DNA of 64,000 bases from the NCBI RefSeq assembly GCF_963675165.1, contig NC_087377.1, positions 12,572,632 through 12,636,631 on the forward strand, written 5' to 3'. This stretch comes from Halichondria panicea (taxonomy: Eukaryota > Porifera > Demospongiae > Suberitida > Halichondriidae). Positions 1-64,000 of this stretch are shown piece by piece. How positions within the stretch are numbered: position 1 is the first letter of the stretch; each line of letters opens with the position of its first letter. The translations under genes and the position numbers were made by a program. A model generated the notes under the pieces. That model was not told where the DNA came from and did not search any database. It worked only from the letters and a program-made list of their open reading frames with translations.

Positions 1-212
1 TCTGACGTCCACTCTCATCAACTTCAGTGAGATGAAGTCAGTGTCTGTACGTACTACATGCATGCATAATTATATAATAGCAATGTTACCTGTACGGCTG
101 TACTGCTACCAATTATTACAGTTGCATGCAATACAGCAGACAATCTCTGTTGCTGGTGAGTATATTAACACACAGATTTTTGTTGCACATGCTGCTGATT
201 GCATGTATAGGT

Positions 213-1105
213 AATTCAACCTCTCCATTAAACCCAAGAATATCATATCCCCCACTCAAAACCAGCTCAGCTCCCTCCTCTACTGGTGGTGTGTCTGTTG
301 TCATTTCTCCAACACCTCTCTCCGGATCACTATAGTCACCGTGGAGACCACCTCGGCACAGTTCAATATCTCCAACATTCCCTGTTGGACATGACCATCA
401 GACATGACCATCAGAGCAGTTAACTGTGCAATAGCCGTGACAACATGCATGATGATGATCCGTTCTATTGATCTATTCTGACCTCACCACTTACGTCTGA
501 ATCTCAAGTATAAGGTTCAATCACTGTCACTGTAATTACTAGTAATTACTAGTCCCCTCGTCTCAGATCTCACCTGTGGCTCTCCTGCTGCATCGTCTAG
601 AGGTAGTGTGGACGTCCGTGTTGGGACACCACCCTTCTCACTGGGTTCACAGGTCACCTACCACTGTGACAAGGGACTGTTCTTCCCTGATGTAAGGACC
701 AGCACATGCACTGATGTGGGGGTAGGGGAGAGTGGGTGGAGAATCTTGAGAGCTTGGGTGTGCAGGGAGAGGCCAGGTGAATGTATATTATAGCTGTGTT
801 GAGTCAGTGCATTTTGCAAATGTATATGCATTAATTTATGAAGTACACCTTTTGACAGCATACACAATTACCGTCGCATGCATTATCAATAATGTTTGAG
901 TGCAAACATGTACACAATTGAATCACTGCTTTGACTGTCAATAATAGTCAACTTTCTGCTTCTTCTTGCTGAGCACTGCAATGGTTGAACGAGACAGTGT
1001 TGGAGGGAACAGTGCTGACTTACCAGTGTGACAATGGACTCTCACTGACTGGACCCAACGCCATCACTTGCACTAATGCTGGAGTCTGGACTTCAAACTA
1101 ATTAT
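213..1105 (+). pseudogene. Receptor copy A: FN3 and two CCP exon remnants
   Basis: This is the 3' half of a copy of the local Ig/FN3/CCP receptor family. A decayed FN3 exon lies at about 213-465, with the family string STGGVSV and later indels. A CCP exon lies at 567-776, with family residues PPFSLGS, YHCDKGLF and TSTCTDV. It keeps phase (210 nt) but reads through a one-base loss in a G run and a compensating gain, so about 15 residues near its end are off frame. A partial third CCP exon (about 970-1100; YQCDNGLSLTGPN) is cut off where reverse transcriptase sequence starts. The Ig exon, the first CCP exon and the TM exon are absent here. The FN3 relic resembles the inverted relic at 35311-35575 more than the intact copies, so the two probably share an ancestor. 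It is almost certainly not functional. Confidence 0.75.
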
Positions 1106-2110
1106 ACACACACCATTGCCTCAGGAGGTAATTAGTTTGAACTATAGTAATAAGTCAATACTAGAGGAACATCTGATACAACATTGCCCAATCTCAACAA
1201 GGCAGTGGGGATTTATGCGTGCACGCTCAACTGTCTCTGCACTAATACAAGTTGTGGATGATTGGAGCAAAGCTATTGACAACAAAAGTGAGGTTGCTGT
1301 TGTTTTTCTGGACATACGTAAGGCATTTGATACAGTACCACATTTACCACTACTTCAAATAAACAGCTACCTCTTAAAGTGGCTTAAAAGTTACCTATTG
1401 AAGAGAAAGCAATTTGTAGTTGTGAATAGGCAAGCGTCTACCACTCTCCATGCTATGTCAGGTGTGCCTCAAGGATCAGTCTTAGGCCCATTGCTCTTTA
1501 TCATGTACATTAATAATGTCTCTGATGTAGTCTCAAGCGACACCCATCTAAATATGTTTGCAGATGACATGGCTATTTATAGAGTCATTAAATCCATTAA
1601 AGACTACGATACACTTCAGGAATATAGAGTCATTAAATCCATTAAAGACTACGATACAAATCAGGAATACATAAACAGTGTTGCTGCTTTCATGTCTGGC
1701 AAACACCTTCATTTCAACGCATCAAAATGTAAAGTGATGTTAATATCAAACAAGAGAAGTAGGTCCATCGAGCCACCCACATTTACAGTTAATGGCTTTT
1801 CCCTGGAGCGTGTGGAGACATTCAAGTATCTAGGAATCCAATTTTCATCGGATCTTTCTTGGCATTCCCACACTAAGGCACTTTGTAAGAAATCGAGAAA
1901 ACTTGTTGGACTGCTACACAGCAACTCATTCTCCCCCTACTGTTATGCTGAAACTATACAAATCTTTCATTAGACCAAATCTAGAGTATGCTTCAATTGT
2001 TTGGAACCCACACTTGAAATGCATTATCAAGGATTTGGAAAAAGTCCAGAAGTTTGCAATGAAGGTTTGCCTAAAGCAGTGGGACTATACTCTATCAGCT
2101 ATTTGAAACA
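1101..2110 (+). mobile_element. Non-LTR retrotransposon fragment (reverse transcriptase)
   Basis: An open frame at 1116-1973 encodes the middle of a LINE-type reverse transcriptase (jockey/CR1-like). Visible motifs are FLDIRKAFDTVPH, SGVPQGSVLGPLLF and the catalytic FADD. The conserved tail (KYLGIQFSSDLSWHSH, then RPNLEYASIVWNP) continues in another frame at 1903-2106, so a frameshift separates the two parts. No endonuclease domain and no complete 3' end are present, so it is dead on arrival or 5'-truncated and decayed. A few residues after the first motif are missing. A 45-nt in-frame direct repeat duplicates 15 codons just after FADD. It sits inside the third CCP exon of receptor copy A and is therefore one cause of that copy's loss. 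Confidence 0.85.
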
Positions 2111-2513
2111 AGCAGCATGCAGAATAGCTGCAATAATTGATTGCTGCTCCAGGCTGCTCTAAGCCACACCCACTTCGTGAGCTAGTTTATTCGTTATTCG
2201 AGCTCTGATAGCTAGCTACACTGAGTCTGATTGGGCAACTACCATTATAATTATGGAGATATTTGCTCAAACCACTTAGACAACAACTCAGTTAGATGCC
2301 CTTCCCTTTATGTGCTCCTGCTTAAGCGAAAGTAAATCATGGCGAAAGCATTAGCCCAGCGCAGTTTGTAACACTCGTTGTTCTGGCATTAATTTTGTTT
2401 ATACTTGTGTACGTTGACTTCAATAACATGACTTGTGGTTTTTCTGACTTCCTCAATAGAGGGTGTGTTCAATCATAGGTGATTGTTGTTGATGTATCTA
2501 GCTAGCTCCTGCA
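2107..2513. other. Intergenic spacer before receptor copy B
   Basis: I see no gene here. The last 100 bases (phrase gtggtttttctgacttcctc) also occur next to the first exon of the minus-strand receptor copies at about 34090 and 39390. It is therefore conserved 5' flank of the receptor family and may hold its promoter. No TATA box is clear. Confidence 0.4.
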
Positions 2514-4517
2514 ATGCAAGTACAGACAGTTCTTATTATCAGCATCCAGCTGTTTTCTTTTGCTGCAGGTAAGTTATAATACATATACATACATGCATGT
2601 TCACTGGAACACACATTTTTACAGCCACTCTGACATCCACCTCCACTGTGGCTTGTCCTGATGACACGGTCACCTTCACCTGCATTCTGCCTGGTAGCTT
2701 CATACAATGGAGGGCCATGCAAGGCCAAGTATCTTTGTTCAGCATATCGTTGGATACTAGCAACACTGATGAGACACGTGGTAATCCAGCATTCCGAGGT
2801 GTTCTTACTGACTCCAGTGGACCTCTCACTGCCACTCTCACCTCACTGTCTGAGGCCTCCATTGTAGAGGGTACTATGGTGGAGTGTGTGGGAGAGAACT
2901 CACGAGAGGGTCCTCTCACTATCACTGTGGCTGGTGAGTTCTTTGTTTGGAACATAACATTGTGGAACAAGTATCACTGATACACCCATAGATCCACCCT
3001 CTCCTCCACTCAACCCACGAGTATCCTCCACTTTAAATCAACCCAGTTCCTCTAATATCTCTCTGAATTGGGACCCTCCTTCCTCTACTGGTGGTGTGTC
3101 CGTCATGTATGTCCTCACCATCTCCCCAACACCTCTCTCCGAGTCACCAGTCACCGTGGAGACAACCTCTGCACAGATCACTGTCCTATATAACATTCCT
3201 TACAATGTAACCACCAGAGCTGTCAACTGTGCTGGAATGAGTCAAGAAGTCTAATTGTGGATCTTAGTAAGCCATTCCATGGTCGTAATTATTATAACAC
3301 ATGCATGTATATATTGTACTCTTTCTCAGTTTTGTGCCCCACACCGTCTACTGCTGCTGGTGTGACCATCACCAACACACCTCCTGTCACTATTGGTGGA
3401 TCCATGCTCACCTTCACTTGCGGTGGACCCAATGAAGTGATAACCTCAACCTGTGGCAGTAGTGGGTGGTCTCCTGACCCTGGGACCTTCGACTGTGGCA
3501 CCCCAGTTACAGGTATCATACATGGGAAACTAACTCTCTAAAAGGAATGTTGATCTCATGCATTAGATCGATCCCCCATCAGTCACCTGTGGCTCTCCAA
3601 CTGCACCATCCAGAGGCAGTGTGGACATCAGTGGAGGGACACCACCCTTCTCACTGGGTTCAGAGGTCACCTTCCACTGTAATGAGGGACTGTTCCTCCC
3701 TAATGTGAGGACCAGCACATGCACTGATGTGGGGGTAGGGGAGAGTGGGTGGAGAATCCCGGGAGCTTGGTGTGCAGGGAGAGGCCAGGTGAAATGTAGC
3801 TGTTTAGAAGCTTGATTTTTCTGTCAAAAAAGTTGTTTATGTGACTGCATGCATGTGTACAATTGTACTGCCTTTGTTCCACATGTCATTTCTTAGTATT
3901 CTGCAATGGCAGGTCATTAATGGGTGCTCATGTTGAGCTGATGAGATACAAAGATGTATACTCACAGTTATTTTCTGACCGTCCCTATATATATAGTCAA
4001 CTGCACTGTACCTGCTGAGCCGTGCAATGGTGCTATATTGGACTATGAGAGGTTGAATGAGACAGTGTTGGAGGGAACAGTGCTGACTTACCAGTGTGAC
4101 AATGGATTCTCACTGACTGGACCCAACACCATCACTTGCACTAATGCTGGAGTCTGGAGTACTAAGCCTGAGGCAATCGTGTGTGTACTTATGACTGAAG
4201 GTGATGAGCTTTGTAATATTGTATACTATCTACTATCTCATTTCACAGTTTCTACTATCGCTCCCTTGTTCTCCACTTCTGCAACTGTCGCTATCAGTGT
4301 GGTCATCACTTTAATTGTCACTCTAGTCATTGGATTCCTCACTGGACTCCTAGTGATGCATCTTTTCTCTCGTAAGAAGGCAGTGTACTTCCCGGCAACT
4401 GAAGGACAAGCTAACGCAGCGTCCACTACACCAGTTGGTCCTGTTTATGAGGAAATGTCACCCAAAGAGGACATTGAACTCAACACAAACCAGGCGTACG
4501 GACCATTAGGACTGTGA
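2514..4517 (+). pseudogene. Receptor copy B: Ig-FN3-CCP3-TM gene with two frame breaks
   Basis: Seven exons with GT-AG borders are readable: 2514-2568 (signal peptide MQVQTVLIISIQLFSFAA), 2625-2933 (Ig-like, VACPDDTVTFTC to MVECVGENS), 2992-3266 (FN3), 3330-3512 (CCP, TFTCGGPN), 3583-3788 (CCP), 3997-4200 (CCP, LTYQCDNGF) and 4249-4517 (TM plus tail with VYEEM and AYGPLGL). All intended junctions are phase 1. The FN3 exon is 275 nt where intact copies have 276; the missing base brings a TAA at 3252-3254. The second CCP exon lacks one G in a G run, so its last third is off frame. The 5' part of that exon also carries extra bases, bypassed by an acceptor at 3581-3582. Start choice: first ATG, giving a signal peptide matching other copies. 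Either a recent pseudogene or a gene hit by two sequence errors. Confidence 0.85.
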
Positions 4518-5195
4518 CAGTTGTTCACTCTTAATTTTAATACAATAGCATTCAATAATGCGATCATTCTGGCATTTCGTTTGTTTATAGACCTATGCAT
4601 AGACTCGCTATAGTTTAATATACATTTGTAGATAGTGTTAATTAATGCCTATAATTCTAATACTAATCATAATTATATAGATTGTCTCATGCAATGACAT
4701 CTATATATCCCTATATGATTAATATACAGGTTATAATTATTTTTTGCTGTAAAACCTTATAATGTGGTTTTTCTGACTTCCTCAATCAGACTGAAATAGA
4801 ATAAAGTGGTGTGTTTCTTTATGCCTATGAACCAAGTGATCAAACTCGACAGTTATTATAACTACGCCTTATTTACTGATTCAGTCCGTATCCTAGGTGA
4901 TGTCCAGTAATTATATTATATAATTACTTCCCCCAGGCACTATTCTTATAATCTACTTCCTCAGCAGATTTGAATTGATATGATGCATCTTGACAAAATT
5001 TGGTACATTGCACACAATAAAATTTAAAAATGTTGTGTAAGCTTAGCGCTTGACAGTATTGAACTGAACTAGCTGAAGCCTGTAATCAAATTCTTGCTCT
5101 GTGCTTTCTCAGTAGTCAAGGCTGTGGCTCAGAAGTAGACAATTACAAGTAGACTGTGGTGTTGTTGACAATAACAGACTAGTTCAGAGCTACAG

Positions 5196-5230
5196 TACAG
5201 GTAGCTAGCTAGCTAGCTAGCTACCTGTAC
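5196..5230. repeat. GCTA microsatellite inside a perfect palindrome
   Basis: About five GCTA units are flanked by gtacaggta on the left and its reverse complement tacctgtac on the right. The whole 35-bp stretch is therefore self-complementary. Confidence 0.8.
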
Positions 5231-5450
5231 AAACCTCACAGCTGCATTTAGTGGTGGGCGGGTCTGGTCAAAGTTTATGCATGGCTTCCAGCTAGCTGAA
5301 CCTAGCTAGCTCTCATGTAGCTCCACAGTAGTACTGCTAGTTCTATGCCTGTAACTGTTCTAACTGCATAATTCTGAGGCTGTGAGAGCAAGTTTTACTG
5401 TCTCCACTGATGTTCAAATGACTGTTTTGCTGTTTTTGCAGTAAATAAAT

Positions 5451-5567
5451 CAGTTGTTGACTGGTTGCCTAGTAATTATGGTTTATAAACAACCTCAGCC
5501 TCGGGCTGCGCCCTCGGCATTGGTTGTTTATAAGCCATAATTACTAGTCAACCAGTCAATAACTATA
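5451..5567. repeat. Foldback repeat with about 44-bp arms
   Basis: Left arm about 5451-5494 (ttgttgactggttgc, then attatggtttataaac) is answered by an inverted right arm about 5522-5567. The loop holds a GC-rich core (gggctgcgccctcgg) like the loops of the palindromes at 22155-22332 and 24589-24756. All three may belong to one class of hairpin element. Confidence 0.75.
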
Positions 5568-6248
5568 ACTCGGTGTGCGGTAGTATGTGCATAACACCCT
5601 AGCTTTCAGCTATTGTTTTCCTTGCAACTTTCATTATTATTCATTGAGACAATGTAAACAATACATGTAGCACTGCATCTGTTCGCATAAACTGATGAAC
5701 AAATAACAACAATTAATTATACAACTGCATGTTACTGTTCTGTCAGACTTGTCCATCCTGCAGCAAAAATAAATCACAGTACAATAAGTATTTGTAAGAA
5801 AAACAATTAATATTATTAACGTGTGGTGCAAGCTGCGCTGTGCTAATGCCTAGCTCTCGCCATGTTTTGCTTCACTCAAAAAGTATTAGAGGGTACACAT
5901 ATATAAGAGGTAGACTCGGGGGAGTGGCTGAAGTGACTAAATTTAAATGTACATGCATAGGTAAAGTCATCCTAAGCCTAAGCTTAATGAGCAGAGAATT
6001 GAGTTTATGTGTTCATAGAAAGTTTTATGCAGTAAACTGCAAAGACTCACGTTTGATTGTGTTGTTCTCTTCTCCCTCCGAGGATCATAAAACTTAGTGT
6101 CCTAATTGATATTGAATAGCTCAGCAACATTATTATCCAATCTACCACAGAAACCAATATCAACATTGACAAGTTGACAGCACGTTCCCGAGCTTCTAAA
6201 GCTGCTATTGCTAGATCTAGCTAGGTACATCAACGCTCGCACCACAAC

Positions 6249-8359
6249 ATGGTTGAATTTTGGATTAAGATGGCCTTGATACTTCAAAGCCTGTACAAAA
6301 CGGCAAGTGCAAGTAAGAATACAGTATTAAATTAATTAAATGCATGCATAATTATGCAGATTCTGCTTTGATGTCTAGCGCTGGTGATGGCTTGGCCTGC
6401 CCCACTATCTCAGTGGTATTCACCTGCTCTGTTAATAGAAGAAGTTCACTTTTGTGGGAAGTGGATCCTCCACCTGGCGTGGTTACTGCGCAGTTGACAC
6501 AAGTGGTGTCTTCTGCTTCTACTGAGCTATTACAAATAGGGGTAGAAGGTTTCATGTTTCAAGCAGCTAGAACTGAATTCAGTAGTAATAGCCTCACCTC
6601 TACCCTCACCACAGTCACGGAGGTGTCCTTGCTGAACGGCACCGTTGTGCGTTGTATTGGAGAAGCAACAGAATCCCTAACAATCATCGTTGCAGGTGAG
6701 ACATATAGCCTCATAATCAGTATATACAATGATTCTCAGTCTTACAGAGCCACCTACTTCTCCATCTGCTCCAACGGTAATTTCACAACAAAACCAACCC
6801 AGTTCCTCTATTATCACTCTGGACTAGGACTCCCCCTCCTCTACTGGTGGTGTGTCTGTCAGGTATGTCCTCACCATCTCTCCAACACCTCTCTCTGGGT
6901 CACCAGTCACCGTGGAGACCACCTCAGCACAGATCACTGTTTCCTACAACACTCCCTACACATGTGACAATCAGAGCTGTCAACTGTGCTGGCTCTAGTA
7001 CTGATGTGATGGTGATGATTCCTTTTATTGGTTAGATATTACACGTATACTAGAATCACTGTTGGTTAGATATTACACGTACTAGCTTCACTGTAATTTA
7101 ATCTGCTGCAGTTACCTGCCCCTCCAACCCAACACCTGCCGATCGAGTGACCATTAATAGTGCTCCACCACTGCCTGCACTAGTAGGATCAACTCTTAGC
7201 TTCACTTGCAATGGACAGATGGTACCAGCAACCTGTGAGAGTAATGGACGATGGTCACCTGACCCCACCACATACGTTTGTCTCTCAGGTAGGTATATTC
7301 ACTGTCATGACTGTATACTATAGTCTTTTCTCAGATCTCACCTGTGGCTCTCCTGCTGCACCATCCAATGGCAGTGTGGACGTCAGTGGTAGGACACCAC
7401 CCTTCTCACTGGGTTCAGAGGTCACCTATCACTGTGACGATGGACTGTTCCCCCTTGATGTGAGGACAGAGTGGGGAGAGTGGGTGGAGAATCCTGGGAG
7501 CTTGGTGTGCAGGGAGAGGCCAGGTGAAATGTAGTTGGGCAAATATTTAGGCTTCCCAAACCACACTGGTAAGTGTGATAACAGATAAGCCTCTAGAGTG
7601 GGTGGCGTTGGGTTTTTTTAGAGTTTCACAAAAGCATCCTTGAAGCATGTAAATAAGTTGGCTTGGCCTTGGTTTAGAGGCATAACTAAAAGTTATTTCT
7701 GCAATGTAAAATTGTATTATGTATGTACACCGCCTTTGTTCCACACTTCTTAATTACATGTATTCAATGGCAGGTTATTGGATGCTCGTGTTGAGCTGAT
7801 TGAGATACAAACATGTACTCATAGTCATTTTTTCTGACCGTCCCTATAGTCAACTGCACCCTTCCTACTGAGCCTTGCAATGGTGCTATAGTTGAGTATG
7901 AGAGGTTGAACGAGACAGTGTTGGAGGGAACAGTGCTGACCTACCAGTGTGACAATGGATTCTCACTGACTGGACCCAACACCATCACTTGCACTAATGC
8001 TGGAGTCTGGAGCACTGAGCCTGAGGCAATCATGTGTGTAGGTCAGTAATTGTTTGCTATCCCAAAATTAATACAGTCATATCTCACAGTTTCTACTGTC
8101 GCTCCCTTGTTCTCCACTTCTGCAACTGTCGCTATCAGTGTGGTCATCACTTTCATTGTCACTCTAGTCGTTGGATTCCTCACTGGACTGCTAGTGATGT
8201 ATCTTTTCTTTCGTAAGAAAGCAGTGTACTTCCCCAGCAACTGAAGGACAAACTAACGCAGCGTCCACTGCACCAGCTGGTCCTGTTTATGAGAAGGTGT
8301 CACCCAAAGAGGAGATTGAACTCAACACAAACCAGGCGTATGGACCATTAGGACTGTGA
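6249..8359 (+). pseudogene. Receptor copy C: divergent Ig-FN3-CCP3-TM gene, decayed
   Basis: Exons: 6249-6312 (signal-like MVEFWIKMALILQSLYKTAS), 6360-6695 (Ig-like; ACPTISVVFTCSV, LLWEVDPPPG, VVRCIGEA), 6748-about 7030 (FN3), 7112-7288 (CCP; VTCPSNPTPADR, SFTCNGQ), 7335-7532 (CCP), 7850-8041 (CCP), 8090 onward (TM and tail). The Ig and first CCP exons are clearly more diverged from B, D and E than the other exons, as if from a different paralog. Lesions: TAG at 6825-6827 replacing the FN3 tryptophan codon; one inserted base near 6960; loss of about 20 bases with a cysteine in the second CCP; one inserted base near 8232 that ends the tail early at 8244. Intact-looking tail sequence still follows to 8359. 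With four lesions a true pseudogene is likely. Confidence 0.8.
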
Positions 8360-9039
8360 AACTCGTTCACTCTTTATAAATAGCATTCAACAACTTATAA
8401 TTATAGAGGTTGTAAACCTCCCAACCACGAGGGCGTAGCCCAAGTTATAGATCTATGTGGTTTTTCTCTCAATCAGAAAATTGAGTACACGTGTTTTTTC
8501 TTCATGAACCAAGTGATCAATCAAGCTCAGCATGCAGTTATTAATTATGCCTCGATGTGCGGTAATAATAATTTATTATACCCTAGCTTTCAGTATAATT
8601 ATAAATTGTTATTTGCAACTTTCATAAAATAATAATGGCATTGTTTATATTCAGCATCGGATATGTATAATTGAGAACAATGCAAACAATAGCTGCATCT
8701 GTTCACATAATTATTTAAACTGATGAACAAAGAGTAAACGTACACATAATTATATTGCTTCAAATGTAAGAAAAACAACAAGCTATATAATTGTACATTG
8801 TATACTGTTCTTTCAGACTTGTCAAGATTCCTGCAGCAAAATATGGAACATCAGGACATAAAGATCTGGCATGAAGTTAGGATATTAATTAAGCAATAAT
8901 AATGCCGAAGTAGAAAGGAGGAGAGAGTGGCTGAAGGGATCGAATGTACATAGGTAAAGTCGTCCTAAGCCTAATTAAGCTTAATAAGCAGGACTTTGAT
9001 TGTAATGTAGTAAACGATAGACATTACGCAAAGACTCAC
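8360..9039. other. Intergenic 3' flank of receptor copy C
   Basis: AT-rich sequence without a supported gene. It repeats the flank seen at 5570-6080 and (inverted) 31070-31660: the phrases accaagtgatcaa, catctgttcacataa and aaagtcgtcctaagc recur. This shared flank ties receptor copies to the adjacent HEAT-gene exons. Confidence 0.5.
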
Positions 9040-9362
9040 ATTGGATTATGTTGTTTTATTCTCCCTCTGAGGATCATTCTCCCCAGCAGCTGACAGAAGA
9101 GTGAAGTGAGACAGTCCACTCCAGCAAACTGCACCAGGCATTGTCACTGCTCTGTGAGGGGGGGGGGGGGTGCATGTAAATAACTGTATGTAGATCTACA
9201 TCATCAATATTGAAATAGCTAGGAAACAAGGACACAAAGTGTTTCTATACCATTGAAAGTAATGGCTCCTACACAGTCCTAACAACTCACCAGTCAGTCC
9301 ATAGAAGATGCAGCTCGAGGTGTCTCTTAAACACTCCCTCACCCAGCGACTTGGGCAGGCAA
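9040..9362 (-). pseudogene. HEAT-repeat gene, two exons of an inverted copy
   Basis: Two minus-strand exon-like blocks with splice borders: 9291-9362 (CLPKSLGEGVFKRHLELHLL in the best frame) and 9040-9151. The second is the inverted counterpart of the + strand exon 30819-30928 (DNALVQSAGVDCLTSLCQL) but 2 nt longer, so its frame is doubtful. HEAT-like alpha-helical pairs are suggested by the pattern of leucines. Further pieces of the same gene lie inverted at 10020-10258. A run of ten G and one of about seventeen G lie nearby (9161-9170, about 9450-9467). I do not recognise the gene family beyond HEAT character. Confidence 0.5.
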
Positions 9363-9544
9363 CTGTGGACAGAGAAAGGGAGAGAAAAACATTAAACACA
9401 CTCGAAAAGAAGTGAGAGAGAGAATTTCAAGTTGAGAAGGGAACTGAAGGGGGGGGGGGGGGGGGGGTACAATACTTATACTCTGGCCTCAATTTACATC
9501 ACACACAAGCTGTACTCAACACTGAATACTTAGATTACGGTGGC

Positions 9545-10018
9545 CCTGAGCGCTACTAGTATAGTTCACCTTAGCTACTTAATAGTTCAACTACCTTAGC
9601 TACTTCGAAGTTGACCCGGCTTTGAACTGTATGTTAATTCTGTAGCCATGCTCGACTACATAGCGACCCACTACATACTGATATACAGGTACTGAGGACT
9701 ATCTGCAGCCGGTCAGTTCTACCCTATTGGTAACAGCAATGCAATTAAGACAAGAGTACCACACCATGCAGAACCCCATTGTTAAGTACAGAATTTTGAC
9801 AATTGTGCGTTGGTAAGTAGATGATGGAGATATAGGCCAGAACACGCATGCTTCACACCTTCAGCACACCACTTGAAGTCATACTCAAAGCCATGTAGCT
9901 ATAGTTATGATCACCAAGCATAGTTTAAAGGTCACCAACTACACCAACTTCGAAAGGTTAAGTAGCTAAGGTAGTTGAACTATCAAGTAGCTAAGGTGAA
10001 CTACTAGTAGCACTCAGT
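9545..10018. mobile_element. MITE with about 70-bp inverted ends
   Basis: Left end 9545-9615 (ttcaccttagctactt, ttcaactaccttagctact) is the inverse of right end 9946-10018. The centre has no coding capacity. It lies inside the inverted HEAT-gene copy, separating its exon pieces. The transposon superfamily is not clear to me; a target duplication was not resolved. Confidence 0.75.
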
Positions 10019-10258
10019 GCCCCCATACTTGGATCCTTGCGCGTCACTATAGTGACCACCATCACATGTACCACATGCACATCTACAAAAGACCCTTATC
10101 ACACACATCTTTGTACATGATCAGTACACCTAATCTACACAACATCATCATACCTTTATCCCATACCCCACTACACCCTCAATCACATAGCATATCCACA
10201 CACATCACACACCCTCACCCTTCTCCACGGCTCTCCTGATTTGTAATAGTGTGAGTCC
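10019..10258 (-). pseudogene. HEAT-repeat gene, inverted fragment (exon end plus intron)
   Basis: Reverse complement of the sequence around 27425-27600 and 29860-30060: end of the exon encoding the GGCMDS..KPGEPWEKSE region followed by its intron. The rest of the exon is missing. It marks how far the mirrored receptor-plus-HEAT block extends, since the next gene (10354) belongs to another family. Confidence 0.6.
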
Positions 10259-10353
10259 ACACATCATCCAGTACAACTGCTGAGTACAGCTTTAGGATCG
10301 GTGAGTACGTAATGGCTTGAAATTATGCTGTGCACAACTTCCCTCTCATGCAG

Positions 10354-11047
10354 GTGGCTGTCCTGTGTTGACTAACCCCATGAATGGAGCCTTTGGACCA
10401 GTCTTCAGCAGATTATCAGGATCCACAGTAACCATCCAGTGTGACGCTGGATATATATCTGCTATTGCTATGGTGACATGTGATGATGCACTGATGTGGA
10501 GTCCAGACTCTGAGGCTATTGAGTGTACATTACTACCCACACTCCCTCCCACAACTCGTGAGTTGAGTTCTTGGTTTTTACAAAACTTATTATGTTTTCA
10601 CCTCATAGCTCCAATGAACTGCACAGTTCCACTATCCTCACCACGGAATGGCACCATCAGTGATCATTCAGTACCAGCTATTCCTGGTACTTATGTGACC
10701 TTCCAGTGTGACGCTGGACTGTTCCCTGGGGGGATAATGACTGCCACCTGTCTAGCTACGGGAGAGTGGGACAGGATCCCGGGGGAGATCGTCTGCAGAA
10801 ATGATTCCAGTAAGTGACTTCATTATTCATGAACATCCTCCATTTTGTGTATACCCAGTTTCGTGTGTCCTGCCTGCCCATCCACTCAATGGAGCTTTAC
10901 TCAACACCACGTCTCAGAACACTAACTTGACTGAAGGTTCAGTCTTTACCTTCCAATGTGATCCTGGGTTCTCACCGGTGGGTGCAGTGACTGTCACTTG
11001 TAACAACTCTGGTCTCTGGGATCCTGACCCAGCTCTATTGGAGTGTT
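10354..11047 (+). CDS. CCP (sushi) domain receptor, three intact exons, ends unknown
   Basis: Three exons each encode one CCP module, all phase 1 to 1: 10354-10557 (GCPVLTNPMNGAF, VTIQCDAGY, AIECTLL), 10609-10809 (NCTVPLSSPRNGT, VTFQCDAGLF, GEWDRIPGEIVC) and 10859-11047 (SCVLPAHPLNGALL, FTFQCDPGFS, GLWDPDPALLEC). Cysteines and the tryptophan of each module are in place. CCP modules mediate extracellular binding. No signal-peptide exon is seen upstream and no TM exon directly downstream. A decayed second set of the same exons lies at 17713-18204, followed by a TM-like exon and tyrosine-rich tail exons to 22641. These three exons may splice to that tail across a 7-kb intron filled with insertions, or may be an orphaned duplicate. 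Distinct from the A-G receptor family. Confidence 0.75.
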
Positions 11048-11507
11048 GTACGTAGATCTACGCATATGAGTAGTCATAAACTAGCTGGTACAACGATATA
11101 CGTACCGTAAATGCGCAAAAATTTCAAGGCATGCACTTACAAATGTACCAGAAACACTCCCAGGCCACGCCTTTAATCTTTGCACGTTATAGCAGATAAA
11201 TTAGCAAAATTAAGCCCCTCGAAAATTTGGCACTGTACTATATAGCTCAAGGTACATTTGTATACAGTAGACTCTCGCTATTCTGGCTCTCTGAAGTATG
11301 GCCACCCCGATATATACCTGCATGCCATTTGGTTTGGCACAGATTGCACAAAACTCACCCTGAAATGCGGCCACTCGCTATATTCCGTGTACTGGCTGCC
11401 CCTCACTAGGTTTCAATGTACGTTTATTACGGCCGGATACGATGTTTTGGGTGTGGTTTGGCAGATAAAATTGGATTACACTTAAATATAAGAGCAGAAT
11501 AATTTAT
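11048..11507. repeat. Decayed MITE fragments
   Basis: Positions about 11104-11237 match a degenerate copy of the element at 51365-51594 (shared phrases cacgcctttaatctttgcacgttatagcag and aattaagcccctcgaaaattt, broken by substitutions). At 11267 a second fragment starts with acagtagactctcgctattc, a type of terminus common in pogo/Tigger-like elements. No gene is supported. Confidence 0.5.
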
Positions 11508-13403
11508 GATATTATCCTATGGATACTGAGGATTATCACGAGTCTGTGCCAGTAACTGCACGAGTGCCTGCAAGGCATGAGTGACAGTTACTAGGCACGG
11601 ACGAGTGATAATCATCAGTATCCATGGGATAATGCATTTATTGCTTGGCAACCAAAATGCAGGTTGAATCTGCGCATGCGCAACATGCGGTTGCTTTATC
11701 AACCAGAAGAATGCGTAGCAACAAAATTGAGTTCTCCCAGTTGAAGACAAGTTAAGAGAAAGAAAACAGCTAGTTAGACAAAGAAATAAGACTCTAGAAC
11801 ACCAAGAGAGCTTGCAGAAGGCTACTTAAAGATTTTGTAGAAAACAGACAAGAAAAAAAGACAAGAAAAACGTTGACAACCAGCAACCCGTTTTGAAAAT
11901 GGATAGTTCTGAAGGATAAACACCATGTGCTTGCTTTCTATCATGCTCCAGTGTATCAGAAGAGGAAACATGCACCGCTGTAACTGAAGAAAAGTGTGAC
12001 AACCGTTTTTGAAGCCAAAACGACTTTATACAAGCCTGAATATTATTATGGTGGTGCAGTACACTTCTACATGTGCAATACTCTGCTCAAAGCACCCACT
12101 CCCAACACTGATGCCTGTTTGATGCATTACATATGAACACTGACAACCTCCTGACCCTCAGCTTCACTGCAAAAAGAGCACAAAAGTGATACAGAGCATC
12201 AGAAAACAAGAAAAGAGACTGATAAACATTGCAATGCATGATTATAAGTGTGTAAACTATGTTTTTCTTGTTCTCTCACTGCTGAAAACGTTTTATTCCA
12301 AATAATAATCACTTCCTAGTGTGCAATAAGAAGTGTGCAATAATACTTCCGGGTGTGCAATATGGGAAAATATCTGCACAGTCGGTGATGAGTCGCTTCC
12401 TGTGCAATTTGAATGTAAAACGCTGATGTCAGCACTTATTAAAAAGCAATAATATGATATTATCCTATGGATACTGAAGATTATCACGAGTCTGTGCCAG
12501 TAACTGCACGAGTGCCTGCAAGGCACGAGTGACAGTTACTAGGCACGGACGAGTGATAATCATCAGTATCCATAGGATAATGCATTTATTGCTTGGCAAC
12601 CAAAATGCAAGTTGAATCTGCGCATGCGCAACATGCGGTTGCTTTATCAACCAGAAGAATGCGTAGCAACAAAATTGATTTCTCCCAGTTGAAGACGAGT
12701 TTAAGAGAAAGAAAACAGCTAGAAAGACAAAGAAATAAGACTCTAGAACACCAAGAGAGCTTGCAGAAGGCTACTTAAAGATTTTGTAGAGAACAGACAA
12801 GAAAAAAGACAAGAAAAACGTTGACAACCAGCAACCCGTTTTGAAAATGGATAGTTCTGAAGGATAAACAGCATGTGCTTGCTTTCTATCATGCTCCAGT
12901 GTATCAGAAGAGGAAACATGCACCGCTATAACTGAAGAAAAGTGTGACAACCGTTTTTGAAGCCAAAACGACTTTATACAAGCCTGAACAGGCTTATATG
13001 GTGGTCCAGTACACTTCTACATGTGCAATACTCCGCTCAAAGCACCCACTTCCAACACTGATGCCTGTTTGATGCGTTAAATATGAACACTGACAACCTC
13101 CTGACCCTCAGCTTCACTGCAAAAATAGCACAGAAGTGATACAGAGCATCAGAAAACAAGAAAAGAGACTGATAAACATTGCAATGCATGATTATAAGTG
13201 TGTAAACTATGTTTTTTCTTGTTCTCTCACTGCTGAAAACGTTTTATTCCAAATAAGAATCACTTCCTAGTGTGCAATAACAAGTGTGCAATAATACTTC
13301 CGGGTGTGCAATATGGAAAAATATCTGCACAGTCGGTGATGAGTCGCTTCCTGTGCAATTTGAATGTAAAACGCTGATGTCAGCACTTATTAAAAAGCAA
13401 TAA
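11508..13403. repeat. 948-bp unit in direct tandem duplication, each with a palindrome
   Basis: Two nearly identical units (11508-12455 and 12456-13403) lie head to tail; differences are scattered single bases and a few short indels. Each starts with a roughly 120-bp imperfect palindrome: attatcctatggatactga on the left and its inverse (tcagtatccat..ggataat) on the right, enclosing nested inverted repeats (gagtctgtgcc / ggcacggac; agtaactgc / acagttact). Each unit ends with a ttaaaaagcaataat junction, and a similar phrase occurs just before the first. No long reading frame exists. It could be a satellite seed or a dimer of a non-autonomous element with a terminal hairpin. Confidence 0.85.
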
Positions 13404-13854
13404 TAATTTTTATCTTATTGTGATAAAGAACAGAAAAAAGAAAAAGAAGAGGCTACCTCTCTCTGTATATACTGTAGACAGAGACAGCTAAGTAAAACAT
13501 CAGCTCTGTAGATTTATTCATTAACTTGAGGCTCGGATCGGATACACACTCAGGCGACAGTTAATCTCATAAGAAATTAGTTAAACCTGTGGGTAAAAAA
13601 TAAATGAATGTGGATAAGTACAGTGGCTGTGACGTAACATAATGTGAGGACTACTTATTGACTTACACAATAGATTTACCATTGAAAGCACTATCCATTA
13701 ATACACACTCAAGCAACAAGTCCGGATACACACTCAAGCAACAAGTCCCTCGGATCGGATACACACAAGTCCCTCGGATTGTAAACACATTCAGACCACA
13801 CAGTTCTCGGATCAGATACCACGTACTTACTCTGTGACCAATTTTCGGCAAATG
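13404..13854. other. Spacer with short direct repeats
   Basis: Several diverged copies of ctcggatcggatacacactc / aagcaacaagtccctcgg occur at about 13531, 13700-13770 and 13805. I see no gene. It is on the 3' side of the minus-strand helicase fragment. Confidence 0.45.
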
Positions 13855-14203
13855 TCACAACAATACTTCCTTCCAGAGAGAATGGCACTGAACGTCGAAC
13901 AGACACACCAACACTTTGAAGATGGCTTCACTCAGAGAAACAAGAGGAGAAATCACCATCACAACACTTCTTTCAGAGAGAGGTGCACTGGTCCTGTCAA
14001 GCTTCACATCAATCAAGAAAGGGAGTGTCTGGAAAGCAGATGGACTTGCTCTGGGACTTGCCATAGCCGGTCGGTACGGTACCCACATAAACACCAGCGT
14101 ACAGACACTTCAACGCCTCCAGCTGCTTGTCTTTCAAGACTAGACCTGGTTTTCCAACACAGGATAACGCGTACGCGAGAGCAGAAGAGAAGGTAGCAGC
14201 CAT
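13855..14203 (-). pseudogene. RecQ-like DNA helicase, N-terminal fragment
   Basis: Read from 14203 downward, the protein starts MAATFSSALAYALSC, then VLKDKQLEALKCLYAG, then the Walker A motif VPTGYGKS. The next segment continues in another frame (FQTLPFLID ... VVMVISPLVSLSEA, helicase motif Ia region). This order (Q-like motif, Walker A, SPL) is that of RecQ-family superfamily-2 helicases. A frameshift just after Walker A and the absence of motif II onward show it is a broken first exon. A second fragment of the same gene type lies at 28950-29135 on the + strand. Both have the same type of GATTCCAGG / tgcgcatgcg repeat upstream, so the fragment may travel with a mobile element. Confidence 0.7.
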
Positions 14204-14319
14204 TACACAACTTGGACTAGATTTCTTTTTTCAATGACATCATTATAAATGAAACGGATATCAATGTTTTACAAACTAATGCGGAATAAGAATACTGATA
14301 AATATACTGCAATTTACGA

Positions 14320-14405
14320 TTACCCAGATTCTGGGTAATTCTGGCGCATGCGTAAACAGTGTATACCAGGCCGTCTTTCTCAGCGGCTTGGAATCGAGGC
14401 TAGTA
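14320..14405. repeat. Dispersed repeat with tgcgcatgcg-like core
   Basis: This segment (catgcgtaaacagtgtataccaggccg region, ending in tcgaggctag) is an inverted relative of 28724-28830 and related to 16139-16185, 29281-29333 and 50197-50290. All end in tagcctcgatYccagg or its reverse complement. It lies upstream of the helicase fragment, as does 28724-28830 for the second fragment. Confidence 0.65.
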
Positions 14406-14599
14406 ACTTAGAAAGACAATTCTAGAAGTTTCTTTCATTTTTGTGTATAAAAGTAGGACTAGAATTATTTGTGTTGTTGTTGCTTGAAAAGTCATATCAA
14501 TTGAAACGCTGTTTAAAGTCTACATAGATCCACGGGTACTTAGCGTAGTTCCCTCACTAACAGGCTAGAGAGGCTAGTCTGTTTACAACAGTACAGTAT

Positions 14600-14680
14600 A
14601 TAGAACCTCGATTATCCGGCATAATTATTCAGTTATCCAGCCTGCCTCTGGAACCAAGGCGTCCGGATAATCGTATTATG
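14600..14680. repeat. Short inverted-end fragment (attatccgg type)
   Basis: Phrases acctcgattatccggc and gtccggataatcg form an imperfect inverted repeat, as at the ends of pogo/Tigger-like non-autonomous elements. Family assignment is from general knowledge and weak. Confidence 0.4.
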
Positions 14681-14842
14681 TAGTTAAATTTTTATTGCTT
14701 CTAGTCAGTCCTACGCTCATTATAGAATCTTGGACATTGCAGAAAATAAAACATCAGCAACTCAATTAATTCACGATTAATTTGAACGTAACAGTACAAT
14801 ACTGGAATAGATATACACTATAAGTCTTGATAGCATAATTAT

Positions 14843-14942
14843 AAGCTTCGATCCCAGGTCGAGTTTTCGCTTTTATAACGGATAGGCGAACATCACACCT
14901 ATCCGTTATAAAAGCGAAAACTCGGCCTGGGATTGAGGCTAG
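14843..14942. repeat. Compact hairpin MITE, about 45-bp arms
   Basis: Left arm gatcccaggtcgagttttcg + cttttataacggatagg pairs with an almost perfect inverted right arm; the loop is only about ten bases. The left half recurs at 50197-50255. No coding capacity. Confidence 0.85.
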
Positions 14943-15336
14943 ATAGTATATACCTATTGTTGAGCTCTTTCTTGTATCTAGACTAAGAACTAGACAGGCT
15001 AGTTTAGTTTGAGAGTTAGCTATTGTTGGGAGACAGGCTCCTACCTATCCTAGAGTACAAGTTGACTTGACCCTTTGCAACAATTCTTAGTGAGTTTAGA
15101 CAAATAACAACAACAACTGAGGAAGATAGTGGGTGATGGCAAATACAAAAACAAAGGGGGGCAGGGCCAGAGCAAGGGGCCCTGCGCACAACAAAGAAAA
15201 TTGAACAAAACAACACATTTACCACAAACTCATTAAACTATGAACCTAGTAAATATTGCATAACATTAAGTAATTAAACACCTAGCTTGTACACATCAAC
15301 ACCTATATACAAGTTTTGACACACAGACATATATAC
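14943..15336. other. Spacer 3' of the tailless receptor
   Basis: AT-rich with a purine-rich patch (aaaggggggcagggccagag near 15150). I see no gene, repeat family or clear polyadenylation cluster that I can support. Confidence 0.4.
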
Positions 15337-17107
15337 CTAGATTATTGTTAGGACAATTGTTGCAGCTAGAAGGAGTACCCAGAACACGTATGCTGTTTTT
15401 ATACCTGCATGAATAGAATTGATGGCATGAATTTATAGACAGATGGTTCAACATAGATTGCACCCCGGAAAATTTAGAAGATTATTATTTTGATAAACAA
15501 ATTAGCTTGACTATAAATTATAGCAATTGAATAGGAAGAGTGAATATTGTTTGCTATAATTATATATAACGCTCCATGTAATGCCATGCATGTGACTGCA
15601 ATTGTACAAGTTATCTGTTGATTGCTGGGGAAATTTATACATACACCTAAATGAAAAAAAATTATTGGGCTTTAGAGTTAATTGTTGTGAGGGTCTACTT
15701 GAGAAACAACTAAATACTTACTAGGAAATAGTGTGAATGGTTTTCATCTACTTTAGCCACTAACTCTTATTTATCTGAATAGTGTCCGTCATAACTCCAT
15801 TGGTTGTCTGGTTACACTTGGACGTCACTGTTATACGTGCATAGACATTCATGGTCGTACTAACGGGTACAGCAAGTATTGCTTCGTAACTAGTGCTTTC
15901 TGCAGAAATAGCGATGGATTTAATTGCAGTGTTAGTGTCACTCTCAAACACCTGGATCGTGAAGTGACTAAGATCATAGCTTCCATTATTATGCATCCAG
16001 TTAATTTGCACACCAGCCATGTTAACTTTGTTTGGTGGGAAAAAAAATCCGATCACAGGAGAAATCACATCTAAAGGAGGACCTATAATTATGGTAAACA
16101 AAATCAAGGATCATTTAATATAGCTTGGTATATATATTAACCTCGATTCCAGGTCGATTAAAATCGGCCTGGTCTCGAGGCTAGATATATAATTATAATT
16201 ATACACCACACTTATCAATGTATAGGCCTATACTCCCAGGTAGGCCCTGGCAAATTATGCTCTTTTTTTGCCTATTATGCTTTTGAACACTGCCCCAAAT
16301 TCAGCCTATTATGCTTGTCGAAAGAACCCATTATGTCCCAAATTGACGTCATAAATAATATAAATATTTTTCAGTAGTAGTATAGTAACAATTATCTCCT
16401 GTATTGTACATTGGAACATAACTGAAATTCAACACTAGAATATAAAAAGGCATTTAAAGAGAAAAAACACATTCAGCAGCAGCAAAGGACCGTTGCATTT
16501 ACACCAAACTAACCAAATTCAAAATTTTAACCCTATTATGCCAGCATAATGACCTAACCTATTATGTCCCAAATTATGCCGGCATAATTTGCCAGGGCCT
16601 ACTCCCAAGTGAGGTGACGAGAGGATGGTGAGTAATTACCACAAGCACATCACAGAATACTTATACACTTCAACTGCTTTGTTTATTGACTGAGTGTATC
16701 ATATACCTATAGTATATACCTGAAGGTTTGTGCTGGACTACAGCTTCATCAGAAGGTGAAAGAACAGTGCAACGAACAGAGAACTCCGGCAATGAAGAAT
16801 TTTGCACTATTAAATCTGCTACCATCGAAGGTGAAATAGTCGAAATAAGATTCGATACAATGGGGCCATCTTCTAGACGTCCTAATCCTGGAGGGTCTCC
16901 ACGCACATACAACAAAGGAACGCCCAAAGGAATATGTGGTGGTGCTGATAGCCTAATTTGATCTCCAGCTCCACTGCAGACATAGGTAACAATCTCTCCT
17001 GGACAAACATACATTCTGTTTGTTGATTGCAGAGAAGATATAATGGTCGTCTGAACAGATACATCTTCAATCAGACATCCTCCTAAAAGTAAAACTAACC
17101 AAATCAT
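15337..17107 (-). CDS. Tailless Ig-FN3 single-pass membrane receptor, complete
   Basis: Three exons give an uninterrupted 257-residue protein: 16720-17107, 15765-16082 and 15337-15404, all junctions phase 1. Residues 1-20 are a signal peptide (MIWLVLLLGGCLIEDVSVQ). An Ig-like domain follows (MYVCPGEIVTYVCSG to FSVRCTVLS, two cysteines for the fold), then an FN3-like domain (about 130-235; GVQINWMHNNGSY, TMNVYARITVTSKC). The last exon encodes IKTAYVFWVLLLAATIVLTI and stops at once, so there is no cytoplasmic tail. Such a protein would need a partner to signal, or act as a ligand or decoy. It lies between the two CCP exon sets of the opposite-strand receptor. The first intron holds a MITE (16239-16599). 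Intron borders are canonical. Sequence is distant from copies A-G, though the domain order is the same at the N-terminus. Confidence 0.8.
16239..16599. mobile_element. 361-bp MITE with 8-bp target duplication TACTCCCA
   Basis: Ends are GG(TA)GGCCCTGGCAAATTATGC on the left and the inverse (gcataatttgccagggcc) on the right. TACTCCCA flanks both ends (16231-16238 and 16600-16607). Inside, cctattatg motifs repeat in both directions. An 8-bp duplication fits hAT, P or Merlin superfamilies. Related tattatgc-rich fragments lie at about 46240-46340 and 47110-47200. It sits in intron 1 of the tailless receptor. Confidence 0.8.
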
Positions 17108-17712
17108 TGATCCCTAAACCGAAACAAAATTATAACTTATTTAATTATACTAGATCTATAGGAACTACTTACCATTGGAATTAGAGCTATGCTCTTTATA
17201 GATGAACTGTCAGCTTAGTTTCTAACTCTTCATAGATGAACTTCGACATAATTATCAGTCCAGCTTAGTCTCTGCGCACGCGGACTCTTCATTATTTGGA
17301 GGCTACAAAGAAGAAGAAGGACCGGATGCCAATAATTAGAGAGAGAGAAAGTTCGTCTTGTTTTAATAGTGTCTGGATCCAGTGCACTGGAGATTGATGA
17401 TGAGATCTATGCAGCAGTAGTTTTCTGCATCGATGACATACATTGTCCTAGATAGACAGCGGGAATGACTCTACGGTCTCTCAAGTTCTATATCAACCTT
17501 ACGGCTAGGTATGGTTTCATAGATATACAAGAGCAGCATGGCAGGCAGCATGGAGTGGAAACAAGATCACATGCGCTATCAATCAATCATATACGTAGTA
17601 AGCCCCAGTCGCACCATGTACCATTGAGGATTCCGTGTTTTATGACATGACGACAAGAGAGTGCAAGTGGCAAAGAAGGCTTATTTTTGACTAACAAGGT
17701 AAGCTAAGCTGA
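17108..17712. other. Spacer upstream of the tailless receptor
   Basis: The 5' flank of the minus-strand receptor; repeated tagatgaact phrases at about 17201 and 17232. No supported gene; short open frames here lack family features. Confidence 0.4.
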
Positions 17713-18204
17713 TTTATACCCACACTCCCTCCCACAACTCGTGAGTTCAGTTCTTGGTTGGACAAACACTTAATATTATTTTTTCACCTCACAGCTCCAA
17801 TTAATGAACTGCTCGGATCCATTATCCCCACCACAAAACGACACCATCACGGTCCATAAGTGACCTTCCATGCAGTGTGACGATTGACTGTTCCCAGAGG
17901 GATGACTGCCACCTATCTAGCTACAGGAGAGTGGGACACCAAACTGGGGGAGATTTTCTGCACAAATGAACCTATAGTAATTAAGTGACTTTTATAAAAA
18001 ATGTCTATACACCATTTCTTGTACCCAGTTTCCTGTGTGCTACCTGCCTCTCCACTCAATGGAGTGCTACTCAATAACTCTAACCTAACTGAGCGCTCAG
18101 TCATTATCCTCCAATGTGATCCTGAGTTCTCACTGGTGGGTGCAGTGACTGTCACTTATAACAACTCTGCTCTCTGTGATCCTGACCCGGCTCTGTTGGA
18201 GTGT
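17713..18204 (+). pseudogene. Decayed second set of CCP exons
   Basis: It repeats the end of the first CCP exon and intron of the 10354-11047 gene (acccacactccctcccac), then a broken second CCP (about 17795-17970; several indels and in-frame stops) and a third CCP at 18031-about 18200 (SCVLPASPLNGVLL, DPDPALLEC). In the third module one cysteine codon reads tyrosine (VTVTYNNS for VTVTCNNS), the conserved tryptophan region reads ALCDPDP for GLWDPDP, and a cysteine-flanking segment is shortened. The duplication probably shares its origin with the intact exons 7 kb upstream. Confidence 0.7.
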
Positions 18205-18241
18205 ATGTGTCTCAGTGTCATGCCTGCATGCATGTATGCTG

Positions 18242-21200
18242 CAGAATTACCTATAGATGGGGCATCTGCTATACTGGTGCTACTCTTGCTGGAGGTGAAA
18301 GAGAAAAGGTGATTGACATTCAAAGGATCTGAAATTAATGTTTTTAATTGTCATATAGAGTGTGTGGCTCAAATCAAATACTAGTGAAGATTTAAGCTTC
18401 GATTGTATTGTCTTGGTTTTGTGTTATGATCCATATACCTTTTATTAACTAAGACACAATGACCCTAAAAAAGGTTGACTTGTTTTTCACTCACTACCTC
18501 TTTTAACACAGTACCATGCAGCCTCCAGCAGTGAACAAAGAAGGCTACAACAGAATCACCTATAATGTGGGATGTGGTGAGTATTGGTGTATTGTTAGCA
18601 TCAGTTTATTGCCACACCTCACAGAATCCTGCTTCACAGAACCCTTCTCCAGTTCACTAACCTATGATGAGGTTACCATCAACAGTGATAATGTGGTATA
18701 TAGTCATCAACATACACATATTCTTATGCTGCAATGGCGACTATTTTTGTACAACACAGAAAATAGTGGTCAACGAAGAGGAATACAGTGTAATGAACAC
18801 TGCATGGACAGGTATATATGTGAAACTCGTCTTTATACTCAATCATTACTGAAGCTCCACTCTTCGTACAGGGTGCTCAGAGGCTGCCTGCAGCTATGGC
18901 CAGCTTGGGAATGTGGTGAGTGTGTTTGTGCGCAGTCGTGAAAGTATTGCAGTCGTGAAAGTATTGCGACTAATATAGGTGTCTGTTTTGGTTGGCATTC
19001 TATACTGAACTACTATAATTACAAGTTAGAAAAAATTTGCATATTCAAGCTTTGAAGTGGCCACTGCTAATGAGGTGTCTATCCAACTAAGAAACCTGCT
19101 AGCAGGTCACTATCTGAGTTAGTGACCTGCTAGCAGGTTTCTAACTAGTACCCACAGGTTTCTAACTAAAACCACAGATGCATGAATATAATTAAACTCA
19201 GACAGATTACTATCATTTTTAAGGGTGCTGGAACACCTACGCCCACGTACGCCCACACACACGTTGCTAGGGAAAGCTAACTATGAAACTACCTGCAGGG
19301 GAGACATGGATCCTTCACAGGATTATGAAGCAACACTCTACTAGTGTGCATTCCAAAAATGGAGAGGAAAGGATGATGACAACAGATTTTACACTTGATT
19401 TTCATCATATAGCTAAAAGAAGTTCCGCTTAGGAAACCAGTAGAGCTATGGACTTGATTGTTTGTTTGCAGGTGCACTACACACAGCTCTTCAACATTAC
19501 GAAGAGCTTTTGTTGTAAAATCCCTTTGTTATCTATTTATGAGAATTTTTTGTCATGACACACCCTCTAGAGAAAAATCTAGACCGTATATGGACAAAGT
19601 CAGCCCGTAACTTTGTTCACCTTACCTAATTATAGCAGCATGCTAAATATAGACCAAGTCCTGTACGTAGATAGTCAGATCGAACACTTTTTATATCTGG
19701 CTCTAGCGTACGCATACGCTAGAGTATAAATTAATACGTAAGCCTGTAGACCACGCCCCAATTGCGTACATAGAGTGCAGAATTAGCGTTGAAGATCAAG
19801 AGCCATTATTTTGTTAGTAGCCTGAAGAGAAGAGATAGGCAACGCTGGGGCTACAGACAGCGCTGACAATTGGCTGGCTCATAGACTTCTGCCAGGGTTG
19901 GCTGCTGTTTTGATGGACTTTGAAGGTAAACTATGAACTAGCTTTGCTAGCTTGATACACAGGGCCTTGCTTTTCACTCCCTCCCCCTTCAGAGCTTCCA
20001 TGAAAGCCTGTGTGTAATACCACTCTTGGACCTCAGTGTCACCAGAGTGCTGTGCTCCAGGCCAAGTTGGACCAGTCTCTTTGTCTGGGCTGCAGTAATG
20101 CTTGGCTTCCCCGGGCATCAGATTGGTGGAACCTCCGCTTTTGTGAGGTCCACACAGCTCCATCTGCTTATTAGCAGACCGAATAGGGAGGTTGGGGAGG
20201 CAGCTGATCAGTGAATGGTGTGTCGTAACTGCCTCCATCGCCAGGACATCTGGAAATGAGCTTCTGTGAGTGTGATACATAAAATAAATAATAACACAGA
20301 TTGCCAACCTTCCAGACGAGTTCCTAGCGTGTTTGTAAGTATAGGTCCTCCATCCCAAGTTTTTTGCCAGAAAGGTGACTGTCCCCTTCATCTGGACAAT
20401 ACATGTGCATGTACAGTGAATAATTATGTAGTGGCACCGGGTCAGGTAGAATCCATCCATAGGGACCAACTTATTTTTGTCATCACCCCTGTTCACAATA
20501 TTTTTTTCGTACCTGACCACAGGACCATTCTGCTAACTTGGTGGCAAGGATCTCCAGCTTCTGAAGGATGCGATGCCATTGTGTGCTGGAACATGGTGGA
20601 AGACCCAACCAGCCACTCAACCGGACGTATCAACATGCAGGTGGCCATTGAGGAGAAAGGACAACACTGGATAGTGCCATGAACAGCTCGAATCGTGGAT
20701 AGTACACGTCTAAAGCACTGAAGAGAAACGTCTCCACTCGACACAAATGAAGACAGTGTGTATTAACATTAAAAGACAATCCAACCTGCTGTGTGACTAA
20801 TGCTAGTTGAGGAACTCGGACACTCGTGCTGATTGTACTGAGACTGGGGTCTATTGGCACACTTACGTTTCTCCCATCTACTACTGAAGGCACTCCTTTG
20901 CTACAAATCTGGCTCTGTATTTATTGGATTGTGTTATTTTGTTATTGATTTATTAGTTTGTGTAGCTACCTGATTTTCTTTTGCAGCTTGTAGTTAATTT
21001 AATTGAAGACATTCTCACAAAACCACTATGTTGTTACTTGTGGTTACTACTATACTAGCGCACGCATTGAAATTAAATACTGCGTGTGCAAGTCTCAGGA
21101 TCTGAACGTTGCATTTTTGTGGTTAAATTATGTCAATTTGTTACTATGTGCGGGCACCCTTAAGCACAAAATTAATTAGAAGACAAATTGATTGTTATAT

Positions 21201-22641
21201 TAGTTCCACCAGAAATAGAAATAGTAGGCAGCATGGTCTTCTGAGCAGTTTCGGTTTCTTTGCTTTTCTGAACAGGTTCAGCAGGCTCAGCAAAAGATCG
21301 CACATCATCACTTCGAAAGTCGTGCAAGGCAGGGTCATCAAATATCTTAACGTCTGGCCTTCCATTCTCTTTGAGGTGGCGCTGTAACCCACAAATTAGT
21401 TGGTATAAAGTGTTAGGAGGGTAAGGTTGTTTACATCTTTGTTTCCTTACTTCTAAAACGAATCTTGAAAGCCAAAAATTCATTTCTGCCACTGTTAGGT
21501 CATTGATAGAGGTGCTGAATGCGTTTTCTCCAGCTAGTAGCGCTTTATTTCTTGACATAGCCCAGTCAATCCATAACTTGACAGCCCATTGTGTACAACT
21601 CTTAGTTTTTTGCGGAATGCTGCTTTTCTTAATACTATCAATATATTTTTGTTTTTTTGGGGAAGCGTAATGAGAAACTGTAGCTGTAGTAGAGACAGCA
21701 GTGACAGCAGTGGTGGAAGTAGTACCAGTAGTGGAGTCAAAGCTTGCAGTTTGAGAATTGGTTATAGCAGCATCAATTAAATAGTCGACTTGAGTGAGCA
21801 AATCATCACTTATCGGAGGGAAATCCAATAGATTTTCTTCAAATTGGTTCAAATACTCGTCAGTTTGTTGCGTTGACAGGGCCTTGTAGGGATCGCCCAT
21901 TTGGGAGCTGGTTACTTGTATTCCACCAACGATACGGTCATCTGGTTCATCAAAAACTGACTCCCAATTAAGTCTGATGGGGTGCTCCGCTCTCCAACTA
22001 CAAAAGGTACATCCAGGACCAGTACAGTCGTGGTACATTGAGCTAAAATCTTTGGGCTCTCTAAATTTGAAAGACATCTCTTTTTACTAGCTTGAAACTC
22101 TCTTTTTTGCATGAAACTAATCTCATTAAACCTTAAAAATGCATTTTCTAAGCGAGATAGACCATGTGTAGTACGGCTTCTTAGCTGGATAGTAACCCTC
22201 GGGAGTGGTTAGTGGCTTCTGCAAGCCACTAATTGTCCTCGGCTGCGCCTCCGTCAATTAGAGGCTTGCCTCAGCCACTACACTCCCTCAGGTTTACTAT
22301 CCAGCTAAGAAACCTACTACACATGGTCTAACTAATACTTAATCATGTTTGGGTTAGTGTTATTGGATGTGTCATGTATGGTGAATTAGTGTACATTGTT
22401 TACCCAATATATTTTTCCTGCTTCACATTGTACAGATCAGGAGCTTGAAACCTGTATAGGTATATACACTCTGTAAGGGCTAATCTGTTGTTTCCTGACA
22501 CCCCAGGCTATTACAGTGGTGCCGGTAATCTATGTTTCCCTTACCTCCAGCCAGTCCCACACAAAAGGCAACACAACTGCCACAGTAGACCAACATCAGG
22601 TCACCTACGCTACTGTGGATATTGATACCGCCAGGAAATAA
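18242..22641 (+). CDS. TM-like exon and tyrosine-motif cytoplasmic tail exons (ITIM-like)
   Basis: Six exon-like segments have matching splice phases: about 18252-18309 (hydrophobic ASAILVLLLLEVKEK), 18512-18576 (EGYNRITYNVG), 18625-18695 (SSSLTYDEVTI), 18760-18811 (VVNEEEYSVMNT), 18872-18915 (ACSYGQLGNV) and 22507-22641 (PVIYVSL, QVTYATVDI, stop TAA 22639-22641). Phases run 2, 1, 0, 1, 0 across the junctions without conflict. LTYDEV, VIYVSL and VTYATV fit the ITIM consensus (I/V/L/S)xYxx(I/V/L); YSVM and YGQL are other YxxPhi motifs. ITIM tyrosines, when phosphorylated, recruit SH2 proteins such as SHP phosphatases. The hydrophobic stretch is short for a TM helix, so that exon may be incomplete. 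The 3.6-kb last intron carries a Crypton-like fragment. The tail likely belongs to the CCP receptor upstream (10354 or 17713 set). Confidence 0.55.
19020..19165. repeat. Hairpin repeat with gacctgctagcaggt arms
   Basis: Contains aacctgctagcaggtcacta and its inverse. The same sequence occurs inverted in the compound palindrome at 24383-24581, including the neighbouring phrase catattcaagctttgaag. It lies in the last intron of the tail exons. Confidence 0.7.
19879..20259 (-). CDS. Possible exon of unknown protein
   Basis: Open on the minus strand from an acceptor-like cactcacag (end at about 20259) to a stop at 19879. The end of the frame looks protein-like (EWYYTQAFMEALKGEG, KALCIKLAKLVHSLPS). 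It lies 0.9 kb downstream of, and on the same strand as, the Crypton-like fragment, so it may be part of that element. I do not recognise a family. Confidence 0.3.
   Translation of the reverse strand, partial: SFPDVLAMEAVTTHHSLISCLPNLPIRSANKQMELCGPHKSGGSTNLMPGEAKHYCSPDKETGPTWPGAQHSGDTEVQEWYYTQAFMEALKGEGVKSKALCIKLAKLVHSLPSKSIKTAANPGRSL
21172..22077 (-). mobile_element. Crypton-type tyrosine recombinase-like fragment (N-terminal part)
   Basis: A 301-residue open frame. Residues about 150-250 (TQWAVKLWIDWAMSRN, LTVAEMNFWLSRFVLEVRKQ, YPPNTLYQLICGLQRHLKEN) have the helical DNA-binding pattern of the N-terminal SAM-like domain of Crypton-derived proteins (the ZMYM2/QRICH1/KIAA1958 group). The catalytic half with R..HxxR..Y is not present in this frame, so this is a fragment or an exapted N-terminal domain. 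Before it stands a low-complexity Thr/Ser stretch (TTGTTSTTAVTAVSTTATV) and an N-terminus rich in Cys/Trp (CTGPGCTFCSWRAEH). The start at 22077 is the first ATG of the frame; upstream splicing is possible. Confidence 0.6.
22155..22332. repeat. About 178-bp palindromic element
   Basis: Left arm agatagaccatg...cttcttagctggatagtaac...agtggcttctgcaagc is answered by the inverse on the right (ccagctaagaaacctac, acacatggtcta). The loop ctcggctgcgcctccg is GC rich. Copies lie at 24311-24375 (half) and 24589-24756 (full). Confidence 0.85.
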
Positions 22642-24310
22642 GCAGCCAAAGCAGCCACTCTTCCAGCTCAACAGGTGAGTCTGTTTAGTTGATTCTGTTT
22701 AGTTGATTGGATTAATGCTTGGATTCATTGTTCAATATAATTATGCGTCAGTGCGTATGCGCACAACAACATACGTATATAATTTTGTTATCTGCACTGT
22801 GTTTGTGTGTCTGCATGTCTGTGTTTAGACACTATAGTTGATAAGATCTACACGGGAAATACATGCATGGGAAGTACATGGGAAAAGTGCCTCAGAGCAG
22901 GTACACTATGGGACTTAGTATACCTACAACTTACTTAGTATACCTAGTATTCCGTTGTCAAGTAATTGTATTGCAGTCAAGCGGTTTGCGCATGCGCACT
23001 AGTATCTAAATGAGTTAGACACTGTTTTGGAGGTGTCTGTGGGATTTAGAAGCCCGAAGGCACTGATTTAGTATCCCGAGCGTAGCGAGGGTACTAAAGT
23101 GGCTGAGGGCTAAACAGACTCACCTGTCTAACTATTATATAGACCGCCATGCTGCTCAATAATCAATCAAGTGCAGTGAAAATTAATTATGATAATTATC
23201 ATTCTAAAGAATGAATAGCTAAACTACACCTAAGTAAGCGCCTTCCTCAAGTTTTCTTGGATTTCAATTTGTACGTAGATTTGCTTTGTTCTTGAGTATA
23301 ATGCCATTGCAGCCTTTTCAGAATACTGCATAGCAAAACTTCTCCATAGATCAAGTGCTGCTACTCTACTTACTATATAGTTAGTTTTGCACTAGAACGC
23401 TACATAATAATATATAGCTATTGGTAGCTGCAAGAGTGAGAAAAGAGCTGCAAAAAGCTGCACTGTTTCACGAGAGCAGCAGCCATTAATTATGGACTTT
23501 AACATTAATTTAAACTTTGAGGAATCCCACTTAGCAACAATCATGGTCAGACATCAATTCCTACTGCATTAAATGTAATAATTATGTGCAGGTCAAATTG
23601 TTGTAAATATTACAACAACAACGGAGCCCATCTTCTAAGCTAGTCTGGCCACGCCCTCCCCAAATTCGTCTTACAAAGAGGCTGGAATTCGAGACTACTT
23701 CTAAGCCAAGTCTTCATTGGGGGGGGGAGCGGCGATCAAATCAAGCTAAGTTGGTGGGTTGGGCTGACCACAAATTCAAATTCAAACTAAAGTGATAACC
23801 CTTTTCCCCACGGTTGCGATTGAACGGTAAAGGGATATGTAATAACTAGTAGCTTCATGCCATAAAGCTTTAGCACAGACATCAGCACCCACGATGCTTC
23901 ATGATATAGTTGTACAAAGAGATAATCTATAAATAGCGCACCCGTTCCTATCTACATAGCAATCGAGTCGTAAGTTTTCCCATTCCTCTGATTAAGAAAA
24001 AGTGTCAGGCTAAAGTGTGCTGTAATGTTATCTGTTCCTGGTAGTTTTAATTAGGAAGCTTGTATCTTGTCTTTAGAGTAGGTGTATAGTAGCTAGGTCT
24101 CTTAGTTGTATCAGGAGTGCACAAGTTAAATAGGTGAAGCCAACCAGAGGAGGTACAACAGGCAGGAGTAATTAGGCTTGATTGAGAGCTGTAATTACAT
24201 TCCTGTAATTACATTCCGTTCAGTGGGCCTAGGTTTATTAATACTGAGTAAGCTAATCAAGTCTTATAATTAGACTATTACTCCTGCATGTCATACCGAG
24301 GTGACTTGCA
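22642..24310. other. Non-coding stretch with dispersed repeat relics
   Basis: I find no gene. Around 23220-23480 a dispersed repeat (aatgccattgcagccttttcagaa, tagctattggtagctgcaag) recurs inverted in the ML gene intron at about 46720-46960. At 23040-23130 a gcgtagcgag-rich phrase resembles the loops of local hairpin elements. An inverted pair ttaattagactattac / taattaggcttgatt frames 24165-24280. Confidence 0.45.
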
Positions 24311-24756
24311 GAAGCCACTAATCACTCCCAAAGGGTTACTATCCAGCTAAGAAACCTACTACACATGGTCTATCTAGCTTAGAAAATGCATTTTTGTGGG
24401 TACTAGTTAGAGCCCTGCTAGCAGGTCACTAACTCAGATAGTGACCTGCTAGCAGGTTTCTTAGTTGGATAGACACCTCATTAGCAGTGGCCACTTCAAA
24501 GCTTGAATATGCAAATTTTTTCTAATCTGAGTTAGTGAACTGCTAGCAGGGCTCTAACTAGTACCCACAAAAATGCATTTTCTAAGCGAGATAGACCATG
24601 GCTTCTTAGCTGGATAGTAACCCTGGGAGTGATTAGTGGCTTCTGAAAGCCACTAATTGTCCTGGCTGCGCCTCCGTCAATTAGAGGCTTGCCTCAGCCA
24701 CTACACTCCCTCAGGTTTACTATCCAGCTAAGAAACCTACTACACATGGTCTAACT
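24311..24756. repeat. Compound palindrome: nested hairpin elements
   Basis: The centre is near 24480. The sequence from 24311 (agaagccactaatcactccc, gttactatccagctaagaa, aaaatgcatttttgtggg, tagttagagccctgctagc) is mirrored on the right as far as about 24655. The right arm then forms its own palindrome to 24756. Long arms like this can extrude cruciforms and are prone to rearrangement. Confidence 0.8.
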
Positions 24757-24766
24757 AATACTCAAA

Positions 24767-25435
24767 GTGTTTCCAGAGTGTATTCTTGTAGCTTATGTAA
24801 CAGCTAGGGCTTCACAATGTTGTGTGGCCTCTATTAATCAGATTATGGGATACACATTTAAAAATTTGGTTTGAAACAACTAGTACTGTATAGCGGGTAA
24901 TTTTCGTGGGTGCAAATTTTTCATACAAACTACCCATTTGTATTCGTACAGGTCAGGATGGTGACGTTGAACATAATTATGAGCAATTTCGCAGTTTTAA
25001 TTTTGTAATCACTGATACGAACATTTCCACCATGCGAAAATAACCCGCTATTGGCAGAAATTATGCTCTATAAAGCATATACATGTAGGTAATGGTAAAA
25101 GAAAAACAACTTATGATCAGAGTGTTTCCAGAGTGTATTCTTGTAGCTTATGTAACAACTAGGGTTTCACAATGTTGTGTGGCCAGATTATGGGATACAC
25201 GTTAAAATTTGGTTAAAATTTGGTTTGAAACAACTGGTATACTGTATAGCGGATAATTTTTGTTGGTTCAAATGTTCATACAAACTACCATTTGTATTCG
25301 TACAGGTCAGGATGGTGACGTTGAACATGATTTCATTTTGTAACCACTGATACGAAAATTTCCACCATACGACAATAGCCTGCTATAATTATACCCACTA
25401 TAAGGTAATTGGCAGAAATTATGCTCTATGAAGAA
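24767..25435. repeat. About 315-bp direct duplication containing a decayed MITE
   Basis: 24767-25080 and 25121-25435 share agtgtttccagagtgtattc, cttgtagcttatgtaac, tatagcggRtaattttt and tcgtacaggtcaggatggtg. Each contains tatagcgggtaat at one end and an approximate inverse (taacccgctat) at the other, so an inactive relative of the MITEs at 35064 and 43106 was duplicated with its flank. Confidence 0.7.
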
Positions 25436-25489
25436 TATAGGTGGCCGAGTCACCAACATTTTAGTGAATTTTGCAGGATTCGTAAATAA

Positions 25490-28117
25490 GAAACCATAAT
25501 TATGATACATGGGGCTATCACGAGGAGCAACTGGCAAAGGAACTCCTAAGGCTGGTGAGTATGCAGTCAGTACATTAGATATGGCATGTGGTAGATCTAG
25601 TGGTAATAAATAAGTGGGACTGTACACAAGCCATGCAAGCTATTCATTCTAACAACATTTACGTAAACAGGCAAACATGAATCTTCCTTCGTTTCATTTT
25701 AATGCATTTATTGACTTATTACTACCCCCCTCCCCATACACACACATGCATGCAGTTCGACCCTAATTGTTGTCTCACTTAATGTTTTTAGTGTAGTGGG
25801 TCTTTACCGTCTGTTTGGATCATGCAGAGTGATTGTTGCTTATTATTCTTAGGCCTTTACCAAATCTACCCACCCTAGTACAGATTGTGTTTATTGATTG
25901 ACTGATGCTTACCATTTACAAACACCTACAATTATTATCGTTTAGATATGATAGAGAGGTTTTCCTTTTGTTTGGAGGTTATAGTTTGAGTAGAACATTC
26001 GTTACTGCCAACTTTCTCTTCTTCCAGCCTTGCATATACAATGTATTGAGTTAATTCTGCAGTCTCCCCATTGCTTTTCATGTGCCCATGTGCCCCTGGA
26101 CACACACTAGTAAAGTTACTAGCTATAGCTACGTACAGAATAATATTGCTACCTCAGCAATTTCTCCATAGGACAATAATTATACGTAATTACGGTGCAT
26201 TTATGAATAATACGCTACCGTTTAGTTTGCGTTTTTTTGGCTCCATAAAAACATGCAACGCAAATATAACAGAAACTTTTATTTGAGGGCATAAAATTGT
26301 TTGATTTTGTGCTCCGATCAATTGTACTGTACTTCATTATAGAGTACTGACTGCTGGCTGTTGGTGTTCCCCTACTCTCCTCAGATTGTGGCTGGATGAA
26401 CTGTTCCTACTGTTCTTTGCCAACCTTGAGGACAGCATACCCTCAGTTAGACAAGGGACAGCTGCTGCTCTCACCAGCGTCACCAAGGCCTGTGGTGAGA
26501 CACTGTACAGACTGTAGACTGTGCTGATAATTTGAAGTGTGTTTTCAAGATTGTAAAATTTGCTCAGCTCATTATTACCTTTTCATTGTATGTGGAGAAT
26601 AGTCGTGCTCTTTTTTCACTAGCTGACTGTGTGAAAACAACACTACAAGTATAAAGGCCCCTTAAAAAACCTTTGAATATACTGTATTATGGACCTAGCT
26701 GGTTGTGGTTGTATTTTGCAAACCTGTTGCAGTTTAGCTAGTATAAAGTGTATCACCTTAATTCCGAATCCTTTGTGTTCTGTAACAGATCACCAAGTTG
26801 TGGGTGACCACTACATTCCTTGTCTTATATCTCCATCTTGTATGTACAGTATTATATGCTAGAATGTTTTGCAAGCATGCATCAAACATTTGCGAACTTT
26901 GCGATGGTTGATCAATCCGCAACAATAAATCCGCAAAACCTAAATAAATACACACGATCCTTGCCAGAACGCAATAGTTAGGGTCAAATTTTCTGCTGAT
27001 TTGGCTCATTCGCAAAAGGGTTTTCACCAGCAAAATATTCTAGTAATACGATACCATGCATGGGTGACCACTATACATTATCTCTATCTTTACTTCACTT
27101 CTACAGCACTCAAAGTTCTCTATCTCTTTCTCTAACCTTGTAAGCTGCTGCTTCGTAATCAATACTGTTGTACATTGAGCGCTTAAAGCTCTTTCGACTG
27201 TTTTACTACCTGAACCAGCTGTTTAAAAGATGTGCAATACACTTTGATAAGAAGCAAATTATATTCGTTCTTCCCCCTCCTTCCTCAGCTCCACTGGTAT
27301 TGATCCTGGACCGGGTGTATTTAAGGTGGTGCATCGTGTCCATGACAACCCAGACCAGCAGATGTACTCGTGTGGTTCACTGGCCCCCAAAATGAGGAGG
27401 GGAGGATGTATGGACTCTCACAAGCCAGGAGAGCCGTGGGAGAAGAGTGAGGGTGTGTGATGTGTGTGGATATGCTATATGATTGAGGGTGTAGTGGGGT
27501 ATGGGATAAAGGTATGTTGATGTTGTAGATTAGGTGTACTGATCATGTGTGTGATAAGGGGTCACTTACTTTTGTAGATGTGCATGTGGTATACACAAGG
27601 ATCCAAATGTCTAAGTGATTAGTGTCTGTACTGATAATTTACTATATATTTATTGATGTTGTCAAGATTGTTACTTGTTTGCTCATAATTGTTTTTGTAT
27701 GTGGAGAAAAGACGTACTCATTATTCTAACGCGAAAACAATTTACACTATACATACCCAGTAAGAAACCGTATTATGGGACCTAACTGTCTGCATGTGGT
27801 TTTATTTTGCAATCCTGTTACATTGTGCTGATGTGATTAACCATTGTTTTGTCACACCATAAACTTTATACTTGTAAAGTATAAGTGCTAGTAATAAATA
27901 CGTTATTAGTTAATTTAATCATACTACCCACTTTAATCTCATTTTCTCCTGGACCACTATAGATTGAAGATACGTGTTGCGTGTTGCAATGACAATGCTG
28001 GATGCTTAATGGGAGTGATTTACCAATGGATGAAAAGTTGCTCAACATGGAAGGAGCTGACTGATCATCTCGGAGAGGAGCAATTGGTCTTGACCAGCTA
28101 CGAGCTAGATTGGAGGT
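25490..28117 (+). pseudogene. HEAT-repeat gene, exon set 1 (incomplete)
   Basis: Exon-like blocks with splice borders: about 25497-25551 (TWGYHEEQLAKELLRL), 26385-26494 (LWLDELFLLFFANLEDSIPS then VRQGTAAALTSVTKAC, a clear HEAT repeat) and about 27287-27449 (VVHRVHDNPDQQMYSCGSLA, then PKMRRGGCMDS and KPGEPWEKSE). A last block at about 27980-28115 (IYQWMKSCSTWKELTDHLGE) resembles the end of a Death-like domain, weakly. HEAT repeats form a scaffold of stacked helices. The remaining exons of the expected protein are lacking, while 29590-30928 supplies overlapping and further exons, so the gene is partly duplicated. I do not recognise the ortholog. Confidence 0.55.
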
Positions 28118-28139
28118 GAGTACATAGATGTGTACTCAG

Positions 28140-28510
28140 CTCTACATTATCTGGCGGGTATATTTAAGACACTTCACTAATGTCTTGGAGCTCAAACCAT
28201 TGAGCATATTGAGTTTAGTGAGGCGAGTTTTGTAGTCTGTTGTTTTGGTGTAGCCTCCTAGGATAAACTTGGTTTCCCTTCGTTGGACGGACCATAGACA
28301 AACGAAAATAGTATAATTGTATGATCACTGCAAGACGTTATTGGGGGCAACTAGTTTGGCATCATCTGCACAAGTTTCAAAGTTAATTTTTCTGATAGAT
28401 CATTGATATAGACTAAGAAAAGCATATATAGGCCCCAAGATGCTTCCTTAACTTGAGGAACGCCAGATACATGCAAAACTCGTAGAGGGGAGGAAGCTCT
28501 TCTACCAATT
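28140..28510 (-). mobile_element. Reverse transcriptase relic (non-LTR), minus strand
   Basis: On the minus strand the order SGVPQ, then FLVYINDLS, then a C-ADDAKLVAPNNV version of the FADD motif is readable through several frame breaks. The SGVPQGSVLGPLLF-type motif is damaged by substitutions. It is a different and more decayed element than the one at 1101-2110. Confidence 0.6.
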
Positions 28511-28723
28511 GCCATGAAGTGTTGTCTATTAGTGTTTGAACCATGTCCATAGTTGGCCAGTGATACCTAGTCTCCATGTGAAATATGAGACGTTTTATTA
28601 CGTCATTACAATGACATCACTGCATTCGCTAGTGCTTTCACTTTCTAGATACACTTTACATGAGTCCACTACCATTTTTGTGTATGTCAGCCTCCATGGT
28701 TATGAGGGAGTTCCTCCCAGAGA

Positions 28724-28830
28724 CTAGCCTCGATTCCAGCTGGCCTCTCTCAATTGAGAAAGACGGCCTGGTATACACTGTCTGCGCATGCGTCAGTTGC
28801 CCCAAGATTCTTGGGGATCGAGATATCTTA
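28724..28830. repeat. Dispersed repeat upstream of helicase fragment
   Basis: Starts tagcctcgattccagc and contains ggcctggtatacactgtctg and gcgcatgcgtcag. It is the inverted relative of 14320-14405. In both places it lies about 100-200 bases upstream of a RecQ-like fragment in the same relative orientation. Confidence 0.65.
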
Positions 28831-28949
28831 GTAAATTAGTCAGTATATTGTATATTTTACAATGATGCAATTGCACAAATCACAGCAGTTTTAATAAGAA
28901 TAACACAGCTACTTACAACATTTACGATCTAGACTAGTGACTAGTTTTG

Positions 28950-29135
28950 TTGTGATGGCTTCTACTTCTGTTCTGCTCTTGCTCAAGCTCTCTCCAATGT
29001 TGAAAAGTCAGATTTTGTCTTCTTTTGTACTGTGGTAGAGTGGTAGGCGTTTTTCTGTCAGTACCGACCGGCTCTGGCAAATCTACTTGCTTCCAGACAC
29101 TTGTTTGATGCCATCTCAGTAAGATCAGTGCTCCT
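28950..29135 (+). pseudogene. RecQ-like DNA helicase, second N-terminal fragment
   Basis: Readable in pieces: FCSALAQALSNVEKSDFV, matching FSSALAYALSCVGKPGLV of the 13855-14203 fragment, then VFLSVPTGSGKSTCFQTL with an intact Walker A lysine. Stops and frame changes separate the pieces and nothing of motif II onward follows. It is therefore a relic. The fragment and its upstream repeat together look like one mobile unit that was copied at least twice. Confidence 0.65.
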
Positions 29136-29589
29136 CGTATGAGCCTAGAGTTGTGATGGCGATTTCTCTCTCTTGACACTAAATAGTTTAATCAACTACG
29201 TGGGTGACCATAGTACAAAAGGTTAATTGATAAATTACAAACAGTTTTACTAATAAATTTACTATTGAATACACCCACTCGCAAACAGTGAATACCAGGC
29301 CCTCTGGTGAGAGGGGCTGGGATCGAGGCTACCCAGAGACCAGCCAACCAGTAATGATTATGTACATTGCATGACCCTTTATCATTTATGTCCATCAAAT
29401 AATGGTTATAGATTGCATGACCCTTTATCAGAGCTAAATCCCTGTCTCACTTGATGTTTATTGTGTAGTGGATCTTTACCCTCTGTTTTGTCTCATTGCA
29501 GCTGCTTGCTTGCTTGATTGACTATTAATGGATGATGAAGAGTTAATTACTCTGGAAGACCAATTAATTAACCTAGAGGAGCTGGCAGA

Positions 29590-30928
29590 CTATGTAAGAT
29601 AGGATCAACTGCATGGCAAAGGAACTCCTGAGGCTGGTGATCTTGAGTATGTGTATAATTATAGTCATGCAGTATACGTTTTGGGATTAGAAGCAATTCA
29701 ATTACTGTTCTTCCTCCCCATTCCTCAGCTCATCTGATATTGATCATGGACCGGCTGTATTTGGCGTGGTGCATCGTATTCATGACAACCCAGACCAGCA
29801 GATGTACCCGGTGTGGTTCACTGGCCCCCAAAATGAGGAAGGGAGGATGTATGGACTCACACTATCACAAGCCGGGAGAGCTGTGGGAGAAGAGTGAGGG
29901 TGTGTGATATGTGATATGTGTGGATATGCTATGTGATTGAGGGTGTAGTGGAGTATGGGATAAAGGTATGTTGATGTTGTGTAGATTAGGTGTACTGATC
30001 ATGTACAAAGATGTGTTTGATAAGGTACTTTGTACATGTGCATGTGGTATAAATGTGGTGGTCACTAGTGGATCCAAGGGTTGAGTACAGCTTGTGAATG
30101 TGTTGTGTGATGTAAATTGAGGCAGTTTTACTAATCTTGTACCCCCCTCTCCAGTTTCATTCTCCTGCTTGGAGAGCTGAGTGATGTAAGTGGGTGTGGT
30201 GACCGAGTGTCCTCCCTCCTCCTCCTCTGTGCTGAGACACTACAACACAGACACTACCCTCAACACATCAACCTCCTGGAGACACTGCTCAAACGGGTGA
30301 GATAAGTAAGATATAAACTCTCCAGTTGCTTTAGTGATAGTACAAGTGTATGGGTTGAAATTTCTTAGACACCAGTGCTTCACTGAAACAGAGTAGTGCA
30401 GGGCCGTAGCCACCAGTCAGGTTAGTCAGGTTTCAACCTGACCACTTTTTCCGAGGTGAATAGGCAATGGTCGTCACTACAGTAAAGTGCTTCACTGAAA
30501 CAGAGTAGTGGATTGCACAGAACATTTAATTGCTTGTATTTGTATTTGTATTCTTGTTATACGCTACATTTATTTTGAGTGCATGTGTTCAATGTTGCTC
30601 TAATACTCTCTTTCTCTTTCGTGATCATTTCTTTGAGTGCGTTCAATGTTGCTCTAACACTATATTAATGAGACTGTATAGAACGTATAGAAGACATTAT
30701 TTACAATAGCACAGGTTAACGTTTGCTCCAAAACACTTTTGTGTCCATTGTTTATCAATAGGTAATGTATACACTCCAGTTATTAATTTACATGCATCTC
30801 CCTCCACCCATGTCACAGAGCAGTGACAATGCCCTAGTGCAGTCTGCTGGAGTGGACTGTCTCACCTCACTCTGTCAGCTTCTGGGGAGAATGATCCTCA
30901 GAGGGAGAATAGAACAACATGATCCAAC
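29590..30928 (+). pseudogene. HEAT-repeat gene, exon set 2
   Basis: Blocks: about 29598-29634 (damaged copy of the KELLRL exon), about 29727-29898 (copy of the HDNPDQQMY exon with one inserted base after MYP, so the GGCMD part is off frame), 30158-30298 (FILLLGELSDVSGCGDRVSS, then LLLLCAETLQ and INLLETLLKR) and 30819-30928 (DNALVQSAGVDCLTSLCQL). The last two are found only here on the + strand and continue the protein after KPGEPWEKSE of set 1. If set 1 splices past the damaged copies into the last two exons a functional product is possible, but no complete model can be drawn. Inverted pieces of these exons lie at 9040-9362 and 10019-10258, and a worn copy at 36575-36745. Confidence 0.55.
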
Positions 30929-31660
30929 GTGAGTCTGCGTAATGATATCTATAGTTGTTTACTGCATAACAGTTTCTATTATTATTATTTATATTATTAT
31001 ATATGAACATTAAACTCAAAGCCCTGCTCATTAAGTTTAGGTTTAGGATGACTTTACCTATAATTATGTACATTCGGTCACTTCAGCCACTCTCTCCACC
31101 ACTATTTATCCTTGTTGCTCCACCCACTCTCTCCCCCTTTTCCACCACTAAGTTTTAAGCCACGGCTATTGTAACTAACCGGCCAAGCTGCACTGTCCCA
31201 AGGGTGGCCGGATTAACGATAGTCTACTGTAATGAGTGTGGGTTCATTGTCAAAAAACTAAAACCTCTTATGATACATGTACCATCTAATACTGTTTGAG
31301 TGAAGCAAAACATAGCGAGACTCGTTAATAATAATTTAAATGCTTTATGTGCTGTGATTTATATTTGCTGCAGGAATCTGGACAAGTCTGACAATAAATT
31401 CTGTTGTTTTTCTTACTCTTTGTTATGTGAACAGATGCAGTGCTACATGTATTGTTTACATTGTAATAAAAGCTGCAATAGATTATTGAAAGCTATAGGG
31501 TATATATAATGCACATACTACCACACATGCACCGTAGTTATAACAACTTTCGAGTTTGGTTCAAAAGATTTTATTACTCGATTGAGGAAGTCAGAAAAAC
31601 CACGGTATAATAATGAAAGTTTTATTGCTATTGAATATTAAAATAAAGAGTGAACGAGGT
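30929..31660. other. Shared flank between HEAT exons and receptor copy D
   Basis: Inverted equivalent of 5570-6080 and 8500-9040 (for example ttaggatgactttaccta and cacttcagccactctctcc). A possible fragment of a pogo-like inverted end (aaccggccaagctgc / gtggccggattaac) lies at about 31160-31215. No gene. The minus-strand polyadenylation signal AATAAA for copy D is at about 31618-31625. Confidence 0.5.
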
Positions 31661-34004
31661 TCACAGTCCTACTGGTCCATACGCCTGGTTAGTGTTCAGT
31701 TCAATCTCCTCTGTGGGTGACACCTCTTCATAAACAGGACCAGCTAGTGTAGTGGGTCCTACGTTAGCTTGTCCTTCAGTTGCCGGGGAGTACACTGCCT
31801 TCTTACGAGAGAAAACATGCATCACTAGGAGTCCAGTGAGGAATCCAATGACTAGAGTGACAATGAAAGTGATGACCACACTGATAGCGACAGTTGCAGA
31901 AGTGGAGAACAAAGGAGCGACAGTAGAAACTGTGAAATGGGATATAGTAGATAGCAAACAATTAAAAAGCTCATCACCTTCAGTCATAAGTACACAAATG
32001 ATTGCCTCGGGCTCTGTGCTCCAGACTCCAGCATTAGTGCAAGTGACGTTGTTGGGTCCAGTCAGTGAGAGTCTACTGTCACACTGGTAAGTCAGCACTG
32101 TTCCCTCCGACACTATCTCATTCAACCTCTCATAGTCCACTATGGCACCATTGCATGGCTCAAGAGGAAGAGAGCAGTTGGCTATAGGGACGGTCAGAAA
32201 ATTATATGTTTGTATTAATTGATCTCAATCAGCTTAATATACGAGCATCCACTTAAGAAAATGTGGAACAAAGGCGGTGTACGTAAGCTAATACAATTGT
32301 ACGTCACAGAAATTATAGAATGAACTTTTTCGAAGGAAATCAAAAACATTGCCTCTAAACAGCTAGCTACATTTCACCTGGCCTCTCCCTGCACACCAAG
32401 CTCCCAGGATTCTCCACCCACTCTCCCCTACCCCCCACATCAGTGCATGTGCTGGTCCTCACATCAGGGGGGAACAGTCCTTCATCACACCGGTAGATGA
32501 CCTGTGAACCCAGTAAGAAGGGTGGTAGCCTTTCACTGATGTCCAAACTGCCTCTAGACGGTGCAGCAGGAAAACCACAGGTGACTGGGGGATCTAATGC
32601 ATGAGATCCACATATAAATTAAAGTTAATTGCCCATGTATGATACCTGTAACTGAGATGCTACAGTCAAAGGTCCCAGGGTCAGGAGACCACCCACTACT
32701 GTCACAGGTTGAGGTTATCACTTCATTGTCTCCACTGCAAGTGAAGGTGAGCATGGATCCACTAATAGTGACAGGAGGTGCGTTGGTGATAGTAACACCA
32801 GCAGCAGTATAGATGTTGTGGGGCACACAACTGCATGCATTAAAGAGAAGGAGCTAGTACATCAATATCGTATGATTGAGTATAATAGCTTACTCAAATC
32901 AACAATTGAAGTTTTTTGACTCATTCCAGCACAGTTGACAGCTTTGATGGTCACATTGTAGGATGTGTTGTAAGAGATGGTGATTTGTGTGGAGGTGGTC
33001 TCCACGGTGACTGGTGACCCGGAGAGAGGTGTTTGGGAGATGGTGAGGACGTAGCTGACAGACACACCACCAGTAGAAGAGGGAGGGTCCCACTCCAGAG
33101 TGATAACAGAGGAGCTGGGTTGGTTTAGAGTGAATGACACTCTTGGATTGAGTGGACGTGAGGGTGGATCTGTGGGTGTATAATTATAATTATTATAATC
33201 AGTGATACTTGTTCCACAATTTTATGTTACAAATAAAAAACTTACCAGCCACAGTGATGGTGAGAGGACCCTCTCGTGAGCTCAGTCCCACACACTCCAC
33301 CATAGTGCCCTCCACAGTTGAGGCATCAGACAGTGAGGTGAGAGTGGCAGTGAGCATTCCTCCACTTGAGTCAGTGAGAACACCATGAAATGCACCTTCA
33401 TTCCTGTCTCTTGATGAGGCATCTAATGTTATAGTGCTTATAACATTTCCTTGCATGATTGCCCATTGAATAAAACTACTTCCAGGCAGAGTGCAAGTGA
33501 AGGTGACAGTGTCATCAGGACAAGCCACGGAGAAGTTGGATGTCAGTGTGGCTGAGAAAAATTGTGTGTTCCAGTGAACATAGTTAGAGGAAGTATAAAT
33601 AAAAATTATTGATCAAGTGGTAAACCACAAGTGTAGTGATTAAGTGAACTCTTCACTTAGACTGTACATCTAGCTTATTCTAGTTAATGTTTGTTCTAGA
33701 ACTGCATGTAGCTGCTACTGAACTTTGACATTAGAGAACTAGGTAGAACATTCTAGAGTTATATGTGTTCTGTATATAAGTTCTTGAGTTTTGTGCAAGC
33801 TAGGTTATGATTAGGTTATGAGTGTTATGCTGTTTCTGTTGTCTACTGCTGTTATTAAGTTACAAGAACAAAGTGTGACTAGTGTCAACTGTGATATCTG
33901 CGAACAAACATATGCATGTATGTACAGATCTATATGTATTTTAACTTACCTGCAGCAAGAGAAAACAGCTGGATGATGATAATAAGAACTGTGTGTACTT
34001 GCAT
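31661..34004 (-). pseudogene. Receptor copy D: Ig-FN3-CCP3-TM, nearly intact
   Basis: Exons, in transcription order: 33950-34004 (signal peptide MQVHTVLIIIIQLFSLAA), 33246-33551 (Ig-like, VACPDDTVTFTCTL), 32894-33169 (FN3), 32646-32830 (CCP), 32378-32593 (CCP), 31978-32181 (CCP) and 31661-31929 (TM and tail; GFLTGLLVMHVFSRKK, VYEEVSP, AYGPVGL). Six exons have exactly the intact phase and, apart from the Ig exon, lengths equal to copy E. Only the first CCP exon differs: 185 nt instead of 183, due to two extra bases early in the exon, which shifts the rest of that exon off frame. One event therefore separates it from a working gene; assembly error is a real alternative. The tail tyrosine in VYEEV resembles the pYEEI class bound by Src-type SH2 domains. 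Confidence 0.85.
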
Positions 34005-34592
34005 TGCAGGAGCTACAGCTAGCTGGTACAACAGCAAGTTTATTGATTACCTATGATATGAAACACACCCTCTATTGAGGAAGTCAGAAAAACCACATCA
34101 GAATGTTAAAGAAAACCACATCTATAAAACAAACAAAATGCCAGAATAACGAGTGTTGCAAACTGTGCTGGGCTAATGCCTCTCACCATGATTTGCTTTC
34201 GCTCAAAAAGTATTAGAAGAGGTAGTTTGCTTTGTATAATCATGTAATTATTGTTGAATGCATACACACTTTAATATAGAAGAGCAGCACAGAAGTCTAT
34301 ATCTGATATGGCTTGATGAATGATCTCTTCAAGGAGGATAGAACTAGCATGTAGCTATAATTATAGATCTACAATGTAGAAGTTTAAATAAGTATTTTGC
34401 ATTTCCGCTCAAAAATTCAAAAAGGGGTGTATCTGAAATGAGGTCAGAGTTCACAAGGGCTTGCTTCTGGCAGTACATGCATGCAGCTTTCAGCGAAATG
34501 TTCTTTGTAGCTAACAAATAGCTATAGCGCTACTTGTGCAGCGGTCTCGTGACCGTTTGCATTGATAAGCGGTGGTTAGTGGTTAAAATTAT
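34005..34592. other. 5' flank of receptor copy D
   Basis: Shares the ttgaggaagtcagaaaaacc phrase with the 5' flanks of copies B and E just upstream of the start codons. No other feature is supported. Confidence 0.4.
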
Positions 34593-35036
34593 TACCATAC
34601 TCTACCAAGATTACGCCCACCCTAATTGCATGCTACACAGCAGCTACAGGTACTATAGGTAGGCTTAATTTCGAAAAAGGTAGTTTTGTTTCGAAATTAC
34701 GCCTATTTTCTGGGGCATGCCAAGTGCTTGCAATAATTATAGTAGCTGAAGAAAAGTCGTCTACAGAGATTCAGAGAAGATTGTCTTTGTCTCTTATACT
34801 TGCGAATAGGAGTAATAATCATTGGATCTAACTATCTACGTAGCTATCTTCAGTAACCAGCTTACACAAGAAACTTCTAAACCTTTCTTGTCAACTATAA
34901 ACTGCTCGCTGACAAGTTTGCATCAATTCTTTGTGGGCGTATTCTTGAAGCAAATTAGCCTATACAGGAACTTTCACTCAAAAGAAGCAGTGGGTCATAA
35001 TTTCGGACGTGGGCGTAATCTCGATAGAGTACGGTA
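34593..35036. mobile_element. 444-bp MITE, ends taccRtactctaYc
   Basis: Left end taccatactctaccaagatt + acgcccacc is the inverse of right end ggtgggcgtaatctcgatag + agtacggta (near-perfect). Flanking TA suggests a TA target site. Interior subterminal inverted repeats (tttcgaaattacgcc, gggtcataatttcgg). It shares the outer CCGTA and inner ACGCCCAC with the element at 55030-55773. Confidence 0.75.
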
Positions 35037-35063
35037 GTAACGAGCGCAACTAAGACAATCATA

Positions 35064-35277
35064 TACCGTATAGCGGGTAATATTTGGGGGACAAAGTATT
35101 CGTGGTTCAGCAATATTTAGACATTTCATGGATAATATTTTCGTCGTTGCTGATTGCACTGCAGGTAAAGGTAGTCAAGGTCGCTTCATTCGTGGGTAAA
35201 ATATTCATGGTCAGAGCTTCAACCACGAAAACCACGAATATTTTGTCCCCCGAAAATTACCGGCTATATACAGTATA
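35064..35277. mobile_element. 214-bp palindromic MITE, ends taccgtatagcgggtaat
   Basis: Left end taccgtatagcgggtaatat and right end attaccggctatata..gta are inverted; the inner parts agtattcgtggttcag and ccacgaatattttgtccccc also pair. It is a relative of 43106-43304 and ends in TA on both sides, as Tc1/mariner-type MITEs do. It lies between receptor copies D and H. Confidence 0.8.
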
Positions 35278-35310
35278 TGAACTAACCAATAGAAGGGATC
35301 ATCACCATGT

Positions 35311-35900
35311 TGTCACGGCTACTGCCAACACAGTTAACTGCTCTGATGGTCACGTTATAGGGAATGTTGTAGGAGATATTGAACTGTGCCGAGGTGGTTT
35401 GACTTTCTACGGTGACTGGTGACCTGGAGAGAGGTGTTGGGGAAATGACGAGGATATATAGCTAACAGACACACCACCAGTAGAGGAGGGTGACTCCCAG
35501 TCCAGAATAACAAGAGAGGAGCTGAGCTGGTTTTGAGTGGAGGATATTCTTGGGTTTAATGGAGAGGTTGAATTACCTATGCATGTGCAATAAAAGTCTA
35601 TAAGTTTAACTGTGTCCCTTCGACCAACTTAAGAACCAATAAAGAGTGTACTTTGAACTGACATCAACCCAGACTTCGCTGGAGGATCCACTTGCCATCT
35701 CAGTACAGCGGCAGGCTTAGAGCATGTGAACAAAACTGCCTCTCCAGGACACGCCACACTCGTGTTGGACACTAATAAGGCCTCTGTTGAAATGGAACAG
35801 TTTCAATCACACATGAAGCACAATCTTGTTTTGCATTCATACCTCCTATCTGAGAGCCAATCATCACTGTTAACAAAAGATGCTTATCACCAACAAGTTC
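35311..35900 (-). pseudogene. Receptor copy H: FN3 and Ig exon relics
   Basis: An FN3 exon relic at about 35311-35575 (STGGVSVS-like core broken by small indels, in-frame breaks) is followed upstream (higher coordinates) by an Ig exon relic at about 35640-35770. This reads VACPGEAVLFTC, then KPAAVLRWQVDPPA. That Ig segment is closer to copy C (ACPTISVVFTC, LLWEVDPPP) than to B, D or E. No CCP or TM exon follows at lower coordinates before the MITE. The FN3 relic matches copy A at 213-465. Confidence 0.7.
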
Positions 35901-35997
35901 ACCATTATTTAACAGGGCAAATTTAGCAAAAGCAAAATGTGACATCTTTACCTATTGCCTAGATTAGATCATACTTCTCCAGTCATGAGACAGTGGG

Positions 35998-36285
35998 TTT
36001 ATTGTCAGTGTGGGCATACGAAAAAAAGTTTAATTGAGATCTAATATTAACCTTGTGTTTACCATACCCTATATCTGCTATAATTATCTGTAGAGTTGTC
36101 CTGAAGAAGTTTTCAAAAAGTAAAGATCGTTAATGAAACATTTGCTAAATTGCTAACTTCAGTAAATAGCTGTGGGCTGAGTAACCTGTTAGTGTTTATT
36201 GTCAGTGTGGGCATACGAAAAAAAGTTTAATTGAGATCTAATATTAACCTTGTGTTTACCATACCCTATATCTGCTATATCCGAT
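35998..36285. repeat. Direct repeat of about 85 bp, spacing about 197
   Basis: tttattgtcagtgtgggcat + acgaaaaaaagtttaattga ... cataccctatatctgctata occurs at 35998 and again at 36195, almost unchanged. Between them is part of the recurring block found also at 40230-40400 and 42540-42680 (taaagatcgttaatgaaac). Confidence 0.8.
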
Positions 36286-36339
36286 AATTATACTGGCTTA
36301 CTCAGATTCAAAATTTGTCTTCTATTCAACATTATAGTA

Positions 36340-36750
36340 CATACAGCTCTCAGCTCTGATGGTCACATTGTAGGGAGTGTTGTAGGAGATAGTGATCTGT
36401 GCCGAGATGGTCTCCACAGTGACTGGTGACTTAGAGAGAGGTGTTAGGGAGATGAGGACATAATTATGAACATAATTATAGTTGGCTGTTTAACAGACCT
36501 TCAGGAAGGAGGTCCTAGTCCAGAGTAACAATAAAATTATCAGTGACTGGATGTTGAAGTTGTTCACCCTCTCCCCATTTTCTCAGCTCCTCTGATTGAT
36601 GATGTATCAGAATTGGGGTTGTGCGTTGTATCTATGATGACCCAACCCACAGAAACTAGCAGGTGTACTCACTGGCCCCCAAAATATATAGGGGAGGATG
36701 TATAGACTCACACTATCACAAGCGGGTAAGGGTGTGTTGTGTGTGTGGAT
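36340..36750. pseudogene. FN3 exon relic (- strand) and worn HEAT exon (+ strand)
   Basis: 36340-36535 is the inverse of an FN3 exon of the receptor family (tgatggtcacattgtaggga, gagaggtgttagggagat) with an AT-rich insertion and loss of the middle. 36575-36745 is a worn + strand copy of the HEAT-gene exon at 27287 (gcccccaaaatatataggggaggatg-like), with many indels. Their adjacency repeats the receptor/HEAT neighbour relation once more. Confidence 0.65.
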
Positions 36751-37061
36751 GCTATGTGAGTATGGGATAAAGGTACATGTATGTGTTGTGTAGATTATAT
36801 GCGTACTGATCATGCATGCATGTACAAAGATTTGTGTAATATGGCTAGGCTTGGAAGCACACCACTTTAGTACGTTATAACAATGGCAAATTTTACAGTT
36901 AAAATAACCTCCTCTGATGTATTATATAGGGAATGCAATTGAGACAATCTCCAGGCAAGATGAAACACGTAGCGAGTCTACATGGCCTATAAAACAAATG
37001 AAATGGCAGAATAATCACAATTAACCTGTTGAATGCTATTGAATATTATAGTGAATGAGTT

Positions 37062-39301
37062 TTACAGTCCTAATGGTCCATACGCCTGGTTTGTGTTGAG
37101 TTTAATCTCTTCTTTGGGTGACACCTCTTCATAAACAGGAACAGCTGGTGCAGTGGGTCCTACGTTAGCTTGTCCTTCAGTTGCCGGGGAGTGTACTGCC
37201 TTCTTACGAGAGAAAACATGCATCACTAGGAGTCCAGTGAGGAATCCAATGACTAGAGTGACAATGAAAGTGATGACCACACTGATAGTGACAGTTGCAG
37301 AAGTGGAGAACAAAGGAGCGACAGTAGAAACTATGAGATGGAATACCGGTAGTAGATAAGCAAACAATTACAAAGCTCATCCATCACCTTCAGTCATAAG
37401 TACACACATGATTGCCTCAGGCTCAGTGCTCCAGACTCCAGCATTAGTGCAAGTGATGGTGTTGGGTTCAGTCAGTGAGAATCCATTGTCACACTGGTAT
37501 GTCAGCACTGTTCTCTCCAACACTGTCTCGTTCAACCTCTCATAGTCCACTATAGCACCATTGCAAGGCTCAGTAGGAAGAGAGCAGTTGACTATAGGGA
37601 CAGTCAGAAAATTACTTTATGAGTATATGTTTGTATCTCAATCAGCTGAACACGAGCATCCAATAACCTACCATTGAATACTAAGAAAGTGTGGAACGAA
37701 AGCGGTGTACGTAAGCTAATACAATTCACAGAAATTATAGAATGAAGTAAATCAAAAACCCTCTGAACAAGGTCAAGCCAACTTAATTACACGCTTCACA
37801 AATGCAAGCGAGTCACTTTTTGCTAAAAAAACACCCACAACCACCCACTCCATAAAATTACCACAAAACTCAGTGTGGTTTAGGAAGCCTAACAATTTAA
37901 TAGTCTAAAAACTCCTACTCTTAAGATTTTTTTTATTGGCCTGCCTAGAAGTTGGCTTGGCCCAACTACATTTCACCTGGCCTCTCTCTGCACACCAAGC
38001 TCCCAGGATTCTCCACCCACTCTCCCCTATCCCCCACATCAGTGCATGTACTGGTCCTCACATCAGGAGGGAACAGTCCCTCATCACAGCGATAGATGAC
38101 CTGTGAACCCAGTGAGAAGGGTGGTGTCCCACCATTGATGTCCACACTGCCTCTAGATGGTATAGCAGGAGAACCACAGCTGACTTGGGGATCTAATGCA
38201 TGAGATCAACATTCCTTTTAGAGAGTTAGTTGCCCATGTATATGATACCTGTAACTGGACTGCTGCAGTTGAAGGTCCCAGGGTCAGGAGACCACCCATT
38301 ACTGCCACAGGTTGAGGTTCTCACTTCACTGTCTCCACTACAAGTGAGGGTGAGCATAGATCCACCAATAGTGACAGGAGGTGTGTTGGTGATGGTCACA
38401 CCAACAGCAGTAGACGGTGTGGAGCATACCACTGCATTGATTTAATAGTATGGTAACTAAGGAACAAGTGCGTATGTTTTATGACCTTACAGTTGCAGTC
38501 AAATAAAACTTAGAATCAATTACGTCATTCCCCATGAAATGGCTTACTCAGATCAATAATTGAAGTTTCTTGACTCATTCCAACACAGTTGACAGCTCTG
38601 ATGGTCACATTGTAGGGTGTGTTGTAGGAGACAGTTATCTGTGCTGAGGTGGTCTCCACGGTGACTGGTGATCCGGAGAGAGGTGTTGGGGAGATGGTGA
38701 GGACATGGCTGACAGATACACCACCGGTAGAGGAGGGATGGTCCCAGTCCAGAGAGATATCTGATGAGTTAGGCTGGTTTTGAGTGGAGGACACTCTTGT
38801 GTCGAGAGTAGGGGACGGTGGATCTGTGGGTATAATGATTAATAATAGAACTCCATCAGTCACTCACCAGCCACATTGATGGTGAGAGGACCCTCTCTAG
38901 AGTTCTCTCCCACACACTCCACCATAATACCCTCCACAGTTGAGGCCTCAGACAGTGAGGTGAGAGTGGCAGTGAGCATTCCTCCACTGGAGTCAGTGAG
39001 AACACCACGGAATGCTGGATTACCTCGTGTGCTATCAGTGTTGCTGATACTTAAAGATATGCTAAACCTTTGGCCTTGTGGTGGAGTGACGTCCCATCGT
39101 ATGAAGATACCAGGCAGAGTGCAGGTGAAGGTGACAGTGTCATCAGGACAGGCCACAGGGGGGGTGGATGTCAGTGTAGCTGAGAAAAATTGTGTGCTCC
39201 ATTGAACACATGTATATATAGATGATGATCTATGTATATAACTTACCTGCAGCAAGACTAAACAGCTGGATGCTGATAATAATAACTGCTTGTACTTGCA
39301 T
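37062..39301 (-). CDS. Receptor copy E: intact Ig-FN3-CCP3-TM surface receptor, 504 aa
   Basis: Exons: 39247-39301, 38868-39179, 38548-38823, 38249-38431, 37977-38192, 37388-37591 and 37062-37330. All borders are GT-AG, all junctions phase 1, and the 1515-nt coding length has no internal stop. Signal peptide MQVQAVIIISIQLFSLAA (1-18); Ig-like 19-122 (VACPDDTVTFTC, MVECVGEN); FN3 123-214; three CCP modules 215-275 (MLTLTCSGD, TSTCGSNGW), 276-347 (VSCGSPAIPS, VIYRCDEGLF) and 348-415 (LTYQCDNGFS, GVWSTEPEA); TM about 430-455 with GxxxG (GFLTG); basic stop-transfer SRKK; tail with VYEEV (Tyr482) and AYGPLGL (Tyr499). Exon-per-domain design suits shuffling. Likely a cell-surface recognition receptor signalling through an SH2 protein; ligand unknown. 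It is the only copy in the window readable from start to stop. Confidence 0.88.
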
Positions 39302-39494
39302 TGCAAGAGCTATAGCTACAGCTTTATTGATAGCTATAGCTTTATTGATCTATGATGAAATACACCTCTTTCTATTGATCATGAGGAAGTCAGAAAAACC
39401 ACATCAGAATGTGACAATAGGTTTTACAGCCAAAAATATACACGTTATAATTTGAAGTCAACCATGCACAACTATTAGTTGTTGATATTAAGTT
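39302..39494. other. Short spacer, 5' flank of copy E and 3' flank of copy F
   Basis: Carries the conserved upstream phrase gaggaagtcagaaaaaccac of the receptor family at about 39390. A direct repeat of agctatagctttattga is present near 39320. Confidence 0.45.
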
Positions 39495-40850
39495 TTACAG
39501 TCCTAATGGTCCATACGCCTGGTTAGTGTTCAGTTCAATCTCCTCTTTGGGTGACACCTCTTCATAAACAGGAACAGCTGGTGCAGTGGGTCCTAAGTTA
39601 GCTTGTCCTTCAGTTGCTGGGAAGTACACCGCCTTCTTACGAGAGAAAACATGCATCACTAGGAGCCCAGTGAGGAATCCAATGACTAGAGTGACAATGA
39701 AAGTGATGACCACACTGATAGCGACAGTTGCAGAAGTGGAGAACAAGGTAGAAACTGTGAGATGAGATATAGTATGACTGTATTTTGGGATAGCAAACAA
39801 TGACTGGCCTTCAGTACTAACTACACACATGATTGCCTCAGGCTCAGTGCTCCAGACTCCAGCATTAGTGCAAGTGATGGTGTTGGGTCATGCATTCATA
39901 CCTCCTACCTGAGAGACATGCAACCATCACTGCTATAACAGAAGATGCTCATCAACAAGTTCATAATATTCAACAGGGCAAATAATTTGCAAAAGCAAAA
40001 TTTAATATACATAATTATAATAGATCTAGATTGATACCTCTCCATGCAGATGGGACCTAGATCTACCATGTACCAGGACAGTCAGTCAGTGGGTTTATTA
40101 TAATAAGTATATTATTGGCACTAAAAGAAGCAATATGTTTAGTACCCATAGAGTGAAGAGTATGATGCAGTTGTCCCAGACTTCCAATATGGAGTTGACT
40201 TGTCCTGATCCTGCAGCTATATAGCTCTGACCATTTTAAAGTAAAGATCGTTAATGAAATAATTAGATGCTAAATTGCTTACTTTATGGGCTGAGGAGAT
40301 AGCTGTGGGTTGAGTAACCTGATGGTGTTTGTTTAGCCAGCTGCTGTGATCATAAAGGATATTTCTTTTGAAAGCAAACTGTTGAAAATAGATGAATACA
40401 AACAAATAGTTCAGTAGCTATAGCTACTCTGCATACCCGTTTTGATTCTTATAAACCTGATTGACTGCAACTCAGTGTGCATGGCCTCTAGGACAAGATA
40501 GTCATTACACACAATCTAAGACAGATCATTGCTTCACTTGTCATAATGAAAAAAGGAAAGATATCGTAAAACATAAACTCTTTTCTTGGTGAAACTATGC
40601 GGAGGTCTACAACAATCAGTATCACCATACACACACAGACCGCACACAAATACCTCCAACTATAGGTCCAAAGGCAGCAACACTGCCACCTAGAGCTGAA
40701 TAGATGATCTCATGTAGCAGTGAATCAAAAGTCCCAGTGATAAGGGACCACCCGCTACTGCCGAGGTTTTTCATTCCTGTCTCCATGGCAAGTGACTGAT
40801 GGTGAGCATGGATCCACAAATTGTGATAGGAGGTGTATTGGTGATGTGGT
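39495..40850 (-). pseudogene. Receptor copy F: TM exon plus CCP relics
   Basis: The TM/tail exon (39495-39754) is open and carries VYEEVSPKEEIELN and AYGPLGL; it is 9 nt shorter than in E (VAP missing before LFSTSATV) but in frame. The third CCP exon starts (about 39796-39888, GVWSTEPEAIMC) and is cut at 39889, where unrelated repeated sequence begins. A first CCP exon relic lies at about 40690-40850. No signal, Ig or FN3 exon remains. The intact TM exon next to destroyed ectodomain exons suggests recent truncation by the inserted block. Confidence 0.75.
39889..40400. repeat. Recurring non-receptor block between receptor copies
   Basis: This block recurs (same strand) in pieces at 35835-36180 and 42450-42680. 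Shared phrases are gcattcatacctcctaYctg, aagatgctYatcaNcaac, gtaaRgatcgttaatgaaa and tgtttagccagctgctgtga. At 42450-42550 the minus strand reads YFDMMLAQLQIGTLEQLYTL, which looks like part of a coding exon with a donor after it. Copy number three beside truncated receptors suggests part of the duplicated unit or a transposable element; the identity is open. Confidence 0.5.
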
Positions 40851-41203
40851 TAAAACTTGACTCATAAAGCATATCTACATGTAGATGACTACGTTGAAAC
40901 ATGCAGGTTTCACTGTATATACAGTCACTTATTATCCTAACTTCAATCCATAATAATTATGCTGTTTCAGTACCAATGCTGTGATGCACTTCCTTTAGGA
41001 CAAGTTTGACTTCTCTTATAATAATTGTTGCTTATTTTGTTGATATACAAACATATGATGGTTTTAATGAACAGAAGTATTTGTGCTATTAATACGTAAA
41101 CGTAAATCTACCTTATAAGGTATAGTTATATAGCTATAATATAACTATTATACATGTATTCTGACAAATGAATGTACATTGGGTGGAAAACAAAATGCAT
41201 GGT

Positions 41204-42377
41204 TCACAGTCCTACTGGTCCATACGCCTGGTTAGTGTTAAGTTCCATCTCTTCTTTAGGTGACACCTCCTCACAAACAGGACCAACTGGCTGTGCAGTG
41301 GGTCCTACGTTAGCTTGTCCTTTAGCTGCTAGAGAGTATATTGCCTTCTTACGAGAGCAAAGGTGCATCACTACGAGTCCAGTGAGGAATCCAAGAATGG
41401 CAGCCACAAAGAAAGTAATAATTACGCTGATAGCAGCAACTACACCAATGGATAGGGAGGTGGCAGTAGGACCTGTGAAATCGATGTATTATGGGATTAC
41501 GAACCATAACTCGCATTCAAGTACACACATTATTGATGGCCTTCATCTTCAGTTGGTGACACACACATGATTGCCTCAGGCTCAGTGCTCCAGACTCCAG
41601 CATTGGTGCAAGTGACGTTGTTGGGTCCAGTCAGTGAGAATCCATTGTCACACTGGTAAGTCTGCACTGTTTCCTCCAACACTGTCTCTTTCAACAACTC
41701 ATAGTCCACTATAGCACCATTGCAGGGCTCAGCAGGTACAGTGCAGTTAACTATAATAGGGACGGTCAGATAATATCATACTATGACTATAGCACATGAC
41801 AGATGTTTGTATCTCATCAGCTCAACATGAGCACCCATGAATACTAAGAAATGTGGAACAAAGGCGGTACAATTGTAGACAGATCATGCAGACAGAAATT
41901 ATTTTTTTCGAAGGAAAATTCTGCTTCTGAACAGCTACATTTCACCTGGTCTCTCCCTGCACATCAAGCTCCCAGGATTCTCCACCCACTCTCCCCTACC
42001 CCCTACATCAGTGCACGTGCTGGTCCTCACATCAGGGGGGAACAGTCCATCGTCACAGCGGTAGACGACCTGTGAACCCAGTGAGAAGGGTGGTGTCCCA
42101 CTACTGATGTCCACACTGCCTCTGGATGGTGCAGAAGGAGAACCACAGGTGACTGGGGCCCATAGAAAAATGCATACTTTAATCCTTTATTTATAAGTAC
42201 CGGTATAGGACTGCAAAAGTCTCAGGGTCAGGAGACCACTCACTACTGCCACAGGTTGAGGTCCTCACTTCATTGTCTCCATTGCAAGTGAAGGTGAGCA
42301 TGGATCCACCAATAGTGACAGGAGGTGCGTTGGTGATGGTCACACCGGCAGCACGGTAGACGGTGTGGGGCACACCA
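41204..42377 (-). pseudogene. Receptor copy G: three CCP exons and TM, 5' half lost
   Basis: Exons: 42201-42377 (CCP; AGVTITNAPPVTIGGS), 41946-42152 (CCP), about 41551-41750 (CCP; SVTYQ-like LTGPN region) and 41204-41472 (TM plus tail). The TM exon keeps the exact family length of 269 nt and an open frame, but is the most diverged (TSLSIGVVAAISVIITFFVA). In the tail VYEEV has become VCEEV, so one signalling tyrosine is lost; AYGPVGL remains. The first CCP loses a cysteine near its end (PETFAVL for PGTFDC). The donor of the third CCP exon is altered. No FN3, Ig or signal exon follows; the recurring block (42450-42680) takes their place. Confidence 0.75.
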
Positions 42378-42449
42378 CTGCATGTATTTATACAGAGAAG
42401 GAATGTAAACAATTGTATTATGATCATAAATTATTATACTTACCCAGAT

Positions 42450-42680
42450 TCACAATTCTAATAAAGCAATGTTTACCCATAGTTTGAAGAGTGTAGAGTT
42501 GTTCCAAGGTTCCAATCTGGAGTTGTGCGAGCATCATGTCAAAGTAAGGATCGTTAATGAAACATTTGCTAAATTGCTTACTTGGCGGCCTCTGGAGGAT
42601 CGAGGTAAACTGTAGGTGTTTGTTTAGCCAGCTGCTGTGATCATAAAGGATAATGAAAGTAAACCCACGATTCGTAAACA
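42450..42680 (-). other. Recurring block with possible coding exon
   Basis: The minus strand is open and reads NDPYFDMMLAQLQIGTLEQL, then YTLQTMGKHC, before a donor-like sequence near 42447. Relatives at 40140-40400 and 36080-36180 are frame-broken. I recognise no family. It could be the 5' exon of a rearranged receptor (replacing Ig and FN3 in copy G), or a piece of a mobile element. Confidence 0.35.
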
Positions 42681-43105
42681 AACATGCAGTTCTGAATCAG
42701 TGCAATCAAGCTACTCTGCATGTATACCCATGCAGTATTTGATTATCCATAATAATTTATTATAAGGCCTGATTCGACTTATGATTCGACTGGCACAACT
42801 CAGTGTTGCCTCTTGGGCAAGTTAATCATAACATAATCTCAAACACTTTCAATGTGTCTCACTTGTCAGAAACCATAATCGTAAACATGCAAAGCTGCAT
42901 GGCTTAATTACATTTTTTCTTGGTGATAATAAGACAAGCTCAACAATCAGTACCCCCACCAACAGATTGTCAAGAACACCCATAAATGCATGTGTCTTAA
43001 AGACCCTCCAATACCTAACTAATCTCCCCTGATGGTGCATGACGAAAAGAAGAAACTATAGTCATGAAGTAGTTAGAGGTACATAACACAAAACGATTGT
43101 GTATA
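42681..43105. other. Spacer between receptor cluster and small gene
   Basis: Partly similar to 40560-40660 (ttttcttggtgaNaatRNg, caacaatcagta), so the duplicated unit extends here. No gene is supported. Confidence 0.4.
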
Positions 43106-43304
43106 TACCGTATAGCGGGTAATTTTCGGGGGACAAAATATTCGTGGTTCAGCAATATTGAGACATTTCGTGGATAATATTTTCGTGGTTGCTGCTTGGA
43201 TTGTAGGTAAGGTCGCTTCATTCGTGGGTAAAATATTCGTGGTCAGACCTCCAACCACAAAAACCACGAATATTTGCCCCACGAAAATTACCAGCTATAC
43301 GGTA
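43106..43304. mobile_element. 199-bp palindromic MITE, ends taccgtatagcgggtaat
   Basis: Left end taccgtatagcgggtaattt + tcgggggacaaaatattcg and right end inverse (cgaatatttgccccacgaaa, attaccagctatacggta). It is a closer-to-consensus sibling of 35064-35277. TA at each tip fits a TA target duplication. Confidence 0.85.
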
Positions 43305-43343
43305 CCTATACACATGTAATAGTAGTGTGTTGTGACATGTGTC

Positions 43344-44390
43344 CTAATTAATAGCCATATAAAACGGCGAGGTTAAGTTGATGTTTAGCAGCACATCTAG
43401 AACTGCATGCTCGTTGTCTTTATTAGTACAGACAGAAAACAATTTTCCGTGCAAGTGGAATGTGTCCTCCATCGGGAACTCAAAACGATCATCTGTAACA
43501 TCAGGAGTGTATTAAGATTAGTATGCAACTTGCAGGGCCGTAAGAACCAGGGGGGCTGACCCCCTGGTTTTCAGACAATGAAATGGGGTGGGGATCACAG
43601 TCCTAATTATTAATTTAGTGCCTTTTAATCTGCATGTGGTTTGTTGCAACAACACTGTTACAGTACAGTAACTAAAGTAAGTTGATCCACATGCAGCTGA
43701 AAATTATAATAGCTATAGAGCTCACTATGGCACAAGGAGTATTCATTCTTTCTTTCTTCAGTACCTTAGCCTGCCATGATGAAGAAGGTAGGCGAACTAA
43801 GACCTTCTTCTTACGAAGCTCACCCAGCGTCTGTTTTATATACACAAGTCGCTAACTGATTCGCTTGACTTTGAAGCAGTTGCTCGTGACTTTGCTTCCA
43901 CTAACACACGTCGAATAAACTATTTGCTATAGCTCTCACGTGCATATTGTTTCATTTATGTATCTTTCTCCTGTTTATCTCTGAGAACATACAAATGTAA
44001 AAAGAAAGCGGGATGGGAGGGGGGAACTTCCCCCTCTCCGGACCCATGCAAGGAGAGGTTCCATTTAAACGAGCATGCTGACTATAAAAGGGCGTGCACT
44101 GTCATAACATACATGTACACTTACTTGACGAAATATACCATGAACTAACTTTTCCCAAGCCAGCATGACTACTAAAGTGAAGGTACTGGCTTGGGAGAAC
44201 TCCAGCACAAGTAAAACCATGGACGATCCTGCAATAAATAGTTAATCTTGAAAACGTCTAGAATTACTCACTTGCGGATTGTCACTCGAGGTCGCTTCCG
44301 TTGCCAATTTAACTCACAAGCAGGCCGCGCTTCGCCACTGCAAGTGGTTGGACTCCGCCCAACTACCAAGAGCCCTGGAACCAGAGCCAT
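43344..44390 (-). CDS. Unknown small protein, three exons, 123 aa
   Basis: Exons 44272-44390, 44125-44228 and 43344-43492 have GT-AG borders and consistent phases (2, then 1), giving 123 residues. It starts MALVPGLLVVGRSPTTCSG and ends FEFPMEDTFHLHGKLFSVCT ... INLTSPFYMAIN, stop TAG at 43344-43346. The last exon looks convincingly coding. The middle exon is also open in a second frame (MVLLVLEFSQASTFTLVVML), which leaves doubt about the model; the first exon has only this open frame. I recognise no domain. Its start codon lies 17 bases from the start codon of the divergent ML-domain gene, so the two would share a promoter region or overlap in their 5' untranslated parts. A + strand TATA-like tataaaa at 44083-44089 falls inside its intron. 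Confidence 0.45.
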
Positions 44391-44407
44391 AGCGAAAGAT
44401 AAAAGAA

Positions 44408-47400
44408 ATGGATGCTACAAAAACTACTATTGTTTTGCTAATAGTAACCTTGTCAGTGACTCATTTTGTTGATTGTGGAGTCACCCTGATCACTCCTTCA
44501 ACACTGGCCAGTTTTCCCAAAGACTTTACTAACTGTAGTGGTACGTGCGTTGAACCATCATGCAGAGTTGTTCATGTTTCTCAACCACAGAATCTACATT
44601 TTGTTTTGGTTTACAAGTTGCATAATAATTGCTGCATCAATGTATACACACAGTCACAGCTTTTAGATGCGTAAAGGTTTCATAGTACCATAAAACCTTG
44701 ATTTAAAGCGAAGCTCCAATGATACGATATCTTAAGCTCAGGCAACTTTCTAACCTCTAAAAGTAGCAACAGGCACACCTTATTAAATGACGGAGCTACA
44801 TGCACATGATATATTTTGGCAGAAATTATCAATATATAGCTTGTTTTTGCGCTCTCAATCTAATGTGTATAATTATAATTGAATTTTGTTTGTTGCAGCT
44901 AAAGGAGATATTGGGAAGGTCCTGAATTTCTCATTGAATTCTTATGATTTTAGAAGAGGAGATACGATTGTTGGAAACCTGACATATTTCTTGTGTAAGT
45001 CTAATCACTCATGCACATGACCCTCTGCATATGGTCACATGTTAGCTATGTAAGGTTATATCAACACTATAGACAGTACAATATCAGAGAGACTTGACAT
45101 AATTAATAGCAAGTCAGAGTTTCAGTAAAATAATGAGCAATAAGGAATTTCCAAATTTTATATTTTGCTTTTTTTGTACACAGATCATGACATTTCTGGG
45201 AATGTAACACTCTCAGCATGGGGAAGGCATGGTGTTGTGCCTTACTTTGGTGATACTCTGAATTTATGTGATACCAAAGTGATCTCATGCCCACTGAAAG
45301 CCGGTGAAGGACATGCAGTCTTCAAGTATCCACTAGGCCAGTTTCAATCAATTGTAAGTGATTGTTAATTCAATTAACCAGCGATTTGCCTTTTTTAATC
45401 TATTAATAGTAAATCCAACTCAGGTTTCCTTCCTCCTACAGAAGTACTTAACTGGTTTCTTTCCTCCTATACTTCAATTGATTGTATAGCCTTCAGTATT
45501 ATACATAAATTTAATTATATGGTATGGATCTTCTTGTCTTTTTTAATCCAAAATAGTAAATCCAACTCAGGTTTCTTTCCTCCTACAGAAGTACTTAACT
45601 GGTTTCTTTCCTCCTATACTTCAATTGATTGTATAGCCTTTCAGTATTATACATAATTTAATTATACGTATGGATCTTCTTAATCCAAAATAGTAAATCC
45701 AACTCAGGTTTCCTTCAGCCAATAATACTATGGCTTCTTTCCTTCTATACTTCAATTGATTGTAGCCTTTCAGTATGGTAGCACATATACATGATATATA
45801 GTTATGGATCTTCTAGCTTATAGAGTTTCCTTCGCCAATAATTCTGATCAACAGTTTATATTAGGAAGAGTAATGTACGCAACAGTTGAACTTAAAACCA
45901 TAGTATAGGCCTATAGGCGTTGTCCAGCCTATACTGCGTGATTTTAAGTTAAATAAGGAAATTTGCTATGAATAACATTAGTGATTGCATGCATGCATGC
46001 ATGCATGCATGGTCTTTCCTATTATCTATAGCGCCATGCATCTGAAGTGGGTGCATGGTTGTGGTTACAATAGTGAGTATTATTGTGACATATGTCTGCC
46101 TCACAGTCTTCCTACTCTTTCGAACTCTTGATAGTGAGTATTATTGTGACATAAATGTCTGCCTCACAGTCTGCGGACTCTTTCGAACTCTTGATATAAT
46201 TATAGTGTGGGGGTGTAGGTACTATATAGGGGTTGCTATAGCATAATTTTGAGCATAATAATAATAGGCATACTTTTTTGGTGAGAATTATTCTGGCATA
46301 ATAGGTGCCTTTATAAAATATATAATAGGCATGCAGGTTTTAGAAGTACAGGTCAGTACGAATCTTAGTATAACATTTTTTAAGTCGAATGGTCGTGCTG
46401 GAAAAGTATATCTTCTTGGCATTCTGTATTATAGTGTTAATCATGTAGCCATTATTAATTTTATATGACATGGGGTCTATGTTGTACTTTGGAGGAATAA
46501 TGTGGGAATAATAGGCGATTTAAAAAGAATAATGAAAGCACCGCGGGTGCTGATACCTCGGTGGAGGTGCCAAAGCTACATAACATAAAACTACTAATAG
46601 CTAGCTTTTATACACACAATTATCATGATGATATAATTTGCTGCATGCAATCAACCGAATAGTGGGTAATGATCAACCATGATTGTTGTTAAAAACGATC
46701 GATGCCAAAAGTTCAAGTCTAATATTAATGGCTGCAAGTCAGCAGAGCCTTGCAGCTCTCTGCTCACTCTTGCAGCTACCAATAGCTAGCGTTCTAGTGC
46801 AGAGCTAACTACTAAGTAGAGTAGTAACACTCGGTGAACAAGTTTTGCTACGGACTCTTCTGAAAAGGCTGCAATGGCATTCCAAGTAAGCAAAACTAGG
46901 CATAACTCGAGAACGAAGCATTATTTTGCAAATCCACGAATTAAAATCCAAGTAAACATGACTAGAAGCCTATAGAAACTCTTACTTGCACTTGATTCAT
47001 CTTTGGGCAGCTGTAGCGGTCTACACACACACACAGACACACACACAGACACACAGACACACAGACACACAAACACACTACCGTATACCTCGCTTGCGCA
47101 TGCGCACCGAGGCATAATAAGCAGTTTGAAAAGGATAATATAGGCAGTTAACTTGAGCATAAAAAATAGCATAATAGGAATAACTCGAGCATAATCACAA
47201 AACCTTAGTAGGTACTTGTATACACACAGAAGCCCTAATTTACTGTTGAACCTATAATTATATGCTGTAAATGCAATACATGTATATAAAAATTATACGC
47301 TAATTGGTCCAACTATAATTATTGTGTCATAACTGCAGGGCTGGTATGAAGTTCATCTTGTTGTTTCTGATGAGAATAAGACAGAAGTAGCTTGCTTGGA

Positions 47401-47425
47401 CTTCAAACTCGAAATAAAAGTTTAA
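44408..47425 (+). CDS. Secreted ML-domain lipid-binding protein (MD-2/NPC2/GM2A-like), 161 aa
   Basis: Exons 44408-44540, 44899-44994, 45184-45353 and 47339-47425 (phases 1, 1, 0) give a complete 161-residue protein. Residues 1-24 are a signal peptide (TTIVLLIVTLSVTHFVDC). The ML fold signature is strong: FTNCS at the start, GDIGKVLNFSLNSYDFRRGD, GNLTYFLYHDISGNVTL, then CPLKAGEGHAVFKYPL, GWYEVHLVVSDENKTEVACL and DFKLEIKV. The cysteine pairs near CDTKVISCP and EVACLDF are typical. ML proteins are soluble beta-sandwiches that hold a single lipid in lysosome or extracellular space and act in sterol/phospholipid transfer or lipid recognition. Several N-glycosylation sequons (NLT, NVT, NKT). The third intron is 2 kb and full of repeats. 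The gene is outside the receptor cluster's duplicated units. Confidence 0.9.
45407..45830. repeat. Three tandem copies of a 137-147-bp repeat
   Basis: tagtaaatccaactcaggtt starts copies at about 45407, 45554 and 45691; each continues with ctttcctYctatacttcaat and ttgattgtatagcctttcag. The third is degenerate. It sits in intron 3 of the ML gene. Confidence 0.85.
45988..46255. repeat. GCAT microsatellite and a 61-bp tandem duplication
   Basis: A (GCAT)n run near 45988-46011 is followed by two copies of agtgagtattattgtgacat + ctgcctcacagtctNcNNac + tctttcgaactcttgata, at about 46071-46132 and 46133-46195. It is in intron 3 of the ML gene. Confidence 0.8.
46700..47210. repeat. Dispersed repeat and CA microsatellite in the ML gene intron
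   Basis: 46720-46960 is the inverse of a repeat at about 23230-23480 (ttgcagctaccaatagctag, ggctgcaatggcatt). 47022-47078 is an imperfect (AC)n/(ACAG)n run. 47085-47200 contains gcgcatgcgcacc and tattatgc-like MITE fragments. Confidence 0.65.
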
Positions 47426-47568
47426 ATAGAGCCATAATACCTGCATGCATGCATGGCCGGATTAACAGTTGCAATTTACGTTTGAATTATAACATTATTG
47501 TAATTATTCATTAAGTGAACACCATAATAAATATGCATGATTTAGTTTTAATGCACACTTATAATGAC

Positions 47569-48046
47569 TTAACCGATTATGCGTCAATGACGCCTATTGG
47601 CGTCACTCTGGTAAGTGGCCGACACGGCCGTTGACGCCAATTGGCGTCATATGCAGCGATCCGGCTTCTCTCTGCGGTAAAGAAACCAGGGTGAGGCTGC
47701 AGCTAGTTTAATGCTACGACTACGTCCAGTTACTGTTCAGGTAAGTATATATGCAGTCAAAAACTCATACTATGTAGAAAATATTTTTGCAATACCCATT
47801 GTCCAGAATTTCTTACAGCACCTCCTCACTGGTCTAGTGTGGCCTCTTGGCCATGATTGTAGCTCTATATAATTTTTTGAAAGTGTTTGTTTATGCCAAT
47901 AATTAATATTTAATTTGTAAAGTAGCTGCATATTCAAGCGGGGACCTGCAGAGATTGACATAGAAGATCTAACAGCTGAGTACAGCGAAATAGACAGAGA
48001 CGTGCCAGTCATGGAGGGCAGTGATGATGAATTTTCTGATCAATAA
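47569..48046 (+). mobile_element. Probable piggyBac-like element, 5' remnant
   Basis: It starts at a TTAA (47569-47572) followed by inverted-repeat sequence (gacgcctattggcgtc, gacgccaattggcgtc; ggccgacacggcc). A short first exon MLRLRPVTVQ (47713-47742) has a GTAAGT donor. A phase-0 second exon at 47939-48046 reads RGPAEIDIEDLTAEYSEIDR, then VMEGSDDEFSDQ and a stop. TTAA sites and an acidic DDEFSD-rich N-terminus are usual in piggyBac transposases, but no catalytic domain is present. The assignment is tentative; a small 45-residue host protein is the alternative. Confidence 0.4.
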
Positions 48047-49603
48047 CAGTTTAGAGAGGAGCTGGACAGTTACATTACTCCAACCAACAAATAAAATAGC
48101 TTCACTCAATGCATGGACTAAAAACAAGACCACAAATACAACAATAATTTAATACGCAAAGAATTATATTATTGTTATACTTGATAGTCAAAAAAATGTT
48201 TTCAAGGCTCAAAGAACGAAAGGAGAGGCTATTACTTTACTATTTCAAAAAACACTCTAGGTTAGTAGTCAACACACATAATATGTGCCCTGGCTCACCT
48301 CGCTGCTACTGCCACTGTTCCTCTGTTCACGTTCACTGTACATACGTGGCCCCATCTCTGATTATTGGATCCAGCCACACCTACACGTAGTGTATGTACG
48401 TACACAAAGAAGGCTAATCAATGCTTTTCAGCACTAAAAATTCTAGATACAATTACTATCTATCATGTACAGTCAGTACTAACCATACAGCTTCTAGCGA
48501 TTCTACATACAATGTAGGCATGCAACACAGTACTGTAAGCAACTACAACCGATTGAATTTTTAATATTTTAATCTTACGGCCTGATTTTAAGTCTATAAT
48601 AGGTGATGCAGGCCCTAAAGAAGACTCTAAACATTCAGTAGAGTCAACACATACAGCTTAGGAAGCTTGTTATAGCTTGTACTCACCTTTTTGCCACTGC
48701 CAGTGCTTCTTTTTACACATAGCGTGGGAGGGAGAGAACTGTCTGGTTTCTGTTGTCATATCGAATGCGGTAGAGTATATACATAATTATTCTTTGCATG
48801 TGAGTCTTATATTCCGACAAGAATGTAACATAGCTTTCAACACACCTGTTGGATTCTTCTTGCAACCATGCGAAAGAGTATAATTATAGCTAGACAGGCT
48901 AGACTATTGCTATTGTTTCAAGTTCAGAGATTGACTGCCAATAAACATTTTTACTTCGTATAGTAAATTCACAATAAGTATCAGCAAACTATACAATAAT
49001 GACAACTGACAAGGGTAATGACGAGTCAGGTCCCAGGGGGGTGATCGAGAATAATCCAAAATAGTCCAGAACAATCCAGGGTGCATGATAATCAGAAACC
49101 AAGGAAAAACTGTGATCAAGTGTGATAAATACATAACAAAACACATCAGGATAGAACAGGATGGATCAAGATAGATCACAACACATCATGACCAATCATG
49201 GCCAGTACACACCAACGCACACCATATATTTCTATGCATGCATGCGCATTAATTGAATTGTGGGTTTATCCACGTGGTTAACAGGATGAATATATACATT
49301 CCTGTACGACAAAACAGTGCATGCAGCTTGCAAAGGTGCCCATTATTCCAGGCCACTCACTCAAAAATAGGCCTATTATCAACTTTGCATGCGCTAGCAT
49401 AATTTTATATCTATCCCAAGTACAATTTATTTGCACCAACATTTAATTATGTACGTTGAATTTATGTATAAGCATTGAAATTATTGCTAAAAAAAATTAT
49501 TGCTAAAAAATATGCTATAACCTAAATTGACACCACAGCAACTATCTATTTATCACTACAAAAATGTTCAGTTATACACTGCATAAACTAATAAAAAAAA
49601 GTA
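48047..49603. other. Non-coding stretch
   Basis: I see no gene. 49050-49210 is rich in diverged short repeats of the type aatccagg / ggatggatcaagatagatca. Short open frames show no family features. Confidence 0.4.
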
Positions 49604-49920
49604 CTACGTCTGTGCCGTCGTCATTTGATAGTCATTACCGGTTTTACTCTCTTTTTTGCTTTTGGATTTGATGATAAGCGCCATTATGACAATAGCAATA
49701 AATGCGAGCAGCAGTGGAATACCAAGACCTAATCCTAGACCGAGACCAATCCCAAGGAAAGGGTTATCAGATACAACAAGGCCTTCTTGGTTGGGTCCAA
49801 TTATTGGTACAGGACAAGCTTGATCCAGTGTACAATTACCAATGCAAGTTGCGTTAGCATCACAAATTGGACAATCTAAAGGCTCTTCGTTGCAATCGGC
49901 TATGGTATTATCTTCAATTA
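49604..49920 (-). CDS. C-terminus of a type I membrane protein, runs into the gap
   Basis: Reading from the gap edge downward the frame is open until TAG at 49604-49606. It begins with a cysteine-bearing extracellular segment (NTIADCNEEPLDCPICDANA, then TCIGNCTLDQACPVP). It continues with a glycine-rich TM helix (NPFLGIGLGLGLGLGIPLLL, then AFIAIVIMALII), a basic stop-transfer (KSKSKKESK) and a short tail ending TGNDYQMTTAQT. The paired Cys pattern (C..C..C...C) resembles a small cysteine-rich repeat unit, so upstream repeats may lie in and beyond the gap. No start codon is available in the sequence given. I do not recognise the family; adhesion or receptor function is only a guess from architecture. 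Confidence 0.75.
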
Positions 49921-50120
49921 NNNNNNNNNNNNNNNNNNNNNNNNNNNNNNNNNNNNNNNNNNNNNNNNNNNNNNNNNNNNNNNNNNNNNNNNNNNNNNNN
50001 NNNNNNNNNNNNNNNNNNNNNNNNNNNNNNNNNNNNNNNNNNNNNNNNNNNNNNNNNNNNNNNNNNNNNNNNNNNNNNNNNNNNNNNNNNNNNNNNNNNN
50101 NNNNNNNNNNNNNNNNNNNN
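49921..50120. other. Assembly gap of 200 N
   Basis: Unknown sequence; a round 200 suggests a placeholder length. It truncates the minus-strand membrane protein gene. Confidence 0.99.
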
Positions 50121-51364
50121 TTTTTGTGATGATGTTCCCTATAATAGAATATGGAATTTCGAACTTGTAATAATTATGAAATATCAAGCAACTGTGTAGC
50201 CTCGATCCCAGGCCGAGTTTTCGCTTTTATAACGGTTAGGCGAACAACTAGGCCTGGTACTAGTTGTCTGCGCATGCGTCAATCGTTAGTCAGATTCTGA
50301 CTAATGGATATTCTCGTTCACTTTTGTGACATTTATATTCGTGTACTATCGTGTACTAGAAGTCAGTTCCCGTTTTATCATTATTGGAATGGCTCTTAGC
50401 TGAAGCTTCTCTCTTCTCTGAAGCTTAGAAAACATTATTCTGAAGACTGAACAACAAGGGAAGAGGTATAAAGCTTTGTCAAGCTTGTTAAGGTCAGACA
50501 TTTTTGTGTGGGCCCTGTGCTATCATCATGTTTGGCAAGATCTAGGTAGACTATAGTTTCATCATTAATATGGTGGATCAAGTGAAGAGTGTGAGCTAGA
50601 GAACTTGGTGCTGCCATCATCAGCTTGTCGACAATGACACTATAACCTGTTTAAAATACGAGAAATTTAATATAGATCTACACATATTTAGAATGTCTAC
50701 TTCTCTGTACAGGAGCAATGGCTAATATCCAGCTATCCCAACAGTGCTCCTCTTGGCTATACTAATGGACGAGACTGGACAGTTTAAGGTAAGGGTTTAA
50801 CCGTGTTTGGTTTCTTTAATATTGTCCTATACTTACAGGACTGGAGTATGACCTGCTCGTTCGAGCGTTGCTGGGTAGCTCAGAGGCATCAAGAGAATCT
50901 ACGTTTTCTCAAGCAAAGTTTAACTGAGTTACGAGTTGGGGCCTAGAATCAGAGAAGTCCAGCAGCCTGCTAAATCGTTGAAACGTAATTTGAAGACATT
51001 CAATCATCTTGAAGTTGCCCTGGGTCACTGTAATCGTGCTGCAGCACAACTGGCAACTCCCCAGGCCCTTGTGAAGCAGCTCCCTATGTGCATATTTTGT
51101 GTGTACTCACTCTGTGCATTTTCTGTGTACAAATTTCGATTATTGATTTATTAAATGAACTCTGGACACTACTGTGCACATGACTGTACTGTGCTGAGTG
51201 CAAAACCCATGTTTACACAACTGTCACCCACAATCAACCACAATCAACAATATTCATAGCATAAGCTATTGCGTGGGTCAACTCTTTACCGTAACCTTAA
51301 GACTACATGTTGTTTGCATAGCAACATTGTATTGTGGTTTTGTGGTAACGCAGTGCTAATTTAG
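50121..51364. other. Spacer with half a hairpin MITE
   Basis: 50197-50255 equals the left arm of the hairpin at 14843-14942 (gatcccaggccgagttttcg). 50256-50290 carries the tgcgcatgcgtca phrase of the 28724 repeat, and an inverted pair gttagtcagattctgactaa follows. The stretch 50840-50940 (MTCSFERCWVAQRHQENLRF) is open after an acceptor-like ttacag but has no recognised family. The upstream part of the gapped membrane gene may lie here, but I cannot identify an exon. Confidence 0.4.
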
Positions 51365-51594
51365 TACCGTATAGCGCGAAATTTTCGAGGCACTTATATT
51401 TCGTGGATTGGCCTCTAAAAGCCATTTCGTTGCACAATGTTCGCGGAATGACTGCTTACCGGAAGCCACGCCTTTAGATCTTGCACGTTATAGCAGGTAA
51501 AGAACGATTTTCGTGGACTTAATTTTCGTGTAGGATTGCTAACCCACGAAATCCACGAAAATTAAGCCCCTCGAAAATTTCGCGCTATACGGTA
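51365..51594. mobile_element. 230-bp palindromic MITE, ends taccgtatagcgcgaaattt
   Basis: Left end taccgtatagcgcgaaattt + tcgaggcactta and right end aattaagcccctcgaaaatt + tcgcgctatacggta are inverted almost perfectly; an inner pair ttttcgtggacttaat / attaagtcc-like extends it. A worn copy is at 11104-11237. TA lies at both tips. Confidence 0.85.
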
Positions 51595-51895
51595 TTTTGC
51601 AAGGTCTATGCAAACAGCTGTACCTAGTGAATTTTACTACAAAACATTTGGCACCCACTTAAATTTGGTCACTTAAAATGTTTTTTCCAATTAAATTCTG
51701 TACTTAAACAAACTATTGTGGTATCTTTGTCAACACAAGCATACAACTACAAATTTCTGTTGGAAAAAATACTAGAGTGGTAGTGCTATTAAATGCAGAC
51801 AGAATAGCTGAAAAGCAGTCCTGTTTTAAACAGCTGTCTCATAATTGGTTCCGTCTCATAACACCTTCTTCTACTCTAAACTAAGAAGCTTGAAC
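51595..51895. other. Spacer before the P-like element
   Basis: No feature except the 8-bp target duplication GCTTGAAC at its end (51888-51895). Confidence 0.5.
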
Positions 51896-52598
51896 CATAG
51901 ATAGTAAAGGGAAGGGATTGGAAACAGCTCAGGTGACCAATGTATTGCCCTTGGGAATTCTGACACCATGCGTGTTGCATTGCGCAAGTGCTGATTGCGA
52001 TTTATTGCGAGCCAGCTGCAAAGAAGAAAGTGGAGGAAACTGCAGTAAGCACTGGCAGAGCTAGTCTGTATGTACATTATCCATAGTAAATGTATGATTT
52101 GCATAATTTACCAAATTTGTTGGATCATCAGAGCTCTTATTAGCACTATTTTACATGTATTTAGCTAGAAAATTGACCATGTATGAAACTTTGTGGGGGA
52201 ATATCTGGAGCTAGGAAGTAGTCACGGTTGCTTGAGAGTGATCAGAGTGTAGAGGAAGCATTGAAATATGCAGTAGGCATAGCCAAGTTGAGCATTATGC
52301 TGTTTATTGTTAGATATTTGCATAGCAGTGTGACAATATGGATTCAAAAGTACATTTGTTTGCGGGGGAGTTGCTGGTTAACAATAGATTGTACATGGCT
52401 ATTGTTTAGTTCTACATGTTACTTAATGATCCCCATGTGCAGTAAGAAAATATTTTCCTTGCTAACCGTTATAGTTTTGGAAATAATTATGCTAATTCAA
52501 ACTTACCCGAAAATTGCCGTAATTGCTTTCCTAGGTATGGGAGGAAGAAAATTCAAACTTTACAACCCAAAGAAATTGGAAAAAAAAAGTGTGCTGTC

Positions 52599-55500
52599 AT
52601 GTCACTCCCAGTTTCAATTAAGCTAACACCTGATATCAAAGTATTCCCGATATCAATTCCTCTCAAGGCACTGGAGCAAGACACAGACTACACAGTGAAG
52701 CTTCCTATCCAACACTTTTTTTCCGCTCCGCTCCTTACTACACAGGCGTTGAAACTGAGGCTAGAGAAGAAAACTCTTCCACTTCTTTGGAGCATGCATC
52801 TGGGATGCCAAGATTCTTTGCTGTTGTGCAAAATGAGCCTGGCTGAAGGTATACATGTAGCACCAGTTGTACAGGTTTCTCTGCGCATTAATGAAGATCT
52901 CTCGTGGAGCGTTTCATTTGTTGGTCGAATCATTCCTCCGAATGCACCATCAATGTTGAGCCTCCCACCAACGATCAAAACCATCGATGACATGACTACC
53001 CTGCTGGATTTTTTCGCCAACTGTCAACTTTGCTGTGGTAGCAAGGAAGAGAAACTGTTGAATGTAATCAAACACAAGGACTCAACACTCCAAGGTAAGT
53101 GAATATTACATGTGCACTTGTGCAATATTTCATTACTTTCTTTCAGGTCAAAACTCTGCAACGATTGACACATCCTCGTGTCAGCCCACAGTGAGGCATA
53201 GAGACTGCCACTACCTCCTACCACCATCTTCTAGCTGTGTACGATGCCCAAAATGCACTCGCCATCGCTCTTCTCTTCTAATACAATCTAAGCGCCTGGA
53301 AAATTCTACTCCATCAAAAAAAACCAACTATCGATTCCTCTCCAAACAAGGACTTGTTGATCGAGTACAACTGGTTCACTCACAAGTGAAAGTGATGACA
53401 AAAAGAAATTTGAGACTGAAGAAGAAACTCGAAACTCAATTCGAAGAAAATGGTATGACTGTGAGTGAGGAGACACACAATGACCTCGCTACAGTTATTG
53501 AGAGGAATTCCGACACAGTTGACTCTCTGCCTCCCAACTCATTTCAACGCCTGTTCTGGGAGCAGCAATTAATAGCCATGTCCAAGCCAAGTTCGAAGGC
53601 CAAGGGTGTACGTTACCATCCTCTCATGATCAGATGGTGCTTGTATCTTCAGTATCATTCAAGTGGAGCGTATAATGTAAGTGTTCAGCATAATTCTATA
53701 TGCTGTCTTATTCTACTTGTTGATTTTCCTCTTTTACTTTTGCAGCTCTTGAGAGAGAGTGGGATTCTCAAACTCCCATCTAGCCGCACCCTGCGTGATT
53801 ATACTCATTTCGCTAGTGCCAAGCCAGGATTTTCAGTCGAGGTGGATAAGATGTTAATCGATGCTTCTAAGGTTGCTAGTTGTCCAGAGCGAGAAAAATA
53901 CATACTGCTTCTCCTGGACGAAATGCACGTCAAAGAAGATTTAATTTTCAACAAGCATTCGGGGGAGCTGATTGGATTTTCCAATCTTGGTGACATCAAC
54001 AACCATTTGGAAGTCTACTTACGGTCTCTTGACACTGACATTGAACAGTCACCTCCCCTTGCCAAATATTTATGGTGCGAGGGCTATTTACGAAGATGCA
54101 GTTTGCGTACGCACAGTTCCCGTGTTGCTCTCTGACGGGCGACAAACTGTATGCACCATTCTGGAATGCTCTTTCCCGGATTGAAAACTGTGGACTAAAG
54201 GTTTGTATACTTAAGTATAATTATGTAGTATTCATTTTATTATACTCAGGTGCTATGTGTCAAGAATAAGTAATATACTCAGGTGCTAGGTGTCAAGTAT
54301 AAGTATTAATTTTATTATACTCAGGTGCTAGGTGTCACAATGGACGGGTGTGCTGTCAACAGACGATTTATGAAGTTGCACCAATCCTCCGACTCATTTT
54401 TCTACAAAATCACGAACCCCTACACCTCAGAGAGTCGGCCAATTTTTTTCTTCTCAGATCCTCCTCACCTTATGAAAACCGCTAGAAATTGTCTATTCTC
54501 TACAAAAAGAGAAACTGTGGGTAAGTATACTTGCAGATATAGCTATACTGGCGTGTATTCAATGGCATACATGTGTTTATTATTAGAATGAGGGGAAAGA
54601 CATCACGAGGCAGCACGTTGTGACTCTTTATGAAGAGGACCAGAGGGGTGGTCTGGGTCTAAGAGTCCTACCCAAGCTTAAGTACGAGCACCTTCATTTG
54701 ACCTCTTTTTCCAAAATGCGAGTGGATTTAGCTGCACAGGTAAATTTTATGTGTATTTATTAATGTTTGTAAGTATGCAATCACTACAGGTGTTGAGTGA
54801 GTCCGTTTCAAAGGCACTTACTTTAAGGGGTGGAGAGGCAGCCGAAGGAACAGCCTGTTTCTTGCTACTCATGAATAAATTCTTTGATTGCACAAATGTG
54901 AAGAATTATTCAGCTGGTGCCAGGTCACCCAAACCATTTCAGCTACCCTACTTAAGTGCGGAGGGTGAGAGGCTAACGGTACTAGGCCTAACAATTACGC
55001 ACGGTTTTATCAGTAAATTTTATATCATATACCGTACCCTCGCGAAAATACGCCCACCCTTTTCTGCAAGAAGTCTAGGCTTATTAGGGGACTGGGCGTT
55101 TAATTAATCACAAACGGCAAGTTTTCATTCGAACATACGCCCACCCGCGGCCTCAAATCTAGGTCTACACTTTGCTCTATGCCAATTCTTTATTAATTTA
55201 TTGTATTTTCATTTTAATACATAGTATGAACATTTTATACAACAACAATGTTATAAACTAATGCATGAGTATGATTAAAGCATGACAAGAGAATGAACAT
55301 AAGGAGTGGACTCTGGCTCTATTCGTTGATGTTAGATGTAGCAGAAACTTCTCGAAGGATGGTAGGTCATACTCCTACAGAGCAGCTATCAGGTACTTTG
55401 TTTCAGAAAACCAAGGCAAGGTAACCTGCAAAATTAGCCTGTGTGATAACTTTCTTGGACTTGTGTTTTCCTTTCTCAGCATATAGGACTACTTGTTCCC

Positions 55501-56261
55501 TGCATATACATCTTCAGGGGGCAAACAGATCCATACAGAGAAAGTTATAATGTCTGATCTTGGTCCAGCAAGGAGTATAGTCTTACTAGCTACTTCCTAA
55601 AACTTACTTTCTTCACTAAAATTAATAGTAAACATGTGGCATTCAGCTACTGCGCATGCTCAACTTCTTATTCTGGGTGGGCTTATAATCGAGTGAAAAT
55701 ACCCTCGTGCAAGGAAGCAAAAGAGGGGATGGGCGTTTATTCAAGATGGGCTTATTTTCGCGAGGGTACGGTAGTGGCTGAAGGATGTCTTCTTGGTATA
55801 TCTGGACAACTGGGAGATTTCTGTCAAAGAGAGAGGGGCTTTCAGCAAGAGGGAGCAGAACAAGATGCAGCTGAGCCAAGAAACATTGCTAGGACTTCGA
55901 ATGACAAGTTCGTGTATTATTATAGGCGCATAGCTATTCATGACCATTTTTCTGTTCAGTTTTCTCTCTTATCGAGTTGGTGAGATTTGTATTTACAATT
56001 CCTGGGGTGAAGTCATTTCTTACTCAAAGGATCTGCCAAGACCCCCTAGAAAATTTCTTTGGATGTCAAAGACAAAGGGGAGGGACACACGACAATCCCA
56101 CCGTTGCCGAATTTGAAAAAAACATGCAGGCATTAAGAGTGATCAATTCCTTTGCGAGAGGTCCTGCCAAGGGTAATTGCAGAGGATTCAGTAATGAAAG
56201 TATTTTGACTGATAAAGAGAACACACCATTACCTAAACGTCGCAAGACTAGAAAAAATTAA
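52599..56261 (+). pseudogene. P-element-like (THAP9-type) transposase, one frameshift
   Basis: Exons: 52599-53094, 53147-53676, 53746-54200, 54325-54520, 54587-54739, 54790-54978, 55775-55907, 55960-56261 (stop TAA). Family landmarks in order: RLFWEQQLIAMSKPSSKAKG, RYHPLMIRWCLYLQYHSSGA, LPSSRTLRDYTHFASAKPGF, LLLDEMHVKEDLIFNKHSGE, FMVRGLFTKMQFAYAQFP, VTMDGCAVNRRF, DPPHLMKTARNCLF, HLTSFSKMRVDLAAQ, WLKDVFLVYLDNWEISVKER and LTQRICQDPLENFFGCQRQR. This matches the catalytic and C-terminal parts of P/THAP9 transposases. One base is missing near 54062 (exon 3 is 455 nt, not a multiple of 3 as its phases require). The junction of exons 4 and 5 is also not resolved. No THAP zinc finger was found upstream, so the N-terminus may be missing or in an unseen exon. 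Confidence 0.85.
55030..55773. mobile_element. 744-bp TA-type MITE inside a P-transposase intron
   Basis: Ends: taccgtaccctcgcgaaaat + acgcccac on the left; inverse ttattttcgcgagggtacgg + ta on the right, with subterminal gggcttataatcgag / gatgggcg repeats. TA flanks both tips. Its right-hand TA supplies the A of the AG acceptor (55773-55774) for the next exon (TGGCTGAAGG...). The outer CCGTA and inner ACGCCCAC link it to 34593-35036. The interior has no ORF of note. Confidence 0.8.
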
Positions 56262-56441
56262 TTTTTGTAATCACATACCCGCATTGCCAATTTCTATATA
56301 TCCATGCGATGCATGCAGCTGTTTTCCCAACATTAAATTTTCATGTTATAAGGGTTGACCATTATAATAATTATTGTACTATGGTTGCACCAAAGATCAA
56401 AGGCTTCAGTTGTAGTTTATACTACTTATACAACCTGTCTG

Positions 56442-56514
56442 ACCACAGCCATGGTATATGGCAGTTATACCCGTACCCTAGTGTATAACTGCCATATACC
56501 ATGGCTGTGGTCAA
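56442..56514. repeat. Perfect hairpin, about 30-bp arms
   Basis: tgaccacagccatggtatat + ggcagttatac is followed by a roughly 10-base loop (ccgtaccctag) and the exact inverse. It lies about 180 bases after the P-transposase stop codon, inside the P element and before Merlin. Confidence 0.9.
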
Positions 56515-57482
56515 ACTACATGTACAGCTAGAACTGAATACAGTATCCCACCTTTGCAATAAAATTGACACACTGTTTCAATTAAAACAATGACACACTA
56601 CTCAATTCAATCAATATTAGCAATATTAGAGTTAGAGAGAATTCAATACAAAACAGACTACTAATGATTTTAGTCAACATAAAAAGAGCCAAGTTCGAGC
56701 GATGAATAGTTCCAAAAAGGAGGCAAATTTCAAAGAACTCCGTGATCGTGAATCGAACGATACTGGTTTGTTTGTGTTGCTTTTTTTCAACTTTCAACAT
56801 TGGTTGTCACAACCTGCTTATTACATTGCTGCATGGGACCAGGAGCAGTAAGAAGGGTCCAGACTGCCAAGTGGGATCAGGTGTCATATACGGCACCTCG
56901 ATAATTAGATTCATAAACGTGTGGGCGGGACACAGGAAGCCATGTGCTTGCTTTGGACACAGGAAGCCATGTGCTTGCTGCAAGTTTACCGCGAAATTGA
57001 AGAAGTAGAATACAAACTATGTCTTTTTGGTGATAGGACCAGTGTTGTTTGGTGGAGTGGCAGGTATCATCCAGTATTTAAGACAGAGACACTTGCTGGC
57101 ATCTACCTGTGATTTGACTGATAAATAATTATAAATAATAAAAATCAATTATTAATTATAAGCAATGTAGCAGCAACTGATAAATAATAATAAAATAAGC
57201 AATGTAGCAGCAACTGTTTAATAAGCAATGTAGCAGCAACAAATTATATACGACCATTCACAATAGGTGTAACATCCCAATGTCCGAAAAACCACGACGT
57301 GATGTGTCTGATCAAGTTAGTTGGTGGTGCAGGCAATGCAAAACAAGAAAATCAATAAGACACGGAAGTTTTTTTTCCAAATCAAAACTAACTCTACAGA
57401 AGTGGCTGATGATAATTCACTTATGGGCGTGGGAGTTCCCTGTAACTAGTACAGACCAGCTGGCAGAAGTGGAGAAAAAAAC

Positions 57483-60400
57483 GGCTATACCTTGGTATAA
57501 AAAGTCACAATTCATGAATATAATTAAGCCTCTATAATGACATCAATATTATGGTTACATTCCATTCCACATAATTAAGTGTAACATATAATTATGTCAC
57601 TACTGTAACCAATGTAACATCAATCACCACTGTAACAACTGTAACACTTGTCACCACTGTAACAACTGTAACACTAGTCACCACTGTAACAACTGTAACA
57701 CTAGTCACCACTGTAACGACTGTAACATTTGTCACCACTGTAACAACTGTAACACTAGTCACAGCTATAACAACTGTAACACATGTCACCACTGTAACGA
57801 CTGTAACACTTGTCACAACTGTAACAACTGTAACGCTAGTCACCACTGTAACAACTGTAACACTTGTCACCACTGTAACACTAGTCACCACTGTAACAAT
57901 TGTAACACTTGTCACCACTGTAACAACTGTAACACTAGTCACCACTGTAACAACTGTAACGCTAGTCACCACTCTAACAACTGTAACACTAGTCACAACT
58001 GTAACAACTGTAACGCTAGTCACCACTGTAACAACTGTAACACTTGTCACCACTGTAACAACTGTAACACTAGTCACAACTGTAACAACTGTAACGCTAG
58101 TCACCACTGTAACAACTGTAACACTTGTCACCACTGTAACAACTGTAACACTTGTCACCACTGTAACAACTGTAACACTAGTCACCACTGTAACAACTGT
58201 AACGCTAGTCACCACTGTAACAACTGTAACACTTGTCACCACTGTAACACTAGTCACCACTGTAACAATTGTAACACTTGTCACCACTGTAACACTAGTC
58301 ACAGCTATAACAACTGTAACACATGTCACCACTGTAACGACTGTAACACTTGTCACAACTGTAACAACTGTAACACTAGTCACCACTGTAACAACTGTAA
58401 CGCTAGTCACCACTGTAACAACTGTAACACTTGTCACCACTGTAACAACTGTGACACTTGTCACCACTGTAACGACTGTAACACTTGTCACAACTGTAAC
58501 AACTGTAACGCTAGTCACCACTGTAACAACTGTAACACATGTCACCACTGTAACACTAGTCACCACTGTAACAATTGTAACACTTGTCACCACTGTAACA
58601 ACTGTAACACTAGTCACCACTGTAACAACTGTAACGCTAGTCACCACTCTAACAACTGTAACACTAGTCACAACTGTAACAACTGTAACGCTAGTCACCA
58701 CTGTAACAACTGTAACACTTGTCACCACTGTAACAACTGTAACACTAGTCACAGCTATAACAACTGTAACACATGTCACCACTGTAACGACTGTAACACT
58801 TGTCACAACTGTAACAACTGTAACGCTAGTCACCACTGTAACAACTGTAACACTTGTCACCACTGTAACACTAGTCACCACTGTAACAATTGTAACACTT
58901 GTCACCACTGTAACAACTGTAACACTAGTCACCACTGTAACAACTGTAACGCTAGTCACCACTCTAACAACTGTAACACTAGTCACAACTGTAACAACTG
59001 TAACGCTAGTCACCACTGTAACAACTGTAACACTTGTCACCACTGTAACAACTGTAACACTAGTCACAACTGTAACAACTGTAACGCTAGTCACCACTGT
59101 AACAACTGTAACACTTGTCACCACTGTAACAACTGTAACACTTGTCACCACTGTAACAACTGTAACACTAGTCACCACTGTAACAACTGTAACGCTAGTC
59201 ACCACTCTAACAACTGTAACACTAGTCACAACTGTAACAACTGTAACGCTAGTCACCACTCTAACAACTGTAACACTAGTCACAACTGTAACAACTGTAA
59301 CGCTAGTCACCACAACTGTAACACTTGTCACAACTGTAACAACTGTAACACTAGTCACAACTGTAACGACTGTAACACTTGTCACCACTATAACAACTGT
59401 AACAACTGTAACACTAGTCACAACTGTAACAACATGCCACCACTGTAACATCTGTAACGCTAGTCACAACTGTAACACTTGTCACCACTGTAACACATGC
59501 AACAACTGTAACACTAGTTCTTATAGTACTTATAGTCTATAGTGGTGCCAGACTAAAGTGTTACAGTAGTGACGTGTGTTGCATTGGTGACATGTGTTAC
59601 AGTTGTTACAGTGGTGACAGATGTTACAGTTGTTACAGTAGTGACATGTGTTGCATTGGTGACATGTGTTACAGTTGACAGTTGTTACATTTGTGACTAG
59701 TGTTACAAGTGCTACAGTTGTTACAGTTGTGACTGGTGTTACAGTGGTGGCTGGTGTTACAGTTGTTACAGTGGTGACGTGTGTTGCATTGGTGACTAGC
59801 GTTACAGTGGTGACATGTGTTGCATTGGTGACATGTGTTACAGTTGTTACAGTGGTGACAAGTGTTACAGTTGTTACAGTTGCGACTAGTGTTACAGTTG
59901 TTACAGTTGTTACAGTTGTTACAGTGCTGACAGATGTTACAGTTGTTACAGTGGTGACAGATGTTACAGTTGTTACAGTGGTGACATGTGTTGCATTGGT
60001 GACATGTGTTACAGTTGTTACAGTGGTGACTAATGTTACAGTTGTTACAGTGGTGACAAGTGTTACAGTTGTTACAGTTGTGACTAATGTTACAGTTGTT
60101 ACAGTGGTGACTAGCGTTACAGTGGTGACATGTGTTACAGTGGTGACAAGTGTTACAGTTGTTACAGTGGTGACTGGTGTTACAGTTGTTACAGTGGTGA
60201 CTGGTGTTACAGTTGTTACAGTGGTGACATGTGTTGCATTGGTGACATGTGTTACAGTTGTTACAGTGGTGACAAGTGCTACAGTTGTTACAGTTGTGAC
60301 TGGTGTTACAGTTGTTACAGTGGTGACTGGTGTTACAGTTGTTACAGTGGTGACATGTGTTGCATTGGTGACATGTGTTACAGTTGTTACAGTGTTGACA

Positions 60401-61118
60401 GATGTTACACTTGTTACAGTGGTGACTAGCGTTACAGTTGTTACAGTTGTGACTAGTGTTACAGTTGTTACAGTTGTGACTGGTGTTACAGTTGTTACAG
60501 TGGTGACAAGTGTTACAGTTGTGACTGGTGTTACAGTTGTTACAGTTGTGACTGGTGTTACAGTTGTTACAGTGGTGACAAGTGTTACAGTTGTGACTGG
60601 TGTTGCAGTTGTTACAGTGGTGACAAGTGTTACAGTTGTTACAGTGGTGACTGGTGTTACAGTTGTTACAGTGGTGACAAGTGTTACAGTTGTTACAGTG
60701 GTGACTGGTGTTACAGTTGTTACAGTGGTGACATGTGTTACAGTTGTTACAGTGCTGACAGACGTTACAGTTGTTACAGTGGTGACTAGCGTTACAGTGG
60801 TGACAAGTGTTACAGTTGTTACAGTTGTTACAATGTTGACAGATGTTACAGTTGTTACAGTGGTGACATGTGTTACAGTTGTTACAGTTGTTACAGTGGT
60901 GACTAGCGTTACAGTTGTTACAATGTTGACAGATGTTACAGTTGTTACAGTGATGACATGTGTTACAGTTGTTACAGTAGTGACATAATTACATGTTACA
61001 CTCCATGCGTACGTACACTTATTGGAATGGAATGTAACCATAATATTGATGCCTATACCCTCATTATAGAGGTTTAATTATATTCATGAATTGTGACTTT
61101 TTATACCAAGGTATAGCC
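57483..61118. mobile_element. 3636-bp foldback element made of inverted minisatellite arms
   Basis: Both ends carry a unique inverted repeat of roughly 100 bp (ggctataccttggtataaaa + agtcacaattcatgaatata; inverse at 61025-61118). Inside, a minisatellite with a 27-bp unit (gtaacactagtcaccactgt + aacaact) runs from about 57600 to 59520, then switches to its reverse complement from about 59560 to 60990. The short centre (about 59520-59560) is unique. The exact 8-bp duplication AAAAAAAC (57475-57482 and 61119-61126) proves insertion. Foldback (FB) elements of Drosophila have the same plan: long inverted arms made of short tandem repeats. It has no gene of its own; GG...CC tips and an 8-bp duplication fit mobilisation by Merlin transposase. 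Confidence 0.9.
57600..60990. repeat. 27-bp minisatellite in two inverted arrays
   Basis: Roughly 70 units in the left array and 50 in the right; units vary at a few positions (ctagt/cttgt; cac/caa; gct/act) and some are 18 bp. Being a multiple of three with no stops, the array is open in more than one frame on both strands, giving long Thr-Val-Ser-rich translations that are not genes. The left array also shows higher-order blocks of several hundred bases repeated with the same variant order. Confidence 0.95.
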
Positions 61119-62486
61119 AAAAAAACTGCGATCGATGTATACCAGTGGTTGAGGGAAGTTTGTTCCGCCAAGCTTGTCAACACACCGTGTATTCTGGGTG
61201 GGCCTGGTATAACAGTGCAGATCGATGAATCTCTATTCCGACACAAACCAAAGGTGAATTAATATATAAATTATACATTAGTGTACGTTTGTGCTGTACA
61301 CATACAAACAGCATCACAGAGGAAGAGCTACAACGCAAGATATATGGGTGTTTGGTTTGGTAGATACATCGGTAACACCAGCTCTAGGATACATGGAGAT
61401 TGTGAATGACCGAAGAGCTGTCACTCTATTGCCTATCATCCAGGCTCATGTAGCTCCTGGAACAACCATTCACTCAGACCAGTGGGCAGCGTACAACAAC
61501 ATGCTTTCTCTTCCCAATGTCAGCAGTTATTCTGCTGTAAACCACTCACTGCATTTTGTCGACCCGGTAACTGGAACACATGCCCAGAATGTGGAATCCT
61601 ACTGGAACCGTGTCAAAACAAAATTCAAGAGGATGAAAGGATGTGACAGTCATCAACTTCCAAGCTATTTGGATGAATTTATGTGGAGGGAAAGATTTAC
61701 CACTAGCCACAAGGATGCCTTCAACTCCATTCTTGGGGAAATAGCACAACAATACCCTGTGTGAGAGTGAGAATGGCAGTTCTTACATCTCTACCATTAT
61801 TCAACATTATTTAACCAGGATTTTAGTCAGCCATTGGTATTATTTAACACTATATAGTCAACCATTGGTATTATTATTTTACTGACTCACTCAGTCACTG
61901 TTTTTGGTTATGTAGCCAGATCTTTTCTAACTCTTTGCTGTGTACATTGATTTTGTGTTGCTAAGGACTTGCACATGGCTTCCTGTGTCTCGCCCACTCC
62001 CGCCCACACGTTTATGAATCTAATTAGCGAGGTGCCGTATATGACACCTGATCCGCCAAGTGTTTCTCAGACTAAAGAGACTGCACTGCACTGGGCCAGT
62101 ACAGTAGGCTTGTGGAATGATATTTTGGGGTACATTTGCACTCTTTGTAGACAAGTAGCACCAATGTACTTTCTTGAAGTGCCTTCTATAAAGATGCAGA
62201 AACACAGCCTTCACAATTGCTTGCTTGAATCATAGACGCTTGCTTGAATCAGCCATCGCTTTTTAAAAAAATAGCAAATTCATTGCATAGCTATAGCAAC
62301 AGTGACGTCAAACAGTAGTTATAAGCATATTCATTGAAGAAGCATGACAGGAAGTAGCTAAACATAGTAGTACAGTTCTAAACATAGTACAAGCCAGTTA
62401 AACTATGTTTAACTATAACTTATAGCCAGTATACATGTACAGGATATAATTATTATACTTACTATAATTATACTAAAATTATACGT

Positions 62487-63025
62487 TCATGTAGAGTTCA
62501 GTTTCTTCCTCAGTGCCTTGCTCTTTTGAAGGCTTGTTTTCGTTGAAGACTTGTAATTCTCTACCCAAACACTTGCAAAAGAGAAACCTCTTATTGTGAT
62601 ATATAAATCAGTAGCTAGTTTTAGTAATTGTTGGCTCTCTTCTTGTTCCCAATCTCCTCCCACAATCGACCAATAAAACAAAACGTCGTCATTACCTACA
62701 ACAAACTTGCATATCTGCTCCAGATCAAAACATCGTTTTACTGTTAAATGCTTTCGTAACTCCAATTCCATGGCAAGAAATACCTGAAAAACGTCATTTC
62801 ATTTACACGGGTCAATCCCCCACGATCAATGGCATCAACCCAATCATTTGCTGTGCCACCTTCTTTTTCATCATCAAGGAGGTCCCAGATACAAAGTTGT
62901 AGTTCTTCTTTGAGCAGATTAGCAGATTTCTTTAATTTTTTTCTTGACTTCTGACTGGAGACTTTGGTGAACATGTCATCATTAACAACTCTTTGAACAG
63001 CAGACAGAACAAGAGAAACAGCTGC
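62487..63025 (-). pseudogene. Second, opposite-strand ORF of the P-like element
   Basis: From about 63025 downward: MFTKVSSQKSRKKLKKSANL, LCIWDLLDDEKEGGTANDW, DAIDRGGLTRVN, then (in another frame) VFLAMELELRKHLTVKRCFD, then LLKLATDLYITIRGFSFASV, ENYKSSTKTSLQKSKALRKK. The string IRGFSFAS..E.YK..TK..QKSKALRK is, from memory, common in uncharacterised proteins associated with transposons of cnidarians and sponges, often following P-type sequences. A gain of about two bases near 62790 separates the two halves. A possible upstream exon lies at 63134-63175. It faces the transposase gene inside the same inverted ends, so it may be an accessory gene or the displaced C-terminal module. Confidence 0.6.
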
Positions 63026-63301
63026 AAAAAGTACAAGGAAATGGGGTTAAGGCTACTATACTACCATACACTTGAGCTTTATAGTCTAAGGAATTATAAT
63101 AGCTAGGTGACTTTGTAGAATAATAAAAACTTACACGGAGAGACACTCATACTCGTATGCAAAGTAGTAGCCATTCTCTTGCAAAGATTTCCAATAAAAA
63201 AGCATCAAGCTGTACTTCCTGTCAATTTCCGGTGCGACACGCATGGGCCGCGCGAAATCCATGTGTTTCCAATCCCTTCCCTTTACTATCTATGCTTGAA
63301 C

Positions 63302-64000
63302 TTGCTGCATGTTAGCAGCTAGCTAACACTATACACGCGGCCTTTATTCGAGGCACCCTCCATATTTACAGCTGAAGTGATCCCGTACCAAAAACAGTGG
63401 AAAAGGGTCACTACAATAGAAAGCTAGAATTGTGACTTGTTTGTTGCTCTGTTAGCTGACTCTGGGATCCTACTCCATCCAAGAGTCATACTTCTCTGAG
63501 ATTCTTTGCTGTGATCCTAGACTAGGACCTAGTTCACCTCATGTACCACTAAAACTCTGTTCTCAATGTTTCAGCATGTCTCCAGTCTGGTTTAGTTTTA
63601 TTGCTCCTGAGTTGCTGTGCTAGACAGCTCAGTCATACATCACTACATGCACTGCATTATATCACTCTTTTGGTTTCTTGTCACCAGCCGAGGGTTTGCA
63701 CTTCAGTGCTCTAGTTATATGTATGGATAAAATTACTTCAATTCAAAATCCTTCTTCACCAAGAAGTTGTGTGGCTATCCATGCTGTAAACGCAGTGCTG
63801 TGGCATCCATGCAGGTGAATAGAAAAGCTCATCACAAACAAACAAACAAACAGACCAACAGACTACTATGCCCGTGGTGGGTAATAATAATAATTAAAAA
63901 CAAAAGTTCAGCCTCTAATTAGTCAATCTTAAACGATGTTCGACAGCTATATAGGACCTCACAGACAATATTACTTCCTGCATAAAAAAAACATCAGCAA
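63302..64000. other. Flank beyond the P-like element
   Basis: No gene or repeat family is supported. A caaacaaacaaac run lies at 63837-63851. Confidence 0.45.

Follow-up and report, generated by a model that had tools for sequence, protein, structure and literature searches.

A foldback transposon family with minisatellite arms in the sponge Halichondria panicea, apparently young and possibly able to carry host gene DNA

In a 64,000-nucleotide stretch of the Halichondria panicea genome (contig NC_087377.1; here called the window), the segment 57475..61126 is a real foldback insertion and not a chance arrangement, since a random match of 8-bp flanks has a probability of about 2e-5 (at 40% GC) and 11 of the 14 full-length copies found in the genome carry an exact duplication of their own, 8 bp long in all 11. 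These copies very probably make up a family of DNA transposons with foldback architecture that is young, non-autonomous and of the cut-and-paste kind; the steps of a mechanism are proposed for it below. The elements of that architecture, namely long inverted tandem-repeat arms, multiple copies with duplications and empty sites, and arms of variable make-up, were all present.

The insert itself (57483-61118, 3,636 bp) had inverted tips (GGCTATACC), two inverted 27-bp minisatellite arms and an exact 8-bp target-site duplication (AAAAAAAC) on its left (57475..57482) and right (61119..61126). The left terminal domain (57483..57600, + strand), with the tip GGCTATACCTTGGTATAAAAAGTCAC..., was 118 bp long and identical in 10 of 13 young copies; within the tip a near-palindrome, TATACCTTGGTATA, was read directly at 57486..57499. 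The left arm (57596..59518, + strand) was an array of the unit GTCACCACTGTAACAACTGTAACACTA (73.1 copies by TRF) and was separated by a short unique centre, running from arm to arm (59519..59557), from the right arm (59558..60986, − strand), an inverted array of the same unit (TRF placed 52.9 copies at 59596-60985) with variants private to the arm. The right terminal domain (60987..61118, − strand) had the same tip as the left and matched the left end at 89% across 99 bp, and the arms were 79% complementary across 1,308 nt in an ungapped comparison. The exact duplication, the inverted ends of about 100 bp and the two inverted 27-bp arrays had all been claimed in an initial annotation and were confirmed. 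Long open frames ran through the arrays in several frames, and the unit lengths were multiples of 9 in 1,489 of 1,620 words. Because the open frames fit such unit lengths they are no evidence for a gene, and a coding role of the arrays was rejected. No recognised gene was found in the minisatellite arms and no DDE_Tnp_IS1595 gene inside the element.

The insert interrupted a Merlin element (56874..62054, + strand, insert included; tips GGATCAGGTGTCATATACGG) with its own target-site duplication, GCCAAGTG, at 56866..56873 and 62055..62062. The catalytic part of the Merlin transposase lay at 61291..61764 (+ strand; DDE_Tnp_IS1595, E 7e-18). Joining the flanks with one copy of the foldback duplication gave ...EVEKKTAIDVYQW... 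in frame, and this empty site agreed with three uninterrupted copies of the host Merlin in 119 (L060), 119 (L061) and 118 (L062) of 120 bases. The initial annotation was right that removal of the insert and one duplication restores the frame, and also that a foldback-type mobile element sits inside a Merlin in an animal outside Drosophila.

The first query for further copies began one base inside the element start at 57483. A search with a 26-mer of the tip (up to 3 mismatches) gave 31 matches and none in the control, and a 20-mer at the same threshold gave 43 matches, with 2+2 in the reversed control. These 43 comprised the 28 ends of 14 full copies, three old fragments, one remnant and 11 further sites (three on contig C1, one on C5 and seven on C14). 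The full copies stood as inverted tip pairs at separate places, and all 28 of their tips began with GG. Absence of other copies had been named beforehand as a result that would refute the initial annotation; 13 more full copies were found, of which ten had an 8-bp duplication of their own, and their arms differed. The inverted arrays might be an artefact, since palindromic arrays are difficult to assemble, but 14 copies in different contexts, sharing ordered unit variants and with 8-bp duplications in 11, make this extremely improbable. An isolated assembly artefact of the window element is likewise unlikely, as judged from the tip recurring in 14 inverted pairs, each at a different place.

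Young copies were counted as 13, leaving out the old copy L044, which had no duplication. In all 13 the left end was identical through its first 50 bp, and the right ends were less uniform (the commonest, 132-bp form occurred in five). Units per arm ranged from 4 to 95 on the left and from 27 to 86 on the right. The arms differed between copies in the number and order of units and had ordered unit variants in common; 32 variants were seen at least 10 times, and 17 of these were private to one arm (eight left, nine right). Copy L038 differed from L033 by one mismatch in 3,548 aligned positions and L032 from L033 by eight in 3,808. By sequence comparison, the family is evidently young in H. panicea. 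Three pairs of copies lay within 100 kb of each other, against 0.32 expected (P 0.005), when the composite described below was entered as one event. As a separate, post hoc observation, 10 of the 12 events fell on contigs C4-C6, with P 1.3e-6 before adjustment and about 0.001 once the choice of any three contigs, out of 18 large ones assumed, is allowed for.

The remnant among the tip-like matches (GGCTATACCTTGGTATAGCC, 20 bp) had its own 8-bp duplication, CAATTCTG, on both sides and was the sole exact one among the matches listed genome-wide. It looks like a copy that was lost, probably via short repeats that lie at the palindrome's base. The source of its GGTATA direct repeat is the near-palindrome of the left tip. 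No autonomous element with foldback tips was found, with 32 of the 43 tip-like sites opened, and the six old fragments examined (L043, L045, L046, L047, L051 and L052) contained no TIR/TSD pair of the foldback family. In L046 a second, inverted tip-like match lay about 1.5 kb from the first (4 mismatches in 17), with neither an 8-bp flank match nor a long open frame between the two; chance alone would be expected to give about 1.1 matches of this kind in the six loci.

The initial annotation had proposed Merlin transposase as the mover. Merlin elements have GG tips and 8-bp duplications (PMC8101967, excerpt), and both agree with the foldback family. The genome held 24 DDE_Tnp_IS1595 matches, and tips were compared at ten of these loci (the window, L048, L049, L050 and L060-L065, with L069 completing L065). 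They were readable in six and fell into three groups: GGATCAGGTG in the window, L060, L061 (one end only) and L062; GGTTAGGCTG in L064, with the duplication ATTAAGTC; and GGATCATGAC in L065/L069, where a duplication was not found. TIRs were sought in L048, L049 and L050 and none was resolved, and in L063 a 53-bp inverted repeat adjoining the transposase, its outer limit not reached, held GGTTAGGC, which resembles the L064 tip. The foldback tips had GG alone in common with the six readable Merlin tips (10 of 24 loci examined), and the suggested comparison with Merlin copies gave no likeness past GG.

Since the six readable Merlin tips match in GG only and transposases of the Mutator-like (MULE) type are also present in the genome, a Merlin-type mover is given a little under an even chance, and otherwise a MULE-type one is proposed. 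MULE duplications are about 8-11 bp long. Movement of the family by a MULE transposase, as with most described foldbacks, is a serious if somewhat less probable possibility, supported by 31 genomic matches to MULE domains, several of which lie within long open frames; that all 11 duplications are exactly 8 bp, against 9 bp in Tm1 (PMC3169594, excerpt) and 8-10 bp in Tetris (PMC4079207, excerpt), speaks weakly against it.

A third candidate is the P superfamily, to which the foldback-shaped Galileo belongs, and a P/TNP-like RNase H open frame does lie in the window (53110-54135), with no TIR/TSD pair found around it. Duplications of 7 or 8 bp are a criterion of membership for this superfamily, and those of the foldback family are 8 bp. 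P-type tips begin with CA, whereas the foldback tips begin with GG. Galileo is proof that P elements can look foldback-like (PMC3573991 and PMC3688188), but its duplications are 7 bp (PMC2775673, excerpt) against 8 bp here, and we regard membership of this superfamily as improbable.

In the mechanism proposed, a transposase supplied by another element would recognise the ~100-bp terminal domains and mobilise the foldback copies in trans, and insertion would make the 8-bp duplication. The minisatellite arms would grow and shrink separately through slippage or unequal exchange, and may act as multiple transposase-binding sites; the tandem repeats of Galileo contain extra sites of this kind (PMC3688188). 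Short direct repeats at the palindrome's base would allow a copy to be lost, leaving the 20-bp scar. Where a pair of neighbouring copies point the same way, the left end of one and the right end of the other, both on the outside, might be used jointly, and the intervening DNA would then move too.

Such a pair was found on contig C4, at 2577920-2617670. Two near-identical 4.7-kb copies (L036 and L037; 3 differences in 4,664 aligned positions) lay in the same orientation, 30.3 kb apart, in the order L037-30 kb-L036. Each was without its own duplication; the outer flanks both carried CATAAATT, and the inner flanks were ATTATAGT and CAATCTTG. The 30.3 kb consisted of tyrosine-phosphatase/sushi gene DNA, and its edges matched an array at C4:1.93-2.33 Mb, 250-650 kb away, with no match to C4 2.34-2.58 Mb among the matches listed. 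One edge ended within a dispersed repeat that breaks off at the element, the other part of the repeat being absent from the 1-kb outer flanks. By these edge matches and the split repeat, the carried DNA was foreign to its landing site. When the outer flanks were joined, a paralog aligned over the junction (alignment of 1,477 bp, 79%, only 118 bp of it left of the join), and this landing-site paralog was diverged, with 240 of 363 columns identical around the join and a gap near the junction. The uninterrupted landing site of the composite would read AATTTATG. The two copies with the 30.3 kb carry the signature of a composite transposon, and the gene block appears to have been carried to a new place; joint use of the outer ends would have taken it into another gene family.

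The composite's donor scar was sought by a pattern search, which gave 29 matches genome-wide (control 5+5), none of them on C4. Since the pattern needs 7 + 8 exact bases, a missing match is also expected if repair was imprecise or the donor allele was lost. The arrangement on C4 could instead have come from homologous recombination, for example if a circle made up of one copy and the 30 kb had integrated at the CATAAATT site into a lone copy there. This would give an identical flank pattern, and the three differences between L036 and L037 and the donor scar not being found among the 29 matches are consistent with it. It needs three regional copies and two events, however, against the two copies and one event of composite transposition, and copies on other contigs are about equally alike (L032/L033, L038/L033). 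Recombination is the less likely course, and we infer that the composite arose by transposition.

Drosophila FB elements have long inverted arms of tandem repeats and 9-bp duplications, and sea urchin TU elements have tandem outer domains and 8-bp duplications. Compared by description, the sponge family resembles Drosophila FB in its tandem-repeat inverted arms and differs in its 8-bp duplications, its sponge host and its readable 40-kb composite with a duplication. Movement of the DNA between two copies as a unit is a further likeness, FB-bounded mobile segments (Ising TE) having been described in Drosophila decades ago (PMC6431247, excerpt). Outside Drosophila, foldbacks occur in rye, Arabidopsis, sea urchin and Chironomus (PMC4079207, excerpt) and in nematodes (PMC3169594, excerpt). 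The TU elements, again compared by description, share with the sponge family that they are foldbacks of a marine animal (sea urchin foldbacks are cited in PMC4079207, excerpt). Tetris and Tm1 resemble it in having a domain outside the tandem repeats, and Tetris also in being without a known autonomous copy (PMC4079207 and PMC3169594, excerpts). They differ in that Tetris has a unit of about 220 bp and its more variable duplications (PMC4079207, excerpt), and Tm1 a unit of about 14 bp, its 9-bp duplications and some members encoding a putative transposase (PMC3169594, excerpt). Galileo is alike in its foldback-like, internally repetitive long TIRs (PMC3688188) and differs in duplication length (PMC2775673, excerpt); no coding copy of the sponge family was found among the 32 tip-like sites opened. 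With the Merlin superfamily, for which 8- or 9-bp duplications are a criterion of membership, the family shares GG tips and 8-bp duplications; it differs in that its tips match the readable host Merlin tips only in GG and in that the window element has no DDE_Tnp_IS1595 gene.

Foldbacks, FB-bounded composites included, are therefore already known, and what is new here is a sponge family with clear footprints. In the open-licence literature, among the matches listed, there was none for a foldback in sponges or Porifera, for a Merlin transposon combined with foldback, minisatellite and 8-bp target site, or for the phrase "nearly precise excision", and sea urchin TU elements had no match there; each of these is a weak absence.

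The near-identity of L038 and L033 suggests a family so young that empty sites should turn up in samples from populations, and the ordered unit variants would permit the growth of the arrays to be reconstructed arm by arm. The composite event is legible at the level of single bases, in its outer duplication, inner leftovers, split dispersed repeat and diverged landing-site paralog. If this reading of the event is right, it suggests a part for foldbacks in scattering and inverting pieces of gene arrays. A bolder reading, which we put forward tentatively and as rather less probable than its opposite, is that Merlin transposase mobilises this foldback family, which would be the first in that superfamily, young in the sponge, moving blocks of host gene arrays as natural 40-kb composite transposons and having in its tip palindrome a built-in route of near-precise loss.

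The foldback insert (57483–61118; 3,636 bp) was flanked on either side by the 8-bp sequence AAAAAAAC, and its tip GGCTATACCTTGGTATAAAAAGTCAC recurred as the reverse complement at the other end. Ends of ~100 bp lay outside two inverted arrays of 27-bp units, with a short unique centre between them. The Merlin that it interrupted had its own 8-bp duplication GCCAAGTG and the tips GGATCAGGTGTCATATACGG. When joined, the insertion site was identical at 119, 119 and 118 of 120 bases to three insert-free Merlin copies, indicating that the foldback had inserted cleanly. The initial annotation, which described a foldback with minisatellite arms splitting a Merlin transposase, was confirmed.

Other features of the window included open frames with a reverse transcriptase (1116–1973), a sushi domain (3954–4517), a QRICH1 domain (21172–22077) and a TNP-like RNase H domain of a P-element type transposase (53110–54135), the last of these ~3.3 kb upstream of the foldback. 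A 147-bp unit was tandemly repeated in 2.8 copies (45386–45776), and a hairpin just upstream of the Merlin (56441–56512; 30-bp exact arms, 18-bp core) looks from its sequence like a small inverted-repeat element.

Searching the demosponge host genome (Halichondria panicea; 131 Mb, 39 contigs) with the foldback tip gave 31 matches, comprising 14 inverted pairs (1.1–4.7 kb apart) and three single sites; a reversed control gave 0. Eleven of the 14 full copies had their own exact 8-bp duplication. Two (L036 and L037) lacked one and had a single duplication common to their outer sides, and a flank check of the old copy L044 for an 8-bp duplication found none. Both the architecture and the mobility of the foldback are firmly established. 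The left 118 bp were identical in 10 of the 13 young copies, and five carried the most frequent version of the right 132 bp. Pairwise alignments gave one mismatch in 3,548 positions with four gaps (L038 and L033), three in 4,664 with two gaps (L036 and L037) and eight in 3,808 with one gap (L032 and L033); such near-identity of some copies indicated that the family was active recently.

In post hoc tests, made after the pattern was noticed and with L036, L037 and the DNA between them counted as one event, contigs C4, C5 and C6 (17.5% of the genome) held 10 of 12 young insertions, and three pairs lay <100 kb apart against 0.32 expected (P 0.005, positions shuffled within contigs). Local hopping would explain both the concentration and the close pairs, and would place copies next to one another as composites require. 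Tip-like 20-mer sites numbered 43 in the genome, 32 of them assigned; those with three mismatches at seven sites in C14:537836–1572386 and three in C1:5441212–5492599 may be chance matches, a locally repeated sequence or ends belonging to a related element.

Arm units were compared as words delimited by GTCAC. Ordered unit variants were common to different copies, with blocks duplicated or lost, and word length was divisible by 9 in 1,489 of 1,620 arm words. Left arms had 4–95 units and right arms 27–86, both minima coming from one 1.1-kb copy, L034. Of the unit variants in young copies, 32 occurred ten times or more: 8 were left-only, 9 right-only and 15 in both arms; the confinement of 17 of 32 to one arm indicated that the arms evolve largely as separate arrays. 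According to PMC3688188, long-TIR tandem repeats of Galileo offer the THAP domain of its transposase additional sites to bind, and by analogy the foldback arm repeats may be transposase-binding sites.

On C4, L037 (2577920–2582610) and L036 (2612953–2617670) lay in the same orientation at the ends of a block (C4:2577920–2617670; loci L037, L053–L055 and L036), whose minus-strand order was CATAAATT-L036-CAATCTTG, 30.3 kb, ATTATAGT-L037-CATAAATT. Because the outer duplication CATAAATT was shared, the block, 39.75 kb long, has the properties of a single insertion. Most simply, the transposase would have acted on one copy's left end together with the other's right end. A donor scar was searched for in the genome and not found; recombination between foldback copies is a less likely rival account of the arrangement. 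The block is probably a well-preserved composite, and the FB-bounded segments of Drosophila (Ising TE), described in a portion of PMC6431247, are a known parallel.

The composite's outer flanks, joined with one duplication, aligned across the join to C4:2625421–2626795 (1,477 bp, 79% identity, just 118 bp of it left of the join). Near the join, 240 of 363 columns were identical and the alignment was gapped close to the junction, so this paralog gives moderate support for the landing site. A single tandem family with units on both sides of the composite matched each outer flank. A tandem protein family at L057 and L056 starts like QQCGTVGRVGSTR and has a Thr-rich stretch; of its 50 homologues, the two named ones are uncharacterised Halichondria panicea proteins.

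Three open frames of the carried 30.3 kb were compared with Pfam: one matched a tyrosine phosphatase, one a sushi domain and one had no match. Both edges matched many places in a paralogous array at C4:1.93–2.33 Mb (best 91%, C4:2330457–2331348), where all matches >100 bp were in the opposite orientation; C4 2.34–2.58 Mb had no match to either edge among those listed (54 and 68). The search listing 54 scored 40 of 1,238 candidates, many matches being to a dispersed repeat, and the other edge (68 listed) also had a few short matches near C4:43–100 kb. The edge adjoining L036 stopped inside the dispersed repeat at the element, and the repeat continued in two other copies; its missing part was absent from the composite's 1-kb outer flanks (one 14-base match only). 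This ~200-bp repeat (C4:2612795–2612951; also L066 and L067) has an internal inverted 18-bp repeat, is 92–99% identical at at least 30 sites and looks like a MITE.

On C1, a perfect 20-bp palindrome GGCTATACCTTGGTATAGCC (L059, 15035769–15035788) had the 8-bp duplication CAATTCTG on both sides, the only exact case among the genome matches listed; one C8 site had two mismatches. The palindrome equals two foldback tips joined at GGTATA, which is a direct repeat in each end because the tip itself is nearly palindromic. L059 is probably the remnant of a lost copy, best read as deletion between short repeats at the palindrome base or end joining after excision. A comparison may be drawn with near-precise excision of bacterial transposons, a phrase absent from the papers that an open-licence literature search listed.

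GG tips and 8-bp duplications liken the foldback to the Merlin superfamily, for which passages of PMC8101967 give 5′-GG tips, 8- or 9-bp duplications, TIRs of 24–462 bp and, in several families, internal tandem repeats. The genome had 24 Merlin-type hits; tips were read in six of ten loci examined, and GG was the sole feature common with the foldback tip. Merlin, which the initial annotation held to be the probable mover, is favoured here tentatively. A MULE is a possible mover of somewhat lower probability: 31 MULE-type hits were present, and the majority of foldbacks appear to belong to Mutator, according to sections of PMC4079207. Mobilization by a P transposase is improbable, and that by some other enzyme equally so.

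Both foldbacks from outside Drosophila and composites bounded by FB are already known; the sponge foldback family itself is new, and the probable composite and the remnant are its most interesting features.
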